From Gracilibacillus suaedae (lineage in GTDB: Bacteria > Bacillota > Bacilli > Bacillales > Amphibacillaceae), in assembly GCF_017599345.1 (NCBI RefSeq), contig NZ_JAGFVL010000016.1, forward strand, positions 62,001 through 126,000: a stretch of 64,000 nt of DNA, given 5' to 3'. A program made the position numbers and the translations under genes. The notes under the pieces are model-generated. The model had not been told where the DNA came from. It saw nothing but the letters and a program-made list of their open reading frames with translations, and did no database searches. Below are positions 1 through 64,000 of this stretch, piece after piece (within the stretch, counting starts at the first letter, position 1; every line of letters begins with the position of its first letter).

Positions 1-266
1 GTGATGAGTCCATACAGTAATGCTTTTTCATTAGTGGTCCGATTGGCAATCCTCGGTGCAATAGGTGACATAAAAGCAAAGGCAATGAGAGGCAAACTGG
101 TTAAAAAGCCAGCGCTCCAATTGCTGATCGATAAATCTTCACGCATAATACCAATAATGGGACCGACTGAAGTGATTGCGGGTCTTAAATTAAAAGCTAA
201 AAGAATAATACCAATGATAAAAAGAATTGTATAATGCTTTTTAGTTAAGTGTGGTGCTCTTTCCAT
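1..266 (-). CDS. MFS transporter, CynX/NimT type (3' end outside window)
   Basis: Reading leftwards from an ATG at 266 preceded by AAGGTG, the frame stays open to the window edge, giving about 88 N-terminal residues. They show a cytoplasmic basic start, a first membrane helix, then NLRPAITSVGPIIG, which is the typical first-helix motif of the CynX/NimT branch of the major facilitator superfamily. A second helix follows (FLTSLPLIAFAFMSPIAPRI). Family members export or import small anions and nitroimidazole-like compounds, but the substrate cannot be read here. The gene is divergent from the signal peptidase gene. The frame on the opposite strand is a shadow. Confidence 0.75.
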   Translation of the reverse strand, partial: MERAPHLTKKHYTILFIIGIILLAFNLRPAITSVGPIIGIMREDLSISNWSAGFLTSLPLIAFAFMSPIAPRIANRTTNEKALLYGLI

Positions 267-365
267 TTTTTCACCTTATTTCTATGTTTTTATTAACAAA
301 TGTCATACAGAATATGCTAAAATAAGTAAGAAACTATTAGTAAAAATCGGATTATAATAGAATAC

Positions 366-426
366 CATACATAAAGTAAGACTTCCATTAGTGGGGGTCG
401 CACCGTAATAAATCTCAAGTGGAAGT
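366..426. repeat. Possible dispersed repeat upstream of lepB, related to 50262-50340
   Basis: The segment opens with TAAAGTAAGACTTCCATTAG and ends with a TGGAAGT that is the inverted copy of ACTTCCA near its start, so it can fold into a stem. A similar opening (TAAAGTGAAACTTCC, then CAGTGAG) occurs at 50262. Similarity was judged by eye and is short. Confidence 0.3.
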
Positions 427-451
427 TAATTATGATGAAAGAAGGTCTACA

Positions 452-1000
452 ATGGAGAATAAGGTTGTTAAAGAATTACTCTCATGGTTGAAGGCGTTGT
501 TGGTTGCTGTTATTATTGTGCTTCTGTGTCGGCACTTTTTGATTACCCCTTCCGTTGTGAAAGGTGAATCGATGATGCCGAATTTAGAAAATGGTGACCG
601 GATTATTTTGAGTAAGATAAGCAGTATCGATCGTTTTGACGAAATTGCCTTCAAAGCACCTGATTCGAATGATAACTATGTTAAGAGAGTAATAGGCTTT
701 CCGGGCGATACGATCGAAATGAAAAGTGATAACCTATATATTAATGGAAAGCTCTATGAAGAGACTTATCTTGAAGACTCCAAAGCAGCGCTATCTGAAG
801 GTCAAAAGCTGACAAATGATTTTACACTTAAAGAATTGACTGGTAAGGAACAAGTTCCTGAAGGGAAAATATTTGTTTTAGGTGATAATCGAAGAGTTAG
901 TAAAGATAGCCGTGAATTTGGCTTTGTAGATGAAGAAGCAGTCATTGGAGATGTTAAAATGCGTATTTGGCCGCTTGAATCATTTGAGATTATTAAGTAG
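452..1000 (+). CDS. lepB: Type I signal peptidase (SipS/LepB)
   Basis: Membrane-bound serine peptidase that removes signal peptides from secreted preproteins on the outer face of the membrane. One N-terminal membrane helix (about residues 11-31) is followed by the box with catalytic Ser40 (GESMMP), the box with catalytic Lys78 (YVKRVIGFPGD) and the C-terminal GDNRRVSKDSREFG box. At 182 aa it matches the small Bacillus SipS/SipT class. ATG 452 is preferred over an upstream in-frame GTG at 419 because GAAAGAAGG lies 6 bases before it and the protein then begins directly ahead of the helix. It appears monocistronic; genomes of this group usually carry several paralogues, so a specific sip letter is not assigned. 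Confidence 0.93.
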   Translation: MENKVVKELLSWLKALLVAVIIVLLCRHFLITPSVVKGESMMPNLENGDRIILSKISSIDRFDEIAFKAPDSNDNYVKRVIGFPGDTIEMKSDNLYINGKLYEETYLEDSKAALSEGQKLTNDFTLKELTGKEQVPEGKIFVLGDNRRVSKDSREFGFVDEEAVIGDVKMRIWPLESFEIIK

Positions 1001-1012
1001 GAACGGATAAAC

Positions 1013-1041
1013 TTGACAATTTACCGTATCCGTGTTTTATT
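1013..1041 (+). promoter_or_regulatory. Candidate promoter of the thiamine operon
   Basis: A perfect -35 TTGACA (1013-1018) is followed after 17 bases by TTTATT (1036-1041), a poor -10. It is placed correctly, about 25 bases upstream of the TPP riboswitch. Confidence 0.4.
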
Positions 1042-1064
1042 GGTAATAACTTCATAATAGAAAT

Positions 1065-1157
1065 TCCGCTAGGGGTGCTGCATGAGCAGCTGAGATAAGA
1101 ATGTATTTCTTGATCCCTTTGAACCTGAACTGGTTAAGACCAGCGTAGGAAAGTGGA
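1065..1157 (+). promoter_or_regulatory. TPP riboswitch (THI element)
   Basis: The conserved cores are present: AGGGGTGCTG, GCTGAGATAAGAA, and CCCTTTGAACCTGAACTGG followed by TTAAGACCAGCGTAGG. The outer P1 stem pairs TCCGCT (1065-1070) with AGTGGA (1152-1157). A terminator follows at 1211, so thiamine pyrophosphate should cause premature termination ahead of tenA. Confidence 0.96.
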
Positions 1158-1210
1158 GTCGGATGGTGTGTGAACGACATACACCTCAATTTTGATATGG
1201 ACTATTCAAA

Positions 1211-1241
1211 AGCCGCTCCGCTACCCGCGAGCGGCTTTTTA
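1211..1241 (+). terminator. Riboswitch-controlled terminator
   Basis: AGCCGCTC (1211-1218) pairs with GAGCGGCT (1229-1236), followed by a T-run. It lies between the TPP aptamer and tenA and is the expected expression platform. Confidence 0.92.
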
Positions 1242-1273
1242 TTATGAAAATATATATTCTGGAGGCAGGAGAA

Positions 1274-1972
1274 ATGACTTTTAGTCAAGAATTACGTGTA
1301 GCAGCAGATGATATTTATGAAGGTATTTTTGAACACCCTTTTGTTGTTGGAATTGGAGAAGGAAATTTGCATAAAGAAGCGATTATTCATTATGTAAAAG
1401 CAGATTTTGAGTATCTCAATGCGTTTATGAATATCTATGGTATCGCCATCTCAAAAAGCAGCACTAGAGAAGATATGACGTATTTCTATGAAAAGATCGG
1501 TTTTATCCTAAATAGTGAAATTCATCCACATCATAATTTGTGTCAGGTCGCAGGAGTTGGCTATGATGAGTTGCAAGGATTCCCATTGCCACCAACAGCA
1601 GATCATTATGTAGCCCATATGAAAAGTGTTGCACAACAAGGAAGTATGGGGGAATTAATCGCAGCGTTGTTACCTTGCCCATGGACATATTTAGAGGTCG
1701 GACATTACTTAAAAGATAAGTATCAACCAACCGAGGAACATCCTTTTTATGACTGGATTACATTTTATGCTAAAGAAGATACAGCGTCTGTGACAACGGA
1801 ACTTTGTGAGCGTTTAGATAAATGGGCACAAAATGTCGGAAAAGAAGAAAAACAAAAAGCCAAGCTAGCTTTTATTAAAAGCTGTCAGCTAGAGTATTTA
1901 TTCTGGGAAATGGCTTATCAGGTGGAAGAATGGCCGTTTTCATTAGCTGGAAAGGGGAAACAACATGCATAA
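1274..1972 (+). CDS. tenA: Thiaminase II / aminopyrimidine aminohydrolase
   Basis: Salvages thiamine breakdown products by hydrolysing aminomethyl-aminopyrimidine to HMP; it can also cleave thiamine. The 232-residue all-helical TenA fold is recognisable. Cys135 (LLPCPW) is the expected nucleophile and Asp44 (KADFEYL) the substrate-binding acid, with acidic residues in the C-terminal LEYLFWEMAY helix. The start at 1274 follows GGAGG and AGGAG and is preferred over an upstream ATG at 1244 that would overlap the terminator tail. It is the first gene of the riboswitch-controlled operon and overlaps thiD by 8 bases. Confidence 0.94.
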   Translation: MTFSQELRVAADDIYEGIFEHPFVVGIGEGNLHKEAIIHYVKADFEYLNAFMNIYGIAISKSSTREDMTYFYEKIGFILNSEIHPHHNLCQVAGVGYDELQGFPLPPTADHYVAHMKSVAQQGSMGELIAALLPCPWTYLEVGHYLKDKYQPTEEHPFYDWITFYAKEDTASVTTELCERLDKWAQNVGKEEKQKAKLAFIKSCQLEYLFWEMAYQVEEWPFSLAGKGKQHA

Positions 1973-2789
1973 GGTAGCATCAGCCCTCACGATAGCTGGA
2001 ACAGATCCTTCAGGTGGGGCAGGAATTCAAGCGGATTTAAAAGTGTTCCAGGAACAGGAAGTTTACGGAATGAGTGTGATTACTTCCGTCGTAGCGCAAA
2101 ACACGCTTGGTGTTCAGGATGTACAGCATTTAAGTATTGATTTTATTGAAAAACAATTAGATGCCGTTTTAACAGATATTCCACCACAAGCAATAAAGAC
2201 AGGGATGATTGCTACTGTTGAGATGATGGAATTAATAGCTAAAAAATTAGCAAATTCGGATATTCCGTACGTGATTGATCCAGTTATGGTGGCCAAAAGT
2301 GGTGATTCATTGATGGATGAAAAATCAAGACAAGTCATTCGCAATACCTTGATCCCACTTGCTACAGTGGTTACACCAAATGTTCCAGAAGCAGAAATTT
2401 TAGTAGGTTTTGAGATTCACGATAATCAAGATGCAGAAAAAGCGGCGAAAGTAATTGTTAATGATCTTGGTGCGAAGGCTGCTGTTGTCAAAGGCGGTCA
2501 TTTAGAAGGTGAAGCAGTAGATGTTTTATATGATGGTGAAAATTTCCACTATTTAAAAGCTGTTCGCTTTGATACGAAGCATACACATGGTACAGGTTGT
2601 ACCTTTTCGGCCGCCATCACTGCCGAATTGGCAAAAGGCAAACTGATAAAAGATGCGGTAGTTATTAGTAAGGACTTTATTACCGATGCTATTCAATACC
2701 CTCTCGAATTAGGTAATGGGTATGGTCCGACTAACCATTGGGGCTACAGGCTAAAAAGTTTACCTGGACAAAGGGAGGTATCTAAGTGA
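1965..2789 (+). CDS. thiD: Hydroxymethylpyrimidine/phosphomethylpyrimidine kinase
   Basis: Phosphorylates HMP to HMP-P and then HMP-PP, the pyrimidine substrate of ThiE. The ribokinase-like fold shows the N-terminal AGTDPSGGAGIQADLK substrate loop, a central DPVMVAKSG, and the C-terminal anion-hole motif THGTGCTFSA with the conserved Cys. Length (274 aa) is normal. Its start lies inside tenA and its stop overlaps the thiM start, indicating translational coupling. A second, more divergent ThiD-like kinase lies at 5778-6566. Confidence 0.95.
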   Translation: MHKVASALTIAGTDPSGGAGIQADLKVFQEQEVYGMSVITSVVAQNTLGVQDVQHLSIDFIEKQLDAVLTDIPPQAIKTGMIATVEMMELIAKKLANSDIPYVIDPVMVAKSGDSLMDEKSRQVIRNTLIPLATVVTPNVPEAEILVGFEIHDNQDAEKAAKVIVNDLGAKAAVVKGGHLEGEAVDVLYDGENFHYLKAVRFDTKHTHGTGCTFSAAITAELAKGKLIKDAVVISKDFITDAIQYPLELGNGYGPTNHWGYRLKSLPGQREVSK

Positions 2790-3571
2790 GTCATTTAATT
2801 GAAAAAGTTAGAAAGCAGCAACCATTGATTCATAATATCACCAATCAAGTCGTCATGAACTTTACAGCAAATGGTTTATATGCTGTCGGTGCAGCACCTG
2901 TGATGGCTCATGCAAGAGAAGAAGTAGAAGAAATGGCGCAAATGGCAAGTAGCCTTGTTTTAAATATTGGTACATTGACAACAGAACAAGTGGACGCAAT
3001 GATCTTGGCTGGTAAAGCAGCCAATCAAGCAGGAGTTCCTGTTGTGTTAGATCCGGTTGGTGTAGGTGCAACTACATTCCGCACAGGCTCAGCTAAACGT
3101 ATCCTACAAGAAGTGAAGGTAACATGTATTAGAGGTAATGCTGGAGAAATTGCTAATTTAGCGGGAGTAGATACCGAAGTTCGTGGTGTCGATGGTTCGA
3201 GTGATATCGATGTTCTACAGTTAGCAAGTTTGGCTTTTAAGACACTAAAGGTACCTTTAGTCATTACAGGAGCAGAAGACGTGGTTGTCGATCGGGATAC
3301 GCAAGTTAGAGTCTCCAATGGTCATTCCCTCCTAACTAAAGTTACTGGTGCAGGATGTCTGTTATCAGCTGTTATTGCGGCCTTCTTAGCGGTGAGTGAT
3401 AATGTGGTGGAAGCAGCAACAGATGCCCTTAGTTATTATGGTGTGGCTGCAGAAAATGCCGCAGATCAACAGGAATTTCTGGGCAGTTTCCAAATAGCGT
3501 TTCTAGATCAATTGTCTGCAGTGGATAGCGAAACAGTCAACAAGAAAAAACAAATAACTAGGAGTTCCTAA
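2786..3571 (+). CDS. thiM: Hydroxyethylthiazole kinase
   Basis: Phosphorylates the thiazole alcohol to HET-P for thiamine salvage. The family motifs are visible: HNITNQVVMNFTANGLYAVG at the N terminus, LDPVGVGAT in the middle and VTGAGCLLSA near the C terminus. It starts with GTG at 2786 after GGAGGT; GTGA overlaps the thiD stop. With thiD, thiE and tenA but no thiazole synthesis genes nearby, the operon looks devoted to salvage, although de novo genes could lie elsewhere. Confidence 0.95.
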   Translation: MSHLIEKVRKQQPLIHNITNQVVMNFTANGLYAVGAAPVMAHAREEVEEMAQMASSLVLNIGTLTTEQVDAMILAGKAANQAGVPVVLDPVGVGATTFRTGSAKRILQEVKVTCIRGNAGEIANLAGVDTEVRGVDGSSDIDVLQLASLAFKTLKVPLVITGAEDVVVDRDTQVRVSNGHSLLTKVTGAGCLLSAVIAAFLAVSDNVVEAATDALSYYGVAAENAADQQEFLGSFQIAFLDQLSAVDSETVNKKKQITRSS

Positions 3572-4222
3572 ATGATGAAACGTGATTTATTGCAAGTATA
3601 TTTTATTCTTGGAAGTAATAATACGGAACAAGATCCTTTATATGTATTGGAAGAAGCACTGAAAGGTGGGATCACCCTTTTCCAATTTCGTGAAAAAGGA
3701 CGTGATGCGTTAACAGGGGAAGCCAAAAAGCAATTAGCCATTGATATGAAAAAGCTTTGTCATCAATACGATGTCCCTTTTTTAGTAAATGATGATGTAG
3801 ACTTAGCACTAGAAATAGAAGCTGATGGTGTTCATGTTGGTCAAGAGGATATGTCCATACATGAAGTGAGAAAAATAGTACCTGCAAATTGGTTCATCGG
3901 TGTGTCATCTACAAATGTTCGGGAAGCAGTACAGGCAAAAAATGATGGTGCCGATTATATTGGGGTTGGCCCTATTTTGAGCACAAATACCAAAGCTGAT
4001 GCTAAAAAACCAATCGGAGCAGAAGGATTACGAGAAATAAGGGATAACGTAGGAGGTCTGCCGATTGTGGCGATTGGTGGTATTCAATTAGGAGATGTGA
4101 TCGAGCTGATGCGGGCTGGAGCTGATGGCATTTCAATCATTTCGGCAATTAGTCAATCCCCGAACCCCGAAAGCACGGCAGCAACTTTCTACGAGCATGT
4201 GAATTATTTTTTTGAAGAGTAA
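3572..4222 (+). CDS. thiE: Thiamine-phosphate synthase
   Basis: Joins HMP-PP and HET-P to form thiamine phosphate. It is a TIM barrel of 216 aa with FQFREKG near residue 34, LVNDDVDLALEIEADGVHVG and GVGPILSTNTKADAKKPIG, then IVAIGGI and a C-terminal GADGISIISAI phosphate-binding segment. It begins immediately after the thiM stop. ATG at 3572 or the adjacent ATG at 3575 are both possible behind the AGGAG. It closes the salvage operon. Confidence 0.95.
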   Translation: MMKRDLLQVYFILGSNNTEQDPLYVLEEALKGGITLFQFREKGRDALTGEAKKQLAIDMKKLCHQYDVPFLVNDDVDLALEIEADGVHVGQEDMSIHEVRKIVPANWFIGVSSTNVREAVQAKNDGADYIGVGPILSTNTKADAKKPIGAEGLREIRDNVGGLPIVAIGGIQLGDVIELMRAGADGISIISAISQSPNPESTAATFYEHVNYFFEE

Positions 4223-4286
4223 TAATTCGATAATGTAGGGGTAGATTTGATACACTAATATTATCTAACTAAAAGGAGGTAGTATT

Positions 4287-4811
4287 GTGCGTCTTGAAAA
4301 TAAGCAAGTTATTGCCCTAGTGGACGAGGATTTTGAAGATCTGGAATTATGGTATCCTGTCCTACGTTTACGTGAAGAAGGTGCAACGGTGCATCTTGTC
4401 GGGAAAGAGGCTAACCAAAAATATATTGGTAAGTATGGTGTTCCAGCGGAGTCTGAATATGCCTTTTCTGATATTAATGCAGAGGATTATGACGGTATTC
4501 TTGTGCCAGGCGGATGGGCACCAGATAAACTAAGAAGATTTCCAGAAGTATTAGAGATGGTCCGTTATATGGATCAAGCCCAGAAGCCAATTGGGCAAAT
4601 TTGTCATGCAGGCTGGGTACTAATATCTGCTGGTATTTTACGTGGCAAAAAGGTAACAAGTACACCAGGTATCAAAGATGATATGACCAATGCTGGTGGA
4701 TTATGGAGTGATGAGCCGGTCGTAACAGATGGACACCTTATCTCTAGTCGCCGTCCACCAGATTTACCTCCATATGTGAAAGCATACGCTGACTATTTAG
4801 CTAATCAGTAA
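4287..4811 (+). CDS. DJ-1/PfpI family protein (general stress protein 18-like)
   Basis: The 174-residue protein is a class I glutamine-amidotransferase-like fold of the PfpI/YraA group. The nucleophile elbow QICHAGW carries Cys106 followed by His107. The family includes deglycase- and chaperone-like stress proteins once called intracellular proteases; the activity here is not proven. A perfect AAGGAGGT precedes the GTG start by 6 bases. It is separated from thiE by about 60 bases and has its own terminator at 4822. Confidence 0.88.
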   Translation: MRLENKQVIALVDEDFEDLELWYPVLRLREEGATVHLVGKEANQKYIGKYGVPAESEYAFSDINAEDYDGILVPGGWAPDKLRRFPEVLEMVRYMDQAQKPIGQICHAGWVLISAGILRGKKVTSTPGIKDDMTNAGGLWSDEPVVTDGHLISSRRPPDLPPYVKAYADYLANQ

Positions 4812-4821
4812 TCAAACTTGA

Positions 4822-4852
4822 TCTTACAGGGATTTCCTTGTAAGATTTTTTT
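4822..4852 (+). terminator. Terminator after the PfpI gene
   Basis: TCTTACA (4822-4828) pairs with TGTAAGA (4839-4845), followed by seven T. Confidence 0.8.
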
Positions 4853-4866
4853 GTAATAGAAATGAT

Positions 4867-5172
4867 GATAACAAACAAATCTGAATGAAGAGAGCGAAGA
4901 TTTGTAGAATAAACCGGGATAACGAACAAATCTGAATGAAGAGAGCGAAGATTTGTAGAATAAACTAGGATAACGAACAAATCTGAATAAAGAGAGCGAA
5001 GATTTGTAGAATAAACCAGGATAACAAACAAATCTGAATGAAGAGAGCGAAGATTTGTAGAATAAACCGGGATAACGAACAAATCTGAATGAAGAGAGCG
5101 GAGATTTGTAGAATAAACCAGGATAACGAACAAATCTGAATAAAGAGAGCGAAGATTTGTAGAATAAACTAG
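4867..5172. repeat. Tandem array, six units of 51 bp
   Basis: Six head-to-tail units begin at 4867, 4918, 4969, 5020, 5071 and 5122, differing at only a few positions (for example CCGG, CTAG or CCAG at the unit end). Each contains ACAAATCT and its inverted copy AGATTTGT about 15 bases apart. Because 51 is divisible by three, long repetitive reading frames appear on the minus strand, but they lack any recognised domain and are taken as non-coding. The array lies between two co-directional genes, just after a terminator. Confidence 0.9.
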
Positions 5173-5265
5173 GATAGACAACAAAACTACTGAAGCTTTC
5201 ATGTAATGGGCGAACTAGCAATACAAAGAACTACTTGTAATTTGTAGAATTAGGAGATTTGATAT

Positions 5266-5742
5266 ATGGATATTGTATGGTGGATATTGATTATCGTATG
5301 TTTTGTGTTGGCATTTGTGGGGATTATATTCCCGATTATACCTTCCGTATTGGTGATTTGGATTGGTTTTTTGATATATCAATTTGCGCTCACGATCGAT
5401 AATATTGGGTGGATCTTTTGGATAGCGATGGCTGTTTTGACGTTACTGTTGATATTTTCCGATATCATTGCCAATAGCTATTTTGTGAAGAAATTCGGTG
5501 GCAGCAAAGCAGGGGAGCGGCTGGCTGCCCTCGGGGTCATTGTTGGCTCATTTATTATCCCACCATTCGGTATTATTATTGTTCCGTTTATATTAGTTGT
5601 CATAACGGAATTGATCCAGAAAAACACTACACAAGATGCATTCAGGGCCGCGCTGGGCTCATTGATTGGCTTTCTTAGTGGAACCTTTGCCAAAATCGTG
5701 ATTCAGTTGATTATGATTATCTGGTTTTTCATCGTTATTTAA
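5266..5742 (+). CDS. DUF456 family membrane protein (YqgC-like)
   Basis: A 158-residue, very hydrophobic protein with about four membrane segments and glycine-rich turns (IIFPIIPSVLVIW near residue 20, LGVIVGSFIIPPFGIIIVPF near 90, and LGSLIGFLSGTFAKI near 130). This pattern is that of DUF456. No function is established for the family. An AGGAG lies upstream of the ATG. It follows the 51-bp array and precedes the ThiD-like kinase by about 35 bases, so it may be the first gene of a two-gene unit. Confidence 0.85.
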   Translation: MDIVWWILIIVCFVLAFVGIIFPIIPSVLVIWIGFLIYQFALTIDNIGWIFWIAMAVLTLLLIFSDIIANSYFVKKFGGSKAGERLAALGVIVGSFIIPPFGIIIVPFILVVITELIQKNTTQDAFRAALGSLIGFLSGTFAKIVIQLIMIIWFFIVI

Positions 5743-5777
5743 TGCAAAGCAATTGATCAGACGTCGAGGTGTTACAA

Positions 5778-6566
5778 ATGAAGAGAGTATTAACAATAGC
5801 TGGAGCAGCTGCACAAGGAAGTGCTGGTATTCAAGCGGACTTAAAGACATTCCAGGAACGGGACGTATACGGAATGTCCGTAATTACCGCAACAGTTGCC
5901 AATAATTCCAGAACAAATCAAGGGATTTTTATTCGAGATATAGAAGAGATTGAAGCACAGTTTTACGCTGCAACAGAAATGGTTGGTGTAGATGCTATTA
6001 AAACAGGTATGCTTTTTTCAACAAAAATTATAGAAAAAGTAAGTAGTATGCTTAAGGAACTACCTGTTCCAAATAGAGTAGTAGATCCAGTGATGGTTGG
6101 CAAAATGGGGTCACAACTGTTAGCGGATGATGCAATCGAAGTATTAAAGAAACAATTAATTCCGCAAGCGACCGTGATCACTCCTAACCGATTGGAAGCA
6201 GAAAAGTTATTAGGCCGAGAAATTCGATCTGAGCTTCATGTTTTAAAAGAAGCAGCGAAAGACTTGTATGAACTCAAACCTCAATCTGTATTATTGAAAG
6301 GTGGAAATGTAGAGGGGCAGGCAGTTGATATTTATTATGATGGTCAAACAGTTGAGGTATTTCGCATGCCTTTGATTAATACGATACATACCAGTGGAGC
6401 AGGTTGTACATATGCCGCTTGTTTAACTGCCGAGTTAGCTAAAAGTGTACCGATCAAGCAAGCTATTCAAACGAGTAAACAATTTGTACACGCTACTATT
6501 GAACATGCTTTATCGTTTGGGACTGGTATCGGGTCAGTTAGACACGGTGCAGCCAGACAGGAATAA
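5778..6566 (+). CDS. pdxK: ThiD-like kinase, probably pyridoxine/HMP kinase
   Basis: A ribokinase-superfamily protein of 262 aa, clearly paralogous to ThiD: GIQADLKTFQERDVYGMSV, DPVMVGKMGS, ATVITPN and the C-terminal GAGCTYAACLTAELAK. The N-terminal substrate loop, usually AGxDxSGGAGIQAD, reads AGAAAQGSAGIQAD here, and the anion-hole motif is HTSGAGCT instead of HGTGCT, so the specificity may differ. Bacillaceae ThiD paralogues of this kind include pyridoxal/pyridoxine kinases, hence the tentative symbol. The start at 5778 has GAGGTG upstream; an in-frame GTG at 5769 lies inside that site. Confidence 0.7.
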   Translation: MKRVLTIAGAAAQGSAGIQADLKTFQERDVYGMSVITATVANNSRTNQGIFIRDIEEIEAQFYAATEMVGVDAIKTGMLFSTKIIEKVSSMLKELPVPNRVVDPVMVGKMGSQLLADDAIEVLKKQLIPQATVITPNRLEAEKLLGREIRSELHVLKEAAKDLYELKPQSVLLKGGNVEGQAVDIYYDGQTVEVFRMPLINTIHTSGAGCTYAACLTAELAKSVPIKQAIQTSKQFVHATIEHALSFGTGIGSVRHGAARQE

Positions 6567-6596
6567 GCGAAGTTGTATGATGAGAGACTAAAAAAG

Positions 6597-6620
6597 GGCA
6601 GTTGCCTAATTGCAACTGCC
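6597..6620 (-). terminator. Hairpin with T-run only on the minus strand
   Basis: GGCAGTTGC (6597-6605) pairs with GCAACTGCC (6612-6620). The flanking A-run lies to the left, so only minus-strand transcripts would end in U. No minus-strand gene reads into it. Confidence 0.5.
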
Positions 6621-6665
6621 AAGAAAAAGATAGAACAAATAAGATATGATAACAACTTGTCAAAA

Positions 6666-6695
6666 GAAGTAGTTTATGCGAACTGCTTCTTTTTG
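6666..6695 (+). terminator. Terminator after the ThiD-like kinase
   Basis: GAAGTAGTT (6666-6674) pairs with AACTGCTTC (6681-6689) with one G-T wobble, followed by TTTTTG. Confidence 0.8.
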
Positions 6696-6830
6696 TATTA
6701 GATGTAATATTATATAACATCAGTTGTTATATATAGTATCATAATAGAAAGTTGCCAAAAAATCAAGTGAATAATGAAACGAAATGCTGTGTTGTTACGT
6801 ATAGAATATGGAATAAGGAGGAGGTGCGAA

Positions 6831-7748
6831 ATGACTACATCAATGGAATTACAAGATGTACATAAATCGATAGGCAATAAACAAATAATAAAAGGGTTGA
6901 ATTTTACGATTAAACGCGGCGAAGTATTTGGTTTTTTAGGACCCAATGGTGCCGGTAAAACAACTACTATTCGCATGATGGTAGGTTTAATGAAAATTAC
7001 ATCAGGGGATATCAAAATCAATGGAGTCAGTATAAAAAATAACTTCAAAGAAGCGATCCAGTATGTAGGTGCAATCGTCGAAAACCCGGAGATGTATCCA
7101 TTTATGTCGGGGTGGAAAAATCTTAAACACTACGCTCGCATGATACCTGATATTACCGATGAACGAATAAAAGAAGTGATTAGATTAGTAGGTTTGGAAA
7201 AAGCTATTCATGAGAAGGTCGGTAAATATTCATTAGGTATGAGGCAAAGAATGGGGATTGCTCAAGCATTACTACATCAACCATCTATTTTAATATTAGA
7301 TGAACCAACTAACGGGTTGGATCCAGCGGGTATACGTGAAATAAGGACCTACATAAGAAATCTAGCCGAACAAGAACAAGTATCGGTGATTGTATCCAGT
7401 CACTTATTATCTGAGATAGAATTAATGTGCGATCGGATTGGTATTATTAAGAATGGTGAACTAATCACGGTAGAAGAAGTACAAGATACAAATACTGAGA
7501 ATGACCATGTTACGGTAAAGCTTGACGTGGATGATAACGAAAAAGTGAAGTCTATTCTCCAAGCTCAACTTGAACTAGAAACCAAAATCGTTCAAGATCG
7601 CGTGGTGGCAAATCTCGCAAAAAGCACCGTACCACAATTGGTGAGGAAATTAGTGGAAGAAGATATAGCAATCTATGAAGTAGCAGTAGAACGAAGTAGA
7701 TTGGAAGATAAATTTTTCGAGTTGATTGGAGAGAATACGATTGCTTAA
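6831..7748 (+). CDS. ABC transporter ATP-binding protein (BcrA/CcmA type)
   Basis: The 305-residue ATPase has Walker A GPNGAGKT (37-44), the signature YSLGMRQRMG, Walker B ILILDEPTNGLDP and the switch His in VSSHLLSEIE. A C-terminal extension of about 80 residues is typical of the bacitracin/lantibiotic-export DRA family. ATG 6831 follows AGGAGGAGGTG, so an upstream in-frame ATG at 6774 is rejected. It overlaps the permease gene by 8 bases. The substrate is unknown; antimicrobial peptide or lipid export is only a family-level guess. Confidence 0.9.
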   Translation: MTTSMELQDVHKSIGNKQIIKGLNFTIKRGEVFGFLGPNGAGKTTTIRMMVGLMKITSGDIKINGVSIKNNFKEAIQYVGAIVENPEMYPFMSGWKNLKHYARMIPDITDERIKEVIRLVGLEKAIHEKVGKYSLGMRQRMGIAQALLHQPSILILDEPTNGLDPAGIREIRTYIRNLAEQEQVSVIVSSHLLSEIELMCDRIGIIKNGELITVEEVQDTNTENDHVTVKLDVDDNEKVKSILQAQLELETKIVQDRVVANLAKSTVPQLVRKLVEEDIAIYEVAVERSRLEDKFFELIGENTIA

Positions 7749-8688
7749 CTTTATATCATTATTAAAGAATGAACAAATGAAGCTTTATTCGCGTTTTGCT
7801 ACTTGGTCCATGTATATTATTTTGGCAGGTATTCTCTTAGTCGGAGCTCTCATTGTGTTTATTTTTGGAGAAGAAAATGAACAAACCTATGGTGATGATT
7901 GGAAAGGGCAGCTCGCACAAGAAAATGAGGAGCTGCTTGAGATGAATGAGGATGTGGGATTTGTAGGTTTTGATTCTGAAATAGCTGTAAATGAATATCA
8001 TATAGAGAATGATGTCAAGCCTCATCCATATGATGCATGGCAATTTACGCTTGAGAATGCTGGGTTGTCCATGATCATTAGTTTATTTACTATTATTGTG
8101 GCAGCAGGCATTATTTCAAATGAATATCGATGGGGCACGATCAAATTATTATTAATTCGACCAATTTCCAGGACTAAAATTTTATTATCGAAGTTTGTAT
8201 CAGTTTTACTATTTTCTGTAACGATGCTTGTTTTTCTATTTATAATTAGTTTAGTTATAGGTGCAATTTTCTTTGGTATCAATGGCTGGAATCCTAATTT
8301 GGTTCAAATGGGTGCAAATGAAGTGGAAGAAGTCTCTATTTTTGCAGAAATATTTACACAATACGGTTTAAATATGGTAAATTTAGTGATGATGGCAACA
8401 TTTGCTTTTATGATTTCAACATTATTTAGAAGTAGTGCGATGGCAATAGGATTAGCGATATTCTTAATGTTTACAGGAAACACTATTATTGGTTTCGTTG
8501 CAGAGTATGATTGGGCGAAATATATTTTGTTTGCTAATACCAATTTGAATCAATATATTGGAAGTGGAAGCCCAATTATTGATGGCATGACACTAGGGTT
8601 TTCGATTACAGTCTTAGTGGTATACTTTGTGTTGTTTTTACTAGTTTCATGGTTAACATTTACAAAGCGTGATATTGCAGGAAATTAA
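7741..8688 (+). CDS. ABC-2 type permease
   Basis: A 315-residue membrane protein with a first helix near residues 15-38, a long external acidic loop (about 40-110), then five helices including IVAAGIISNEYRWGTIKLLL, typical of ABC-2 permeases of the NatB/BcrB kind. The TTG at 7741 has GGAGAG 7 bases upstream and is preferred over TTG 7726, which overlaps that site. It pairs with the preceding ATPase to form an exporter. Confidence 0.85.
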   Translation: MLNFISLLKNEQMKLYSRFATWSMYIILAGILLVGALIVFIFGEENEQTYGDDWKGQLAQENEELLEMNEDVGFVGFDSEIAVNEYHIENDVKPHPYDAWQFTLENAGLSMIISLFTIIVAAGIISNEYRWGTIKLLLIRPISRTKILLSKFVSVLLFSVTMLVFLFIISLVIGAIFFGINGWNPNLVQMGANEVEEVSIFAEIFTQYGLNMVNLVMMATFAFMISTLFRSSAMAIGLAIFLMFTGNTIIGFVAEYDWAKYILFANTNLNQYIGSGSPIIDGMTLGFSITVLVVYFVLFLLVSWLTFTKRDIAGN

Positions 8689-8711
8689 TAGGTAAGGGGA
8701 GAGTAGAAGAA

Positions 8712-9143
8712 ATGAAAAGAACAGTAGAGGTAGTATTATCGATTATTGGAGCATTTGTCTATTCCTTGGGAGCATTATTTGGCGGATTGTTCCGGATGTT
8801 AGATGGGGAAAATGATTTGATGCAGGAGATGCTGCAAGAAGATCCGACAGTTACTCAAAACCAAATCGATGAAATCATGCCATTATTGGATACAATTGGA
8901 TCAGTGGGTACTATAATGATTGTTGGGGCGTTAATAGCTATTGTAGCAGGTATTGTTGCGATGTTCTTATTTAAAGGAAACAGTAAGCCAAAAGCTGCAA
9001 GTATCATTTTACTTGTTGTCGGTGGTGTAACAACAATCATTACATTTGGCGGTGCAATCTTTGCCGGAATTTTCTATATCATAGCCGGTATCATGGGACT
9101 CGTCCGTAAGCCAAAGCAAGAAATAAACATGGAGCAGTATTAA
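8712..9143 (+). CDS. DUF4064 membrane protein
   Basis: A 143-residue protein with an N-terminal helix (VVLSIIGAFVYSLGALFGG), a polar stretch rich in Asp/Glu (about 30-60), then three helices and a basic tail. This layout matches DUF4064, a small membrane family of unknown role in Firmicutes. It has GGGGAGAG upstream, sits 23 bases after the ABC permease and is followed by a strong terminator, so it is probably the last gene of the ABC operon and may be an accessory subunit. Confidence 0.8.
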   Translation: MKRTVEVVLSIIGAFVYSLGALFGGLFRMLDGENDLMQEMLQEDPTVTQNQIDEIMPLLDTIGSVGTIMIVGALIAIVAGIVAMFLFKGNSKPKAASIILLVVGGVTTIITFGGAIFAGIFYIIAGIMGLVRKPKQEINMEQY

Positions 9144-9152
9144 AAATACAGT

Positions 9153-9201
9153 AAAAAGCTTAAATCCCTTTCAACCGCAAGTGAAGGGTTTAAGCTTTTT
9201 T
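9153..9201 (+). terminator. Terminator after the DUF4064 gene
   Basis: AAAAAGCTTAAATCCCTT (9153-9170) pairs with AAGGGTTTAAGCTTTTT (9184-9200). The stem is long and A/T-flanked, so it may work in both directions. Confidence 0.9.
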
Positions 9202-9239
9202 ATTATGGAAAGAAAGTATATAACCATTGATATCACAGC

Positions 9240-9477
9240 TTTTATAAGCAAGTATGTATAGGAAAAGGTGATTTAAAACATATATTTTAAGAAGCAAGAA
9301 TGGCTATACAGATGGGGTTGGCATTTTGAAAGCTAGCTAGTGCAAGTCAGCCGAAGCGGTGGTCAAGCTGTTCAAGTAGTTCATAGTGGATGCTAGAGAA
9401 AAGTCATAAGGACTGAGCGGGTTTTGCTCGGTTTTTCTTAAAGACAATAAAGTATAAGAGCAGTGCCATGACCGTGT
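9240..9477. other. Intergenic stretch with one terminator-like hairpin
   Basis: No gene is seen. ACTGAGC (9412-9418) pairs with GCTCGGT (9426-9432), followed by TTTTTC, which resembles a terminator with no gene feeding it. It lies just before the degenerate repeat element at 9478. Confidence 0.4.
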
Positions 9478-9640
9478 TAAGCGAAGTAGTTATTTTGAAA
9501 TGTTTTATGTGTATTTGCAAAGCTCCGACTAATTACTTCGCTTTCACCCTAAGGTCATAAGTCAACATCTGCTAAAAGCTTGCATTCGCCGTGTATCCTA
9601 TACCGTGGGCACGGCCTCATCTAACTTTGCAAAGAAAAAC
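9478..9640. repeat. Degenerate relative of the 13.85-kb inverted-repeat element
   Basis: CGTGTTAAGCGAAGTAGTTATTTTGAAATG near 9473-9502 parallels the left end of the 13845-14080 element, and GTGGGCACGGCCTCATCTAACTTTGCAAAG near 9606-9636 parallels its GTGGGGCGTGTCTTCAGCTAACTTTTG arm. The central part is not alignable by eye, so this is probably a decayed copy. Confidence 0.5.
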
Positions 9641-9763
9641 TCTCATTTCATTTGACAGCTTTCCCGGTTAATTCAATTTCCCCGGGAAAGCTTATCGTTT
9701 TATTTAGCAGTTTTCCTGATTGCCTGTTTCTCATGCCAAATACATTATGGTTATCATATTAAT

Positions 9764-10693
9764 CTAATTATTATTTTCCCTTTTTTGGATTGTATTTTTA
9801 ATAACGAAATAGACGACGAGTCCAATAATTAGGAATAAAATAATAATCGGAGCATTGCCGACTAGAAATACAAAAAGTCCAGAAGCGATCGACAGAATTG
9901 CTTGGATACTTTTCAAGAATTGGTCCTGTGTTTTTTCCCATGTACTCAGTGACTCATCTTGAACGGAAGGCATATCAACTCTGCGTTCGGTCAGTTCTAT
10001 ATCAATGGTTGCATAATCAGACTGATTTTCTAAATAATTAATTTTCCCCGTTAATTGTTCAATATCCTCCTGTACATCTGCTAAATCATTGGAGATCTTT
10101 AATAAATCCTCCGTTTTTTCAGCTTCTTCCATGAAAGCAAGTAATCGTTTTTCCACTACTTCTTTTGATTCTAACCTGGATGTTAAGTCGACATATTGTT
10201 CCGTAACGTCTTCTCCGCTAACTGATTTATTCAAAATCTTTAAATCACCATTTTCCACTATTGCGATAAAATCCTGAAACTGACCGGCTGGTATTCGGAT
10301 GGTCATTCTGCCAAATCGTTCAGCTTCCTCTCTATGATTGGAATAATTGGAATTGACAACATACCCATCATAATTAGCTGTTTCTGTCTCTAAAAAATTA
10401 ACCGTTTCATCAAATGTTTCTGTTTCTAAATGTAACTGAGCATTATGGATAATTTTCCTTCCCTCTACATTTTCCAAGTTATCTTCATTAGCTTCACTTG
10501 CCGGTTCCTCCTCTGCTTGTTCCATTTCCACCCTATTGTCCAATTGACTATCATTTGTACTCATACCAGACTGGCTGGATTCTTCGCTAGTCGCTATATC
10601 ACTGTCTGCCGATTCATAGCTGCTGTCATCAGCATCGTTGGAGCAAGCAGAAAGAAAAACAATCAACACCAATATAAATACTATTTTTTTCAA
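9764..10693 (-). CDS. DUF4349 lipoprotein
   Basis: A 309-residue predicted lipoprotein: a signal peptide with lipobox FLSAC (Cys17), an acidic Ser/Glu-rich linker (about 20-85), the DUF4349 region with RKIIHNAQLHLET and GRMTIRIPAGQF, a coiled-coil hairpin rich in Glu/Leu (about 170-235), and one C-terminal membrane helix (about 270-300). The family is known in bacterial envelopes, but its function is unknown. The TTG start at 10693 has AAGGAG 8 bases upstream and begins right at the signal peptide; an in-frame ATG at 10729 lacks that support. It stands alone, divergent from argG. Confidence 0.82.
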   Translation of the reverse strand: MKKIVFILVLIVFLSACSNDADDSSYESADSDIATSEESSQSGMSTNDSQLDNRVEMEQAEEEPASEANEDNLENVEGRKIIHNAQLHLETETFDETVNFLETETANYDGYVVNSNYSNHREEAERFGRMTIRIPAGQFQDFIAIVENGDLKILNKSVSGEDVTEQYVDLTSRLESKEVVEKRLLAFMEEAEKTEDLLKISNDLADVQEDIEQLTGKINYLENQSDYATIDIELTERRVDMPSVQDESLSTWEKTQDQFLKSIQAILSIASGLFVFLVGNAPIIILFLIIGLVVYFVIKNTIQKRENNN

Positions 10694-11009
10694 ATTGACC
10701 ACTCCTTTTGTTGGATTAGACGTAGCCAATTCAGATAGGTTACATTTAATTAGTTAATTTATATTTATTCATATTTGTGTATGTTTTTACCTAAGTGTGG
10801 TTCGCTTTATAAAAGAAGGTGAGATACTATACGTTCTCTTGATTTAGCAAGGTGCCAATCATCTGTATGGTCTCAGTCTTAAAAAATTCGTTTAATGAAA
10901 AAAGATCCCTCCCTCTATATGTATCACTAACCTTAAATGATGGATAAAAAACTGCTGAGGGAAAACTAATTTTTTCTAATAAAAAAATAAAAAAAATTCA
11001 AGATAACTA
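10694..11009. other. AT-rich intergenic region between the DUF4349 gene and argG
   Basis: No gene, RNA or repeat is recognised before the argG promoter at 11010. The last 50 bases are very A-rich. Confidence 0.4.
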
Positions 11010-11038
11010 TTGAATTAATATACTATATGGTGCATAAT
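11010..11038 (+). promoter_or_regulatory. Sigma-A-like promoter of argGH
   Basis: TTGAAT (11010-11015), 17-base spacer, CATAAT (11033-11038). It lies 55 bases upstream of argG. Confidence 0.6.
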
Positions 11039-11046
11039 AATACATA
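11029..11046 (+). promoter_or_regulatory. Candidate ArgR (ARG box) operator of argGH
   Basis: GGTGCATAATAATACATA matches the imperfect palindrome TGNAT-4-ATNCA expected for ArgR/AhrC boxes and overlaps the -10 element, a position suited to repression by arginine. This is inferred from the motif only. Confidence 0.5.
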
Positions 11047-11093
11047 ATTAATCAAACGAACATTTCGACTATCACTTAAGGAGAGATTATTAC

Positions 11094-12353
11094 ATGAGCA
11101 AAGAAAAAGTAGTTTTAGCATATTCCGGGGGACTTGATACATCAGTTGCGATTAAATGGTTACAGGATAAATATAATTATGATGTTATTGCGGTTGGTTT
11201 AGATGTAGGCGAAGGAAAAGATCTAGAATTTGTGAAGAATAAAGCGATTGACGTAGGAGCGATTAAATCATATTCCGTTGATGCAAAACAGCTTTTTGCA
11301 GAAGATTTTGTTTTACCAGCATTACAAGCAAATGTCATGTATGAAGATAAATATCCATTAGTATCAGCACTTTCTCGTCCTTTAATTGCAAAGGTATTAG
11401 TTGATATTGCAGAAAAAGAAGGTGCGGTGGCAGTAGCGCACGGTTGTACTGGTAAAGGTAATGACCAGGTTCGTTTCGATGTTGCCTTTACATCTCTCAA
11501 TCCAGAGTTGAAGATTGAGGCGCCAGTACGTGAATGGGGCATGACAAGAGATGAAGAAATTGCATATGCGAAAGAACATGGGATTCCGATTCCAATCGAT
11601 TTGGATAGTCCATATAGTGTAGACCAAAACTTATGGGGTCGTGCAAATGAGTGTGGTATTTTAGAAGATCCATGGGCTGAAGCTCCTGAAGATGCATTTG
11701 AGTTAACAGAAAATCCAGTTAATGCACCAGATGAACCAGAAATGATTGAAATCGAATTTAAACAAGGAAAGCCAGTAGCTTTAAATGGTAAGGAATTTCC
11801 TTTACACGAATTGATTTTAGAATTGAATCAAATTGCTGGAAAACACGGTATTGGGAGAATTGACCATGTAGAAAATCGTCTTGTTGGGATTAAATCACGT
11901 GAGATTTATGAAGCGCCAGCAGCTATGACATTAATTCAAGCACATAGAGAAATTGAAACCATTACACTTCCAAGAGAAGTAACCAAATTCAAACCAGTAG
12001 TTGAACAACAATTAGAACAAGCGATTTACGATGGTCTATGGTTTACTCAGTTAACGGATGCGTTAAAAGCATTTATTGCTGAAACACAAAAATATGTTAA
12101 TGGTGTAGCAAGAGTGAAGTTATACAAAGGGCAAGCATTTGTAGTAGGTAGAAAATCAGATAACTCATTATATGACTTAAACCTTGCAACATATAGTAAA
12201 GGTGATGAGTTTGATCATGAGGCAGCACTAGGCTTTATCAAGCTTTGGGGCTTACCGACAAAAGTTCACTCTACTGTAAACAATGTGCATGCTGACAAAG
12301 CGAAAATTATGGAAAAAACGAAAATTGATATGAAGGAATCAGTGAAGCTATGA
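11094..12353 (+). CDS. argG: Argininosuccinate synthase
   Basis: Condenses citrulline and aspartate with ATP to argininosuccinate. It has the N-type ATP pyrophosphatase P-loop [15 protein letters not shown] (residues 9-23), [14 protein letters not shown] in the middle, and the usual C-terminal oligomerisation region; 419 aa is slightly longer than typical. AAGGAGAG lies before the ATG. It overlaps argH by 4 bases (ATGA), so the two are translated together. A promoter and a likely ARG box sit directly upstream. Confidence 0.97.
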
Positions 12354-13774
12354 AATTATGGGGCGGACGATTTACAAAACCAACAAATGAATTAGTCGAT
12401 GAGTATACAGCATCGATCAGCTTTGATAAAAAATTAGCACAATACGATATTCAAGGAAGTTTGGCACATGTGGAAATGCTTGCGAAATGTGAGATTATCC
12501 CGACAGAAGATGCTGAAACAATTGAAAAAGGTTTGAAGGTTGTAGCGGAAAAAATTAAAGCTGGCGAAGCAGAGTTAACAGAAGCAAACGAAGATATTCA
12601 TATGAATGTCGAGAAACTGCTTATTGATGAAATCGGTGCTGTTGGTGGTAAATTACACACTGGGCGAAGTAGAAATGACCAGGTAGCACTGGATATGCGT
12701 TTGTATTTACGCGATTCACTTGTAACATTAGTTGAATTACTGAAGAATTTGCAAGAGGCGCTTTTAAAACAAGCTAAGGCGAATTTGGATACCATCTTGC
12801 CAGGATATACGCATTTGCAACGAGCGCAGCCGGTGTTGTTCGCCCATCATATGATGGCATATGTCTCGATGTTTGAACGTGATGTGGAAAGGTTATCTGA
12901 CAGTTTCAAAAGGGTGAATCGCTCACCACTTGGTGCAGGAGCATTAGCCGGTACAACATTTCCGATCGATCGTCATTATGTTGCAGAGAAACTGAATTTT
13001 GACGGTGTAGTGGAGAATAGCTTAGATGCCGTCAGTGATCGTGATTTTGTCGTTGAATTTTTATCCAACGCTTCATTAACGATTATGCACTTATCTCGTT
13101 TAAGTGAAGAATTAGTACAATGGTCAAGTGCCGAGTTCAATTTCGTCGAATTAGATGATGCATTCTGTACAGGAAGCAGTATGATGCCTCAGAAGAAAAA
13201 TCCTGATGTGGCTGAATTAGTAAGAGGAAAAACAGGTCGTGTCTATGGAAACTTAATGGGGATGCTTACTACTTTGAAGGGTTTACCAATTGCATATAAT
13301 AAGGACATGCAAGAGGATAAAGAAGGTATGTTTGATACGATGGAAACCTTAAAAGGAGCGCTTGCTCTTTTTGCACCAATGATCGAGACAATGGAAGTGA
13401 AAAAGGAAAATATGTATGCGGCTGTTGCGGAGGATTTTTCTAATGCAACGGATTTAGCGGATTACTTGGTGAATAAAGATTTACCATTCCGCGAAGCCCA
13501 TGTGGTTGTCGGGCAAGTTGTATTGCATTGTATTCAGGAAAATAAATATTTGCTTGATTTAAGTTTAGCAGATTTCCAAAGTTTTTCTGAGTTAATCAAT
13601 GAAGATATTTACGACGTACTATCACCGAAGTCTGTTGTCAATGCTCGTGACGTTGTCGGTGGAACAGCGAAAAATCGTGTTGAGGATCAAATTGAACAAG
13701 CGGAAAATCGCCTCACAGAAACGGGAGCATGGATTGAAATCCATGAAGAAAAGGTAAATGTTCTTAAAAAATAA
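12350..13774 (+). CDS. argH: Argininosuccinate lyase
   Basis: Cleaves argininosuccinate to arginine and fumarate. The 474-residue fumarase/aspartase-fold protein starts [20 protein letters not shown] and has [16 protein letters not shown] near residue 103, [14 protein letters not shown], and the flexible signature loop [20 protein letters not shown] with its catalytic Ser. It is the second gene of the argGH operon; a terminator follows 7 bases after the stop. Confidence 0.97.
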
Positions 13775-13781
13775 AAGAAGG

Positions 13782-13812
13782 AACGCAGCTGGTCTTTTTC
13801 AGTTGCGTTTTT
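13782..13812 (+). terminator. Terminator of argGH
   Basis: AACGCAGCTG (13782-13791) pairs with CAGTTGCGTT (13800-13809) and runs into a T-tract. The hairpin is followed within 40 bases by the large inverted-repeat element. Confidence 0.88.
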
Positions 13813-13844
13813 CTTATATGGAAAGAAATCAACGCAATGACTGC

Positions 13845-14080
13845 GTTAAGCAGAGTAGCCATTTTGAAATAGCTTGTACAGGAAACAACCATCGCTACGG
13901 CTGTCCACTTCCCTTTCCATGGGATTTTCGCCTAAGCTAACTTTTGTAAAGAAGATCCACTTTTGTAAAGCGATCTTCTTTACAAAAGTTAGCTGAAGAC
14001 ACGCCCCACGGAAAGCGAAGTGGGCAAGCCGTAGCGGTTGTTACGTTCAATATCCATCTCAAAATAACTACTTTATACCA
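13845..14080. repeat. Long imperfect inverted-repeat element
   Basis: The left arm (about 13850-13957) and right arm (13972-14074) are reverse complements over roughly 100 bp with small differences. Both arms contain CGCTACGGCT, a CCACTTC/GAAGTGG pair, GCTAACTTTTGTAAAGAAG and terminal AGTAG..ATTTTGA. The loop is about 14 bases. No transposase or credible frame is present. The same motif order appears in the elements at 38.6, 44.0 and 56.6 kb. Confidence 0.85.
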
Positions 14081-14175
14081 TCGATATATTATTTTGGTCA
14101 ATGAAAAGGACCGGGTGGGCTTTCCTGGTTCTTCTTAACAAAGATAAAATGATCTTCAAAAATTCCAAAAAAATA

Positions 14176-14204
14176 ATGCATAAATATAAATTATATAGTA
14201 TAAT
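14176..14204 (+). promoter_or_regulatory. Candidate carAB-argF promoter/ARG box region
   Basis: A good -10 TATAAT (14199-14204) lies 72 bases before carA. TGCATAAATATAAA (14177-14190), a weak match to the argG operator, overlaps the -35 position, where no clear hexamer is seen. Confidence 0.3.
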
Positions 14205-14276
14205 TATAAATAATTAAAGATGAAAAACTAATGTGAAATGAGATCATATATTGCTAGATATTGGAGGAGGAGCACA

Positions 14277-15363
14277 ATGTCAGAAACTACAGGTTATCTT
14301 GTTTTAAATACGGGGGATGTTTTAGAGGGTAAATGGCTTGGAACCTATAAGCAAGCAGAGGGGGAACTTGTATTTAATACAGCGATGACTGGCTATCAGG
14401 AAGTGATGACAGACCCATCATATGCAGGTCAAATCGTTACCATGACCTATCCGTTAATTGGAAACTATGGCTGGAACGAAATCGATTATGAAAGTATTAA
14501 ACCATCTTTAAAAGGTTTTATCATCTCAACACCTAGTCATAACCCAGAACACTATGAATCTAAAAATACACTATTGGAAATGTTGGAGGAGCACGATATT
14601 CCGGCACTTTCTCATATTGATACAAGAGCGCTGACGCGTATTATCCGTGAGCACGGAGAAGTGTATGGTAAGATAACACAGGATCCTAACGAAAATCCTG
14701 TCCATACTACCGTTAATCCAAATGTTGTTTCAACGGTATCGGTTAAGGAAAAAAGGAGTTACAACACGGAAATTTTAATGAATCATCCAGCACCACATGT
14801 GGTCATAATGGACTTTGGCTATAAGCATTCTATTGCTAAATCATTATTAGAATTGGGGTGTGACGTAACTGTTGTGCCTTATCATACCACTTTTATCGAG
14901 GTTCAATCATTGGATCCGGATGGTGTATTATTATCCAATGGTCCTGGTGATCCACAAGCTTTGGCACATTTATCGGAAAACATTAAACAAATATCAGAAA
15001 GCTTTCCGACAATGGGTATTTGTTTAGGGCACCAGCTAATTGCACTCGCACATGGCGCAACAACTAAACGTTTACCGTATGGACACAGAGGCAGTAACCA
15101 CCCAGTGAAAGACTTACAAACTGGTAAAGTAATGATTACATCGCAAAATCATGGCTATGTAGTTGACTATGATTCTGTAAATATGAAAAATTGGTACGTT
15201 TCACACGTAAATGTTAATGATAAGTCAGTTGAAGGGTTAAAACATAAAACAAAACCGTTAATGACAGTGCAATTTCACCCTGAGGCGCATCCTGGTCCGA
15301 TCGATACTCATCATTTATTTGTAGATTTTATTCAGCAGTTTATTACTAAGGGAGAGAAACAGC

Positions 15364-15371
<8 letters not shown>
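14277..15371 (+). CDS. carA: Carbamoyl-phosphate synthase small subunit (arginine pathway)
   Basis: Glutamine amidotransferase subunit that supplies ammonia to CarB. The N-terminal CPSase small-chain domain ([35 protein letters not shown]) is followed by a class I amidotransferase domain with the nucleophile in GICLGHQ and the HPE of [13 protein letters not shown] 14277 follows TGGAGGAGG; the upstream ATG at 14238 is rejected. Since argF is in the same operon and no pyr genes or pyrimidine attenuator are present, this is the arginine-dedicated enzyme (364 aa). Confidence 0.95.
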
Positions 15372-18596
<3,225 letters not shown>

Positions 18597-18600
<4 letters not shown>

Positions 18601-19532
18601 GTATCAAAGAACAACTAAAAGGGAAAGATCTCCTGACACTAGCAGATTACTCTAAAGCTGAAATAGCATATTTATTAGAACTGGCAGTACAAATCAAACA
18701 AAAACAAAAAAACGGTGAGTTGTATCAACCGTTAAAAGGAAAAACACTGGGGATGATTTTCGAGAAATCATCCACTCGTACCCGTGTATCATTTGAAACA
18801 GGGATTTATCAGCTAGGTGGAATGGGGTTATTTTTAAGCTCTAATGATATCCAATTAGGTAGAGGCGAGCCAATTTCAGACACGGCTAAAGTATTGTCCG
18901 GTTACCTAGACGGAATAATGATTCGTACCTTTTCCCAACAAGATGTTGAAGACTTGGCAGAGAATGCCTCCATTCCTGTGATAAATGGCTTAACGGATGA
19001 TTATCATCCTTGCCAAGTATTAGCAGATCTGCAGACTATTAAAGAGGAAAAGGGGAAATTGGAAGGCTTAAAACTTGCTTATATTGGTGATGGCAACAAT
19101 ATGGCTCATTCATTAATGATTGGTTGTTCAAAAATGGGCTTGGACGTTGCTGTTGCGGCACCGAAGGGTTATCAGCCTCATAATAAGATAGTGGAGCAAG
19201 CACAGTCTTTTGTAGATGGTAGTGAAGTACTGGTAACCGAAGATGTTGTAGAAGCTGTGAAGGATGCGGATGTAATATACTCCGATGTATGGGCAAGCAT
19301 GGGGCAAGAAGCAGAACAAAAGCAACGTGAGAAAGCTTTTATCGACTATCAAGTGAATAAAGAATTGTTCTCCAATGCCAAGCAAGATGCCATCTTTATG
19401 CATTGCTTACCAGCACATAGAGGGGAAGAAGTCACCGCAGAAATTATTGATGGACCACAATCGGTTGTTTTTCAAGAAGCGGAAAATAGATTACATGCAC
19501 AAAAAGCATTAATGGTTGCATTGATGGGCTAG
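18597..19532 (+). CDS. argF: Ornithine carbamoyltransferase
   Basis: Transfers the carbamoyl group to ornithine, giving citrulline for ArgG. The carbamoyl-phosphate loop [12 protein letters not shown] (about residues 53-64), ornithine-side DYHPCQ and [11 protein letters not shown] near the C terminus are all present in a 311-residue protein. The start overlaps the carB stop (ATGA). carA-carB-argF plus the neighbouring argGH give the whole route from ornithine to arginine; argCJBD are not in the window. Confidence 0.96.
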
Positions 19533-19559
19533 ATCTCTTTTTTAGAGATCTAGTTTTTT
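19529..19559 (+). terminator. Terminator of carAB-argF
   Basis: CTAGATCTC (19529-19537) pairs with GAGATCTAG (19545-19553), then TTTTTT. The argF stop codon is inside the left stem arm. Confidence 0.92.
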
Positions 19560-19564
19560 CATGT

Positions 19565-19594
19565 TTGCAGTTCATAATTTGTTATTGCTATAAT
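19565..19594 (+). promoter_or_regulatory. Sigma-A-like promoter of murB
   Basis: TTGCAG (19565-19570), 18-base spacer, TATAAT (19589-19594), 52 bases upstream of the murB ATG. Confidence 0.6.
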
Positions 19595-19646
19595 AAAGAT
19601 TAATTGTGTGGCATTACACAATAGAAAATAAAAGGATTGATCGCAC

Positions 19647-20549
19647 ATGAGTATCTTAAAAGAGTTACGAAATATTATAAATCCAGAACATATTTTGATA
19701 GATGAAGAATTAAAGAACCATACTTATACAAAATTAGGTGGAAAAGCTGACTTTTTTGTAACACCTTCCACCGTCGAAGAAGTCCAGGAAATCATCCGTT
19801 ATGCTAATCATACATCTGTCCCTTTTACATTGTTGGGCAATGGTTCTAATGTAATCGTAAAAGATGGTGGAATTCGAGGAATTGTCTTAAGTTTGAAAAA
19901 GTTCCTAGGCATTCGAAGAGACGGGGAGAAAGTGATTGCGGAGAGTGGTGCTCGGATTATCGATGCATCGCGTTTTGCTTTGAATGAACATTTAACTGGG
20001 TTAGAATTCGCTTGTGGTATCCCGGGAACGGTTGGCGGTGCATTGTACATGAATGCGGGTGCCTATGGTGGAGAGGTGAAAGATTGCTTGGAAAGCGCCC
20101 TTATTGTCGATTCTGCCGGAGCTGTACATCGCTTATCGGCTGACGCTTTCAACTTAGCATACCGTACAAGTAATATTGCGGAAAAAGGCTATATTGTATT
20201 AGAAGCAACCTTTAGCTTAGAGGCGGGTGACTTTGATGAAATCAAAGCAGTGATGGATGATTTAACCTATAAACGAGAATCCAAGCAACCTTTAGAATAC
20301 CCATCTTGCGGTAGTGTGTTCAAACGACCCCCAGGATATTTTGCCGGAAAGCTGATTCAAGACAGTGAATTACAAGGAAAAGGTATAGGTGGAGCAGAAG
20401 TATCCACTAAACATGCAGGATTCATCGTAAACAAAAACAATGCTACAGCTAGTGACTATATCTCTGTGATTGAGATGGTCCAACGAGAAGTAAAAGCAAA
20501 ATTTGGAGTGGACTTAGAGCGGGAAGTTAGGATATTGGGGGAAGACTGA
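19647..20549 (+). CDS. murB: UDP-N-acetylenolpyruvoylglucosamine reductase
   Basis: FAD/NADPH enzyme that completes UDP-MurNAc synthesis in the cytoplasm. The 300-residue protein has the FAD-binding half (TYTKLGGKADFFVTP, LLGNGSNVIVKDGGIRG, GIPGTVGGALYMNAGAYGGE) and a C-terminal MurB domain with SCGSVFKRPPGYFAGKLI and the acidic residue of GGAEVSTKHAGFIVN. The RBS AAAGGA is 10 bases before the ATG. It is monocistronic and followed by a 51-bp hairpin array instead of a classical plus-strand terminator. Confidence 0.95.
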   Translation: MSILKELRNIINPEHILIDEELKNHTYTKLGGKADFFVTPSTVEEVQEIIRYANHTSVPFTLLGNGSNVIVKDGGIRGIVLSLKKFLGIRRDGEKVIAESGARIIDASRFALNEHLTGLEFACGIPGTVGGALYMNAGAYGGEVKDCLESALIVDSAGAVHRLSADAFNLAYRTSNIAEKGYIVLEATFSLEAGDFDEIKAVMDDLTYKRESKQPLEYPSCGSVFKRPPGYFAGKLIQDSELQGKGIGGAEVSTKHAGFIVNKNNATASDYISVIEMVQREVKAKFGVDLEREVRILGED

Positions 20550-20594
20550 AGTTTTAGTTAAAAACAAATTGTGAGTTTTCTTCAAGAAATGTTT

Positions 20595-20900
20595 TCGAAG
20601 ACAAAAGGAAGCAAAAAAGGGAAAAAGTGTCCTCGAGAAGCATCCTCGAAGACAAAAGAAAGCAAAAAAGGGAAAAAGTGTCCTCGAGAAGCGTTCTCGA
20701 AGACAAAAGAAAGCAAAAAAGGGAAAAAGTGTCCTCGAGAAGCGTTCTCGAAGACAAAAGAAAGCAAAAAAGGGAAAAAGTGTCCTCGAGAAGCGTTCTC
20801 GAAGACAAAAGGAAGCAAAAAGGAGAAAAAGTGTCCTCGAGAAGCGCTCTCGAAGACAAAAGGAAGCAAAAAAGGGAAAAAGTGTCTTCGAGAAGTCTCC
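20595..20900. repeat. Tandem array, six units of 51 bp, terminator-like hairpins on the minus strand
   Basis: Units start at 20595, 20646, 20697, 20748, 20799 and 20850. Across each junction TGTCCTCGAGAA pairs with TTCTCGAAGACA around a 3-base loop (one mismatch). Read on the minus strand, each hairpin is followed by CTTTTTCCCTTTTTT, so every unit resembles an intrinsic terminator for transcripts coming from the convergent NERD gene. Repetitive frames on both strands exist only because 51 is a multiple of three. Confidence 0.92.
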
Positions 20901-20940
20901 CTCTAAAAAATAGATAAAGCTTCGGCCAATACTTTAGATC

Positions 20941-21846
20941 TTAAATATAATATAGCCATTTATTTGAACCTACGCGTTTAAAATGTGTGTCAAGAATTCT
21001 TTTAAGACTTTTCTTTGAATAGACTTTGCCAGTCCAGCTATAAACCAGATTAGTAGTTAATTTCTCATTTGGAAAAAGTAATTGTAATTCTGTAATATTG
21101 CGTAAAACTGCTTGATGACATTCTTCCTCAGTTTTGCACTTGTGACATAAGCATTTTCTTCCCACAATCTCAATAGACAAACAATGGCAATTACGACACC
21201 GCATCCCTTTATTTAACTGATCATATTTATAAGAAGGAATAGAAGGATGTGGATAATTACCAATATCTCTAGCAATCAATTGATTAGCTAAATCGTGTTG
21301 AAGTGAAGCTACTGGTGCTTTGTTTTTCAATGTGTTTATAAATCTATTTATTTGTGTTGGGAAAATAAAATATTTATTTAATGGAGCCTGATAGAGTGTG
21401 AATTCGGGGTTGATAAAGACATTGAAACTTTCAATAGGAAGATTCACATGAAGTTGTTGTAAGACTTGCCTCATTAAAGTTTCATTCCGCATTAGTTGTA
21501 AGAGAGGATTAGTAATTTCTTTATCAGGCAGCTTATACCAACGTTTTTCATCATACTTGTAATCTCCGGAGAAATTTTTCACATCAATAAGGTGAATGGT
21601 GCTTCCAGTTAATAGAATCGAATCAATTTGAAAACTAGTAGTTCCAACTTCAAGTCGAATATCACTTATGATTAAATAATCATCATTAAATGAATCTCTT
21701 AACAATTGCTCAAAGTTTTTTTCACCTTCATAACCTAGTTTTAGATTATGAAAATAGCTCATTTCTTTTTTGGTAAAAGTAAATCGAGAGTCTAATGCTT
21801 CGAAGACTTGCAGTTCATACGGTTTTTTTAGGGGCTTTAAGATCAT
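20941..21846 (-). CDS. NERD domain protein with C-terminal Cys-rich motif
   Basis: A 301-residue protein with a nuclease-related domain (NERD) from about residue 25 to 150: LGYEGEKNFEQLL, then IDSILLTGSTIHLIDVKNFSGDY, which supplies the D-x(n)-(D/E)-x-K core of restriction-endonuclease-like folds. The C-terminal third has a CxxC-x(n)-CxxC pattern (CRNCHC and CLCHKC), suggesting a zinc ribbon. The family is linked to DNA processing, but no substrate is known. ATG 21846 is chosen behind AAGGAG; an upstream TTG overlaps that site. It follows the PspC gene by 18 bases, in one operon. Confidence 0.8.
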   Translation of the reverse strand: MILKPLKKPYELQVFEALDSRFTFTKKEMSYFHNLKLGYEGEKNFEQLLRDSFNDDYLIISDIRLEVGTTSFQIDSILLTGSTIHLIDVKNFSGDYKYDEKRWYKLPDKEITNPLLQLMRNETLMRQVLQQLHVNLPIESFNVFINPEFTLYQAPLNKYFIFPTQINRFINTLKNKAPVASLQHDLANQLIARDIGNYPHPSIPSYKYDQLNKGMRCRNCHCLSIEIVGRKCLCHKCKTEEECHQAVLRNITELQLLFPNEKLTTNLVYSWTGKVYSKKSLKRILDTHFKRVGSNKWLYYI

Positions 21847-21864
21847 CACAGCACTCCTTGCCAA

Positions 21865-22050
21865 CTATAAAGAATATGGTGGTTCATCGATTAGATTTGT
21901 TAGTACAATATAAACAATAAGCCCTGCAGGAATAAAAAGTACGAAAGGAAGACGAACCAAGAAGGATGATATACCAAAATATTCAGCAATACCACCACAT
22001 ACACCATGAACAGATCGATCACTACCTGACTTTCTCGGTCTTCGTCTCAT
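21865..22050 (-). CDS. Small PspC domain membrane protein
   Basis: A 61-residue protein: basic N terminus (RRRPRKSG), the PspC signature VHGVCGGIAEYFGISSFLVR, and one or two hydrophobic segments ending in a short acidic tail. PspC-domain proteins act in phage-shock/envelope stress responses; a protein this short holds only the domain itself. The start has AGGAGGTGATGAC upstream, which excludes a longer frame starting at 22122. Confidence 0.85.
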   Translation of the reverse strand: MRRRPRKSGSDRSVHGVCGGIAEYFGISSFLVRLPFVLFIPAGLIVYIVLTNLIDEPPYSL

Positions 22051-22112
22051 GTCATCACCTCCTATCCTTTTCATATTAACACATTTTTCCACAAGGTAAC
22101 AAAACAGATACT

Positions 22113-22141
22113 TTGCATTCAAAGGAAAAATTCTATATACT
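22113..22141 (+). promoter_or_regulatory. Sigma-A-like promoter of the rib operon
   Basis: TTGCAT (22113-22118), 17-base spacer, TATACT (22136-22141), 28 bases upstream of the FMN aptamer. Confidence 0.65.
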
Positions 22142-22168
22142 ATTTACATAATAAAATAAGCGATTAAG

Positions 22169-22317
22169 ATTCCTTTGGGGCAGGGCGTAATTCCCGACCG
22201 ACGGTGATAAAAGCAAAAACGCTTTTTTAGTCCGTGACCCGGATCATGTAAAACATGTGAAGGTGGATTTGGTGAAAATCCAAAGCCGACAGTAATAGTC
22301 TGGATGGGAAAAGGAAT
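22169..22317 (+). promoter_or_regulatory. FMN riboswitch (RFN element)
   Basis: Conserved blocks appear in order: GGGGCAGGGCGTAATTCCCG, ACCGACGGT, AGTCCGTGACCCG, GGTGGATTTGGTGAAA, GCCGACAGT and the closing GGATGGG. The P1 stem pairs ATTCCTTT (22169-22176) with AAAGGAAT (22310-22317). It controls ribD-ribE-ribBA-ribH through the terminator at 22420. Confidence 0.97.
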
Positions 22318-22419
22318 TGGTGACGTAGTGACTTTTCTATGGGGAAAAGTAGTTTTTTTGTGTCCCCGTAGCGATGTAACCACAAAACCAAGTTCTTTAC
22401 TATGAATTGAAATACACAA

Positions 22420-22449
22420 GCCCTAGGTATATCGCCTAGGGCTTTTTTA
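22420..22449 (+). terminator. FMN riboswitch terminator
   Basis: GCCCTAGG (22420-22427) pairs with CCTAGGGC (22435-22442), followed by seven T, 28 bases before ribD. Confidence 0.93.
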
Positions 22450-22477
22450 GATTTTATGGACAAAAGGTGATGATCAA

Positions 22478-23566
22478 GTGAGAACGAATGAAGAATGGAT
22501 GGATCTTGCGCTCAATCTCGCAGAAGCTACTATAGGTCAAACTAGTCCAAATCCTTCAGTTGGAGCGGTAGTCGTGAAAAATGGCGAATTGCTCGGTGTC
22601 GGTACCCATTTAAAAGCTGGTGAGGCACATGCAGAAGTTCATGCCATTGCTCAAGCAGGTGAGAAGGCAAAAGGAGCGGATGTCTATGTTACGCTGGAAC
22701 CTTGTGCTCACTACGGTAAAACGCCGCCATGTGCAGAACTCTTAGTGAAAAGCGAAGTAAAGAAGGTCTATATTGCATGCCTTGATCCAAACCCTAAAGT
22801 AGCAGGAAAAGGTATAGAAATTTTGCAAAATGCTGGTATCGAAGTAGAAATAGGTGTTCAACAACAGCGAGCCTTAAGAATAAACCAACACTTTTTTCAT
22901 TACTTAGAAAAAAAACGCCCTTTCGTTACCTTGAAGGCAGCGACTACCTTGGATGGTAAAACTGCTACTGCTACAGGTGATAGTAAATGGATCACGTCGA
23001 CAGAAGCTAGAGAAGATGTTCATAAAGAACGACATAAACATGATGCGATTCTAGTGGGACGACAAACGGTGGAGAAAGATAACCCGAGTTTAACAACGCG
23101 TCTGTCCCAAGGCGGAAAAAATCCGATTCGCATTATTTTAGATACCAATTTATCACTGACAGGCGATCTTCATATATTTGAGACTGTTTCACCAACTTGG
23201 ATGGTATGTGGTAATCAAGCAGATAAAGCACAATTTACAACAAAGTATCCACATATCAAAGTGATTCAACTGCCTACTGAAAAAATAAGACTAACCGATT
23301 TAATGGAAGTGTTAGCAGAAGAGAAGGTGCAATCCCTCTATGTAGAAGGTGGTGCTACTATACATCAAGCTTTTCTGGAAGAAAGATTATTTGATGAATG
23401 CCATTGGTATATTGCACCAAAACTATTAGGAGGTCAGGATGCCAGATCCGTGATTGGAGGAACATCCCCTCAAGAGATGAAAGATGCACAGCTATTGCGA
23501 TTCATCCATATCCAACAAATTGGACCGGATCTTAAGCTAATCGCAAAACCAAAGGAGGAGTCTTGA
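22478..23566 (+). CDS. ribD: Bifunctional riboflavin deaminase/reductase
   Basis: Catalyses the deamination and the side-chain reduction of the pyrimidine intermediate in riboflavin synthesis. The N-terminal CMP/dCMP deaminase-like domain has zinc ligands in HAEVHA and PCAHYGKTPPC; the C-terminal reductase domain (about 145-362) contains TLKAATTLDGKTATATGDSKWI and YVEGGATIHQAFL. GTG 22478 is used with AAAGGTG upstream. Its stop overlaps the ribE start by one base. Confidence 0.95.
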   Translation: MRTNEEWMDLALNLAEATIGQTSPNPSVGAVVVKNGELLGVGTHLKAGEAHAEVHAIAQAGEKAKGADVYVTLEPCAHYGKTPPCAELLVKSEVKKVYIACLDPNPKVAGKGIEILQNAGIEVEIGVQQQRALRINQHFFHYLEKKRPFVTLKAATTLDGKTATATGDSKWITSTEAREDVHKERHKHDAILVGRQTVEKDNPSLTTRLSQGGKNPIRIILDTNLSLTGDLHIFETVSPTWMVCGNQADKAQFTTKYPHIKVIQLPTEKIRLTDLMEVLAEEKVQSLYVEGGATIHQAFLEERLFDECHWYIAPKLLGGQDARSVIGGTSPQEMKDAQLLRFIHIQQIGPDLKLIAKPKEES

Positions 23567-24198
23567 TGTTTACTGGTATTGTAGAAGAAAAAGGGAAAAT
23601 AGTATCCATTACCCAGCATAACCAAGCTTTACAGTTAAAAATACAAGGTAAAAAGGTAACAGAAGATGTATCACTTGGTGACAGTATTTCTGTCAACGGT
23701 GTTTGTTTGACGGTAACCAAATTTGATTCAGATTGGTTTACCGTTGATGTGATTCCAGAAACGTTTCGTGGTTCATCGCTATCGAAACTATCTGCACAAT
23801 CTGTTGTGAACCTAGAGCGTGCGATGCATGCGAATGGCAGGTTTGGTGGTCATTTTGTCTCCGGTCATGTAGACAGTGTGGGAACGATTGAACGAACATG
23901 GCAGGAAGATAACGCTAAGTATTATTACATTTCCGTACCTGAAACACGTTATATAACATTAAAAGGTTCGATTGCAGTGGATGGTACATCGCTTACTGTT
24001 TTTGGAGTGGATGAGAAGGGATTCACCATTTCCCTCATACCTGAAACACAAACAGCCACTGTTCTTGGTGCGAAGAATCAAGGAGATATCGTCAATGTTG
24101 AATTTGATATGTTAGCAAAATATATGGAACGTCTCCTGCAAACATCTAATCAAACAACAGGTATTACAGAAGAGAAATTACAGCAATTTGGATTTTAA
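23566..24198 (+). CDS. ribE: Riboflavin synthase alpha chain
   Basis: Dismutates two lumazine molecules into riboflavin and the pyrimidinedione. The protein is two tandem beta-barrel repeats: repeat 1 begins [10 protein letters not shown] and contains SVNGVCLTV; repeat 2 contains [14 protein letters not shown] and [12 protein letters not shown]. The length of 210 aa is normal. The ATG overlaps the ribD stop and has GGAGGAG upstream. The second of four genes in the operon. Confidence 0.95.
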
Positions 24199-24210
24199 GG
24201 AGGTGCCGCG

Positions 24211-25431
24211 ATGAAACACTCAGTAGAAGCAGTGATAGAAGCATTGAAAAAAGGAGAAATCGTCATCGTTGTGGATGATGAAGATCGTGAGAACGAGGGT
24301 GATTTTATTGCCCTAGCAGAACACACGACTTCACAAGTGATTAATTTTATGGCGAAGGAAGGCCGTGGATTGATCTGTGCACCGATGACAAAAAGCTATG
24401 CGGATCGTTTTCAGTTAGGAGAAATGGTGACACGAAATACCGATGATCACGGTACTAATTTTACCGTCAGCATTGATTATCATACAACACATACTGGAAT
24501 TAGTGCACAAGAGCGTGCCTTAACGATTCAAAAATTAGTTGATGCGACGACAACAGCACAGGATTTTAATCGTCCCGGTCATGTTTTTCCGTTAATTGGT
24601 AAAACTGCTGGAGTACTAGAACGAACAGGACACACGGAAGCAGCGATTGATCTAGCTCGTTTAGCAAATTCAGAGCCAGTGGCTGTTATTTGTGAAATAA
24701 TGAATGAAGACGGAACAATGGCGCGCCAGCCTGATTTGGAAAAAATCGCAGAAAAGCATGAAATGCCAATGATCACGATTCAAGAATTAATCCAATACCG
24801 TAAACGTTATGACCAATTGATTGTAAAGGAAACGGAAATCAATTTACCAACTGCATATGGTGACTTTAAACTTGTTGCCTATACAGAAAAATACACTGGT
24901 CAAGAGCATGTGGCATTATTTAAAGGTGAACTAAATCCTGATGAACCGACACTAGTTCGAGTTCATTCCGAATGTCTAACAGGAGATGCATTCGGTTCAG
25001 AACGCTGTGATTGTGGGCCACAATTAGAAAAAGCATTAGAGGAAATCCAAAAAGCTGGTCGAGGTGTGCTTGTCTATATGCGCCAAGAAGGCCGTGGGAT
25101 TGGTTTAATAAACAAAATGAAAGCATACAAACTTCAGGAAGAAGGCTATGACACGGTTGAAGCTAATCACCAGTTAGGTTTTCCAGATGACTTAAGAGAC
25201 TATGCAATTAGTGTCCAAATTTTGAGGGATTTGGGAGTTGGGAAGCTTCATTTACTAACGAACAATCCACGCAAGCTTTCAAGCATGGAAGAGTATGGTC
25301 TGGAATTAGTAGGAAGAAAAGCAATAGAGATTCCGGCCAATATAAATAATGAGAGATATTTACAAACAAAAGTAGAAAAATTAGATCATTTACTGCATGT
25401 AAAAGGTAATCAAGATGGAGGAGGAATTTAA
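24211..25431 (+). CDS. ribBA: DHBP synthase / GTP cyclohydrolase II fusion
   Basis: Supplies both precursors: 3,4-dihydroxy-2-butanone 4-phosphate from ribulose 5-phosphate (N-terminal, about 1-200, with [11 protein letters not shown] and [15 protein letters not shown]) and the pyrimidine from GTP (C-terminal, with [18 protein letters not shown] zinc cysteines and [10 protein letters not shown]). 406 aa is typical. AAGGAGGTG lies 8 bases before the ATG. This fused form is usual in Bacillus rib operons. Confidence 0.96.
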
Positions 25432-25432
25432 T

Positions 25433-25900
25433 ATGGCAAAAACATTCGAAGGAAATCTAGTAGGTACAGGTTTAAAAGTTGGAATTGTCGTAGGGAGATT
25501 TAATGAATTTATTACAGGTAAACTGTTAAGTGGTGCAGAAGATGCTTTTCGTCGTCACGGTGTTGCAGAAGACGATGTCGATGTAGCATGGGTGCCAGGA
25601 GCATTTGAAATCCCATTAGTAGCGAAAAAAATGGCCGAATCAGGAAAATATGATGCGGTTGTAACATTAGGTACTGTTATCCGTGGTTCTACGCCACACT
25701 TTGATTATGTTAGCAATGAAGTATCAAAAGGTGTAGCAAGTGTTTCTATGGATGCTGGTATTCCAGTGATTTTCGGTGTTTTAACAACAGACACGATCGA
25801 GCAAGCAATCGAACGTGCTGGTACTAAAGCAGGAAACAAAGGAGCAGAAGCGGCAATATCTGCGATCGAAATGGCCAATTTATTAAAAGATATCGGATAA
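25433..25900 (+). CDS. ribH: 6,7-dimethyl-8-ribityllumazine synthase
   Basis: Condenses the two RibBA/RibD-derived precursors to lumazine and forms icosahedral capsids in Bacilli. Motifs: [47 protein letters not shown] and [17 protein letters not shown] 25433 follows GGAGGAGG, so an overlapping upstream start at 25415 is rejected. Last gene of the operon; no ribT follows. Confidence 0.96.
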
Positions 25901-25906
25901 TATAAC

Positions 25907-25942
25907 AAGTGGCGGTTAAAATTGAAAACCGCCACTTTTTTA
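25907..25942 (+). terminator. Terminator of the rib operon
   Basis: AAGTGGCGGTT (25907-25917) pairs with AACCGCCACTT (25927-25937), then a T-run. It lies between convergent operons. Confidence 0.92.
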
Positions 25943-25953
25943 GTTTTTTATGT

Positions 25954-28233
25954 TTAACTTGTTTTAAATTTCTTGACGGTATTGGATAACGACAAGCTCT
26001 GCTCCTTCATCGTTGTAATCCGTTGAGCAATATCACCGATAGATGCATCACTCTCTTTCATCTGTTGATTAATTATCGCCAATTTATTACGCATCATTTG
26101 AAAACTATGCTTTTGTTCTTGTTTACTTGCCATCATTTCTGAAGTATCTTTGCTCATTACTTCCAGATTATCTGTGAAATGATCTATCACATGATAAATT
26201 TCATTAACTTTACTATTAATACGATTGAATTTCTCTGGTATATAAGCTAACTCTTCTAATAAATCATGCAATTTAGTAGAAAAAGTGGAAAATTCACTCT
26301 GACCTTGTTGTATCGTATCAACAGTTCCAGTTATGATTGATTGAATCTCAACGGTGGATTGTTTAGATTGCTCTGCCAGCTTTCTTATTTCATCGGCCAC
26401 GACAGCAAACCCTTTTCCATATTCTCCTGCATGAGCTGCTTCGATTCCCGCATTTAGAGCCAATAAGTTTATTTGTTCTGCGATATCTTTAATTACTTTC
26501 ATCACTGAATTACTTTGATTTGAAAAATGTTGAATTTGTTCATTTTGCTCTTGATACCTTTGCATGGTGTCATTGACATCTTGATTCATTCCGGTGATAT
26601 CACTCACTGTCGATTGTACGGATGTCATTTCTTCTGTTAAGGTCGCAACATTTTCACTTACTTGTTCAACAGAAGAAAAGAACTGTTGAATCGTGGCAAT
26701 TACTTCATTTTCTCTTTCCAACTCCCTTTCCAAACGTTGATCCGACTCTACAAACACTTGATGGGTATCTTCGATAGTATCAACTTGTTCTTTACTGTTT
26801 TCTCGCAAACGCTCTGTCTTTTGAATTAAATCCTCTGCGGAATGTTCAACATAGCTAGAAGCATCCTTCACTTGCTTAACTAATTGATCCAGTTTTTTAA
26901 TTACCTGATTAAAAGCGATATTTAATTCATATGTATCTTCACCAGGTTCTACTTTTATCGTACTCGTTAAGTCCCCGGCCGAGTTAGCAATTTCCTTCAT
27001 TGAATGGATCGTATCAACCATTGCAATAGATGCCCCATGTTCACTAACATTCAGTCCGGCAAGTTCTTCTTCTTTTTCTGGACGAATTTTCATAAATAGC
27101 CCAATACCTTTATAAATAAGATAGCCAAGTGCAAAGGCCCATAAAAAGGCAACTGCTACTCCAATAAATTGGATGAAAATTTGTTCTAAGCGCGTTTCTG
27201 CAGGTAGTAACGACATAGTACCGAATAAACCCACTGCTAAGGTGCCCCAAGCACCACACACACCATGAACAGATACCGCACCAATAGCATCATCTATTTT
27301 CCAAACTTTTTCGATAAAAATTAAAGAAAATACGACGATAATTCCTCCGATTGCACCAGCTAGGAGCGCCATAAGCGGTGTGAAGACGGCAACTCCTGCA
27401 GTTACCGACACTAAACCAGCTAAGACACCATTAAGAATATCTTCTACTTTAGGTTGTGAGGAGATTATCCAGCTAGTGATCATCGCGAGTAATCCACCTG
27501 CAGCAGCTGCTAAATGAGTGTTTAGGGCAATTAGTGCAATCGATGTGTCACCAATTGTGGTGGAACCAGCATTAAAACCAAACCAGCCCAACCATAAAAT
27601 AAACACACCAATGGCTGCGAGTACAACATTAGAGGGTTTTAAGCTGTAGACTTTTCCATCTTTATATTTACCTATTCGTGGACCTACTACTAATGCAGCA
27701 GCTAGTGCCACCCAGCCTCCAATGGAATGGACAACAGTAGACCCTGCAAAATCAACAAAACCGATATTTTCTAACCAACCAGCTTGATCAGGGTTGAGTA
27801 GACTACCCCATGCCCAATGACCAAAGATTGGATAAATAATTAATACAATAAAAAATGTGCCGGCTAAGTACACACCGAATTTTACTCTTTCCGCAATAGC
27901 ACCAGAAACAATCGTTGCTGCTGTTCCGGCAAATACAATTTGGAAGAATAAAAAGGCCCAATTCCATGGATCATCTTCTAAGCTCTGGAAGAAAAAGAGA
28001 CTTGAACCAATCCATCCATGTGCAGAATCACCAAACATGATGGCGAATCCGAATAAAGAAAATACCATTGTCGCAATTAATAAGTCACTGACATTTTTTA
28101 TCGCAACATTTATCGAGTTTTTTGCACGGACAAGTCCTGCTTCTAAGGCAGTAAATCCAGCCTGCATAAAAAATACTAGAATAGAAGCTAAAACAATCCA
28201 AACAAAATCAAGGTGAAGCTGAATCGTATCCAT
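25954..28233 (-). CDS. Ammonium transporter fused to a methyl-accepting chemotaxis domain (Amt-MCP)
   Basis: A single 759-residue frame. Residues 1-385 form an Amt/MEP/Rh channel of about eleven helices with conserved features: [11 protein letters not shown], the Phe gate region [23 protein letters not shown], Asp161 and His169 ([11 protein letters not shown]) and His323 ([11 protein letters not shown]), i.e. the twin-histidine pore. Residues 390-450 are a linker, then a long coiled coil whose tip is the canonical chemoreceptor hairpin ([19 protein letters not shown], about 586-604, and [16 protein letters not shown]). No periplasmic ligand-binding domain or CheR-docking pentapeptide is present. 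The start is the second ATG (28233), 8 bases after AAAGGA. Inference: ammonium passage is reported to CheA/CheW. It is monocistronic, with no glnK neighbour. Confidence 0.92.
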
Positions 28234-28433
28234 ATGTGTCATCCTTTTCTATAAGGGTTACTAGATATAAGCTGTATATTTTCATTGGTGTATAATAAAC
28301 ATGAGTAAATAATACTATTGGAATAGAAACAATGTCATGTTCATAGTTAGATAATCTTACAAACATTCTTATTATCTGACATAAAAAATGAGGTATGTGA
28401 GGGTTTATTGCGAAAAGGGGTATAAAACTAAGA

Positions 28434-28465
28434 AGAAGTGACAGTTTAATGAAACTGTCACTTCT
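28434..28465 (-). terminator. Hairpin after the glutathione peroxidase gene
   Basis: AGAAGTGACAGTTT (28434-28447) pairs perfectly with AAACTGTCACTTCT (28452-28465) around a 4-base loop. On the minus strand TCTTAGTTTT follows, a weak U-tract. Confidence 0.75.
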
Positions 28466-28467
28466 CA

Positions 28468-28947
28468 TTATGAGTGAAGTAGTTCTTTTATATCATTCTC
28501 GATTTCTTTCGGTTCAGTCTTCGGCGCATAGCGTTTTACGACATTTCCATTCTCATCAATCAAGAATTTTGTGAAATTCCATTTAATTTGATCTGAGATT
28601 ATTCCTGGTGCTTCCTTAGTTAGATGCTGAAAAAGAGGGTGCGTATTTTTGCCTCGTACATCAATTTTGGCAAGCATCGGGAAGCTAACACCATAATTGA
28701 GACGACAATATTCTGCCGCTTCTTCACTCGAGCCAGGCTCTTGATTCATAAACTGGTTGCAAGGGAAACCTAAAATTTCTAATCCGTCATCCTTATATTT
28801 ATTATACAATTCTTGTAGTCCATCAAACTGGGGAGTAAAGCCACATTTACTAGCGGTATTTACAACAATCATCGCTTTTGCCTTATAATCGTTAACTGTT
28901 TTTTCTTCACCTTTAACTGTTTCAATTGTAAAATCAAACAATGCCAA
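28468..28947 (-). CDS. Glutathione peroxidase family thiol peroxidase
   Basis: Reduces hydroperoxides; in Gram-positives without glutathione the reductant is normally thioredoxin. The 159-residue thioredoxin-fold protein has peroxidatic Cys35 ([11 protein letters not shown]), Gln in FPCNQF (Cys63), Trp123 (WNFTKF) and a probable resolving Cys81 (EYCRLNYG). GGAGGCG precedes the ATG. It is probably its own transcription unit, between the Amt-MCP gene and trhO on the same strand. Confidence 0.93.
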
Positions 28948-29034
28948 TTAAATCGCCTCCTACATAAAAGGATAGCATATTAAGCTGGTAACTACGAGGA
29001 ACAGCTTGTTTCAACGACGAAAAAAGTATAAAAA

Positions 29035-29064
29035 AAATCACGAGGATTAAGACCCTCGTGATTT
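29035..29064 (-). terminator. Terminator of trhO
   Basis: AAATCACGAGG (29035-29045) pairs with CCTCGTGATTT (29054-29064). On the minus strand the stem is followed by a T-run. Confidence 0.9.
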
Positions 29065-29066
29065 GA

Positions 29067-30047
29067 TTATGATTCTTGCATCACACCATCTTCTTCGGCA
29101 ATGCGATCCAATCTTGCTTGAATTTCTTCTTCAGAAAGGTTGTGTTCTTTCACATATAGGTTGCGAGGGTGAACACGGCATTCGTGCGTACATCCACGCA
29201 TATATTTATGTTCATTTTCTTCTGAACAGAGAATTTGTTTATTACATTCAGGATTTGCGCAATTTGCGTAACGTTCACAAGGTTCACCATCAAAGTAATC
29301 ATGACCAACCACAACGTGTTCTTTACGGTTTACCGGAACAGAGATACGTTCATCAAATACGTATAGCTGTCCGTCCCATAGTTCACCTTGTACTTCCGGA
29401 TCTTTTCCGTATGTGACAATGCCACCGTGGAGTTGCCCGACATCATCAAATCCTTTTTCTTTCATCCAACCACCGAATTTCTCGCAACGAATTCCGCCAG
29501 TACAATACATGAGAATTTTTTTACCTTCTAATTTTTCACGATTATTTTCTATCCATTCAGGTAAGTCACGGAAAGTCTCGATATCAGGATTAATAGCACC
29601 ACGAAAATGGCCTAGTTCATATTCATAATCATTTCTTGTATCTAGAATAACAGTGTTTTCATCTTGCATTGCTTCATAAAACGCTTTAGGATCCAAAAAG
29701 TCAGCATTTTTTTCGCGTGGGTCAACATCTTCTTCACCTAAGCGAAGTGTTACTAACTCTGGACGATGACGACAATGCATTTTCTTAAAGGCATGTCCAT
29801 CCGCTTCATCGACTTTGAACATCATGTCACTGAATTTTGGATCATTATGCATGGCTTCCATATACTTATTAGTTTGTTCTACAGTTCCAGAAACGGTACC
29901 ATTAATACCTTCTTCCGCTACAAGAATTCGACCTTTTAATCCTAAGTCTTTACAGAATTGCAAGTGTTCTTGTGCAAATGTTTCTGGGTCTTCAATCGTA
30001 ACAAACTTATAATACAACAATACTTGATACTTTTCTTTGTTCTCCAT
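29067..30047 (-). CDS. trhO: Oxygen-dependent tRNA uridine(34) hydroxylase (rhodanese family, UPF0176)
   Basis: TrhO hydroxylates U34 of certain tRNAs as the first step to mo5U-type modifications. The 326-residue protein has the N-terminal acylphosphatase-like region ([16 protein letters not shown]), a rhodanese domain (about 125-225) with active-site Cys182 in [14 protein letters not shown], and a C-terminal Cys-rich segment ([18 protein letters not shown]) that may bind metal. The start at 30047 has AGGTGGT upstream; the longer in-frame extension to 30203 has no RBS support. It corresponds to YbfQ of B. subtilis. Confidence 0.93.
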
Positions 30048-30331
30048 GTTTCTACCACCTATCAATTCATATTTGCAAGATATAAATGTTTTTAGGTTGG
30101 TTTGTACTTTTATAATCTTGCAAGACAATATTTTATCACGTTTTTCTTTACTAAACAATCCCGGTTTATTCAAGTGTAGTATATGTGCAACTGTTGACAC
30201 CATTCATAAAAACTTAACAAGTAAGAATAGCTTTTGATTTTTCTCTCTTTAGGTTGTGCTAAGGAACAGGCAAGTGGTCCGAGTTTACCAACTACTATAA
30301 TCGATTATTATTGCAAGCTTTTCTATCATAG

Positions 30332-30540
30332 TTAACGAACCTGTACCCCTATCGATAACGCGACAGTTCCAAATACGGATACAACCTCAAACAGTACCGC
30401 AAGGCATGGCTGGTCATCTGTGAGATGTAATATAAAGATATCTAAAAAAGTAAAAAAGATAGCCATGGCTGATATTACTAATCCTCTTAGAATGAATGAT
30501 TTGAAATTTATTAAAGAAGGCAGCATAAGTATGCCTTTGC
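30332..30540 (-). pseudogene. Remnant of a KtrB/TrkH potassium transporter
   Basis: A frame of about 65 codons encodes FEVVSVFGTVALSIGV, which resembles the last selectivity-filter loop of KtrB (FEVVSAFGTVGLS), preceded by a hydrophobic helix like the one before that loop. A real KtrB is about 440-450 residues; the upstream two thirds and the downstream C terminus are missing, and no RBS is seen. It is interpreted as a decayed fragment left by deletion. Confidence 0.55.
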
Positions 30541-30593
30541 TTATTCATATTTCAATTTATGTTAAAAATGAATAAAACAAAAGGATAATCTAT

Positions 30594-30956
30594 TCACTCA
30601 TCCTTTTGTTTCTTTTGCCATAAGAAAAACTCTACTTCTTTTTTTAGCTGTTTTTTCAATTCCTTCTTTTCTTCTTCGGTTAGGGAGTCTAGATCATAGC
30701 CGAATAAGCCGTCTAATGGCTCATTTATTTCAATTTTGTTATTTGAAATTTCCTTTTGATAATCCGTTCTACCTAAAAGATAATCCGTACTGACATCTAG
30801 TATGTTTGCTATTTCTTTTAACACTTCATTAGAAGGCGAACTATAGCCGGTCTCATAATTTGAAATTGTTTGCTTCTTAGTATGTAGTTTGGAAGCAAGT
30901 TCCTCTTGTGTTAATTTTTTATTCCTTCTTGCACTCCTTAATCTTTGCGCCAACAT
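30594..30956 (-). CDS. XRE-family HTH repressor
   Basis: A 120-residue regulator: HTH_3 domain in the first 60 residues (RLRSARRNKKLTQEELASKL, KQTISNYETGYSSPSNEVLKEIANIL, then STDYLLGRTDY), and a C-terminal acidic/lysine-rich helix (about 90-118) that may dimerise. It is of the phage/ICE immunity-repressor type, related to SinR/Xre. It is divergent from a Cro-like gene at 31130, with repeated operator-like sequences between them. No other phage genes are nearby. Confidence 0.85.
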   Translation of the reverse strand: MLAQRLRSARRNKKLTQEELASKLHTKKQTISNYETGYSSPSNEVLKEIANILDVSTDYLLGRTDYQKEISNNKIEINEPLDGLFGYDLDSLTEEEKKELKKQLKKEVEFFLWQKKQKDE

Positions 30957-31029
30957 TGGAGCACGTCCCTTCTAAAAAAGTTCAAGATTATTGTACTACA
31001 TAATAATTATAATCGGAATATTAAAAACA

Positions 31030-31115
31030 ATAAGTCCAAGAAAATCATATAATTATATTGACATCCAACCAAATTGGACTTATAATTAATGGCGTATACA
31101 AATATCTTGGACATT
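31030..31115. promoter_or_regulatory. Operator cluster of the XRE divergon
   Basis: ATAAGTCCAA (31030-31039) and its perfect inverted copy TTGGACTTAT (31074-31083) flank the -35 element and overlap the -10 of the rightward promoter. A third partial copy, TTGGACATT, lies at 31107-31115 just before the RBS. This arrangement suits a Cro/repressor switch. Confidence 0.6.
31058..31086 (+). promoter_or_regulatory. Consensus sigma-A promoter of the small XRE gene
   Basis: TTGACA (31058-31063), 17-base spacer, TATAAT (31081-31086). Both hexamers are perfect. Confidence 0.85.
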
Positions 31116-31129
31116 CAGAGGAGGATTAA

Positions 31130-31357
31130 ATGAAAAATTTCAATTTAATCAATGCTAGAAAACAGAAAAACTTGACTCAAGAACAACTAGCAAAAAAGTT
31201 GGGTTATCGGGGGAAGCAGGCAGTGGCTAATTGGGAAAGTGGTTATTCATCGCCACCACTAGAAAAAGCGCTGTTGGTTGCAAAAATTCTAGATAAAGAG
31301 ATATCTTTTTTATTTAATGATAAAGTCCAAGAAAATCATACAAACAAAAAACCATAA
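31130..31357 (+). CDS. Small XRE-family (Cro-like) HTH protein
   Basis: A 75-residue protein that is almost entirely an HTH_3 domain: NARKQKNLTQEQLAKKLGY, then KQAVANWESGYSSPPLEKAL and an IL-rich final helix. GAGGAGG precedes the ATG. It likely binds the operators shared with the divergent 120-residue repressor. Its last codons (31318-31340) contain AAAGTCCAAGAAAATCATA, nearly the same as the intergenic operator sequence at 31030-31050, so the gene end also carries an operator-like site. Confidence 0.82.
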   Translation: MKNFNLINARKQKNLTQEQLAKKLGYRGKQAVANWESGYSSPPLEKALLVAKILDKEISFLFNDKVQENHTNKKP

Positions 31358-31697
31358 ATATTTTTAAGTAGGTAATTTTTTAAACAAACGGGCCGCTCGA
31401 CTAATCTTAAATGTTCATCTTTGAAATTTATTCTAGTATTAGTTTACAAGAAAAGAATGAAAAAACAAAGGAGGCGCAAGGATTATTGAAATTAGGATGA
31501 AAGCGGATCTGCAAGCCGCAAAAGATTGTAGGATTGTCTATATATTGTTGTAAACGAAGATAACTAGTACTTAAAAGGAACTTCGCATTGCTTGTACTAT
31601 AGAACACTTCAAAAGATTATAAGTATGGAATTTGAGAGCATTTACTTAAGTGAATTATTACATGTACGATCTTTACATATACTAAGGAGGCTAGGAA
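31358..31697. other. Intergenic region without recognised content
   Basis: No gene longer than a few codons, repeat, hairpin or promoter stands out in this 340-base stretch. Its composition is like that of the flanks. Confidence 0.4.
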
Positions 31698-31910
31698 ATG
31701 AGTATCGAATTTGATTATAAAAACAATGATAGATCAGATGTTGAAAAACGATCATTTGTTTGTTTAATGGATTTGATCGAGAGGTTAGTCATAATTGTAG
31801 ATAATGATTATGGACGGTTTAGTGATGAACAAGTTAAGTCAGCCATAGAATATTTAAAAGTGATAGAAAAGAGTTTAAGCCCTGTATTAAAAACAAGAAA
31901 AGCTGAGTAG
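31698..31910 (+). CDS. Small hypothetical protein, 70 aa
   Basis: Not recognised. TAAGGAGG lies 9 bases before the ATG and a hairpin follows the stop, which supports a real gene. The product is charged (many Asp, Glu, Lys), predicted helical in its second half (DEQVKSAIEYLKVIEKSLSP), with no signal peptide or membrane segment and one Cys. It sits in the accessory patch with the XRE pair and may belong to the same acquired unit. Confidence 0.6.
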   Translation: MSIEFDYKNNDRSDVEKRSFVCLMDLIERLVIIVDNDYGRFSDEQVKSAIEYLKVIEKSLSPVLKTRKAE

Positions 31911-31931
31911 GAGATAACCATTACTCAGCTT
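31900..31931 (+). terminator. Hairpin at the end of the 70-aa gene
   Basis: AAGCTGAGTA (31900-31909) pairs with TACTCAGCTT (31922-31931). The following TCTCTATC is a poor U-tract, so this is a weak terminator. Confidence 0.55.
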
Positions 31932-32011
31932 CTCTATCATAGCCCAAAGTTAACTTCGCTCGTAACTTAAAAGTCATGAACAAAATATATTTCGTTTATA
32001 TTAAGGATGTG

Positions 32012-32105
32012 TCTCACATTTCGGTAATTGACTTAGCAAAAAGAGTAGCTATCAACAATAATATAAGCCTTTGTTGAATTTCTAGTCATAATTGATTTTA
32101 CCGAA
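32012..32105. repeat. Possible insertion-sequence or MITE remnant
   Basis: CGGTAATTGACTT (about 32021-32033) is partly mirrored by AATTGATTTTACCG (about 32089-32102), and an inner pair ATCAACAA/TTGTTGA encloses AATATAAGCC. The roughly 80-bp inverted structure has no frame and looks like joined IS ends. Identification is tentative. Confidence 0.35.
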
Positions 32106-32126
32106 TACAATAGTAAGTATTACATA

Positions 32127-32993
32127 TTATCCTTCAAACCATTTGATCAATGCTTGTGTTCCGCGATCCTCCAACCCCTTTTCGGCTAGCTCTTCATACA
32201 ACTGTAATGATAATGTTAATCCAGGTGTTTCTAACCCCATTTTCTTCGCGTTTGCTAAGGCAATTTTCATATCCTTAATAAAATGTTTGATATAAAAACC
32301 AGGATCACTGTCCCCTTTGATCATCCGTGGTGCCAAATTAGACAGAGACCAACTGCCTGCTGCACCAGTTGAGATGCTTTTTAAAACGCGGACTGGATCA
32401 AGCCCAGCTTTTTTGGCATACATAATTGCTTCGGATACACCGATCATATTGGATGCTATCGTAATTTGATTTGCCATTTTCGTATGCTGCCCAGCTCCAG
32501 CAGGCCCTTGTAAGACAATATTTTCACCCAGTTTTTCGAAAATGGGAAGCATTGCTTCAAAATCCTCTTCCTTGCCGCCAGCCATGATAGTCAGTTTACC
32601 ACTTTTAGCACCGATATCACCACCGGATACAGGTGCATCCAAACTATGCAAATCCTTCTTTTCAGCTGCTTGAAAAATTGTTTCGGCAAGAACAGGATCA
32701 GAGGTAGTCATATCGATTAAATAAGCTCCAGGTTGTGCATGTGCAATAACGCCATTTTCATCAAGATAAATGGCTTCAACATCGTGAGGGTACCCAACGA
32801 TCGAAATGATGACGTTTACCTTTTGGGATAGAGAAGCAATTGATTCTTCCCAGACTGCCCCGGCGTCCAGCAGTTCTTGTGCTTTCGTTTTTGTTCGCGT
32901 GAAAAGGTGTACTTCATATCCAGCGTCGATTAAATGTTTTGCCATGCTTTTCCCCATTACACCAGTACCAATAAATCCGATTGTTGTTGTCAT
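32127..32993 (-). CDS. Beta-hydroxyacid dehydrogenase (YkwC-like)
   Basis: NAD(P)-dependent oxidoreductase of the 3-hydroxyisobutyrate/6-phosphogluconate dehydrogenase-like family, 288 aa. The Rossmann motif GFIGTGVMGKSMAKHL opens the protein; DAPVSGGDIGAKSGKLTIMAG is the substrate-binding signature and the catalytic Lys is in GAGQHTKMANQ. The exact hydroxyacid is unknown. AAAGGAGGAG precedes the ATG. It closest resembles YkwC of B. subtilis. It flanks the accessory patch and appears monocistronic. Confidence 0.9.
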   Translation of the reverse strand: MTTTIGFIGTGVMGKSMAKHLIDAGYEVHLFTRTKTKAQELLDAGAVWEESIASLSQKVNVIISIVGYPHDVEAIYLDENGVIAHAQPGAYLIDMTTSDPVLAETIFQAAEKKDLHSLDAPVSGGDIGAKSGKLTIMAGGKEEDFEAMLPIFEKLGENIVLQGPAGAGQHTKMANQITIASNMIGVSEAIMYAKKAGLDPVRVLKSISTGAAGSWSLSNLAPRMIKGDSDPGFYIKHFIKDMKIALANAKKMGLETPGLTLSLQLYEELAEKGLEDRGTQALIKWFEG

Positions 32994-33087
32994 ATTTCTC
33001 CTCCTTTTTTCTTTTACTTTATCAAAAATCAGGTGATTATCCCAATAGTTTAAGGATACTCTCCTGCACGTTCATTATGAAAGATAG

Positions 33088-33115
33088 AAAAACCCCTAGC
33101 ATTAAAGCTTAGGGG
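33088..33115 (-). terminator. Terminator of htrB
   Basis: CCCCTAGC (33093-33100) pairs with GCTTAGGGG (33107-33115, one bulge). On the minus strand TTTTT follows. Confidence 0.85.
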
Positions 33116-33123
33116 CAATGGTA

Positions 33124-34353
33124 TTACATATCATTTTGTTCATTTAAAACTAATGTTGCAGTTTGGAGGTTTCCTTCACGATAGAAGGTTACCGTTACTT
33201 CTTCACCAACTTCTGTTTCACTGTATAGATATTTCTTTAAGTCTAACATTGATTCAATTTCTTTATCGTTAAGTTTTGTCACGACATCATATTGTTGTAG
33301 GCCGGCTTCTTCTGCTGGTGAACTTGGCTCAACCTGTGCGACGACAACACCTTTTTCTACACTTTCATCTAATTGTAAAGTTTCCTGAATATGACGTTGT
33401 GGGACAGTTGAGAGATCAATAGCACTGATTCCGATAAATGGACGTTCGACCTCATTTCCTGTTTCAAGCTGTTCAACAATTGGCTTCGCATCATTAATAG
33501 GGATCGCAAAACCAATTCCTTCTACAGTAGATTGGGCAATTTTCATAGAGTTAATACCAATCACTTGTCCATTCGTATTGATTAAGGCTCCGCCACTGTT
33601 ACCAGGATTAATGGCTGCATCTGTTTGAATAACGTTTGTTGTCCAGTCTGGTTGACCGTCACTATTTAAGTCGACATCAACCGCTCGATCCAAGCCACTG
33701 ATGATTCCTTGTGTTACAGACCCGGCAAATTCTTGACCGAGTGGGTTACCGATAGCAATTGCTGTGTCACCTACAGCTAATTCATCGGAAGATCCTAACT
33801 CTGCAACGGTTGAAACTTGATCACTAGGGATGCGTAGTACAGCTAAATCGGTTAACGCATCTGTTCCCATTACATTTGCTGCAACATGTTCACCATTTGT
33901 GAGAATCACTTCTACTTCTTGAGCACCTTCCACAACGTGATTATTTGTAACGACGTAGGCATATTCGTCATCTTTCTTGTAAATCACACCTGATCCTGTG
34001 CCAGCTGCGTCAGATTCTTCCCAAAGGCTGATCTGTTGAATGTTGGAAACACCAACTACTGCATCGGATACTTTTTCTACGGCACTGCCAATTGAGTTAG
34101 AGGATTGATTGGCAAGGTTAGTTGTTGGCACAGCTTCTTCTGATGACGTTTGTTCGGTTTGTTCATTTTGATTGTTGTCTTCAGAAGGAGTAGCTTGTTC
34201 ATCATTGATTATATTAAGGAAAATTCCGCCAGTAAATAGTGCTGCAATAATTCCCCCCGCAACTCCACTCATTAACATAGCTAATGTGTTTTTCTCTTTT
34301 TTGCCTTTTTTACTTTGTTCTGTTGTTTGTTCTTGATTGAGTTCTTCACTCAT
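33124..34353 (-). CDS. htrB: HtrA-type membrane-anchored serine protease
   Basis: Envelope quality-control protease/chaperone, 409 aa. A cytoplasmic Lys/Glu-rich tail is followed by one membrane helix (about 25-48), an acidic Gln/Asn/Thr linker, the trypsin-like domain with His139 (TNNHVV), Asp169 (ALTDLAVL) and Ser253 (GNSGGAL), and one C-terminal PDZ domain (about 310-400). It is divergent from cssRS, the same arrangement as htrB (yvtA) in B. subtilis, where CssR activates it under secretion or heat stress. The symbol rests on that synteny. Confidence 0.92.
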   Translation of the reverse strand: MSEELNQEQTTEQSKKGKKEKNTLAMLMSGVAGGIIAALFTGGIFLNIINDEQATPSEDNNQNEQTEQTSSEEAVPTTNLANQSSNSIGSAVEKVSDAVVGVSNIQQISLWEESDAAGTGSGVIYKKDDEYAYVVTNNHVVEGAQEVEVILTNGEHVAANVMGTDALTDLAVLRIPSDQVSTVAELGSSDELAVGDTAIAIGNPLGQEFAGSVTQGIISGLDRAVDVDLNSDGQPDWTTNVIQTDAAINPGNSGGALINTNGQVIGINSMKIAQSTVEGIGFAIPINDAKPIVEQLETGNEVERPFIGISAIDLSTVPQRHIQETLQLDESVEKGVVVAQVEPSSPAEEAGLQQYDVVTKLNDKEIESMLDLKKYLYSETEVGEEVTVTFYREGNLQTATLVLNEQNDM

Positions 34354-34550
34354 TTATTTATTCACCCTTTCGTAGGAATTTTAATGTAACTTCTATTATT
34401 ATCATACCCATTATATACGGCATGTTAATGGGATAATTGTATAAAAAATGTGTAAAAGGAATAATTTATCGCTCGTTGCTTAATTTTTCTGCGTAAATAT
34501 GCGAAAATAAGAGCAAGCAAATTGGGGTATAATGGGGAGAGGTGAGCAAT

Positions 34551-35243
34551 ATGAATCAACACATCTATATAGTAGAAGATGATGCGAATATTAGAGATAT
34601 AGTGAAAGCCTATTTAATAAAGGAAGGATTTCAAGTAACACTACTGGAGAATGCAGAAGATGCTTGGCAGCGTGCTCAAAGTGAACAACCTGATATGTGG
34701 ATTCTTGATATTATGTTACCAGGAATGGATGGCTATGAATTATGTAAAAAAATCCGTCAAGTCAGTGAAGTACCGATAATTATCATTTCGGCAAAAGATG
34801 AGGAAGTAGATAAAATCCTCGGTTTGGAACTTGGTAGTGACGATTATTTAACGAAGCCGTTTAGTCCGCGAGAATTAGTAGCGAGAGTCAAACGTTTATT
34901 TAAAAGAGCAGAAGCGTTGCCAATACAGCAATCTAACTCAACAGCAGTTATAGAATTAGGAGAATTGGAGATCGATAAAGCAGCACGAATTGTACAGTGG
35001 AAACATCAAGAAATTGACGTCACATCCAAAGAGTTTGCGATGTTAGAGATCTTTGCTCAAAAACCAAACCGTGCTTTCTCAAGGGAAGAATTACTTACAC
35101 TGGTTTGGGGTGATGATTACTTCGGGAGTGATCGGGCAGTGGATGATTTAGTGAAAAGATTAAGAAAAAAACTAGATAGTTTACCAATTGAAACCGTTTG
35201 GGGATATGGGTATCGCCTAGAATATGATGAGGGCCAAAAATGA
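34551..35243 (+). CDS. cssR: Response regulator of secretion stress
   Basis: OmpR/PhoB-type regulator of 230 aa: receiver domain with phosphoacceptor Asp53 (WILDIMLPGMDG) and Lys of LTKPFSPRELVARVK; C-terminal winged helix with VTSKEFAMLEIFAQKPN and the DNA-contacting VDDLVKRLRKKL. ATG 34551 is chosen since AGAGGTG lies just upstream; a GTG at 34542 overlaps that site. Synteny with htrB and the kinase identifies it as CssR. Confidence 0.9.
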   Translation: MNQHIYIVEDDANIRDIVKAYLIKEGFQVTLLENAEDAWQRAQSEQPDMWILDIMLPGMDGYELCKKIRQVSEVPIIIISAKDEEVDKILGLELGSDDYLTKPFSPRELVARVKRLFKRAEALPIQQSNSTAVIELGELEIDKAARIVQWKHQEIDVTSKEFAMLEIFAQKPNRAFSREELLTLVWGDDYFGSDRAVDDLVKRLRKKLDSLPIETVWGYGYRLEYDEGQK

Positions 35244-36598
35244 AACTGCAATATCAATTAACAATTGCTTTTACAACCTTACTAGTGGTCATTATGACGG
35301 TTACTGGTATTATGATTTACTCGCAAATGCTCCAAATGTTAATTAAGGACGAGCAACGCCAGTTAGAGGACAAAGGGGAATTAATCGTCAATTTCATATT
35401 GTCGGAAGATCTCAATAATACGACAAACGTACAACGGTTATTGCAAATGCTCGAGCAATATAATTTGCAAGTTTTTGCGTATGATGAAGCAAGTGAAAGG
35501 ATCGTGTTTTCCTCGATTCCCAATATGAATACAATTGAATCGTGGGTTCAGGAATATGATCTTGACAGTAGGACACAGCCTTTATGGCAGGGAAAAAATG
35601 ATAATTATGTGGTATCGATTATTCCGATTTTGTCACCGTTGTCCACTCAACACTTAGTATTACTTACACCGTTAGATGATTTGCAGGACGTACAGAGAAG
35701 CTTGATGAATCGTTTATTTTTGATTTTCCTGATTGGAATTGCGGTAGCTGTTTTGCTTAGCCATTATTTGACAACAAAACTTGTCACACCATTAACGAAA
35801 CTAAAGCATCAGTTAAAAAAAATTGAAAAACGTAAATTTGATGAGATGGAAGAAGTAAAAGCAACGGGAGAAATTAAAGAGGTCGAGCAAAGTGTTGTTG
35901 AAATGGCAAATGAGTTAAACAGTTTTATTCAGTCACAGCACCACTTTTTCCAAAATGCCAGCCATGAACTTAAAACACCATTAATGACGATTCAAGGTTA
36001 TGCAGAAGGTATTCGTGATGGAATATTTGAGGGAGAAGAAGCTAGACGTGGTCTGCAAGTGATGGTAGAAGAAATTAAACGTCTGAAAAAAATAATTAAC
36101 GAAATTATTTTACTAGCTAAACTGGATAGTGAAGCAGATATCTATCGACCAGAAAGGGTAAATAGTAAAATATTTATGGAACAAATTATGGAAAGAGCAA
36201 TTCCGATCGCTAACGAAAAACATATTCAAGTTAAACAAAATCAAGTCGATGAAGTGGAAGTTATGTTTGATGCAGAAAAAATGTTACAAGCTGTGATGAA
36301 TATCATTACCAATGCGATTCGACATGCGGATACACAGGTGAAAGTGACGGGGTTTACCGAAAATAAACAATTTAAAATCCAAATTACGGATGATGGCGAA
36401 GGAATTGATGATGAATTATTGAAGAAGTTATTTCATCGTTTTGTCAAAGGTGAGAGTGGAGAGACAGGTCTTGGCTTAGCGATTGCACGGGCAATTGTCG
36501 AGCGGTCAGGAGGATCAATTAAAGCAGAAAACGCGCCGTATGGTGGGGCAAGATTTACGATTATCTTTACGGAATTTGAAAAAAATAATGATTATTGA
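35240..36598 (+). CDS. cssS: Sensor histidine kinase of secretion stress
   Basis: A 452-residue membrane kinase: helices at about 7-29 and 158-178 enclose an external sensor domain of about 125 residues, followed by HAMP (about 180-230), a DHp domain with His242 (NASHELKTPLMTIQGYAEG), and a catalytic domain with N box NIITNAIRHA, DDGEGIDDE and GETGLGLAIARAIVE. It overlaps cssR by 4 bases. In B. subtilis CssS senses misfolded exported proteins; the external domain probably does so here. Confidence 0.9.
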   Translation: MKLQYQLTIAFTTLLVVIMTVTGIMIYSQMLQMLIKDEQRQLEDKGELIVNFILSEDLNNTTNVQRLLQMLEQYNLQVFAYDEASERIVFSSIPNMNTIESWVQEYDLDSRTQPLWQGKNDNYVVSIIPILSPLSTQHLVLLTPLDDLQDVQRSLMNRLFLIFLIGIAVAVLLSHYLTTKLVTPLTKLKHQLKKIEKRKFDEMEEVKATGEIKEVEQSVVEMANELNSFIQSQHHFFQNASHELKTPLMTIQGYAEGIRDGIFEGEEARRGLQVMVEEIKRLKKIINEIILLAKLDSEADIYRPERVNSKIFMEQIMERAIPIANEKHIQVKQNQVDEVEVMFDAEKMLQAVMNIITNAIRHADTQVKVTGFTENKQFKIQITDDGEGIDDELLKKLFHRFVKGESGETGLGLAIARAIVERSGGSIKAENAPYGGARFTIIFTEFEKNNDY

Positions 36599-36673
36599 TA
36601 ACAATTCCTGACTATTATGATATACTAGGTAAGTTGTAATACGATGAACGCATCTTTAAGAGGAGAGAATAAA

Positions 36674-38500
36674 ATGACGCAATTGAGAGAAGAACTTCGC
36701 AACATTGCGATTATTGCCCATGTTGACCATGGCAAAACGACGTTAGTTGACCAGTTACTCCGTTACTCAGGAACCTTTCGTGAAAATGAGCAAGTGGAAG
36801 AACGTGCAATGGATTCCAACGATATTGAAAAAGAACGTGGAATCACGATTTTAGCGAAAAATACTGCGATTAATTATAATGATACACGCATTAATATATT
36901 GGATACACCAGGACACGCTGACTTCGGTGGAGAAGTAGAGCGTATCATGAAAATGGTGGACGGGGTATTACTTGTGGTGGATGCTTATGAAGGGTGTATG
37001 CCACAGACCCGTTTTGTATTAAAAAAAGCATTGGAACAAAAATTGCAGCCGGTCGTTGTACTAAACAAAATCGATAGACCAAATGCACGTCCGGACGAAG
37101 TTGTCGATGAAGTATTAGATTTGTTTATTGAACTCGGTGCTGATGATGATCAATTAGAATTTCCAGTTGTTTATGCTTCTGCGTTAAATGGTACATCCAG
37201 TTATCCAGATGAAGAGCAACAGGAAACGATGGAGCCAATTTTTGAAACGATCTTAGAAAAAATTCCTGCACCTGTTAATAATGCGGATGAGCCTCTGCAA
37301 TTCCAGATCACGATGCTTGATTACAATGACTACTTAGGACGTATCGGTGTCGGTCGTGTGTTCCGTGGTTCAATTAAAGTTGGACAGCAAGTATCACTTA
37401 TGAAGACAGATGGTTCAGTAAAAAACTTCCGTGTTACTAAATTATTTGGATTTATTGGTTTGAAGCGAATCGAAATTCAAGAAGCAACAGCCGGAGATAT
37501 TATTGCGGTTGCTGGTATGGAGGATATTAACGTAGGTGAAACGGTTTGTCCTACTGAACATCAGGAAGCATTGCCGATTTTACGTATTGACGAACCGACA
37601 TTACAAATGACATTTGTTGTCAATAACAGTCCTTTTGCTGGTAGAGAAGGTAAATATATTACCTCTCGTCAAATCGAAGAACGTCTGTTGTCACAATTAG
37701 AGACAGATGTAAGTTTACGTGTTGACCCAACCGATTCACCAGATGCATGGACGGTATCAGGTCGTGGGGAGCTACACTTATCTATATTAGTAGAAAACAT
37801 GCGTCGTGAAGGTTATGAATTACAGCTTTCTAAGCCAGAAGTTATTATTAAAGAAATGGATGGCGTAAAATGTGAACCTATTGAACGTGTTCAAATTGAT
37901 GTACCGGAGGATTATACGGGACCGGTTATGGAGTCTCTCGGTGCTCGTAAAGGTGAAATGCTGGATATGGTGAATCACGGGACTGGACAAGTTCGTATGG
38001 AATTTAAAGTGCCATCTCGTGGATTAATCGGTTATGCTACAGAATTTATGACACAAACACGTGGATATGGTATTATCAACCATACATTTGAAGAATATGC
38101 TCCACTTGTTAAAGGACAGGTAGGTGGCCGTCGTGAAGGTGTGCTAGTAGCATTAGAAAATGGTAAAGCATCTACGTACGGTATCATGAACCTGGAAGAC
38201 CGTGGTGTCATTTTTGTTGAGCCAGGTACAGAAGTATATGCAGGAATGATCGTTGGCGAACATAACCGTGAGAATGACCTAACGGTAAATATCACCAAAG
38301 AAAAACACTTAACCAACGTACGTTCTGCTACGAAAGATCAAACAGCAACTATTCGTAAAACACGTAAAATGTCATTAGAAGAAGCAATTCAATACTTGAA
38401 TGACGATGAATATTGTGAGGTTACTCCAGAAACAGTTCGTTTACGTAAGAAGATTTTAAACAAAAACGAACGTGAAAAAGCAGCGAAGAAAAAAGGTTAA
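36674..38500 (+). CDS. typA: Translational GTPase TypA/BipA
   Basis: Ribosome-binding GTPase with roles in 50S assembly and stress/cold growth. 608 aa: G1 [10 protein letters not shown] (about 15-24), G2 in ERGITI, G3 DTPGHADF, G4 NKID, then EF-G-like domains and the BipA C-terminal domain ([18 protein letters not shown]). ATG 36674 is preceded by AAGAGGAGAG; the upstream ATG at 36644 is rejected. Monocistronic with a strong terminator. Confidence 0.96.
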
Positions 38501-38513
38501 TGCATAAGCAAGA

Positions 38514-38554
38514 AAAACCCGTTTTGATAGCGAAAGATTATCAAAACGGGTTTT
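38514..38554 (+). terminator. Terminator of typA
   Basis: AAAACCCGTTTTGATA (38514-38529) pairs with TATCAAAACGGGTTTT (38539-38554). A repeat element begins about 24 bases downstream. Confidence 0.93.
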
Positions 38555-38577
38555 CGTTTATACCAAAAATGTTGGAC

Positions 38578-39042
38578 AAGATTTATAAACTGCGAAATAA
38601 CTGGTCATGGATTTGCTCTCTGCCATTTTTCCCTTGGACAGTGATGACAAACCGCTCCGGCAGAATACTTCGTTGGGAGAAGTGCAACATTTACTCAAAC
38701 CAAAATTACTTTCGTATTGTTTTCTATGCCGACGTTCAAAACCACATAAGGAAATATCCCCGGAAGCGCCATTTTGTTCCAAGGAAAAAGCTTTCTCTTC
38801 CGGGGATGATCAGCTATATCCAGGGAAGAGAAGGAAATATCCCCGGAAGCGCCATCCTGTTCCGAGGAAAAAGCTTTCTCTTCCGGGGATAATCGGCTAT
38901 ATCCAGGGTAGAGAAGTGGGCAGCCGGAGTGGTAGTGATTATCGTTATATATTTCAAAATTATGTCTTAGATGACCGCACATCTGATTTCCTTGCTACTT
39001 CAAACAGAATTTTCACAACTTTGCAGGTTGTATCTACTATCA
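38578..39042. repeat. Dispersed 83-bp-hairpin element, copy 1
   Basis: The left end resembles ATAAACTRCGAARTAACT and the right end carries a diverged inverted version. The left flank contains CTCCGGCAGAATACTTCGTTG; the right flank contains CAGCCGGAGTGGTAGTGAT, ATTTCAAAATTATGTCTTAG and ACCGCACATCTGATT. Two 83-bp units start at 38754 and 38837. Short frames through it have no recognisable product. Confidence 0.85.
38754..38919. repeat. Two 83-bp tandem hairpin units (copy 1)
   Basis: Each unit has ATCCCCGGAAG paired with CTTCCGGGGAT, an 11-bp perfect stem around a loop of about 32 bases, then a spacer ending TATATCCAGGGAAGAGAAGG. Confidence 0.88.
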
Positions 39043-39143
39043 ATTAATTGGCTTGCGAAAGGGTGTATCTATTGTGGTAGGTTTTTTAACTTAGATATTG
39101 GGGTATATTTTAAGTAATGGAATCCAAGAAAAGAGGGGATGTC

Positions 39144-39422
39144 ATGCGTTTTTTTAGACGCTTCAAATTTCTATTTAAATTCCGTAAATCGTTTCCTTTC
39201 TTTAAGGAATTCTACTTATCCAAAGAAGTAAAAGTGACTGCAAAGTTAGCATCACTTATCCTCATCATAGGTTATATCATTTTCCCGTTTGATGTAATAC
39301 CCGATTATTTGTTAGTGCTCGGTTTATTTGATGATGTTATGGTTGCGACATTGATTCTTCAGCAAATGGTCAAGATGGCGCCTGATAGTTTACGTAAAAA
39401 ATACGATATAGAGAGTAAATAA
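39144..39422 (+). CDS. DUF1232 (YkvA-type) membrane protein
   Basis: A 92-residue protein with a basic N terminus (RFFRRFKFLFKFRK), a helix (about 38-58) and the DUF1232 signature FPFDVIPDYLLVLGLFDDV, then a short C-terminal helix. Function unknown; YkvA-like proteins are small membrane proteins in many bacteria. ATG 39144 has AAGAGGGG upstream. It converges with the ABC operon on the other strand, sharing a terminator hairpin. Confidence 0.82.
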   Translation: MRFFRRFKFLFKFRKSFPFFKEFYLSKEVKVTAKLASLILIIGYIIFPFDVIPDYLLVLGLFDDVMVATLILQQMVKMAPDSLRKKYDIESK

Positions 39423-39433
39423 CTCTCTATATC
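39405..39433. terminator. Bidirectional hairpin between convergent genes
   Basis: GATATAGAGAGT (39405-39416) pairs perfectly with ACTCTCTATATC (39422-39433). It contains the stop codons of both converging genes. U-tracts are weak on both strands. Confidence 0.7.
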
Positions 39434-40767
39434 TCTCTTCTCATCGCTTTTAACACATCAATTTGTGTAGCTCGTTTGGCAGGCTTTAAGCCAGAAAGAA
39501 CCGTTACAATTAAACAGATTACAGCTGCAATAAGAATCAATGAAGGAGGAATACTGGAAAATTGGAAGCCTTCAGGTAACTCCTGCTCAAAGGCAGATTC
39601 AATGATCCATGGTAATCCAATGTTTAAGAGAATGCTAATTACAAAAGCTACTACGGTACCGATAAATGCCCCAATTAGACCGATATAACTACTTTCAAGC
39701 AAAAAGATCTGCTTAATTTTTTTCGGGTGGGCCCCAATTGCTTTCATAATGCCAATATCAGAAGTTCTTTCGGTAACGGCCATTGTCATCGTATTATATA
39801 TACCAATCGATGCAATTATGATGGCAATCGTTCCAATAAAAATCAGCCCGGCTTTTGCGATCGTAAAAAAGGTATTTAAGTAGTCTAGTTCGCTCGCTGC
39901 AGAATATACTAAGTAATTCTCTTCCGTTAAATACTCCGAAATCTCTTGAACTTCTTCCAACGAATTAGCATATCCATAGACTTTATCATAACCAGTAACT
40001 TCTTCCTCAGCATCAGGATAGTTAGGATCAATTATGGCTCCTCTAGATGTTTCCGTGAATGATTCTATTTCAGTTAAAACATCCTCCGATATATATACTT
40101 GTCTATCTTGCATCCAATCTCTAGCAGGTGGTTCTACGATACCAGTAATGGTTAAGGTAATTTCATGTTCTTTCGTTTCATCATCTACATTTTGTTCAAC
40201 TACCATATCCACCTCTTTACCAATAAGTGATTCCTCATATTTAAATTCTTCTTTCATCATTCCATCTTCATCATAAACCTCTTCATCAACTGGAAGATCA
40301 TCAGGATAAAGGTTTTCGATAAAATGGGGACCAACTACTACTTCGTATGGGTCTTCCGGTAAATCACCTTCTTTTAGCTCCATACCTGCTTTTAGTTCTG
40401 ATGGGAAGTGGGAGACGACTGTTTCTACGCTTCCACTGTAATCCTCGATGTTAAACTGAGGTGTTTGTCTTAATGAAAGTTGTCTGGTGACGGCTTTCAT
40501 ACTGTCTACCTTTTCAAGCTCTGTTATTTCCTCATCTGTAATTGGTGCAATGTCGTTATCTTTTTCGAGCCCAGATATTTCAATTTTAGTCACAGATCGA
40601 TCTCGAATGATATCGTCGATAAAGGTTGTATGTAAACCAAAACCAACAGAAGCTAAAACAATTAAAAACGCGACCCCCATTGCAGTTGCCAATATCGTCA
40701 TGAATATTCTTGACTTACTCCGTTTCATATTTCTGCGGACAAACCGCCATTGATCTTTAAAAGTCAT
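39427..40767 (-). CDS. MacB/FtsX-type ABC permease
   Basis: A 446-residue permease: one N-terminal helix (about 20-45), a large extracellular MacB-like domain rich in Asp/Glu (about 50-300), and three C-terminal helices with the FtsX signature (NTMTMAVTERTSDIGIMKAIGAHPKKIKQIFLLES, shortened here to its core TERTSDIGIMKAIGA). Such transporters are mechanotransmitters moving lipoproteins, antibiotics or signals. It overlaps the ATPase gene by 4 bases. No MacA-like partner is adjacent. Confidence 0.88.
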   Translation of the reverse strand: MTFKDQWRFVRRNMKRSKSRIFMTILATAMGVAFLIVLASVGFGLHTTFIDDIIRDRSVTKIEISGLEKDNDIAPITDEEITELEKVDSMKAVTRQLSLRQTPQFNIEDYSGSVETVVSHFPSELKAGMELKEGDLPEDPYEVVVGPHFIENLYPDDLPVDEEVYDEDGMMKEEFKYEESLIGKEVDMVVEQNVDDETKEHEITLTITGIVEPPARDWMQDRQVYISEDVLTEIESFTETSRGAIIDPNYPDAEEEVTGYDKVYGYANSLEEVQEISEYLTEENYLVYSAASELDYLNTFFTIAKAGLIFIGTIAIIIASIGIYNTMTMAVTERTSDIGIMKAIGAHPKKIKQIFLLESSYIGLIGAFIGTVVAFVISILLNIGLPWIIESAFEQELPEGFQFSSIPPSLILIAAVICLIVTVLSGLKPAKRATQIDVLKAMRREI

Positions 40768-41456
40768 GCACTAACTTCCTCCTTTACAATTTCACCGTCA
40801 TGAATATGGATCTGTTTCGAAGCAATTTGAGCAACCTCCTCGTCGTGTGTAATCATTAAAAAGGTAATGCCTAAGTCCCTATTTAATCCGGTAATCAAAT
40901 CTAAGATTTCTTGTTCGGTTTCACTGTCTAAACTACCTGTTGGTTCATCAGCAAGAATAATAGGTGGTTCTATTACGAGTGTTCGAGCAATACTTACGCG
41001 TTGCTGCTGACCACCAGACAATTCGCTGGGATAATGATGATGGTAATTGGAGAGACCGACTTTTTCTAATGTTTCTTCGGTCTTTTCTTTTCTTTCTTTA
41101 ACTGACAGCCCTTTTAAGACTAGTGGTAGTTCTACATTTTCGAATGCGGTCATACTAGGGATCAATTGAAAATTCTGAAAGATAAAACCGATATTATCTA
41201 ATCGGAAGTCTGCATATTCTCCTTCGTTTAATTTAGTTACATTCAACTCCTTAATCCATACTGACCCGCTAGTTGGTTTCATAAATCCGCCGATAATGTT
41301 GAGTAAGGTCGATTTACCAGAACCACTTTTTCCTGTTATCGCCAGAATCTCCCCTTTATCTACAGAAAACGAAATATTTTTTAAGACTGGAAGTGCAGTT
41401 TCGTTCTGTTTTTTTCCTAATAAAAATGTATGGTTGATGTCTTTTACATCTATCAT
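40764..41456 (-). CDS. MacB/LolD-type ABC ATPase
   Basis: A 230-residue ATPase with Walker A GKSGSGKS (about 42-49), Q-loop FIFQNFQLIPSMTAFENVELP, signature LSGGQQQRVSIAR, Walker B IILADEPTGSLD and H-loop MITHDEE. It belongs to the LolD/MacB class that works with FtsX-like permeases, consistent with its partner at 39427-40767. AAAAAGGAGG precedes the ATG. Confidence 0.92.
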   Translation of the reverse strand: MIDVKDINHTFLLGKKQNETALPVLKNISFSVDKGEILAITGKSGSGKSTLLNIIGGFMKPTSGSVWIKELNVTKLNEGEYADFRLDNIGFIFQNFQLIPSMTAFENVELPLVLKGLSVKERKEKTEETLEKVGLSNYHHHYPSELSGGQQQRVSIARTLVIEPPIILADEPTGSLDSETEQEILDLITGLNRDLGITFLMITHDEEVAQIASKQIHIHDGEIVKEEVSA

Positions 41457-41584
41457 TTTTTAACCTCCTTTTTTCCCTTCACTAGTAACTGACGAATGAA
41501 AATCATTGATTACTTCATTTTATTAACATTAAATTTTATCTTTTTATGTTAAAATAAGGTGAGTCTTCTTGGAGGAGTTTTCAT

Positions 41585-42730
41585 ATGAAGTATGCTAGTA
41601 CCATTTGTTTGTTATTGTTTTTATTTGTTACGGGTTGTACAGGAAATGAAGAATATCAGGGTCAGTTTCACCATATCGATAAAAAAGAAAGATCTTCAAA
41701 AGAATCTGATATCAGTTTTGCGAAGAGTGAAATAGATATCGCTGCGATTGGAGATTTGCTGATTCATGAACGAGTTTATAATGATGCATGGAATGGTGAA
41801 AAATATGATTTTTTGTCGATGATCAAACCTGTGCAGGATTATTTAAAGGCGCCAGATATTACAATGGCTAATCAGGAAACGATTATGGGAGGAGAAGAAA
41901 TTGGTTTATCCGACTATCCGCAATTTAACAGCCCTTTTGATTTAGGAGATGATTTGAAAGCAGTTGGTGTCGATATTGTAACGATGGCCAATAATCATAC
42001 ACTGGATAGAGGGGAAGAAGCGATTCGCAATGCGATTGCGTATTATGAGGAGATTAACATGCATTATACAGGAAGCTTCAAAAGTGAGGAAGACCAACAG
42101 ACATTACGAGTTTTAGATACAGAAGAGGGTATTTCGGTAGCTTTCTTAAGTTATACATACGGTACGAACGGCATACCGATTCCAGATGGGAAGGATTATT
42201 TAGTTAATTTAATAGATCGTAAGCAAATTGAGAAAGATGTTTCCGAAGCTGAGGAGTTAGCGGACGTTACAATAGTAAGTTATCATTTTGGTCAAGAATA
42301 TCAGCGCCTGCCAAATCAGGAGCAGAAGGATTTAGCACAATTTGCAGCAGATCTTGGGGTAGATGTCGTGATTGGTCATCATCCACATGTCCTGCAGCCA
42401 ATCGATTGGTTGCAAGGTAAAGATGGTAACCAAACGTTGGTAGCTTATTCGTTAGGAAATTTTCTTTCAGGTCAATATGAACTATACAGAAAAATCGGCG
42501 GGATTTTACAATTTTCGATTACAAAGGATGGATCAAATGTAAAGGTACATTCTCCCTCCTTTTTACCGACTTTTGTTCAGTTTGATCTCATTGATGAAAC
42601 CATAACAGATTTGCAAGTATTACCGTTAAAGAATGTCTCAGACCAACAGTTGCCTGCTGCATCAGATCATTTATCAGAGATAAAAGAGCATCTCTCACAA
42701 AATATCGAGGATCTTGAGTTTATAGAATGA
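41585..42730 (+). CDS. CapA family lipoprotein (poly-gamma-glutamate-type metallophosphatase fold)
   Basis: A predicted lipoprotein of 381 aa with lipobox FVTGC (Cys18). The PGA_cap domain shows IAAIGDLLIHERVYN, MANQETIMGG, VTMANNHTLDRGEEAI, VVIGHHPHVLQP and YSLGNFLSGQ, the metal-site motifs of the calcineurin-like CapA fold. CapA/PgsA proteins act in poly-gamma-glutamate export, but many homologues without a pgs operon have other, unknown envelope roles. GGAGGAG lies upstream. The DUF368 gene follows 12 bases later. Confidence 0.87.
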   Translation: MKYASTICLLLFLFVTGCTGNEEYQGQFHHIDKKERSSKESDISFAKSEIDIAAIGDLLIHERVYNDAWNGEKYDFLSMIKPVQDYLKAPDITMANQETIMGGEEIGLSDYPQFNSPFDLGDDLKAVGVDIVTMANNHTLDRGEEAIRNAIAYYEEINMHYTGSFKSEEDQQTLRVLDTEEGISVAFLSYTYGTNGIPIPDGKDYLVNLIDRKQIEKDVSEAEELADVTIVSYHFGQEYQRLPNQEQKDLAQFAADLGVDVVIGHHPHVLQPIDWLQGKDGNQTLVAYSLGNFLSGQYELYRKIGGILQFSITKDGSNVKVHSPSFLPTFVQFDLIDETITDLQVLPLKNVSDQQLPAASDHLSEIKEHLSQNIEDLEFIE

Positions 42731-42742
42731 GGAGAATGAGAA

Positions 42743-43555
42743 ATGGAATGGCGAAATATTTATCGTGGCATGTTAATGGGAGCAAGTGATGTTGTTCCAG
42801 GTGTTAGTGGTGGTACGATTGCTGTTGTATTAGGTATTTACGACCGATTAATAGCAGCGGTGAATGGTTTTTTTAGTAAGGATTTCAAGAAACATCTTAT
42901 GTTTTTAATTCCACTTGGTGTAGGTGTTTTGACAGCTATTTTCTTATTGGCTGGATTAATTGAGTGGTTGTTTGAACATTATCCAAAACAAACACAATTT
43001 GCTTTTTTAGGGTTAATTATCGGTGTATTGCCCTTTTTATTTCAAAAATCGAATGCCAAAAAGAACTTTAAGGGGAACCATATCTTATTGATATTGGTTG
43101 GTGCTTGTATAGTTGGTTCTATGGCTTTCTTTCAAACAGGTGATCCAGAGGTAGTTACGCACTTTGAACCTTCTACTTATATTTGGTTGTTCGCTTCAGG
43201 ATTTATAGCGAGCGCGGCTATGATTTTACCAGGGATTAGTGGTTCCTTTCTTTTATACGTAATCGGCTCCTATACAACGATTATCAGCGCAATAAAAAAT
43301 TTAGATGTCGTTGTTATTTTCACAGTCGGAGTTGGAATTATATTAGGAATTGTACTGATGAGTAAAGTCATTCATTATTTTTTAGCGTCATTTCCAACTG
43401 CAACTTACGCTATTGTGATTGGTATGGTGATCGGATCTGTATTTGTTATTTTCCCAGGATGGCCAGTTAGCGTTATTTCGACAGTGATGTGTATTATTAC
43501 CTTTGCAGGTGGCCTTCTATTCGCCTATTTACTAGGTCGAGTGGAGTATCGCTAA
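42743..43555 (+). CDS. DUF368 membrane protein, PopT-type undecaprenyl phosphate translocase
   Basis: A 270-residue protein of about eight helices with inverted-repeat signatures GASDVVPGVSGGTIAVVLGIYD (cited in part: DVVPGVSGGT, about residues 16-25) and AMILPGISGSFLLYVIGSY. Members of DUF368 (PopT) were shown to return undecaprenyl phosphate, the cell-wall lipid carrier, across the membrane. Adjacent to the CapA-like lipoprotein, probably in one operon. That pairing suggests, by inference, linked envelope polymer functions. Confidence 0.88.
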   Translation: MEWRNIYRGMLMGASDVVPGVSGGTIAVVLGIYDRLIAAVNGFFSKDFKKHLMFLIPLGVGVLTAIFLLAGLIEWLFEHYPKQTQFAFLGLIIGVLPFLFQKSNAKKNFKGNHILLILVGACIVGSMAFFQTGDPEVVTHFEPSTYIWLFASGFIASAAMILPGISGSFLLYVIGSYTTIISAIKNLDVVVIFTVGVGIILGIVLMSKVIHYFLASFPTATYAIVIGMVIGSVFVIFPGWPVSVISTVMCIITFAGGLLFAYLLGRVEYR

Positions 43556-43628
43556 ACAGAATAGTTGCTTTCAAATTATGTTCGTGCTAGTTTTTATTAA
43601 AGTACCAGTTGAAAAAGGAGAATGCATA

Positions 43629-43949
43629 ATGGAAGCTATTCAATCAGTAGAACAGTTTAATAAAATTATTGCTTCAGAAGATCCGGTTATTATTAAATTT
43701 TATGCCGACTGGTGTCCTGACTGTAAGCGTATGGATATGTTTATCGGTGATATTTTAGAACAATACAATAACTATGATTGGTATGAAGTGAATAGCGACG
43801 GGGTGCAAGGATTAGCAGGAAAATATGAAGTAATGGGTATCCCAAGCTTACTTATTTTCCAAAACGGAGAAAAACTAGCACATCGCCACAGTGCCTACAC
43901 TAAAACACCAGATGATGTATTAGAGTTCTTACAAGAAGAGCTAGCCTAA
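43629..43949 (+). CDS. Thioredoxin-like protein
   Basis: A 106-residue cytoplasmic thioredoxin-fold protein with the active site WCPDC (Cys29, Cys32) in KFYADWCPDCKRMD and the cis-Pro of MGIPSLLIFQNG. CPDC differs from the CGPC of TrxA, so it is a thioredoxin-like paralogue (YtpP/YdbP type). ATG 43629 has AAAAAGGAG upstream; an in-frame ATG at 43578 is not supported. Confidence 0.88.
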   Translation: MEAIQSVEQFNKIIASEDPVIIKFYADWCPDCKRMDMFIGDILEQYNNYDWYEVNSDGVQGLAGKYEVMGIPSLLIFQNGEKLAHRHSAYTKTPDDVLEFLQEELA

Positions 43950-43978
43950 GAGACAGTCTCAGCACTGTCTCTTTTTTT
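43949..43978 (+). terminator. Terminator of the thioredoxin-like gene
   Basis: AGAGACAGT (43949-43957) pairs with ACTGTCTCT (43964-43972), then T-run. The next repeat element starts about 20 bases later. Confidence 0.93.
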
Positions 43979-43997
43979 ATCTGCAAATGGTTCATAA

Positions 43998-44525
43998 GAT
44001 TTATAAACTACGAAGTAACTTGACATGGATTTGCTCTCGTCCATTCTGCATTTTGATGAGTGCTGCCATACGCTCTGGCAGAATACTTCGTTGAGAACAA
44101 GTGCAACCTCTATTCGAACAAAAATTACTTTCGTAGTGTTTTCTATGTCGTCGTGCAATCCCCTCGGAAGCGCCGTCCTGTTCCGAGGAAAAAGTCATCT
44201 CTTCCGGGGATAAACAATTATATCCAGGGAAGGGAAGGAGATATCCCCGGAAGCGCCACCCTGTTCCGAGGAAAAAGTCATCTCTTCCGGGGATAAACGA
44301 TTATATCCAGGGAAGGGAAGGAGATATCCCCGGAAGCGCCGCCCTGTTCCGAGGAAAAAGTCATCTCTTCCGGGGATAAACAATTATATCCAGGAAAAGG
44401 AATTGGGTAGCCGGAGTGGTAGTTATCATCACTATTTATTTCAAAATTATGTCTTAGGTGATTGCACATCTCATTACCAAGCTACTTCGAACAAACAGAA
44501 CTTCCATTACTTCGCAGTATGTATT
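43998..44525. repeat. Dispersed 83-bp-hairpin element, copy 2
   Basis: Left end ATAAACTACGAAGTAACT; the reverse complement of the right end reads ATACTGCGAAGTAATGG, giving a short terminal inverted repeat (ACTRCGAAGTAA). Flank blocks are shared with copies 1 and 3: GTGCTGCCATACGCTCTGGC on the left and CAGCCGGAGTGGTAGTTATC, TCAAAATTATGTCTTAGGTG on the right. Three 83-bp units lie inside. Confidence 0.88.
44158..44406. repeat. Three 83-bp tandem hairpin units (copy 2)
   Basis: Units start at 44158, 44241 and 44324. The second and third have perfect ATCCCCGGAAG/CTTCCGGGGAT stems; the first has CCCTCGGAAG on its left arm. Confidence 0.9.
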
Positions 44526-44639
44526 TATTACAATTCTGATAAATAGAGCAGTACTATTTTTTATCGCTTATTTGTATAAAATTACAAGTTCGGAAACCTT
44601 TTGACAATATTTTTCGTATATAAGAGAGGGGGCGATTAT

Positions 44640-45326
44640 GTGTTAGAAGTGAAGCAGCTAAAAGTCAAAATTGGGAAAGAAACCATCCTGGAGGACGTAG
44701 GATTTTCCGTTAAAGAAGGAAGCATTGTAGGCTTGATTGGGCACAATGGAGCAGGAAAATCAACCGTTATGAAAACAATTATGGGGTGGCAAGACAAAAA
44801 AGAAGGCACGATTCTCTTGAACCAAGTGGATCAAGATCAATCATTTATCACCTTTAAAAAGCAACTAGCTTATATTCCGGAAGAACCATTTTTATTACCG
44901 GAACTAACAACGATGCAACACTTTCAACTATATGGCCAAAGTTATCAACTTGATGAAAAAACATTTACAAAACGTGCGCAACAACTTTCAGAGCAATTCG
45001 AAATAGCTGATAAACTAAATGAATATCCAGAGTCACTCTCGAAAGGTATGCGTCAAAAAGTACAAACCATATGTGCATTATTACCAGATGTCCCTTTATT
45101 ATTAATTGACGAACCTTTTATGGGACTAGATGTACATGCAGCTCATGACCTGCAAGAAATGTTGAAGGAAAAGGCGGAACATGGTACTAGCATTCTACTG
45201 ACCTCCCATCAATTAGAGAAGATGGAAGAATTAGCTGATACATATATTATGCTACATCAAGGGCGCGTAGCAGAACATGGGTTGATGGAAGATTTCCACT
45301 CACTATCAAGGAGAGGGACCGAATGA
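44640..45326 (+). CDS. ABC transporter ATP-binding protein (YthP-like)
   Basis: A 228-residue ATPase: Walker A GHNGAGKS (about 34-41), signature SLSKGMRQKVQ, Walker B LLIDEPFMGLD, H-loop TSHQLEKMEE. The GTG start at 44640 has GAGGGGG 7 bases upstream; the longer frame from 44601 has none. It overlaps the permease by 4 bases. The pair resembles YthP-YthQ of B. subtilis, whose substrate is unknown. Confidence 0.88.
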   Translation: MLEVKQLKVKIGKETILEDVGFSVKEGSIVGLIGHNGAGKSTVMKTIMGWQDKKEGTILLNQVDQDQSFITFKKQLAYIPEEPFLLPELTTMQHFQLYGQSYQLDEKTFTKRAQQLSEQFEIADKLNEYPESLSKGMRQKVQTICALLPDVPLLLIDEPFMGLDVHAAHDLQEMLKEKAEHGTSILLTSHQLEKMEELADTYIMLHQGRVAEHGLMEDFHSLSRRGTE

Positions 45327-46744
45327 AAGCCACCATTCAGATGATGCGATTTCTTAAAAAGGGTCGCATACGTAAAAAGCAAAAATTATATAAATTAGCC
45401 TTTGGTGTGGCTTTTGATTGGACAACAACTATTTATACTGGTTTATTTGCGATCATGTTTTTATTTATTGCGTATGATACGTTCAAAAGCATGGAAGCTG
45501 TCTTTATGTCCTATCAAGAAAATATCGAATTATATTTTCCGCTAATAGTAATTGGTTTGATATTTGGTGCGATTATACTTTCCTTTCATCATCCTTCGAT
45601 AATGATTACAAGTGCAGAATGGAAATTAACGTCACTTCCTTTTTCGATAAAGAATATATGGTTATATGCTTTATGGACCGTAATTAGAAAACGATTGATA
45701 GCCTTAACGTTACTTTTGTTGCTACTAGTGCTGATTACGCCTTTTTCTACATTAGTTCTCGTAAAATGGTATGTTGCTGTTTTAATAGTATTGTTATTAA
45801 CGGTCATACCTCAATGGTACTTTTTTCAGATAGAAGGTTTTAAAAAAATCGGACTCTATTTGTTGGCTGTTTTGGTTATTGGTGTAATTCGGCTGGCTTT
45901 TGCATTATTAGAGTTAAACACGGAATCTGTCTGGATGCTTATCATCTTCCTATGTGCCCTAAATGTATGGATATGGCCTCGTCGGTTGATGAAGGTCAAT
46001 TGGATGAAAGTGATTGAGAAAAGTGATGAAAAAGAATGGAACATGTTTTTTATTAAACAGATGAGTAGAATGGATCAAGTAAAGCAACAAAGAAGAAATT
46101 ATTTCTTGAAACCACTTTTCACATCCAAAAGAGCTAAACTTCCTTTTCCTTATCAGCAGCCGGCTAAACTAATGCGAAAATTATGGAGACGAAGTATTAA
46201 TCAGGAAATCAGTATTATCTATACGATGCTGTTTTCCATTTTAATTACTATGATTGTGCTATCCGTGAGAGGAGGGCAGCTATTACAGGGGATCGCCATT
46301 ATATTGTCGGTCTTTATCTTTATTAAGGTTGTAGCCAGTTTTTTTAATGCGATTTTCAAAGACAAATTATTTCACAGTATTCCTTGGAATATCGCAGTAA
46401 TAACAACTGCTTTTTGGCAAATATCCTCTTTACTGAGTATCATAGTAATGGTGGTTGTTTCAGTGGTTGTCTTACTTACGAATACATGGAGTTGGTGGTT
46501 AATAGCTCAACTGCTATTTGTTTTTATAGCTCTATTCTTTTTACTAGACTCTGAGATGGAGAGAAAAGTTAAAGCATTAAATGAAAAATGGTATACGCCA
46601 TCCTTTGTTGATCAAATAATAGGATTGTTCACGTATGTGGCATTGGCTTTTAGTTTATTATATCCTGTTACGATTAGTTATTTGATTATTATATTTGGAT
46701 ACTGGATAATAAAAAAACATTATTTTCCATCAAAAATTGACTAG
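45323..46744 (+). CDS. ABC transporter permease (YthQ-like)
   Basis: A 473-residue protein with about ten hydrophobic helices in two groups (residues 35-220 and 300-465), separated by a basic cytoplasmic segment (about 220-295). Very few charged residues lie in the helices. It has no clear family motif beyond its size and pairing with the preceding ATPase; resemblance to YthQ is by context and length. The stop is followed by a MarR regulator 60 bases later. Confidence 0.78.
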   Translation: MKATIQMMRFLKKGRIRKKQKLYKLAFGVAFDWTTTIYTGLFAIMFLFIAYDTFKSMEAVFMSYQENIELYFPLIVIGLIFGAIILSFHHPSIMITSAEWKLTSLPFSIKNIWLYALWTVIRKRLIALTLLLLLLVLITPFSTLVLVKWYVAVLIVLLLTVIPQWYFFQIEGFKKIGLYLLAVLVIGVIRLAFALLELNTESVWMLIIFLCALNVWIWPRRLMKVNWMKVIEKSDEKEWNMFFIKQMSRMDQVKQQRRNYFLKPLFTSKRAKLPFPYQQPAKLMRKLWRRSINQEISIIYTMLFSILITMIVLSVRGGQLLQGIAIILSVFIFIKVVASFFNAIFKDKLFHSIPWNIAVITTAFWQISSLLSIIVMVVVSVVVLLTNTWSWWLIAQLLFVFIALFFLLDSEMERKVKALNEKWYTPSFVDQIIGLFTYVALAFSLLYPVTISYLIIIFGYWIIKKHYFPSKID

Positions 46745-46804
46745 TTCTAGTTGTTTACCTATAATACCAATCATATATAGATAATGAGAGAGAGGATGAG
46801 AGGG

Positions 46805-47278
46805 ATGGATCAAAAGAGAAACGAATATTTAAAAAAGAAGCAAGACCCTTCCCTGAAATTATTTGTTGTGTTGTCAAAGGCTTATCGAGCGGTTGCCGAC
46901 CAGGTGGCGAAAGATATTAGAAGCCACGGATTAAATACAACTGATTTTGGTGTATTGGAATTACTATATCATCAGGGAGAACAACCTTTGCAAAAAATAG
47001 GAGATAAAATTTTATTAGCTAGTGGAAGTATTACATATGTGGTAGATAAGTTAGAGAAAAAAGGGTTAGTGAAACGAACACCATGTCCTAGTGATCGGAG
47101 AATTACCTATGCGTCTATTACAGAAAATGGGCAACAGTTGCTTAATGATATATTTCCAGAGCACTGGAAACAAATTGAAGCAATAACTGCTGGATTAGAT
47201 GAAGAAGAGAAGGTAGAAGTGATTAAGTTTTTGAAAAAGCTGGGGATGTATGCAGATCATTTTTCTGAAAAACAATAG
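46805..47278 (+). CDS. MarR family transcriptional regulator
   Basis: A 157-residue winged-helix regulator: SKAYRAVADQVAKDIRSHGLN helix, recognition helix region ILLASGSITYVVDKLEKKGLV, wing with RTPCPSDRRITYASIT, and a C-terminal dimerisation helix. One Cys is in the wing (Cys in TPCPSDRR), which could be redox-sensitive as in MhqR/YodB-like quinone sensors, though this is inference. The start at 46805 is 9 bases after AGAGAGG. The glutaredoxin-like gene downstream may be in the same unit. Confidence 0.87.
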   Translation: MDQKRNEYLKKKQDPSLKLFVVLSKAYRAVADQVAKDIRSHGLNTTDFGVLELLYHQGEQPLQKIGDKILLASGSITYVVDKLEKKGLVKRTPCPSDRRITYASITENGQQLLNDIFPEHWKQIEAITAGLDEEEKVEVIKFLKKLGMYADHFSEKQ

Positions 47279-47354
47279 AAAATGATAGGTTTATATGTTG
47301 TTTGTAGTGGGTAATTATTACTATAGATAAATATAGCTCAGGGGGGTTGCCTAC

Positions 47355-47591
47355 ATGAAGGAACGACAAATAGACGTATATGTTAGTGATAATTGTTCAG
47401 AATGTGATCAACTTGTAAATTACTTAACACAACGGAATATTCCATTTCAGATAAAAAATACAACAATAAATAAGGAAAATTTACGGCAATTACAGCAAGA
47501 GAACATTTATGTAACGCCTACGGTTATTATCGATAATGATTATCGCATTATCGGTTTTCAGGAAAGTAAGTTAAAGAAATTACTTAGGTAG
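47355..47591 (+). CDS. Glutaredoxin-like protein
   Basis: A 78-residue thioredoxin-fold protein of the NrdH/glutaredoxin type with the redox motif CSEC (DNCSECDQL) and the cis-Pro of YVTPTVIID. The partner and target are unknown. AGGGGGG precedes the ATG. It follows the MarR gene by 76 bases, without a terminator between them. Confidence 0.85.
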   Translation: MKERQIDVYVSDNCSECDQLVNYLTQRNIPFQIKNTTINKENLRQLQQENIYVTPTVIIDNDYRIIGFQESKLKKLLR

Positions 47592-47654
47592 TAGCGAACC
47601 AATTCCTTTCTATTTGCATAAACTAATACAAAATTAGCAGATGGAGGGGAGCAA

Positions 47655-47993
47655 ATGGATTACAGATATAATGGCTTTTCTAATTATCAAAATTCTTATC
47701 AGCAGGGGATGTATCCTTATCAACCGCCAACATATACATCACCAATGCCGATGACACCCTTTCAATATTATCAAAAGCCGATGGTACCAAATCCATATGA
47801 TGGGTTCGACACTCCTTCGCCTTCTTTTTTCGGAAAACCAAATAATCCGATGCTGCAGTATTTTCAGAATAAAAATGGTGAAATGGATTTGGATAAAGTG
47901 TTTAATACCGTGAATCAAGTCGCAAACACGTATCAACAGGTATCACCTTTATTCAAAAATTTCGGTAATATTTTAAAATCTTTTCAGAAATAA
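47655..47993 (+). CDS. YppG-like protein
   Basis: A 112-residue protein with a Tyr/Gln/Pro/Met-rich N-terminal half (residues 1-55, YQQGMYPYQPP and similar) and a more ordered C-terminal half (NPMLQYFQNKNGEMDLDKV, then a helix VNQVANTYQQVSPLFKNFG). This is the layout of YppG-like proteins of Bacillaceae, linked to spore coats or unknown roles. GGAGGGG precedes the ATG. Confidence 0.8.
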   Translation: MDYRYNGFSNYQNSYQQGMYPYQPPTYTSPMPMTPFQYYQKPMVPNPYDGFDTPSPSFFGKPNNPMLQYFQNKNGEMDLDKVFNTVNQVANTYQQVSPLFKNFGNILKSFQK

Positions 47994-48001
47994 TGTAAAA
48001 T

Positions 48002-48030
48002 GATCCTTGTCGATTGTGGCAAGGATTTCT
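48002..48030 (+). terminator. Weak hairpin after the yppG-like gene
   Basis: ATCCTTG (48002-48008) pairs with CAAGGAT further right, followed by TTCTGTT, a poor U-tract. Confidence 0.5.
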
Positions 48031-48194
48031 GTTGTGGCAGATATTTTATCACGGTGCTAAATGCCTGTAAGCTCCCGATTCAAGCTTCAAGTAACACAAG
48101 GATAAGTTTAGAGATATAACACTTTGGCGGTTTTGCTAATGAGGGTTAGCCCCCCATTGATCATAGTCTCAATTGATTAGGAGGTAGACAACTA

Positions 48195-48890
48195 ATGACT
48201 GCATGTCTAATTATTCATGGGTTCACTGGTGGTCCATATGAAGTAGAGCCACTAGCTTTTTACATAGAAAAACATACAGATTGGCATGTAGTAACACCCA
48301 GTTTACCTGGACATGGCTTAGGTGAGGGAAGGGGGTTAGATCTTTTACATGTATCCTATAAAGATTGGATAAACGAAGCAGAACAAGCCTATTTAAAATT
48401 GAAGGAAGACCATGACGACATTTATTTGATCGGTTTTTCTATGGGGGGGATGATAGCAGCCTATTTAGCAGCAAAGTATACGTGTAAGAAGTTAGTCCTG
48501 CTATCTACATCAAGAAGGTATATTAGTATTCCGCGGATAAGTGTTGATTTAATAAATTTCGCTCAAAAGGCAGTGAGGCGAAAGTTGAAAGAGGATGCCT
48601 TGTATAATCACTACCGAACAAAATATGGATCTGTTCCTGTTAGGGCGATTCGAGAGTTTTTGAAATGCATGAAATTTACCAAACCATACTTGAAGAAGAT
48701 TCACTGTCCAGTTTTTATTGCACAAGGAATGCAGGACGGAATGGTGCCATACAAAACAGTACATTATCTGGACAAAGAAATACCAGTTGATGCGGAGATT
48801 ATATATTTCCATGATTCAAAGCATCTAATTTGTCTGGGTGAGGATAAAGATGTCGTCATTAATGCTGTCTATCAATTTTTGTTAAAGTAA
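48195..48890 (+). CDS. Alpha/beta hydrolase (carboxylesterase/lipase-like)
   Basis: A 231-residue serine hydrolase: oxyanion region IIHGFTGGPYEVEPLA, nucleophile Ser82 in GFSMGG, acid Asp181 (GMQDGMVP) and His210 (DSKHLI). Length and motifs resemble Est30/YvaK-type carboxylesterases and monoacylglycerol lipases. No signal peptide, so cytoplasmic. GGAGG precedes the ATG. It converges with the EamA gene, with the third 51-bp array between them. Confidence 0.87.
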   Translation: MTACLIIHGFTGGPYEVEPLAFYIEKHTDWHVVTPSLPGHGLGEGRGLDLLHVSYKDWINEAEQAYLKLKEDHDDIYLIGFSMGGMIAAYLAAKYTCKKLVLLSTSRRYISIPRISVDLINFAQKAVRRKLKEDALYNHYRTKYGSVPVRAIREFLKCMKFTKPYLKKIHCPVFIAQGMQDGMVPYKTVHYLDKEIPVDAEIIYFHDSKHLICLGEDKDVVINAVYQFLLK

Positions 48891-48915
48891 GACTTCGGTT
48901 AACGAGCGCGTGCTC

Positions 48916-49065
48916 TCGAAGACAAAGTAAAGCGAAAATGAAGAAAAGTGTCTTCGAGAAGCGCCATCGAGGACAAAGTAGAGCGAAAATGAAGAAAAGT
49001 GTCTTCGAGAAGTGCTCTCGAGGACAAAGTAAAGTGAAAATAAGAAAAAGTGTCTTCGAGAACAA
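48916..49065. repeat. Tandem array, three units of 51 bp, terminator-like on the minus strand
   Basis: Units start at 48916, 48967 and 49018. Hairpins form between TGTCTTCGAG and CTCGAGGACA (one wobble). Read on the minus strand they are followed by CTTTTCTTCATTTT. The sequence shares CTCGAAGACAAA and GTGTCTTCGAGAAG with the array at 20595. The setting, between convergent genes, is also the same. Confidence 0.88.
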
Positions 49066-49066
49066 A

Positions 49067-49092
49067 AGACAGAGGATAGGTCACCTCTGTCT
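49067..49092 (-). terminator. Terminator of the EamA gene
   Basis: AGACAGAGG (49067-49075) pairs with CCTCTGTCT (49084-49092). On the minus strand TTTTG follows. The EamA stop codon lies in the stem. Confidence 0.85.
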
Positions 49093-49996
49093 AATTGTGT
49101 TCAATCGTGATTTTCATTTTTCGTTTTCTCCGGGTACTGGCGATGAACAGAAGCAGGCCGAAGATGACAATGGTACCTCCCAACCATTGGGACCAAGTGA
49201 TCAGTTCGTTTAGTATGATGTAAGCGAGTAATGATGCACCAATTGGTTCAAAAAGGATCCCCATTGAAATAACGGATGTACTTACCCATTTTAGTGCCCA
49301 GTTCAGTAGATTGAGTCCCAAAATCGTTGGAATGATGGCGAGACTTAGGAAGATCCACCATTCATTTGGCTCATAACCTGTTAATGGATTCGCAACAGCG
49401 ATATTATAGGCAATAATCGTTAATGCTCCGATGCTGTATGCTATGAATGTATAACTCATCACCGAAATTTTTGTCCGCACACCTTGGCCAAGTAAAAAGT
49501 AAATCGTAATAAACATAGCTCCTAACAATGCCAGAAAATCACCATAAAGGGCTTCTCCAGCTATTTGAAAATCTCCCCACGCAATAATGACACTGCCTAA
49601 AATGGCAATCAGCATGCTAATTACTGTACCGGCAGAAAAGCGTTCATGAAAGAACAAATAGGTGCCGATAAAGGCGAAAATAGGTTGTAATGTCACGATT
49701 ACAGTAGAACTGGCTACAGATGTATATTGAAATGATTCGAACCATACGATGTAATGAATTGCCAAACTGATACCAGCTATAATCGTTAGTATCCATTCTC
49801 TTGTGGCTAATCTCCTTAATTCATCTCTTCTTTTCAAAAGAATATATGGTAACAGTAAAATTGCTGCAAATAACAAGCGATAATTGGCTGTCACGGCCGA
49901 AGGGACTTCTGCTGCTAATTTTACAAGTACCGCAGCTGTAGAAACAGAGATTACACCGATGATAATCGCTATATATGGAATGAAATGCTTATTCAC
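49091..49996 (-). CDS. EamA/DMT family transporter
   Basis: A 301-residue protein with ten hydrophobic helices in two EamA repeats (about 10-140 and 150-290). Characteristic stretches include ASSTVIVTLQPIFAFIGTYLF at the end of repeat 1 and SMGILFEPIGASLLAYIILNE at the end of repeat 2. The substrate is unknown (metabolite exporter class). GTG 49996 is chosen behind GGTG; upstream in-frame codons to 50044 lack an RBS. Start confidence is moderate. Confidence 0.85.
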   Translation of the reverse strand: MNKHFIPYIAIIIGVISVSTAAVLVKLAAEVPSAVTANYRLLFAAILLLPYILLKRRDELRRLATREWILTIIAGISLAIHYIVWFESFQYTSVASSTVIVTLQPIFAFIGTYLFFHERFSAGTVISMLIAILGSVIIAWGDFQIAGEALYGDFLALLGAMFITIYFLLGQGVRTKISVMSYTFIAYSIGALTIIAYNIAVANPLTGYEPNEWWIFLSLAIIPTILGLNLLNWALKWVSTSVISMGILFEPIGASLLAYIILNELITWSQWLGGTIVIFGLLLFIASTRRKRKMKITIEHN

Positions 49997-50088
49997 AACA
50001 TCACCTACAATATTAAAAATCAATCTTTTTCTTAAGTATAACAATTATTTTAAGAAATCCTAATGATATCTATCCAGTATAAACGCAA

Positions 50089-50204
50089 TTGTTTGAAACG
50101 ATACGAAATATTATATAGAATTAACGTGAAGAGTGTGTTATGATGTAATAATCCATTGAGTGGTCATTTATAAGCCTCTTCCAAATGTGGAGGAAGGCTT
50201 TTTT
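50089..50204 (+). ncRNA. Candidate small RNA or leader upstream of cshA
   Basis: TTGTTT (50089-50094), 17-base spacer and TATATA (50112-50117) form a possible promoter. The transcript would end after about 80 nt at an intrinsic terminator: AAGCCTCTTCC (50172-50182) pairs with GGAGGAAGGCTT (50189-50200, one bulge), then T-run. No frame of note is present, and the nearest upstream gene is on the other strand, so the terminator needs another source of transcripts. Confidence 0.4.
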
Positions 50205-50261
50205 CATTGTTATTCGTATGTATCTTAGTCAAAGTCAAGATTTCTTACGATAACGGCATCT

Positions 50262-50420
50262 TAAAGTGAAACTTCCGCCAGTGAGCGGTTTCCCTACTGG
50301 TGTACAGTGAAACTTATCAGGATGTTAGCGTCCGTTATCTTCCGTTTAGCTTCCTGGCAATGCTCGAAGCTTCAAGTTGGAGGTCTTGCGGACGGTTAGC
50401 ACCGTGACAAAGAGTAGCTT
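50262..50420. repeat. Structured intergenic sequence before cshA
   Basis: No gene is seen. It contains two AGTGAAACTT direct repeats, CCAGT/ACTGG and GATAACGG/CCGTTATC inverted pairs, and GTCCGTTATCTTCCG. The first 30 bases resemble 366-395. The origin is unknown; a dispersed repeat is likely. Confidence 0.35.
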
Positions 50421-50541
50421 ATCCTACTTTTTGCATATTTTTTTAATGTAGATTGTATAACTTGGATACACTGATAATAACGACGAAAAAAATGATAATA
50501 AAGATGAGATTTATATAGTGAAAAAGGAGTAGAAATTAATA

Positions 50542-51990
50542 GTGACAAATTTTAATCAATTAGGTATTTCAGCGTCAATTATGAAAGCATTAGAAAAAAT
50601 GGGATTTGAAGAGGCAACACCAATTCAAGCTCAGACGATTCCATTAGGGATGGAAGGTAAAGACGTTATTGGCCAGGCACAAACGGGTACTGGTAAAACC
50701 GCTGCCTTTGGTATTCCAATGATCGAAAAAATTGACCCTAACGAACGTAAAATTCAGGGGTTGATTGTTGCACCAACAAGAGAATTAGCAATACAGGTGT
50801 CAGAAGAAATGCATAAACTAGCGAAGTTCAAAGGTGTTCGTACACTACCTGTCTATGGTGGACAACATATGGAACGCCAAATTAAAGCATTAAAGGATCG
50901 TCCGCATATTGTGGTAGCCACTCCAGGCCGGTTATTAGACCACTTACGCCGTCGTACTATTCGTGTCGATCAAGTACACACTGCTGTACTTGATGAAGCA
51001 GATGAAATGTTGAACATGGGCTTTATCGATGATATTCGTGATATCTTAAAGGCGATTCCGGAAGAGCGACAAACTTTATTGTTCTCTGCAACTATGCCAA
51101 AAGAAATTCGTGATATTGCAGCAACATTGATGAAGCAACCGGAAGAGGTAAAAGTAAAATCAAAGGAAATGACGGTTTCGAATATCGATCAATTCTTTGT
51201 AGAAGTACATGAGAAACAGAAATTCGATACCTTGACAAACTTGTTAGATATTCATGTTCCTGAATTAGCGATTATTTTTGGACGTACCAAAAAACGTGTC
51301 GATGAGTTGACGGAAGGTTTGCAAGCACGTGGTTTTCGTGCAGAAGGAATCCATGGTGATCTAACCCAAGGTAAACGGACATCCGTTTTGAAAAAGTTTA
51401 AATTCGGTCGTATTGAAATTCTCGTAGCAACCGACGTAGCTGCTCGAGGATTAGACATTTCTGGGGTAACCCATGTATATAATTTTGATATTCCACAGGA
51501 TCCAGAAAGCTATGTACACCGTATCGGACGTACAGGTCGTGCTGGTAAGATGGGGGAGGCTATTTCCTTCATTACACCAAGAGAAATGCCACACTTGCAT
51601 TTAATTGAAAAAGTTACAAAAAGTAAAATGAAACGTATGACAGCACCTAGTTATGATGAAGCAAAACGAGGTCAACAACAGCTGACAGTACAAAAATTAA
51701 TTAAAACAATTGAAAAGAAAGAACTTCAGGATTACCGTGAGACAGCTAGCGAAATTCTAGACGAATACGATTCCGCAACAGTTGTCGCTGCAGCATTAAA
51801 AATGCTAACCAAAGAAAGAAGACAAACACCAGTTACCTTAACATCTGTTCAACCGGTAAGTGTTAAAAAAGGAAATAATAAAGGTAATAACAAAAAATTC
51901 AGAAATGATAAACGCGGATTTGGTCGTAAAGGCAAACAGGGAGGCGGCCGCAACCGCAAATTCCAAAACAAACGTAATAATAAAAGATAA
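50542..51990 (+). CDS. cshA: DEAD-box RNA helicase CshA
   Basis: ATP-dependent RNA helicase of the degradosome and cold-shock response. 482 aa with the full motif set: Q motif, AQTGTGKT (I), PTRELAIQV (Ia), DEAD ([10 protein letters not shown]), SAT (III), and C-terminal helicase motifs TDVAARGLD and [10 protein letters not shown]; the tail after about 430 is Lys/Arg/Gly/Asn-rich and disordered, for RNA binding. It starts with GTG at 50542; AAAGGAG lies 12 bases upstream, a long spacing. Synteny with the acpS-alr-sigB region supports cshA (ydbR). Confidence 0.94.
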
Positions 51991-52029
51991 CAAAAGTCCG
52001 TTGCAATACACTGCAACGGACTTTTGTTT
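51990..52029 (+). terminator. Terminator of cshA
   Basis: ACAAAAGTCCGTTGCA (51990-52005) pairs with TGCAACGGACTTTTGT (52012-52027). Confidence 0.93.
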
Positions 52030-52078
52030 TAGGATTTTATTTGATCTTATAGACAGAATAACTAAATATTTAACATTT

Positions 52079-52112
52079 GTGTCCATAAGAATAATTCTTA
52101 TGGACACTTTTT
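52079..52112 (+). terminator. Second hairpin-T structure downstream of cshA
   Basis: GTGTCCATAAGAA (52079-52091) pairs perfectly with TTCTTATGGACAC (52095-52107) around a 3-base loop, then TTTTT. It is a backup terminator or the end of a short unseen transcript. Confidence 0.75.
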
Positions 52113-52166
52113 CAATATAATTTCTAATTCTGTCTGTAACATGACCATGATCGAATTAATGCCACA

Positions 52167-52610
52167 TTACATTAAAAATATCGCAACGATTGCTAAAATA
52201 GGAATACCTAGTACAGTCATATAGCCAATAAAAGAAAGTGATTTTATATAGCTGAGTTCTTCTGCGTTTAGGCTGGATGCTACATCCATCACTTCTGCTT
52301 TGATTTTTTGAATTTGAAGCAAACTGAAGATGATGACAGCTAATATAATGAGTAAAGGTAATATTAAGCTAGCAATGGATAAGCTTTCCTCATCCATAAA
52401 CATAAATCCTAAAACAATCAGGAATATTGGAATTGCTTCGATTAAGCCAACTTGAATAAAAAAGCGAATTTGATCTTTTTGCAAACCTTTAAAATGAAAT
52501 TCATTTCGTTTAATCCGATAAGATAATCCTCTCATTAATCGCTTAAAGGCAAATAAAATACCTAATCCAGCGATAACGGATGATACGGTAAACAACCAAA
52601 CTGCTGTCAA
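52167..52610 (-). CDS. Small membrane protein of unknown family
   Basis: A 147-residue protein with four predicted helices (about 5-22, 55-72, 80-97, 125-145) and a basic loop (LSYRIKRNEFHFKGLQKDQ) after the first. The hairpin-like second half ending in ILAIVAIFLM recalls proton-translocating subunit c proteins only in general character; no family is assigned. TTG start at 52610 with AAAGGAG 8 bases upstream. It is 18 bases after the rhomboid gene, in one operon. Confidence 0.68.
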   Translation of the reverse strand: MTAVWLFTVSSVIAGLGILFAFKRLMRGLSYRIKRNEFHFKGLQKDQIRFFIQVGLIEAIPIFLIVLGFMFMDEESLSIASLILPLLIILAVIIFSLLQIQKIKAEVMDVASSLNAEELSYIKSLSFIGYMTVLGIPILAIVAIFLM

Positions 52611-52628
52611 AATACATTCTCCTTTCGG

Positions 52629-53387
52629 TTAAAATAGAGTGGAGATGAATCCGAGTAAAACTAATGCGATCAATATACCGAATAAAACTGGCTTCAAATA
52701 AGGCTTGTAACGATAACGTTTTTTGTTCCAACGATTAGGGTCAAATCCAATATCATCATCTCTTACTTTTCGTCTATTTTTCCACGGAGAGAAAGGTTGT
52801 GCATTTCTCAAGATAACAGGACCGAGCGCAAACCCGGCAATAAACCCAAATAAATGACCTGCGACATTAATGTTTGCCCGGAAAAAGGTCATCACTAATC
52901 CGATTACAGAAATGATTAGAATGAGTCGTGCATTTTGGGGATCAATTAACCGTTTTTCAAAAAAGACCATGAATAAATATAGCCCAAATAAGCCAAAAAT
53001 CGCACCTGATGCACCGACATGTGTGTAAAGCGGATTCGATTCAACAACATAAGTAAGAATATTTGCAGCAATACCGGCAGTAAAATAAACAATTAAAAAC
53101 TTTACTTTCCCAAGCATTTGCTCTAATGCTGGTGCAAATAAAATCAGTGAAAAGGAATTAAATAGGATATGACCGAACCCAGCATGCAGAAATATCGGTG
53201 TAACTAATCGCCAATATTCACCTTGGCTAATCAAAAAATTCGAACCAACCCCCATTGAATAAATCCATTCCCCTAAACCAGGCACTATTCCAACGACAAG
53301 CCAAATAATGACTTGAAACGCGATAATCGCTGAAACAACCGGATAAAATTGTAGAAAATCTCGAAAGTTTTCCGTACGTAAAAACAT
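52629..53387 (-). CDS. Rhomboid family intramembrane serine protease (YdcA-like)
   Basis: A 252-residue protein with six core helices: HAGFGHILFNSFSL (oxyanion Asn77), GASGAIFGLFG with nucleophile Ser127, and NVAGHLFGF with His178, forming the Ser-His dyad. A basic cytoplasmic segment and one extra C-terminal helix follow. Substrates are unknown. The position next to acpS matches ydcA of B. subtilis. It is divergent from acpS. Confidence 0.9.
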   Translation of the reverse strand: MFLRTENFRDFLQFYPVVSAIIAFQVIIWLVVGIVPGLGEWIYSMGVGSNFLISQGEYWRLVTPIFLHAGFGHILFNSFSLILFAPALEQMLGKVKFLIVYFTAGIAANILTYVVESNPLYTHVGASGAIFGLFGLYLFMVFFEKRLIDPQNARLILIISVIGLVMTFFRANINVAGHLFGFIAGFALGPVILRNAQPFSPWKNRRKVRDDDIGFDPNRWNKKRYRYKPYLKPVLFGILIALVLLGFISTLF

Positions 53388-53517
53388 AGCATTCTCCCTT
53401 TTATGGTTAATTGCTTATATTTTAGCACAACTGTAAATGATATGGACAGTAGAATTAACCGTTTTAATTGTCACCGTTTTTAAGCTATACTTACGATATA
53501 AAATGGAGTTGATCTAA

Positions 53518-53886
53518 ATGATAAAAGGAATCGGAATTGATATTATAGAGTTGCAACGAATAAAAGAAATAGTAGAACGTCAACCGAAAATGTTGGATCG
53601 AATATTAACGAAAACAGAAAAGAAATCGTTAGAGAATCTTCCATCTGATAAAAGAAAAATAGAATTTATCGCTGGAAGGTTTGCGGCAAAAGAAGCTTTT
53701 TCGAAGGCAAGAGGAACTGGGATTGGACCATTAAGTTTTTTGGATATTGAAATTATGAACAAAAAGAATGGAGCACCTGTTTTGAAATCAAAAGTTTTAA
53801 ATGCTGAGACATGCTTCGTATCAATCTCTCACAGTGATGATTATGCAGTGGCACAAGTAATAATTGAAAGTGAATCTGCATATTAA
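53518..53886 (+). CDS. acpS: Holo-[acyl-carrier-protein] synthase
   Basis: Transfers phosphopantetheine from CoA to acyl carrier protein. The 122-residue protein has GIGIDIIELQRI with Asp8 and FAAKEAFSKARGTGIG with the second metal ligand, and a C-terminal VSISHSDDYAVA strand. GGAGTTG lies upstream. Start of the conserved acpS-nnr-ydcC-alr-ndoAI-ndoA-rsb-sigB chain. Confidence 0.95.
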   Translation: MIKGIGIDIIELQRIKEIVERQPKMLDRILTKTEKKSLENLPSDKRKIEFIAGRFAAKEAFSKARGTGIGPLSFLDIEIMNKKNGAPVLKSKVLNAETCFVSISHSDDYAVAQVIIESESAY

Positions 53887-53931
53887 GGGAGGTTGTCTCA
53901 TACTATTTTAGTGCGGGTAGGAGGGAACAAG

Positions 53932-55443
53932 ATGTACATCGTAACCGCGGAAGAAATGTACGAAATAGATCGTTATGCGATAGAAAAAGGGGGAATCGAA
54001 GGCAAGATTCTAATGGAAAACGCCGGATCACAAGTAGCCCAACAAGTCATTCAAAGCTATGATATCAACCAGAAGATAGCAATCGTAGTTGGCAGTGGAA
54101 ACAATGGTGGTGATGGTTTTGTTATTGCCCGCTACTTAGCGGAATATGGTTATGATGTCTCGGTTTTTCAATTAGTAGCAGATCATAAAATTAAAGGTGA
54201 GGCAGCCTTTCATAAAGCGTTGTGGTTAAATACGTCAGACAAGCTGGCCCATGTGACAGACTCGCATCAGTTAAAGCAAAAATTAGTAGATTATGATATC
54301 GTTATGGATGCGATTCTGGGGATAGGTGTTTCTGGAGCAATTCGTGAGCCAATCCGGAGTATGATCGACGTAATCAATCATTTACCTGTCGAGAAAATTT
54401 CGGTTGACATTCCAAGTGGTTTGCCGGCAAATGATGGATTGGAGGTTGATCTTGCTATATATGCAGATCAAACTTATATCATTGAAGCCCCAAAAGAAAC
54501 GGTTTTTTGTGAAAAGACTAGCATTTACTATGGCGAATGGGAAACGGTGAAAATCGGTATACCACAGCTAGCTTATGCTAAACATGCGTCGAAACAAAGG
54601 TGGTGTGCAAAGAATGTCCGAGCTACTTTTCCGAAACGCGAAAAGTATGCTCACAAAGGTTCTAATGGCAGAGGATTGGTGATTGGTGGTCAGCAAACGA
54701 TGCCGGGAGCAATTGTGTTAGCTGCCAGAGCAGCACTTCGCTCAGGTGCGGGGCTGATAACTGTTGCAACAATTAAGGAGAATCTCCCGATCGTATCGGG
54801 TAGTTGCATCGAAGCAACGTATCACCTTTTGCCAAACTTAACAAACCGATTAACAGACCGTGACCTTGAAGCCTTTGAAAAAATAGATGCTATTACATTT
54901 GGCATGGGGATCGGACGTGATGACTCTCAGCTGCTATCCGATTTGATTGAAAAACTAGACAAGCCAATACTAATTGATGCAGATGGTCTGTATCACGCAA
55001 AACCATTATTGGAAACACTGTTGCAGTACAAGGCACCGATTGTGGTTACACCACATTATGGAGAAATGGCTATGCTGACAGACAAAACTGTCCCAGAAGT
55101 GAAGCGGTCGCCTTTTTCTATCTCCCGGCAGTTCGCTGAACAATATCAAGTCTATGTTGTGCTAAAAGGTAAGCACACTATTATTACAGCACCTAATGGT
55201 GAGCAAATTGTCAGTGACCAAGGGAATGCCGGTTTAGCAAAAGGTGGAACAGGAGACGTTTTGTCAGGGATTTTACTCACCATGATTATGCAGCATGAAG
55301 AATTGCTGCCAGCTCTTGCAAATGGCTGTTACCTGCATGGTACATCAGCAGATTATTTGTTGGAAGATAACCACACAGAGAGGGATTTATTAGCTACCGA
55401 TGTGATCGAAGGACTATCGCAAGTATTTCGTGCATTATCTTAA
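53932..55443 (+). CDS. nnr: Bifunctional NAD(P)H-hydrate repair enzyme
   Basis: Repairs hydrated NADH/NADPH. The N-terminal YjeF_N epimerase domain (about 1-210) has VVGSGNNGGDGFVIARYL; the C-terminal ADP-dependent dehydratase domain (about 220-503, ribokinase-like) has GRGLVIGGQQTMPGAIVLAA and NAGLAKGGTGDVLSG. 503 aa equals the fused bacterial form. ATG 53932 has AGGAGGG upstream; the start at 53893 lies inside a poorly coding stretch and is rejected. Confidence 0.94.
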   Translation: MYIVTAEEMYEIDRYAIEKGGIEGKILMENAGSQVAQQVIQSYDINQKIAIVVGSGNNGGDGFVIARYLAEYGYDVSVFQLVADHKIKGEAAFHKALWLNTSDKLAHVTDSHQLKQKLVDYDIVMDAILGIGVSGAIREPIRSMIDVINHLPVEKISVDIPSGLPANDGLEVDLAIYADQTYIIEAPKETVFCEKTSIYYGEWETVKIGIPQLAYAKHASKQRWCAKNVRATFPKREKYAHKGSNGRGLVIGGQQTMPGAIVLAARAALRSGAGLITVATIKENLPIVSGSCIEATYHLLPNLTNRLTDRDLEAFEKIDAITFGMGIGRDDSQLLSDLIEKLDKPILIDADGLYHAKPLLETLLQYKAPIVVTPHYGEMAMLTDKTVPEVKRSPFSISRQFAEQYQVYVVLKGKHTIITAPNGEQIVSDQGNAGLAKGGTGDVLSGILLTMIMQHEELLPALANGCYLHGTSADYLLEDNHTERDLLATDVIEGLSQVFRALS

Positions 55444-55458
55444 CGTGTGATCGTGTTC

Positions 55459-55486
55459 CCTTTGTCCACTTGAGATGAGACAAAGG
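55459..55486 (+). promoter_or_regulatory. Hairpin that can hide the ydcC ribosome-binding site
   Basis: CCTTTGTC (55459-55466) pairs perfectly with GACAAAGG (55479-55486), and the latter is part of the RBS (AAAGGAGAG) of the lipoprotein gene. It could lower or regulate translation initiation. Confidence 0.4.
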
Positions 55487-55498
55487 AGAGATGTCGCG

Positions 55499-56518
55499 AT
55501 GAAAAAATATAAAAGTTTAGTAATCGGTATTTTATTGCTTATTGTGTTAACAGCTTGTGGGGAAAAGTCTAAGGACGATGTTGTGGAGAAACTGGAAGAT
55601 ATCGCGGAGAATATGAGTGCTTATCAATCACAGGCAATGATGACATTGGATACAGGAAAAGAAAAACAGGCATACCGAGTTGAAGTTGCCCACAAGAAAA
55701 AAGACTACTATCGTGTATTGCTAAAGAATGAAAATGATGAGGAAAGTAGCCAAATAATTTTACGTAATGACGATGGGGTGTTTGTATTAACGCCAGCTTT
55801 AAACAAAAGCTTTAAATTTCAAAGTGAATGGCCGGAAAACAATAGCCAGCCATATCTCTTCCAATCATTAATACAAGACTTAGTCGATGACAGTGATGCT
55901 ACCTTTACGGTGACAGACAGTTATTTTGTCTTTGAAACGAAAACAAGTTATGAAAGCAATAGTAACCTGCCATATCAAACCATTTATTTTGACAAAAAGA
56001 CTTACGAACCTGTGTTAGTCAAGGTATTGGATCATGATAAAAATCCGTTAGTTGAAGTAGAGTTTACAGACTTTGAGATAGATCCAGATTTACCGGAAAA
56101 TACATTTGATATGGAAACAAACATGACGAGCAGTATTTTCGGAGTACCTGTAATGGCACAAGAAGACCTACCATCACAATTAACTGTGCTTTATCCTTCT
56201 GAAAATTTAGGTTCAGAGCTAGTGGAAGAGGATCAAATGGACGTCGAAAAGGGTAAACGTGTGATGTTATCTTATGAAGGAGATAAAAATTTCACGATTA
56301 TTCAAGAGACAGTTGAAGTGCTCCCGACAAGTACAGCAGTACCAGAAGTAGTAAACGGTGAACCAGTCGATTTAGGCTTTACCGTCGGCGCACTCACTGA
56401 GAATTCATTAGAATGGCATTACCAAGGCGTTAATTATTATGTCGCAAGTGAACAATTAACGAAAGAAGAAATGAAAGAAGTAGCAAGATCCATGTCAACG
56501 GAAAACGCAATGAAATAA
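55499..56518 (+). CDS. ydcC: LolA-like lipoprotein (YdcC family)
   Basis: A 339-residue predicted lipoprotein with lipobox VLTAC (Cys20). The following domain resembles LolA/LolB lipoprotein carriers, with MMTLDTGKEKQAYRVEVAHKK and a C-terminal DUF4367-like region near PVDLGFTVGALTENSLEWHY. In B. subtilis ydcC is a sporulation-related gene (sigma-E) at the same place. ATG 55499 directly precedes the signal peptide. The RBS is in a possible hairpin. Confidence 0.87.
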   Translation: MKKYKSLVIGILLLIVLTACGEKSKDDVVEKLEDIAENMSAYQSQAMMTLDTGKEKQAYRVEVAHKKKDYYRVLLKNENDEESSQIILRNDDGVFVLTPALNKSFKFQSEWPENNSQPYLFQSLIQDLVDDSDATFTVTDSYFVFETKTSYESNSNLPYQTIYFDKKTYEPVLVKVLDHDKNPLVEVEFTDFEIDPDLPENTFDMETNMTSSIFGVPVMAQEDLPSQLTVLYPSENLGSELVEEDQMDVEKGKRVMLSYEGDKNFTIIQETVEVLPTSTAVPEVVNGEPVDLGFTVGALTENSLEWHYQGVNYYVASEQLTKEEMKEVARSMSTENAMK

Positions 56519-56524
56519 GCTAAA

Positions 56525-56554
56525 AGCAGACTTTTCAGGAAGTCTGCTTTTTTT
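56525..56554 (+). terminator. Terminator of ydcC
   Basis: AGCAGACTT (56525-56533) pairs with AAGTCTGCT (56540-56548), then T-run. A repeat element begins about 28 bases later. Confidence 0.93.
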
Positions 56555-56582
56555 CTGTATCAGTATAGGAAGCTTTAGAGAA

Positions 56583-57060
56583 AACATAAACTACGAAGTA
56601 AAGTGGACATAGATTTGCTCTCTTCCATTCTGGATTTTGATGAGTGCTGCCATACGCTCCAGCAGAAAACTTCGTAGTGTTTACTATGTTGTCTGATATC
56701 CCCGGAAGCGCCATCCTGTTCCGAGGAAAAGTCTTCTCTTCCGGGGATAAACGATTATATCCAGGGAAGGGAAGGAGATATCCCCGGAAGCGCCATCCTG
56801 TTCCGAGGAAAAAGTCTTCTCTTCCGGGGATAAACGATTATATCCAGGGAAGGGAAGGAGATATCCTCGGAAGCGCCGTCCTGTTCCGAGGAAAAAGTCT
56901 TCTCTTCCGAGGATAATCGACTATATCCAGAAAAAGGAATTGGACAGCCGGAGTGGTAGTTATCATCACTATATATTTCAAAATGATGTCTTAGGTGACC
57001 GCACATCTCATTACCGAGCTACTTCGAACAAACAGAACTTCCACAACTTCGCCGTTCATA
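56583..57060. repeat. Dispersed 83-bp-hairpin element, copy 3
   Basis: Left end ATAAACTACGAAGTAAAG, right end CTTCCACAACTTCGCCGTTC; flanks GAGTGCTGCCATACGCTCCAG and CAGCCGGAGTGGTAGTTATC are shared with copy 2. It lies between ydcC and alr in a cluster otherwise collinear with B. subtilis, so it looks inserted. Confidence 0.88.
56696..56943. repeat. Three 83-bp tandem hairpin units (copy 3)
   Basis: Units start at 56696 (82 bp), 56778 and 56861. The third reads ATCCTCGGAAG..CTTCCGAGGAT: both arms changed together, so the stem is kept by a compensatory C-G to T-A change. Confidence 0.9.
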
Positions 57061-57191
57061 TCGAATGTGCATCTTTTTTGTGTAGTTTAAGGATATGTCG
57101 TGTGTAATCTGGTGTTTAATTCATACCGTTTTTTCGTTAAATAGTTTATAATGGATTGCGTTAGACTCAATCAAAATGAAGGGGTATCAAC

Positions 57192-58313
57192 ATGGAGGAA
57201 AAATTTTACCGTGATTCTTGGGTAGAAGTGAATCTGGATCATATTATATATAATATACAGCAATTAAAGAATAAATTAGCAGATAAAACGCAAATCTATG
57301 CAGTAGTGAAAGCAAACGCATATGGGCATGGGGATATCGAAGTGGCCAATGCAGCACTTAAAGGAGGCGCAACAAGACTCGCTGTCGCTATTTTAGACGA
57401 AGCATTGCGCCTACGCCAAGGAGGTATTACAGCTCCTATTTTAGTTATGGGATGGATCCGTCCGGAAGATGCCGAAATTGCTGCGAAACATAATATTACC
57501 GTTACTTGTTATCAGAAAGAATGGCTTGAGGAAGTGCAAAAGCTCACCCTTCCAAAACCGCTCACGGTTCATCTTAAATGGGACACTGGTATGGGCCGTA
57601 TTGGTATTCGGACAGAGCAGGAATTATTAGAAATTATCCCGTTACTTCAGCATGAAAATATTTATTTAGAGGCGATCTTCACCCATTTTGCCACTGCTGA
57701 TGAAGCAAAGCTAGCACATTTTGAAAAGCAATTAACTCAGTTCGATAAACTATGGAATATTTTTCAAAACAATTGGACACAACATAAGGTGATGGTGCAT
57801 ACAGGGAATAGTGCGGCAAGCATGCGTTTCCCTGAAAAAATGGTTGATTTTGTCCGTTTTGGTATCAGCATGTATGGACTGTATCCATCACCTGTTGTCA
57901 AAACAGAAAAGCCAATTGATCTAAAGTCAGCACTTTCATTACACAGTCGCTTAATCCATGTGAAAAAGGTAGACAAAGGAACACCAATTAGTTATGGGGC
58001 GACATATTTAGCGGAAGAGCAGGAATGGATTGGTACTGTCCCCCTTGGTTATGCGGATGGTATTCGTCGTGCCTTACAAGGTGCAGAAGTTTTAGTTGGC
58101 GGTGAACGGTGTACAATTGTCGGTCGAGTTTGTATGGATCAATTGATGGTTCGGTTAACCAAACCTGCTAAAGTAGGAGATAAAGTCACATTAATAGGTT
58201 CACAAGGAGCAGAAAGGATCGAGATGGACGAATGGGCAGCGCGCTTGGACACGATTAATTATGAAATTGCTTGTATGATTAGTGATCGAGTTCCAAGAGT
58301 ATATTCACAATAA
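57192..58313 (+). CDS. alr: Alanine racemase
   Basis: PLP enzyme giving D-alanine for peptidoglycan. 373 aa; Lys40 of VVKANAYGHG binds PLP, THFATADE and HTGNSAAS line the barrel, and ISYGATY carries the second catalytic Tyr; the C-terminal beta domain has GRVCMDQLMV. GAAGGGG lies upstream. In B. subtilis the same alr lies just before ndoAI-ndoA. Confidence 0.96.
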   Translation: MEEKFYRDSWVEVNLDHIIYNIQQLKNKLADKTQIYAVVKANAYGHGDIEVANAALKGGATRLAVAILDEALRLRQGGITAPILVMGWIRPEDAEIAAKHNITVTCYQKEWLEEVQKLTLPKPLTVHLKWDTGMGRIGIRTEQELLEIIPLLQHENIYLEAIFTHFATADEAKLAHFEKQLTQFDKLWNIFQNNWTQHKVMVHTGNSAASMRFPEKMVDFVRFGISMYGLYPSPVVKTEKPIDLKSALSLHSRLIHVKKVDKGTPISYGATYLAEEQEWIGTVPLGYADGIRRALQGAEVLVGGERCTIVGRVCMDQLMVRLTKPAKVGDKVTLIGSQGAERIEMDEWAARLDTINYEIACMISDRVPRVYSQ

Positions 58314-58489
58314 TTTAAAAAATAGTCGGTAAGACAAGATAATTCTTCAATCTTCTGGTAATACTGAATATATATTGTAGAAAAAAATGAAAAATTATCA
58401 AAAACCCCTTTGCAATGCCTGTTTCGGAATGGTATGATTATAGTGGATTATCATTTTAGGCTTGTCAATGTTGGTGGAGGTGTATGGTT

Positions 58490-58765
58490 TTGTCTGAAGA
58501 CTTACAAGAAGTTGCTGTGAGATTACCTAAAAACCTGCTGAATGAGGTGGATGGCTTGATGAAAAGTGAAGATAGCAATTTAAGTGATTTTATTTGCCAG
58601 GCAACTAAGACGTATTTACGTGAAACGAAAAAACGCCATATCCAGGAATCGATGCAACGAGGTTATATGGAAATGGCAAAAATCAATTTGAATATTGCTT
58701 CAGAAGCTTTTCAAGCGGAAGAGGAGGCAGAAAACACCCTAGAGCGCTTAGTGAGCGGGGTGTAG
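58490..58765 (+). CDS. ndoAI: Antitoxin EndoAI (ribbon-helix-helix)
   Basis: Neutralises the EndoA toxin and represses the pair. About 91 residues: an N-terminal RHH fold (VAVRLPKNLLNEVDGLM and LSDFICQATKTYL) and the conserved C-terminal toxin-binding tail GYMEMAKINLNIASEAFQAE, almost identical to B. subtilis NdoAI. The TTG at 58490 has GGAGGT 8 bases upstream; an ATG at 58484 is closer to that site and less likely. The start remains uncertain by two codons. Confidence 0.93.
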   Translation: MSEDLQEVAVRLPKNLLNEVDGLMKSEDSNLSDFICQATKTYLRETKKRHIQESMQRGYMEMAKINLNIASEAFQAEEEAENTLERLVSGV

Positions 58766-58768
58766 GTC

Positions 58769-59119
58769 TTGATTGTAAAAAGAGGCGACGTATATTTCGC
58801 CGATCTCTCCCCTGTTGTGGGATCTGAACAGGGCGGTGTGCGTCCAGTATTAGTTTTGCAAAATGATATTGGAAACCGTTTTAGCCCCACTGTTATTGTT
58901 GCGGCCATCACTGCCCAAATCCAAAAGGCAAAATTGCCAACACATGTCGAAATTAATGCGGAAAAGTATGGCTTTGAACGGAATTCTGTTATTTTATTGG
59001 AACAGATTCGTACGATTGATAAACAACGATTAACAGATAAAATAACACAATTAGACAGTAACATGATGGAACGTATAGATAGAGGATTAGAAATTAGTTT
59101 AGGCTTAACTGATTTCTAA
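58769..59119 (+). CDS. ndoA: Toxin EndoA (MazF-type endoribonuclease)
   Basis: Sequence-specific mRNA interferase (UACAU-type in B. subtilis), 116 aa. It starts with TTG and reads [20 protein letters not shown], then [20 protein letters not shown], nearly the same as B. subtilis NdoA, including the active-site Arg/Thr segments. Three bases separate it from the antitoxin. A terminator follows, ahead of the rsb operon. Confidence 0.96.
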
Positions 59120-59132
59120 TCCTCTATCTTCA

Positions 59133-59174
59133 AAACACCCTTGCTTTTTAGAAATAGAAGCAAGGGTGTTTTTA
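59133..59174 (+). terminator. Terminator of ndoAI-ndoA
   Basis: AAACACCCTTGCTT (59133-59146) pairs with AAGCAAGGGTGTT (59158-59170), followed by TTT. Confidence 0.93.
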
Positions 59175-59289
59175 GTAAGCAATAGCGAAAAATGACTATT
59201 TTTGTAAAATAAAATGAATATTAATCGTAAAATATCTTTTTTTATTGTAGACTATGAGATAGAAAAGAAATTTAGCGGAGGTTGAAAAA

Positions 59290-60156
59290 ATGCCAGAAGC
59301 ATTACGGAGAATTGTAATAGAGAATAGCGATGTTATTTCTAAAAACTGGTTAGATGAGATAACAGAAAAACGCGAGTCTGACTACACTTCTAGTATATCT
59401 GATAGTTTATACCACACTACTAACCAAGAATTTATTAATGTTATTTTCGCAAGTATTAACCGTCGAGGCGATACAGGGGAAATGGATGATTTTGCTGAAC
59501 GCCTTATAAATCTCGGTTGGCCATTAAGTTATATTACAGACGGTTTGCAAACGTTTAGGAGGGTTACGATAGACTTTATTTTAAGTCAATCTGATCAAGT
59601 AGATACAGAGGAATTCTCACGTATTTTAAGTATTGTCGAAGATTGGGTGGAACCCATTATCAACCAATTGGTGAACCAATACTCAGGAAGCTGGGAACAT
59701 ACCGTTTCGTTGCAGAGAATGGCGCTACAGGAATTGTCTGCTCCGCTTATTCCTGTGATGGACAATATTACCGTGATGCCGTTAATTGGAACGATCGACA
59801 CAGAACGTGCCAAGTTAATAATGGAAAACCTGTTAGAAGGTGTAATGAAACACAATTCGGAAGTTGTATTGATTGATATTACTGGTGTACCTGTCGTGGA
59901 TACAATGGTAGCTCACCATATTATTCAAGCTGCGGAAGCGGTGCGTTTAATTGGAGCAACTTGTATATTAGTAGGGATTCGACCGGAAATCGCACAGACG
60001 ATTGTTAATTTAGGTATTGATCTTGGTAAATTCCCGACAAAGAGTTCGTTAAGAAAAGGGTTTAAAACGGCATTAAAATTAACTAACCGTGAGATAGTTG
60101 ATTTAGAAAATTCCAAAGATGAGGATATAACTAAAATCATTGACTCACTTAAATAA
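59290..60156 (+). CDS. rsbRA: Stressosome protein RsbR
   Basis: Sensor and scaffold protein of the stressosome, 288 aa. N-terminal non-haem globin-like domain (1-150) and C-terminal STAS domain (155-275) with ITGVPVVDTMVAHHIIQAAE and GIRPEIAQTIVNLGIDLG; the Thr residues of VVDT (205) and AQT (237) are the likely RsbT phosphorylation sites. GCGGAGG lies upstream. First gene of the full stress operon. Confidence 0.95.
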   Translation: MPEALRRIVIENSDVISKNWLDEITEKRESDYTSSISDSLYHTTNQEFINVIFASINRRGDTGEMDDFAERLINLGWPLSYITDGLQTFRRVTIDFILSQSDQVDTEEFSRILSIVEDWVEPIINQLVNQYSGSWEHTVSLQRMALQELSAPLIPVMDNITVMPLIGTIDTERAKLIMENLLEGVMKHNSEVVLIDITGVPVVDTMVAHHIIQAAEAVRLIGATCILVGIRPEIAQTIVNLGIDLGKFPTKSSLRKGFKTALKLTNREIVDLENSKDEDITKIIDSLK

Positions 60157-60168
60157 GGAGGTGCTTTA

Positions 60169-60525
60169 ATGAGAATACCAATATTAAAACTACACAATTA
60201 TTTATTGGTATCTATCCAAATCGATCTCGATGATCAAACAGCAATTGATTTTCAAGAAGACTTACTTAGTAAAATACATAAAAGTGGTGCAACAGGAGTG
60301 GTCATCGATTTAACCTCTGTTGATATTATCGATTCCTTTATTGCGAAAGTGTTAGGTGACGTTGTATCTATGTCAGACCTAATGGGCGCAAAAGTAGTGT
60401 TAACTGGTATTCAACCTGCAGTTGCGATGACTTTAATTGATTTAGGAATTCATTTACAAAATGTTCCAACAGCACTTGATTTAGAACAGGGGCTGATTAA
60501 ACTTCGCCAGGAACTGGAGGAGTAG
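60169..60525 (+). CDS. rsbS: Stressosome protein RsbS
   Basis: A single STAS domain of 118 aa that forms the stressosome core with RsbR and holds RsbT until phosphorylated. The likely phosphorylated residue is Ser56 in [16 protein letters not shown] lies upstream; rsbR ends 12 bases before and rsbT begins 2 bases after. Confidence 0.95.
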
Positions 60526-60527
60526 TC

Positions 60528-60929
60528 ATGATAACAAAATCAAGTGTACAAATAAATAAAGAATGGGATATTGTAGGAGCAAGACAGATGGGTAGAGAAT
60601 TAGCAAAAGACCTTGGATTCGGTACAGTAGACCAAGCCAGAATCGCTACTGCAATTTCAGAATTAGCTCGTAATATTTACCTATATGCAAAGAAAGGCAA
60701 AATAGCTTATGAAACAGTGGAAAAGATGAATCAGAAAGGGCTGAAAATCATCGCTTCTGATCAAGGGCCTGGAATTAATGATTTAAGCAAGGTAATGGAA
60801 GACGGTTTCTCTACTTCAGGGGGACTCGGTGCCGGGCTACCAGGTGTAAAAAGATTAATGGATTATTTTGATGTTGTGTCTGAACCAGGTAAGGGAACGA
60901 CCATAACTACGATCAAATGGGTTCGGTAA
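60528..60929 (+). CDS. rsbT: Serine/threonine kinase RsbT
   Basis: GHKL-type kinase, 133 aa, that phosphorylates RsbR/RsbS and then activates the RsbU phosphatase. N box in ATAISELARNIYLYA, G1 ASDQGPGI, G2 GGLGAGLPGVKRL and a final GTTITTIKW. It starts 2 bases after rsbS with GGAGGAG inside the rsbS end. Confidence 0.95.
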   Translation: MITKSSVQINKEWDIVGARQMGRELAKDLGFGTVDQARIATAISELARNIYLYAKKGKIAYETVEKMNQKGLKIIASDQGPGINDLSKVMEDGFSTSGGLGAGLPGVKRLMDYFDVVSEPGKGTTITTIKWVR

Positions 60930-61036
60930 GCTAGGTTACTAGAGTAACTGATTAAGAGAAGATTCAATTTACCCCTATACCAAAATGACAATGAAGTTTA
61001 AAAAATTTGTACTAATCGTAGTTAGGAGGTAATGAG

Positions 61037-62044
61037 ATGGAGCCCTATAAATTCGATGTCAACAATTATCGGAATTTGTTAAAAAAATATATAGCGTCAC
61101 AAGACGAAAAGTCATTATATCAAGCGGAACAATTTAGTAAGTTATCGATGCAACATAATATATCTCCTGAGGAAATTATTAATGTGCATATACAAGCATT
61201 AAAAGAGTTATATCCAGATTTACCAACAGAGATAGACTCTTCTATGAACTTTCTTTTAGAAACAATGATTTCATACGGGTTAGCTTATCAAGAATTTCAG
61301 TCTTTAAGAGAAAAACAAGGAGAGCTAGAATCGGAAATCTCAATCGCTGCTAATATGCAACAAACTCTCCTTTCAACAACGAAACCGGATATAGAGGGCA
61401 TGGATATAGGTGCGATTAGTGTACCTTCTCATCAAATGAATGGTGATTACTATTATTTTGTAACGGATGAGTCTAATAATCTAGGCATTGCGATTGCTGA
61501 TGTCATTGGAAAAGGAATACCTGCAGCATTAGCGATGTCAATGATCAAATATTCCTTAGATAGTTTTCCGGATACCATGAGAAGCCCAAGTGTGATATTG
61601 GAACACTTAAATCGTGTGGTAGGTCAAAATGTAGCGAACACTAGCATGTTTATTACCATGTTTTATGCATTGTTTAATTATAAAACTGGTTACTTACAGT
61701 ATTCATCGGCTGGTCATGAGCCTGGTTTTTATTACTGTGCAGCGAAAGATCAGTTCTTTGAAATCAAAACAAAAGGTTTGGTATTAGGTGTTTCTTGTCA
61801 AGTGACATATGAACAGCTTGACATTACCATGGAACAGGGGGATATGGTCGTATTGCTAACCGATGGTGTGACTGAATGCCGGATCGGAGAACGGTTTATA
61901 GAAACAGAAGAAGTGCTCGAAGTGATACGTCAATATATGCATTTGCCTGCGCAGGAAGCGGTAGAGTCAGTATATCGCCATTTTGAACGTCTACAGGATT
62001 TTCAGTTAAGAGATGATTTTACGCTAATCTTTTTGAAAAAATAG
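61037..62044 (+). CDS. rsbU: PP2C phosphatase RsbU
   Basis: Dephosphorylates RsbV-P when bound by RsbT. 335 aa: N-terminal four-helix RsbT-binding domain (1-85), short coiled coil (QGELESEISIAANMQQTLL) and the SpoIIE/PPM domain with metal Asp residues in NGDYYYFV, IADVIGKGIPAALAMS, YSSAGHEP and LTDGVTE, ending RDDFTLIFLKK. It begins 107 bases after rsbT with AGGAGG upstream. Confidence 0.94.
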   Translation: MEPYKFDVNNYRNLLKKYIASQDEKSLYQAEQFSKLSMQHNISPEEIINVHIQALKELYPDLPTEIDSSMNFLLETMISYGLAYQEFQSLREKQGELESEISIAANMQQTLLSTTKPDIEGMDIGAISVPSHQMNGDYYYFVTDESNNLGIAIADVIGKGIPAALAMSMIKYSLDSFPDTMRSPSVILEHLNRVVGQNVANTSMFITMFYALFNYKTGYLQYSSAGHEPGFYYCAAKDQFFEIKTKGLVLGVSCQVTYEQLDITMEQGDMVVLLTDGVTECRIGERFIETEEVLEVIRQYMHLPAQEAVESVYRHFERLQDFQLRDDFTLIFLKK

Positions 62045-62069
62045 TTTATCGTGAAAAGATATAGGGAAT
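62044..62069 (+). promoter_or_regulatory. Candidate sigma-B promoter for rsbVW-sigB-rsbX
   Basis: GTTTAT (62044-62049), 14-base spacer, GGGAAT (62064-62069) resembles the sigma-B consensus GTTTAA-N12-15-GGGTAT. It lies between rsbU and rsbV, where B. subtilis has its autoregulatory sigma-B promoter. Confidence 0.65.
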
Positions 62070-62179
62070 GGTGAAACGTAAGCCAAACATCAACATTCTG
62101 ACATGTCTTAACTGTCATTCAATAGATGACAAATATATCTATTAATCAAACTTAACTGTATGATGAGGAGGTAACCGTT

Positions 62180-62509
62180 TTGAACTTGAATATTGAACGT
62201 ATTGATAATGGTGAAACACAAGAGTTGAAATTAGCTGGGGAGATTGATGCCTATACCGCCCCTCAACTAAAAGAAGCTCTATTACCATTAACAAAGAATG
62301 AAGGAACGACGGTTGTTGTAGATTTTGAAGGTGTTAACTATATGGATAGTACTGGGTTAGGAGTATTCATTAGTGCACTGAAGTCAACTAAAGAAAACAA
62401 TAGTGATTTACGATTAGTCGCATTACAAGAACGTGTTAGACGATTATTTGACATTACGGGATTAGATAGCATTATAGATATTGAATCAACGGTACGAGGT
62501 GGGAAATAA
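62180..62509 (+). CDS. rsbV: Anti-anti-sigma factor RsbV
   Basis: STAS-domain protein, 109 aa, that binds RsbW when unphosphorylated and so frees sigma-B. The phosphorylated Ser57 is in MDSTGLGVFI. It starts with TTG behind GAGGAGG and follows the candidate sigma-B promoter. Confidence 0.95.
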   Translation: MNLNIERIDNGETQELKLAGEIDAYTAPQLKEALLPLTKNEGTTVVVDFEGVNYMDSTGLGVFISALKSTKENNSDLRLVALQERVRRLFDITGLDSIIDIESTVRGGK

Positions 62510-62510
62510 T

Positions 62511-62987
62511 ATGGAATCCTTTGACTTCATTGAAATGAAAGTGCCGGCAAGGGCGGAATATGTAGGAGTAGTCAGGTTAAGTACATCAGGTATTGCTAAC
62601 CGAATGGGTTTTAGCTACGAAGAAATTGAAGACTTAAAAGTAGCTATATCAGAAGCTTTGTCAAATGCCACTGAACATGCATATAAAACGGGTGATGACG
62701 GAGAGGTGACTATTGGTTTTGGTGTTTATCAAGATCGCTTAGAAGTGATGGTCGCTGACCGTGGAGGTAGTTTTGATCTGCAAAAAATTAAAAAAGATAT
62801 AGGACCTTATGAAAATAATCAATCCATTGAAGATTTGCGAGAAGGAGGCTTTGGCCTATTTCTTATTGAAGCTCTGATGGACAAGGTAGAGATCAAAAAC
62901 GATTATGGTGTGATTGTGTTAATGACCAAATACCTCCATGAAAATGAGGTGGATATCAATGACGACCAAATCTCGACCACACAATAA
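62511..62987 (+). CDS. rsbW: Anti-sigma factor/kinase RsbW
   Basis: GHKL-fold anti-sigma factor, 158 aa, that sequesters sigma-B and phosphorylates RsbV. N box VAISEALSNATEHAYK, G1 VADRGGSFD, G2 EGGFGLFLIEALMD. ATG 62511 follows GAGGTGGG; the frame from 62481 overlaps rsbV by 29 bases and is rejected. Its end overlaps sigB by 29 bases, giving translational coupling. Confidence 0.95.
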   Translation: MESFDFIEMKVPARAEYVGVVRLSTSGIANRMGFSYEEIEDLKVAISEALSNATEHAYKTGDDGEVTIGFGVYQDRLEVMVADRGGSFDLQKIKKDIGPYENNQSIEDLREGGFGLFLIEALMDKVEIKNDYGVIVLMTKYLHENEVDINDDQISTTQ

Positions 62988-63750
62988 TCGTGAGGATGAG
63001 ATTTACCAGTGGATTCGTGCCTTTCAAGAGAACCCTGAGGATCAAGAGATACAAGAGAAAATTGTCTTAACATACCAAAAACTTGTAAAATCTTTGGCTC
63101 GAAAATATGCCAAAAATGAAACGATTTACGAGGATCTCGAACAAGTTGGAATGTTAGGGCTTTTAGCAGCTATTAGGAGATACGATCCAGATGTAGGTAG
63201 ATCTTTTGAATCGTTTGCTATCCCTACGATTATTGGAGAAATTAAACGCTTTATTCGTGATAAAACATGGAGTGTACATGTTCCCAGAAGAATTAAAGAG
63301 TTAGGGCCAAAAATCAAAAAGGCGACGGAGGCCCTAACAACAGACAATCAAAAATCACCTTCCATTAAAGAGATCGCTGAATATATAGAAGTAACAGAAG
63401 AAGAAGTACTTGAAACGATGGAAATGAGTCAAAGTTACAATGCATTATCGGTTGATCGAAAAATTGAGGCGGACGCAGATGGTAGTGAAGTATCGATATT
63501 GGATTTAGTCGGCAACCAAGAGTCTGGATATGAAGATGTAGATCGTCAATTGTTACTCGAAAAAATAATGCCTATTTTAAATGAACGAGAACAGGAAATT
63601 CTTCGATATACTTATTTTGAGAATAAAAGTCAGAAAGAAACCGGAGAATTATTAGGAATATCACAAATGCATGTATCCAGAATCCAACGTCATGCATTGA
63701 AAAAACTGCGAGAAGCACTACAAGCTGAGAATATGGAGGCCATTCGTTAA
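62959..63750 (+). CDS. sigB: RNA polymerase sigma factor SigB
   Basis: General stress sigma factor, 263 aa. Region 2 contains YEDLEQVGMLGLLAAIRRYDP and FESFAIPTIIGEIKRFIRD, region 3 VPRRIKELGPKIKKA, region 4 EREQEILRYTYFENKSQKE and the HTH LLGISQMHVSRIQRHALKKL. ATG 62959 is placed behind GAGGTGG. The operon order rsbR-S-T-U-V-W-sigB-X is complete and as in B. subtilis. Confidence 0.96.
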   Translation: MTTKSRPHNNREDEIYQWIRAFQENPEDQEIQEKIVLTYQKLVKSLARKYAKNETIYEDLEQVGMLGLLAAIRRYDPDVGRSFESFAIPTIIGEIKRFIRDKTWSVHVPRRIKELGPKIKKATEALTTDNQKSPSIKEIAEYIEVTEEEVLETMEMSQSYNALSVDRKIEADADGSEVSILDLVGNQESGYEDVDRQLLLEKIMPILNEREQEILRYTYFENKSQKETGELLGISQMHVSRIQRHALKKLREALQAENMEAIR

Positions 63751-64000
63751 TGCAAAGTAGTCATCAAGTAGAAGTGTCTGTTTTTCAAAAAGCTAAAAAA
63801 GGTAATTATTATTGTGGAGACAGCTATTTCTACCATGAGTCTGACGGCAAGTTTATTTGTGCATTAGCTGATGGTCTTGGCAGTGGTGAATTTGCAAAAG
63901 AATCATCACAAATTGTGATGGAAGTGATTCGAGATAATAAAGATGATTCTGTTGCATCAATGATGAGAAAAAGCAATGCAAAGTTAGTAGGAAAACGCGG
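63750..64000 (+). CDS. rsbX: Phosphatase RsbX (3' end outside window)
   Basis: PP2C-type phosphatase that resets the stressosome by dephosphorylating RsbS/RsbR. The first 83 codons are present, with the metal-site motif ALADGLGSGEFAKESS near residue 50. ATG 63750 overlaps the sigB stop by one base, with GGAGG about 10 bases upstream. The rest lies beyond the window. Confidence 0.9.
   Translation, partial: MQSSHQVEVSVFQKAKKGNYYCGDSYFYHESDGKFICALADGLGSGEFAKESSQIVMEVIRDNKDDSVASMMRKSNAKLVGKR

Follow-up and report, generated by a model that had tools for sequence, protein, structure and literature searches.

Built from 11 helices, the Amt domain of ammonium transporters assembles as a trimer, and chemoreceptors work as dimers. 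The nearest characterised relative of the protein described here is Ks-Amt5 of 'Candidatus Kuenenia stuttgartiensis', an Amt–histidine kinase that, as described in parts of PMC5764959, binds NH4+ without efficient translocation: two NH4+ are held in a pocket formed by Q24, E31, N47, D50, T51, T109 and T112, and the pore is shut by F27, Y30 and F34. For Amt fusions, the same parts of that paper cite a 2009 review. On the regulatory side, sections of PMC6191146 and PMC4475385 give TGTNAN7TNACA as the common GlnR/TnrA site, and in 2012 an 'mcp' gene with a GlnR site ahead of it was recorded for Geobacillus, Anoxybacillus and others (in Table 4 of PMC3412718). Here, we analysed the amt-mcp gene in a 64,000-nucleotide stretch (the window) of the Gracilibacillus suaedae genome. 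Reading from sequence, we consider it moderately probable that its product, of Amt–HAMP–MCP architecture, is an ammonium chemoreceptor that the cell makes when nitrogen is limiting.

The original prediction, a single uninterrupted 759-codon gene in which an Amt channel is fused to a chemoreceptor signalling domain, gave the coordinates correctly and left the strand unstated. The gene lies on the minus strand, which that reading missed together with a HAMP domain and an upstream regulatory box. The gene and the parts of its product are as follows:

25954..28233, minus strand: amt-mcp gene, 759 codons plus stop (open frame, ribosome site, orthologues)
27031..28203, minus strand: Amt domain, residues 14-404 (Pfam PF00909, NCBIfam amt, PDB matches)
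26863..27015, minus strand: HAMP domain, about residues 410-460 (profile comparison; Pfam in homologues)
25957..26862, minus strand: chemoreceptor cytoplasmic hairpin, residues 461-762 (PF00015, alignment with same-genome receptors)
26422..26478, minus strand: hairpin tip, residues 589-607 (sequence motif)

The longest minus-strand frame extends from 25954 to 28242 (762 codons) with no internal stop, between the two domains or elsewhere, and the plus-strand reading of 25954-28233 has stops throughout. AAAAGG sits 9 bases ahead of the ATG at 28233, which makes the 759-codon form more likely than the longer one; residues are nevertheless numbered by the 762-residue form (759-codon numbering plus 3). 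The closest named relative, the G. lacisalsi orthologue, is 97% identical across all 762 residues, with dN/dS values of 0.046 for the Amt part, 0.017 for the linker and 0.063 for the receptor part (against the other three copies, dS is at or close to saturation). The gene is intact and under strong purifying selection in all its parts; the uninterrupted frame is confirmed and the fusion is real.

In the family, 8 of the 159 genomes have a match at E 1e-100 or better, six covering both parts, one broken near codon 517 and one consisting of the Amt part alone; among the same-genus genomes listed, 6 of 17 carry amt-mcp, the broken copy included. Nine genomes of the 397 in the order have a match, each nearly full length; 45 of the 398 sampled from the phylum have one, and just two of these matches reach the receptor part (the window genome and G834). 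From a scan of named genomes, in which 205 relatives were confirmed and 80 loci kept, 68 Amt tails of at least 100 residues could be compared by output: MCPsignal in 14, HATPase_c in 26, class III cyclase in 10 and GGDEF in 8. The 14 MCPsignal fusions are spread over Bacillales, an Alphaproteobacteria bin, Rickettsiales, Spirochaetales, Desulfosarcina, Desulfobacterales, SAR324 and Puniceicoccaceae, seven of them being metagenome bins according to their titles. By these counts, the remark that a chemotaxis output is rarer on an Amt was a fair one. The fusions to a class III cyclase (Guanylate_cyc) include cyanobacterial ones (L064, L068, L075, L076, L077, L080, L099 and L111), which would link ammonium sensing to cyclic nucleotides.

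That one relative, G032, has its frame broken near codon 517 could be taken to mean that the fusion is a product of chance or is decayed, or even that it is an assembly error. We regard this as highly improbable, as the same architecture recurs in named independent assemblies and in the nine genomes of the order, and dN/dS is low in all parts; for the window copy, the intact frame, the G. lacisalsi orthologue and the dN/dS values refute it. The break in G032 (L031/L159) may reflect a sequencing error or decay, and its receptor part is conserved at 57% versus 81% for the Amt part.

Pfam Ammonium_transp (PF00909) covers residues 14-404 at 380 bits, NCBIfam amt (TIGR00836) scores above its cut-off, and Asp164, His172, His326, Phe104, Phe223, Trp145 and Ser227 are all present, each conserved in all, or all but one, of 25 Amt-MCP rows. 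Judged by the two profile matches, the twin His, the Phe gate and the Trp/Ser filter, the Amt part belongs by fold to the Amt/Mep/Rh ammonium transporter family. The complete Amt channel originally read here therefore stands as regards its key residues (the Asp161, His169 and His323 of that reading correspond to Asp164, His172 and His326); completeness need not mean transport, the nearest characterised relative, Ks-Amt5, binding NH4+ with inefficient transport. Ks-Amt5 (6eu6) is the best PDB sequence match of the Amt part, at 384 bits, followed at 331 bits by 8qj3/8qpf, whose alignment reaches residue 449 and thus enters the HAMP region. The classical transporters score lower, with 174 bits for 2b2f (presumably Af-Amt1) and about 142 for AmtB, and identity amounts to 39% with the paralogue in the same genome and 28% with E. 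coli AmtB. In the distant Amt-MCP of a Rickettsiales bin (L046:687-3077), both twin His are replaced, by Ser and Asn, and the filter Ser by Leu.

The positions matching the Ks-Amt5 pocket are Q27, E34, N50, D53, L54, T110 and S113, five of the seven being identical, and all but Leu54 are invariant among 18 Amt-MCPs. The Q-E-N-D-T combination occurs in 68 of 70 fused rows and in 9/9 sister stand-alone Amts, in 28 of the 29 stand-alone Amts of a later sample chosen by similarity, and in none of 18 more distant stand-alone Amts; Asp53 is absent from three fusions, namely L059 and L103 (2 of 45 other fusions) and L190 (later sample). Being equally present in the sister and further stand-alone sets, the pocket was dropped as a mark of sensing: because so many stand-alone Amts share it, it is compatible with sensing and no proof of it, and by this distribution the extra NH4+ pocket is an old, shared feature. 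A long loop 5 was likewise rejected as a fusion mark, since it is equally long in most stand-alone relatives and short only in AmtB-like proteins.

The strongest rival to the chemoreceptor reading is a transceptor, in which the Amt part still imports ammonium and the transport cycle, rather than dead-end binding, drives the receptor part. The conservation of the twin His, Phe gate and filter speaks for it, as does the occurrence of the pocket in stand-alone Amts, which are presumably transporters; moreover, of the positions matching the pore closure of Ks-Amt5 (F30, L33 and L37) only F30 is the same, L33 and L37 differing, so transport by Amt-MCP is possible. Nevertheless, the Amt part clusters with fused sensors and apart from stand-alone Amts, its nearest characterised relative lacks efficient transport, and the genome has another Amt for uptake, and we consider the transceptor unlikely. 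Downstream of this second amt come genes for DUF294 and an exonuclease, and because the same arrangement is found in other Bacilli (footnote to Table 1 of PMC3412718), the second Amt is the likely uptake transporter. No glnK lies in the window, and the only P-II family match of the genome is on another contig, in keeping with the original observation that none stands beside amt-mcp; no canonical glnK was found in the genome. The frame with that P-II match (221 aa, L164:1132-1797), downstream of a membrane-protein frame, encodes seemingly a double PII-like protein.

At the other end of the protein, Pfam MCPsignal (PF00015) matches residues 554-701 with 114 bits, the tip lies at 589-607, and both hairpin and tip can be aligned to receptors that the genome encodes; the canonical chemoreceptor hairpin of the original prediction is thereby borne out. 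The cheA and cheW genes, whose presence had been proposed as a check, are both encoded in the genome, in one operon whose products are CheB, CheA (681 aa), CheW, CheC, CheD, a receiver protein and, from the sigma-70 family, what is probably SigD. An apparent stop inside cheA was rejected, as it is the end of the gene and the 681-aa frame is whole. The genome also holds a further CheW match elsewhere and 16 other receptor frames. On the strength of the MCPsignal match, the tip, and CheA and CheW in the genome, Amt-MCP is assigned to the methyl-accepting chemotaxis proteins. The proposal that the channel is its sole candidate sensor is supported.

The two parts are joined by what profile comparison identifies as a HAMP domain. 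For 7 of 10 homologues, 2 of them above the curated cut-off, Pfam reports HAMP at the corresponding position; for the Amt-MCP of the window it makes no such call at E up to 1. When compared as a profile with the HAMP segments of seven receptors that the genome encodes, all seven above the Pfam cut-off, 23 Amt-MCP linkers matched with a probability of 97 (E 3e-11) and 54 linkers of other Amt fusions with a probability of 95 (E 2e-8), whereas two coiled-coil controls gave 0.4-2.3. These matches indicate that a HAMP domain joins the membrane and output parts. Just before it, the Amt domain ends in GLNxxEHG, with Asn in all 70 fused rows; at the same site, GL(D/N)xxEHG, the 28 stand-alone rows have Asp in 26, a gap in one and Asn in one (L094, which falls inside the fused clade). 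The later sample shows Asp in 28 of its 29 stand-alone Amts and a gap in the remaining one; of two further fusions, L190 has Asn and G834 Asp. In a wider motif scan, 81 fused and two stand-alone loci (L094, and L104, which is a cut row) had Asn, and 29 stand-alone loci had Asp; the scan misfired at L051, and 13 loci lacked the motif. Given the Asp of the G834 fusion, Asn398 was rejected as a mark common to all fusions.

A maximum-likelihood tree built from 98 Amt domains unites the 70 fused rows, together with the stand-alone L094, in one clade with a support of 99 (SH-aLRT from a quick search, no bootstrap). With an Amt part that is fused to a cytoplasmic transducer and groups with other fused Amts, Amt-MCP has the architecture and placement expected of an Amt-based ammonium sensor of the Ks-Amt5 type. 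The tree omits loci judged redundant (L027, L030, L037, L068, L075, L077, L080, L086, L091, L106, L107 and L111), the truncated rows L065 and L104, and, from a set of 30 stand-alone loci, every other one; L089, although scored as stand-alone, is truncated where its contig ends. A tree of 107 rows leaves out 21 more fused loci, L168 (the same gene as in L194) and L189. Receptor output changes four times on the 98-row tree, at least two of these changes being forced by well-supported branches, and five times, at least three of them forced, once the G834 fusion is added. This fusion, in which Pfam confirmed both Amt and MCPsignal, has an Amt part placed among stand-alone Amts and 74% identical to one of them, and it adjoins a stand-alone amt gene (L194, contig C60). 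By its placement, the G834 Amt-MCP arose apart from the main fused clade. Amt–receptor fusions are found in several phyla, and the tree requires three or more gains or losses, of which one is clearly a separate origin. A conserved gene neighbourhood was rejected as a general feature: among the loci checked, those of Gracilibacillus (L034, L035 and L028) retain it, and no shared neighbours were found at L036, L038, L039, L032, L145 and L148. At six distant Amt-MCP loci, the neighbours (8 frames) gave one lead, another receptor gene beside L044.

Three predicted elements lie upstream of the gene:

28345..28361, no strand assigned: GlnR/TnrA-type box TGTAAGATTATCTAACT (minus-strand reading), one mismatch from TGTNAN7TNACA
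28309..28338, minus strand: predicted promoter ATGACA, 18, TATTAT (sequence prediction; box spacing in Gracilibacillus)
28433..28466, minus strand: terminator-like hairpin after the upstream gene (sequence prediction)

The box TGTAAGATTATCTAACT is positioned upstream of the predicted -35 of amt-mcp. Taken by itself, the site in the window would be weak evidence, and one-mismatch sites are not enriched there (32 seen versus 44 expected); it is the conservation of the box in Bacillales that argues for control by GlnR/TnrA. Within 300 bases upstream of the Bacillales amt-mcp loci, a perfect box is found at 10 of 18 and a box within one mismatch at 17 of 18, the sole exception being L039, compared with means of 0.15 (largest 2) and 3.9 (largest 9) in 500 dinucleotide shuffles. 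These counts omit L027 and L035 (copies of L034 and L030), include the close pair L036 and L037, and, the 18 loci being related, amount to fewer independent cases than their number. Across the five intact Gracilibacillus loci, the box is centred 51 bases ahead of the predicted transcription start, a spacing with which, in other genera, only L147 agrees (-50). TnrA-activated promoters carry the box at about this distance before the transcription start. Perfect boxes precede glnR and the second amt, which served as positive controls; the 16 other receptor genes of the genome have no perfect box and one within one mismatch, and the seven Amt-MCPs outside Bacillales have no perfect box and three one-mismatch boxes where about one is expected. 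The genome encodes both GlnR, its gene preceding glnA, and a TnrA-like 79-aa frame of the MerR family. Nitrogen control of amt-mcp through the box is thus likely. Promoter-like sites are no commoner in the region than by chance (8 found versus 9.1 in shuffles), terminator-like hairpins number 3 versus 1.6 in shuffles, and the hairpin at 28433..28466 suggests an amt-mcp transcript separate from the upstream gene. A Sigma-D promoter was rejected, as the best upstream match has three mismatches and 25 sites with at most two mismatches occur by chance in the window.

The box also bears on a reading in which ammonium or ammonia is a repellent or a pH-like cue, or CheA is used for something other than swimming. 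The sign of a response is unreadable from sequence, which leaves room for such a reading, but a nitrogen-control box fits scavenging, and the che genes share their operon with a sigma factor gene, probably sigD; we consider this reading decidedly unlikely.

Elsewhere in the window, two tandem repeat families, each with three arrays of 90-96% matches, are spread across the sequence, one with a 51-bp unit (4867-5185, 20591-20895 and 48916-49062) and one with an 83-bp unit (38748-38916, 44165-44402 and 56695-56930). As RNA, 20554-20940 folds better than shuffles (z -4.3), and long, probably spurious frames run on both its strands. Ordinary FMN (before riboflavin genes) and TPP riboswitches lie at 22167-22319 and 1061-1168, respectively.

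For the ammonium chemoreceptor that we favour, the ligand and its binding, any transport, the coupling, the control of CheA and the direction of taxis are inferred. Under nitrogen limitation, GlnR/TnrA would turn amt-mcp on through the box. The Amt trimer would take external NH4+ at the Trp145/Ser227 filter and, by comparison with Ks-Amt5, hold it in a polar, acidic intramembrane pocket of Gln27, Glu34, Asn50, Asp53, Thr110 and Ser113. As HAMP and receptor biology would have it, occupancy of the pocket might shift the C-terminal GLNxxEHG segment and alter HAMP packing, which in turn would set the activity of CheA at the hairpin tip. The cell would then swim up ammonium gradients, a direction suggested by the nitrogen control. 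Between them, two Amt trimers would carry six hairpins, exactly the number needed to build one trimer of dimers. A bolder version, possible and put forward only tentatively, would see here a class of nitrogen-controlled ammonium chemoreceptors, evolved more than once, in which the channel is the receptor: each pair of Amt trimers would make one trimer of dimers, Amt trimers would act as array nodes and ammonium would be read co-operatively, and the Asp-to-Asn change of the main clade would turn a transporter latch into a signalling joint.

In the literature searched, we found no paper on an Amt–chemoreceptor fusion and no bacterial ammonium-taxis receptor built on an Amt; domain-architecture databases and the 2009 review may list such a fusion. 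New, as far as we can tell, are the nitrogen box, the HAMP joint in Amt-MCP, the recurrent origin of the fusion and the main clade's Asn signature. Amt-MCP makes an Amt-based ammonium-taxis receptor directly testable, the nitrogen box pointing to a simple growth condition for taxis assays, and it poses a structural puzzle, namely how a sensor that is a trimer drives a signalling unit that is a dimer.

Because Amt sensors with fused transducers are already known, Amt-MCP is a variant rather than a new class. The alignment with 8qj3/8qpf, deposited in the PDB as an 'Ammonium transporter' of 644-661 residues, runs into the HAMP region of Amt-MCP; we take this protein to be Sd-Amt1 of Shewanella denitrificans, an Amt–HAMP–diguanylate cyclase, whose output differs. 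Like other bacterial chemoreceptors, Amt-MCP has a HAMP domain before the hairpin, but in place of their Cache or four-helix sensor it has an Amt, and the tip Arg (AAR) of chemoreceptors is His in the Gracilibacillus copies. The GlnR-controlled 'mcp' of Geobacillus, Anoxybacillus and others is likewise a chemoreceptor gene with an upstream GlnR site, for which the relevant parts of PMC3412718 make no mention of an Amt fusion, and it sets a precedent for nitrogen control of taxis. Ks-Amt5, as described in parts of PMC5764959, is without HAMP, whereas Amt-MCP has one; both combine an Amt sensor with a fused cytoplasmic transducer and have no glnK beside the gene, the output being a histidine kinase in the former and a chemoreceptor hairpin in the latter. 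With kinase, cyclase and chemoreceptor outputs attached to one sensor module, the module could be read by a fast quantitative output, such as CheA activity or swimming.
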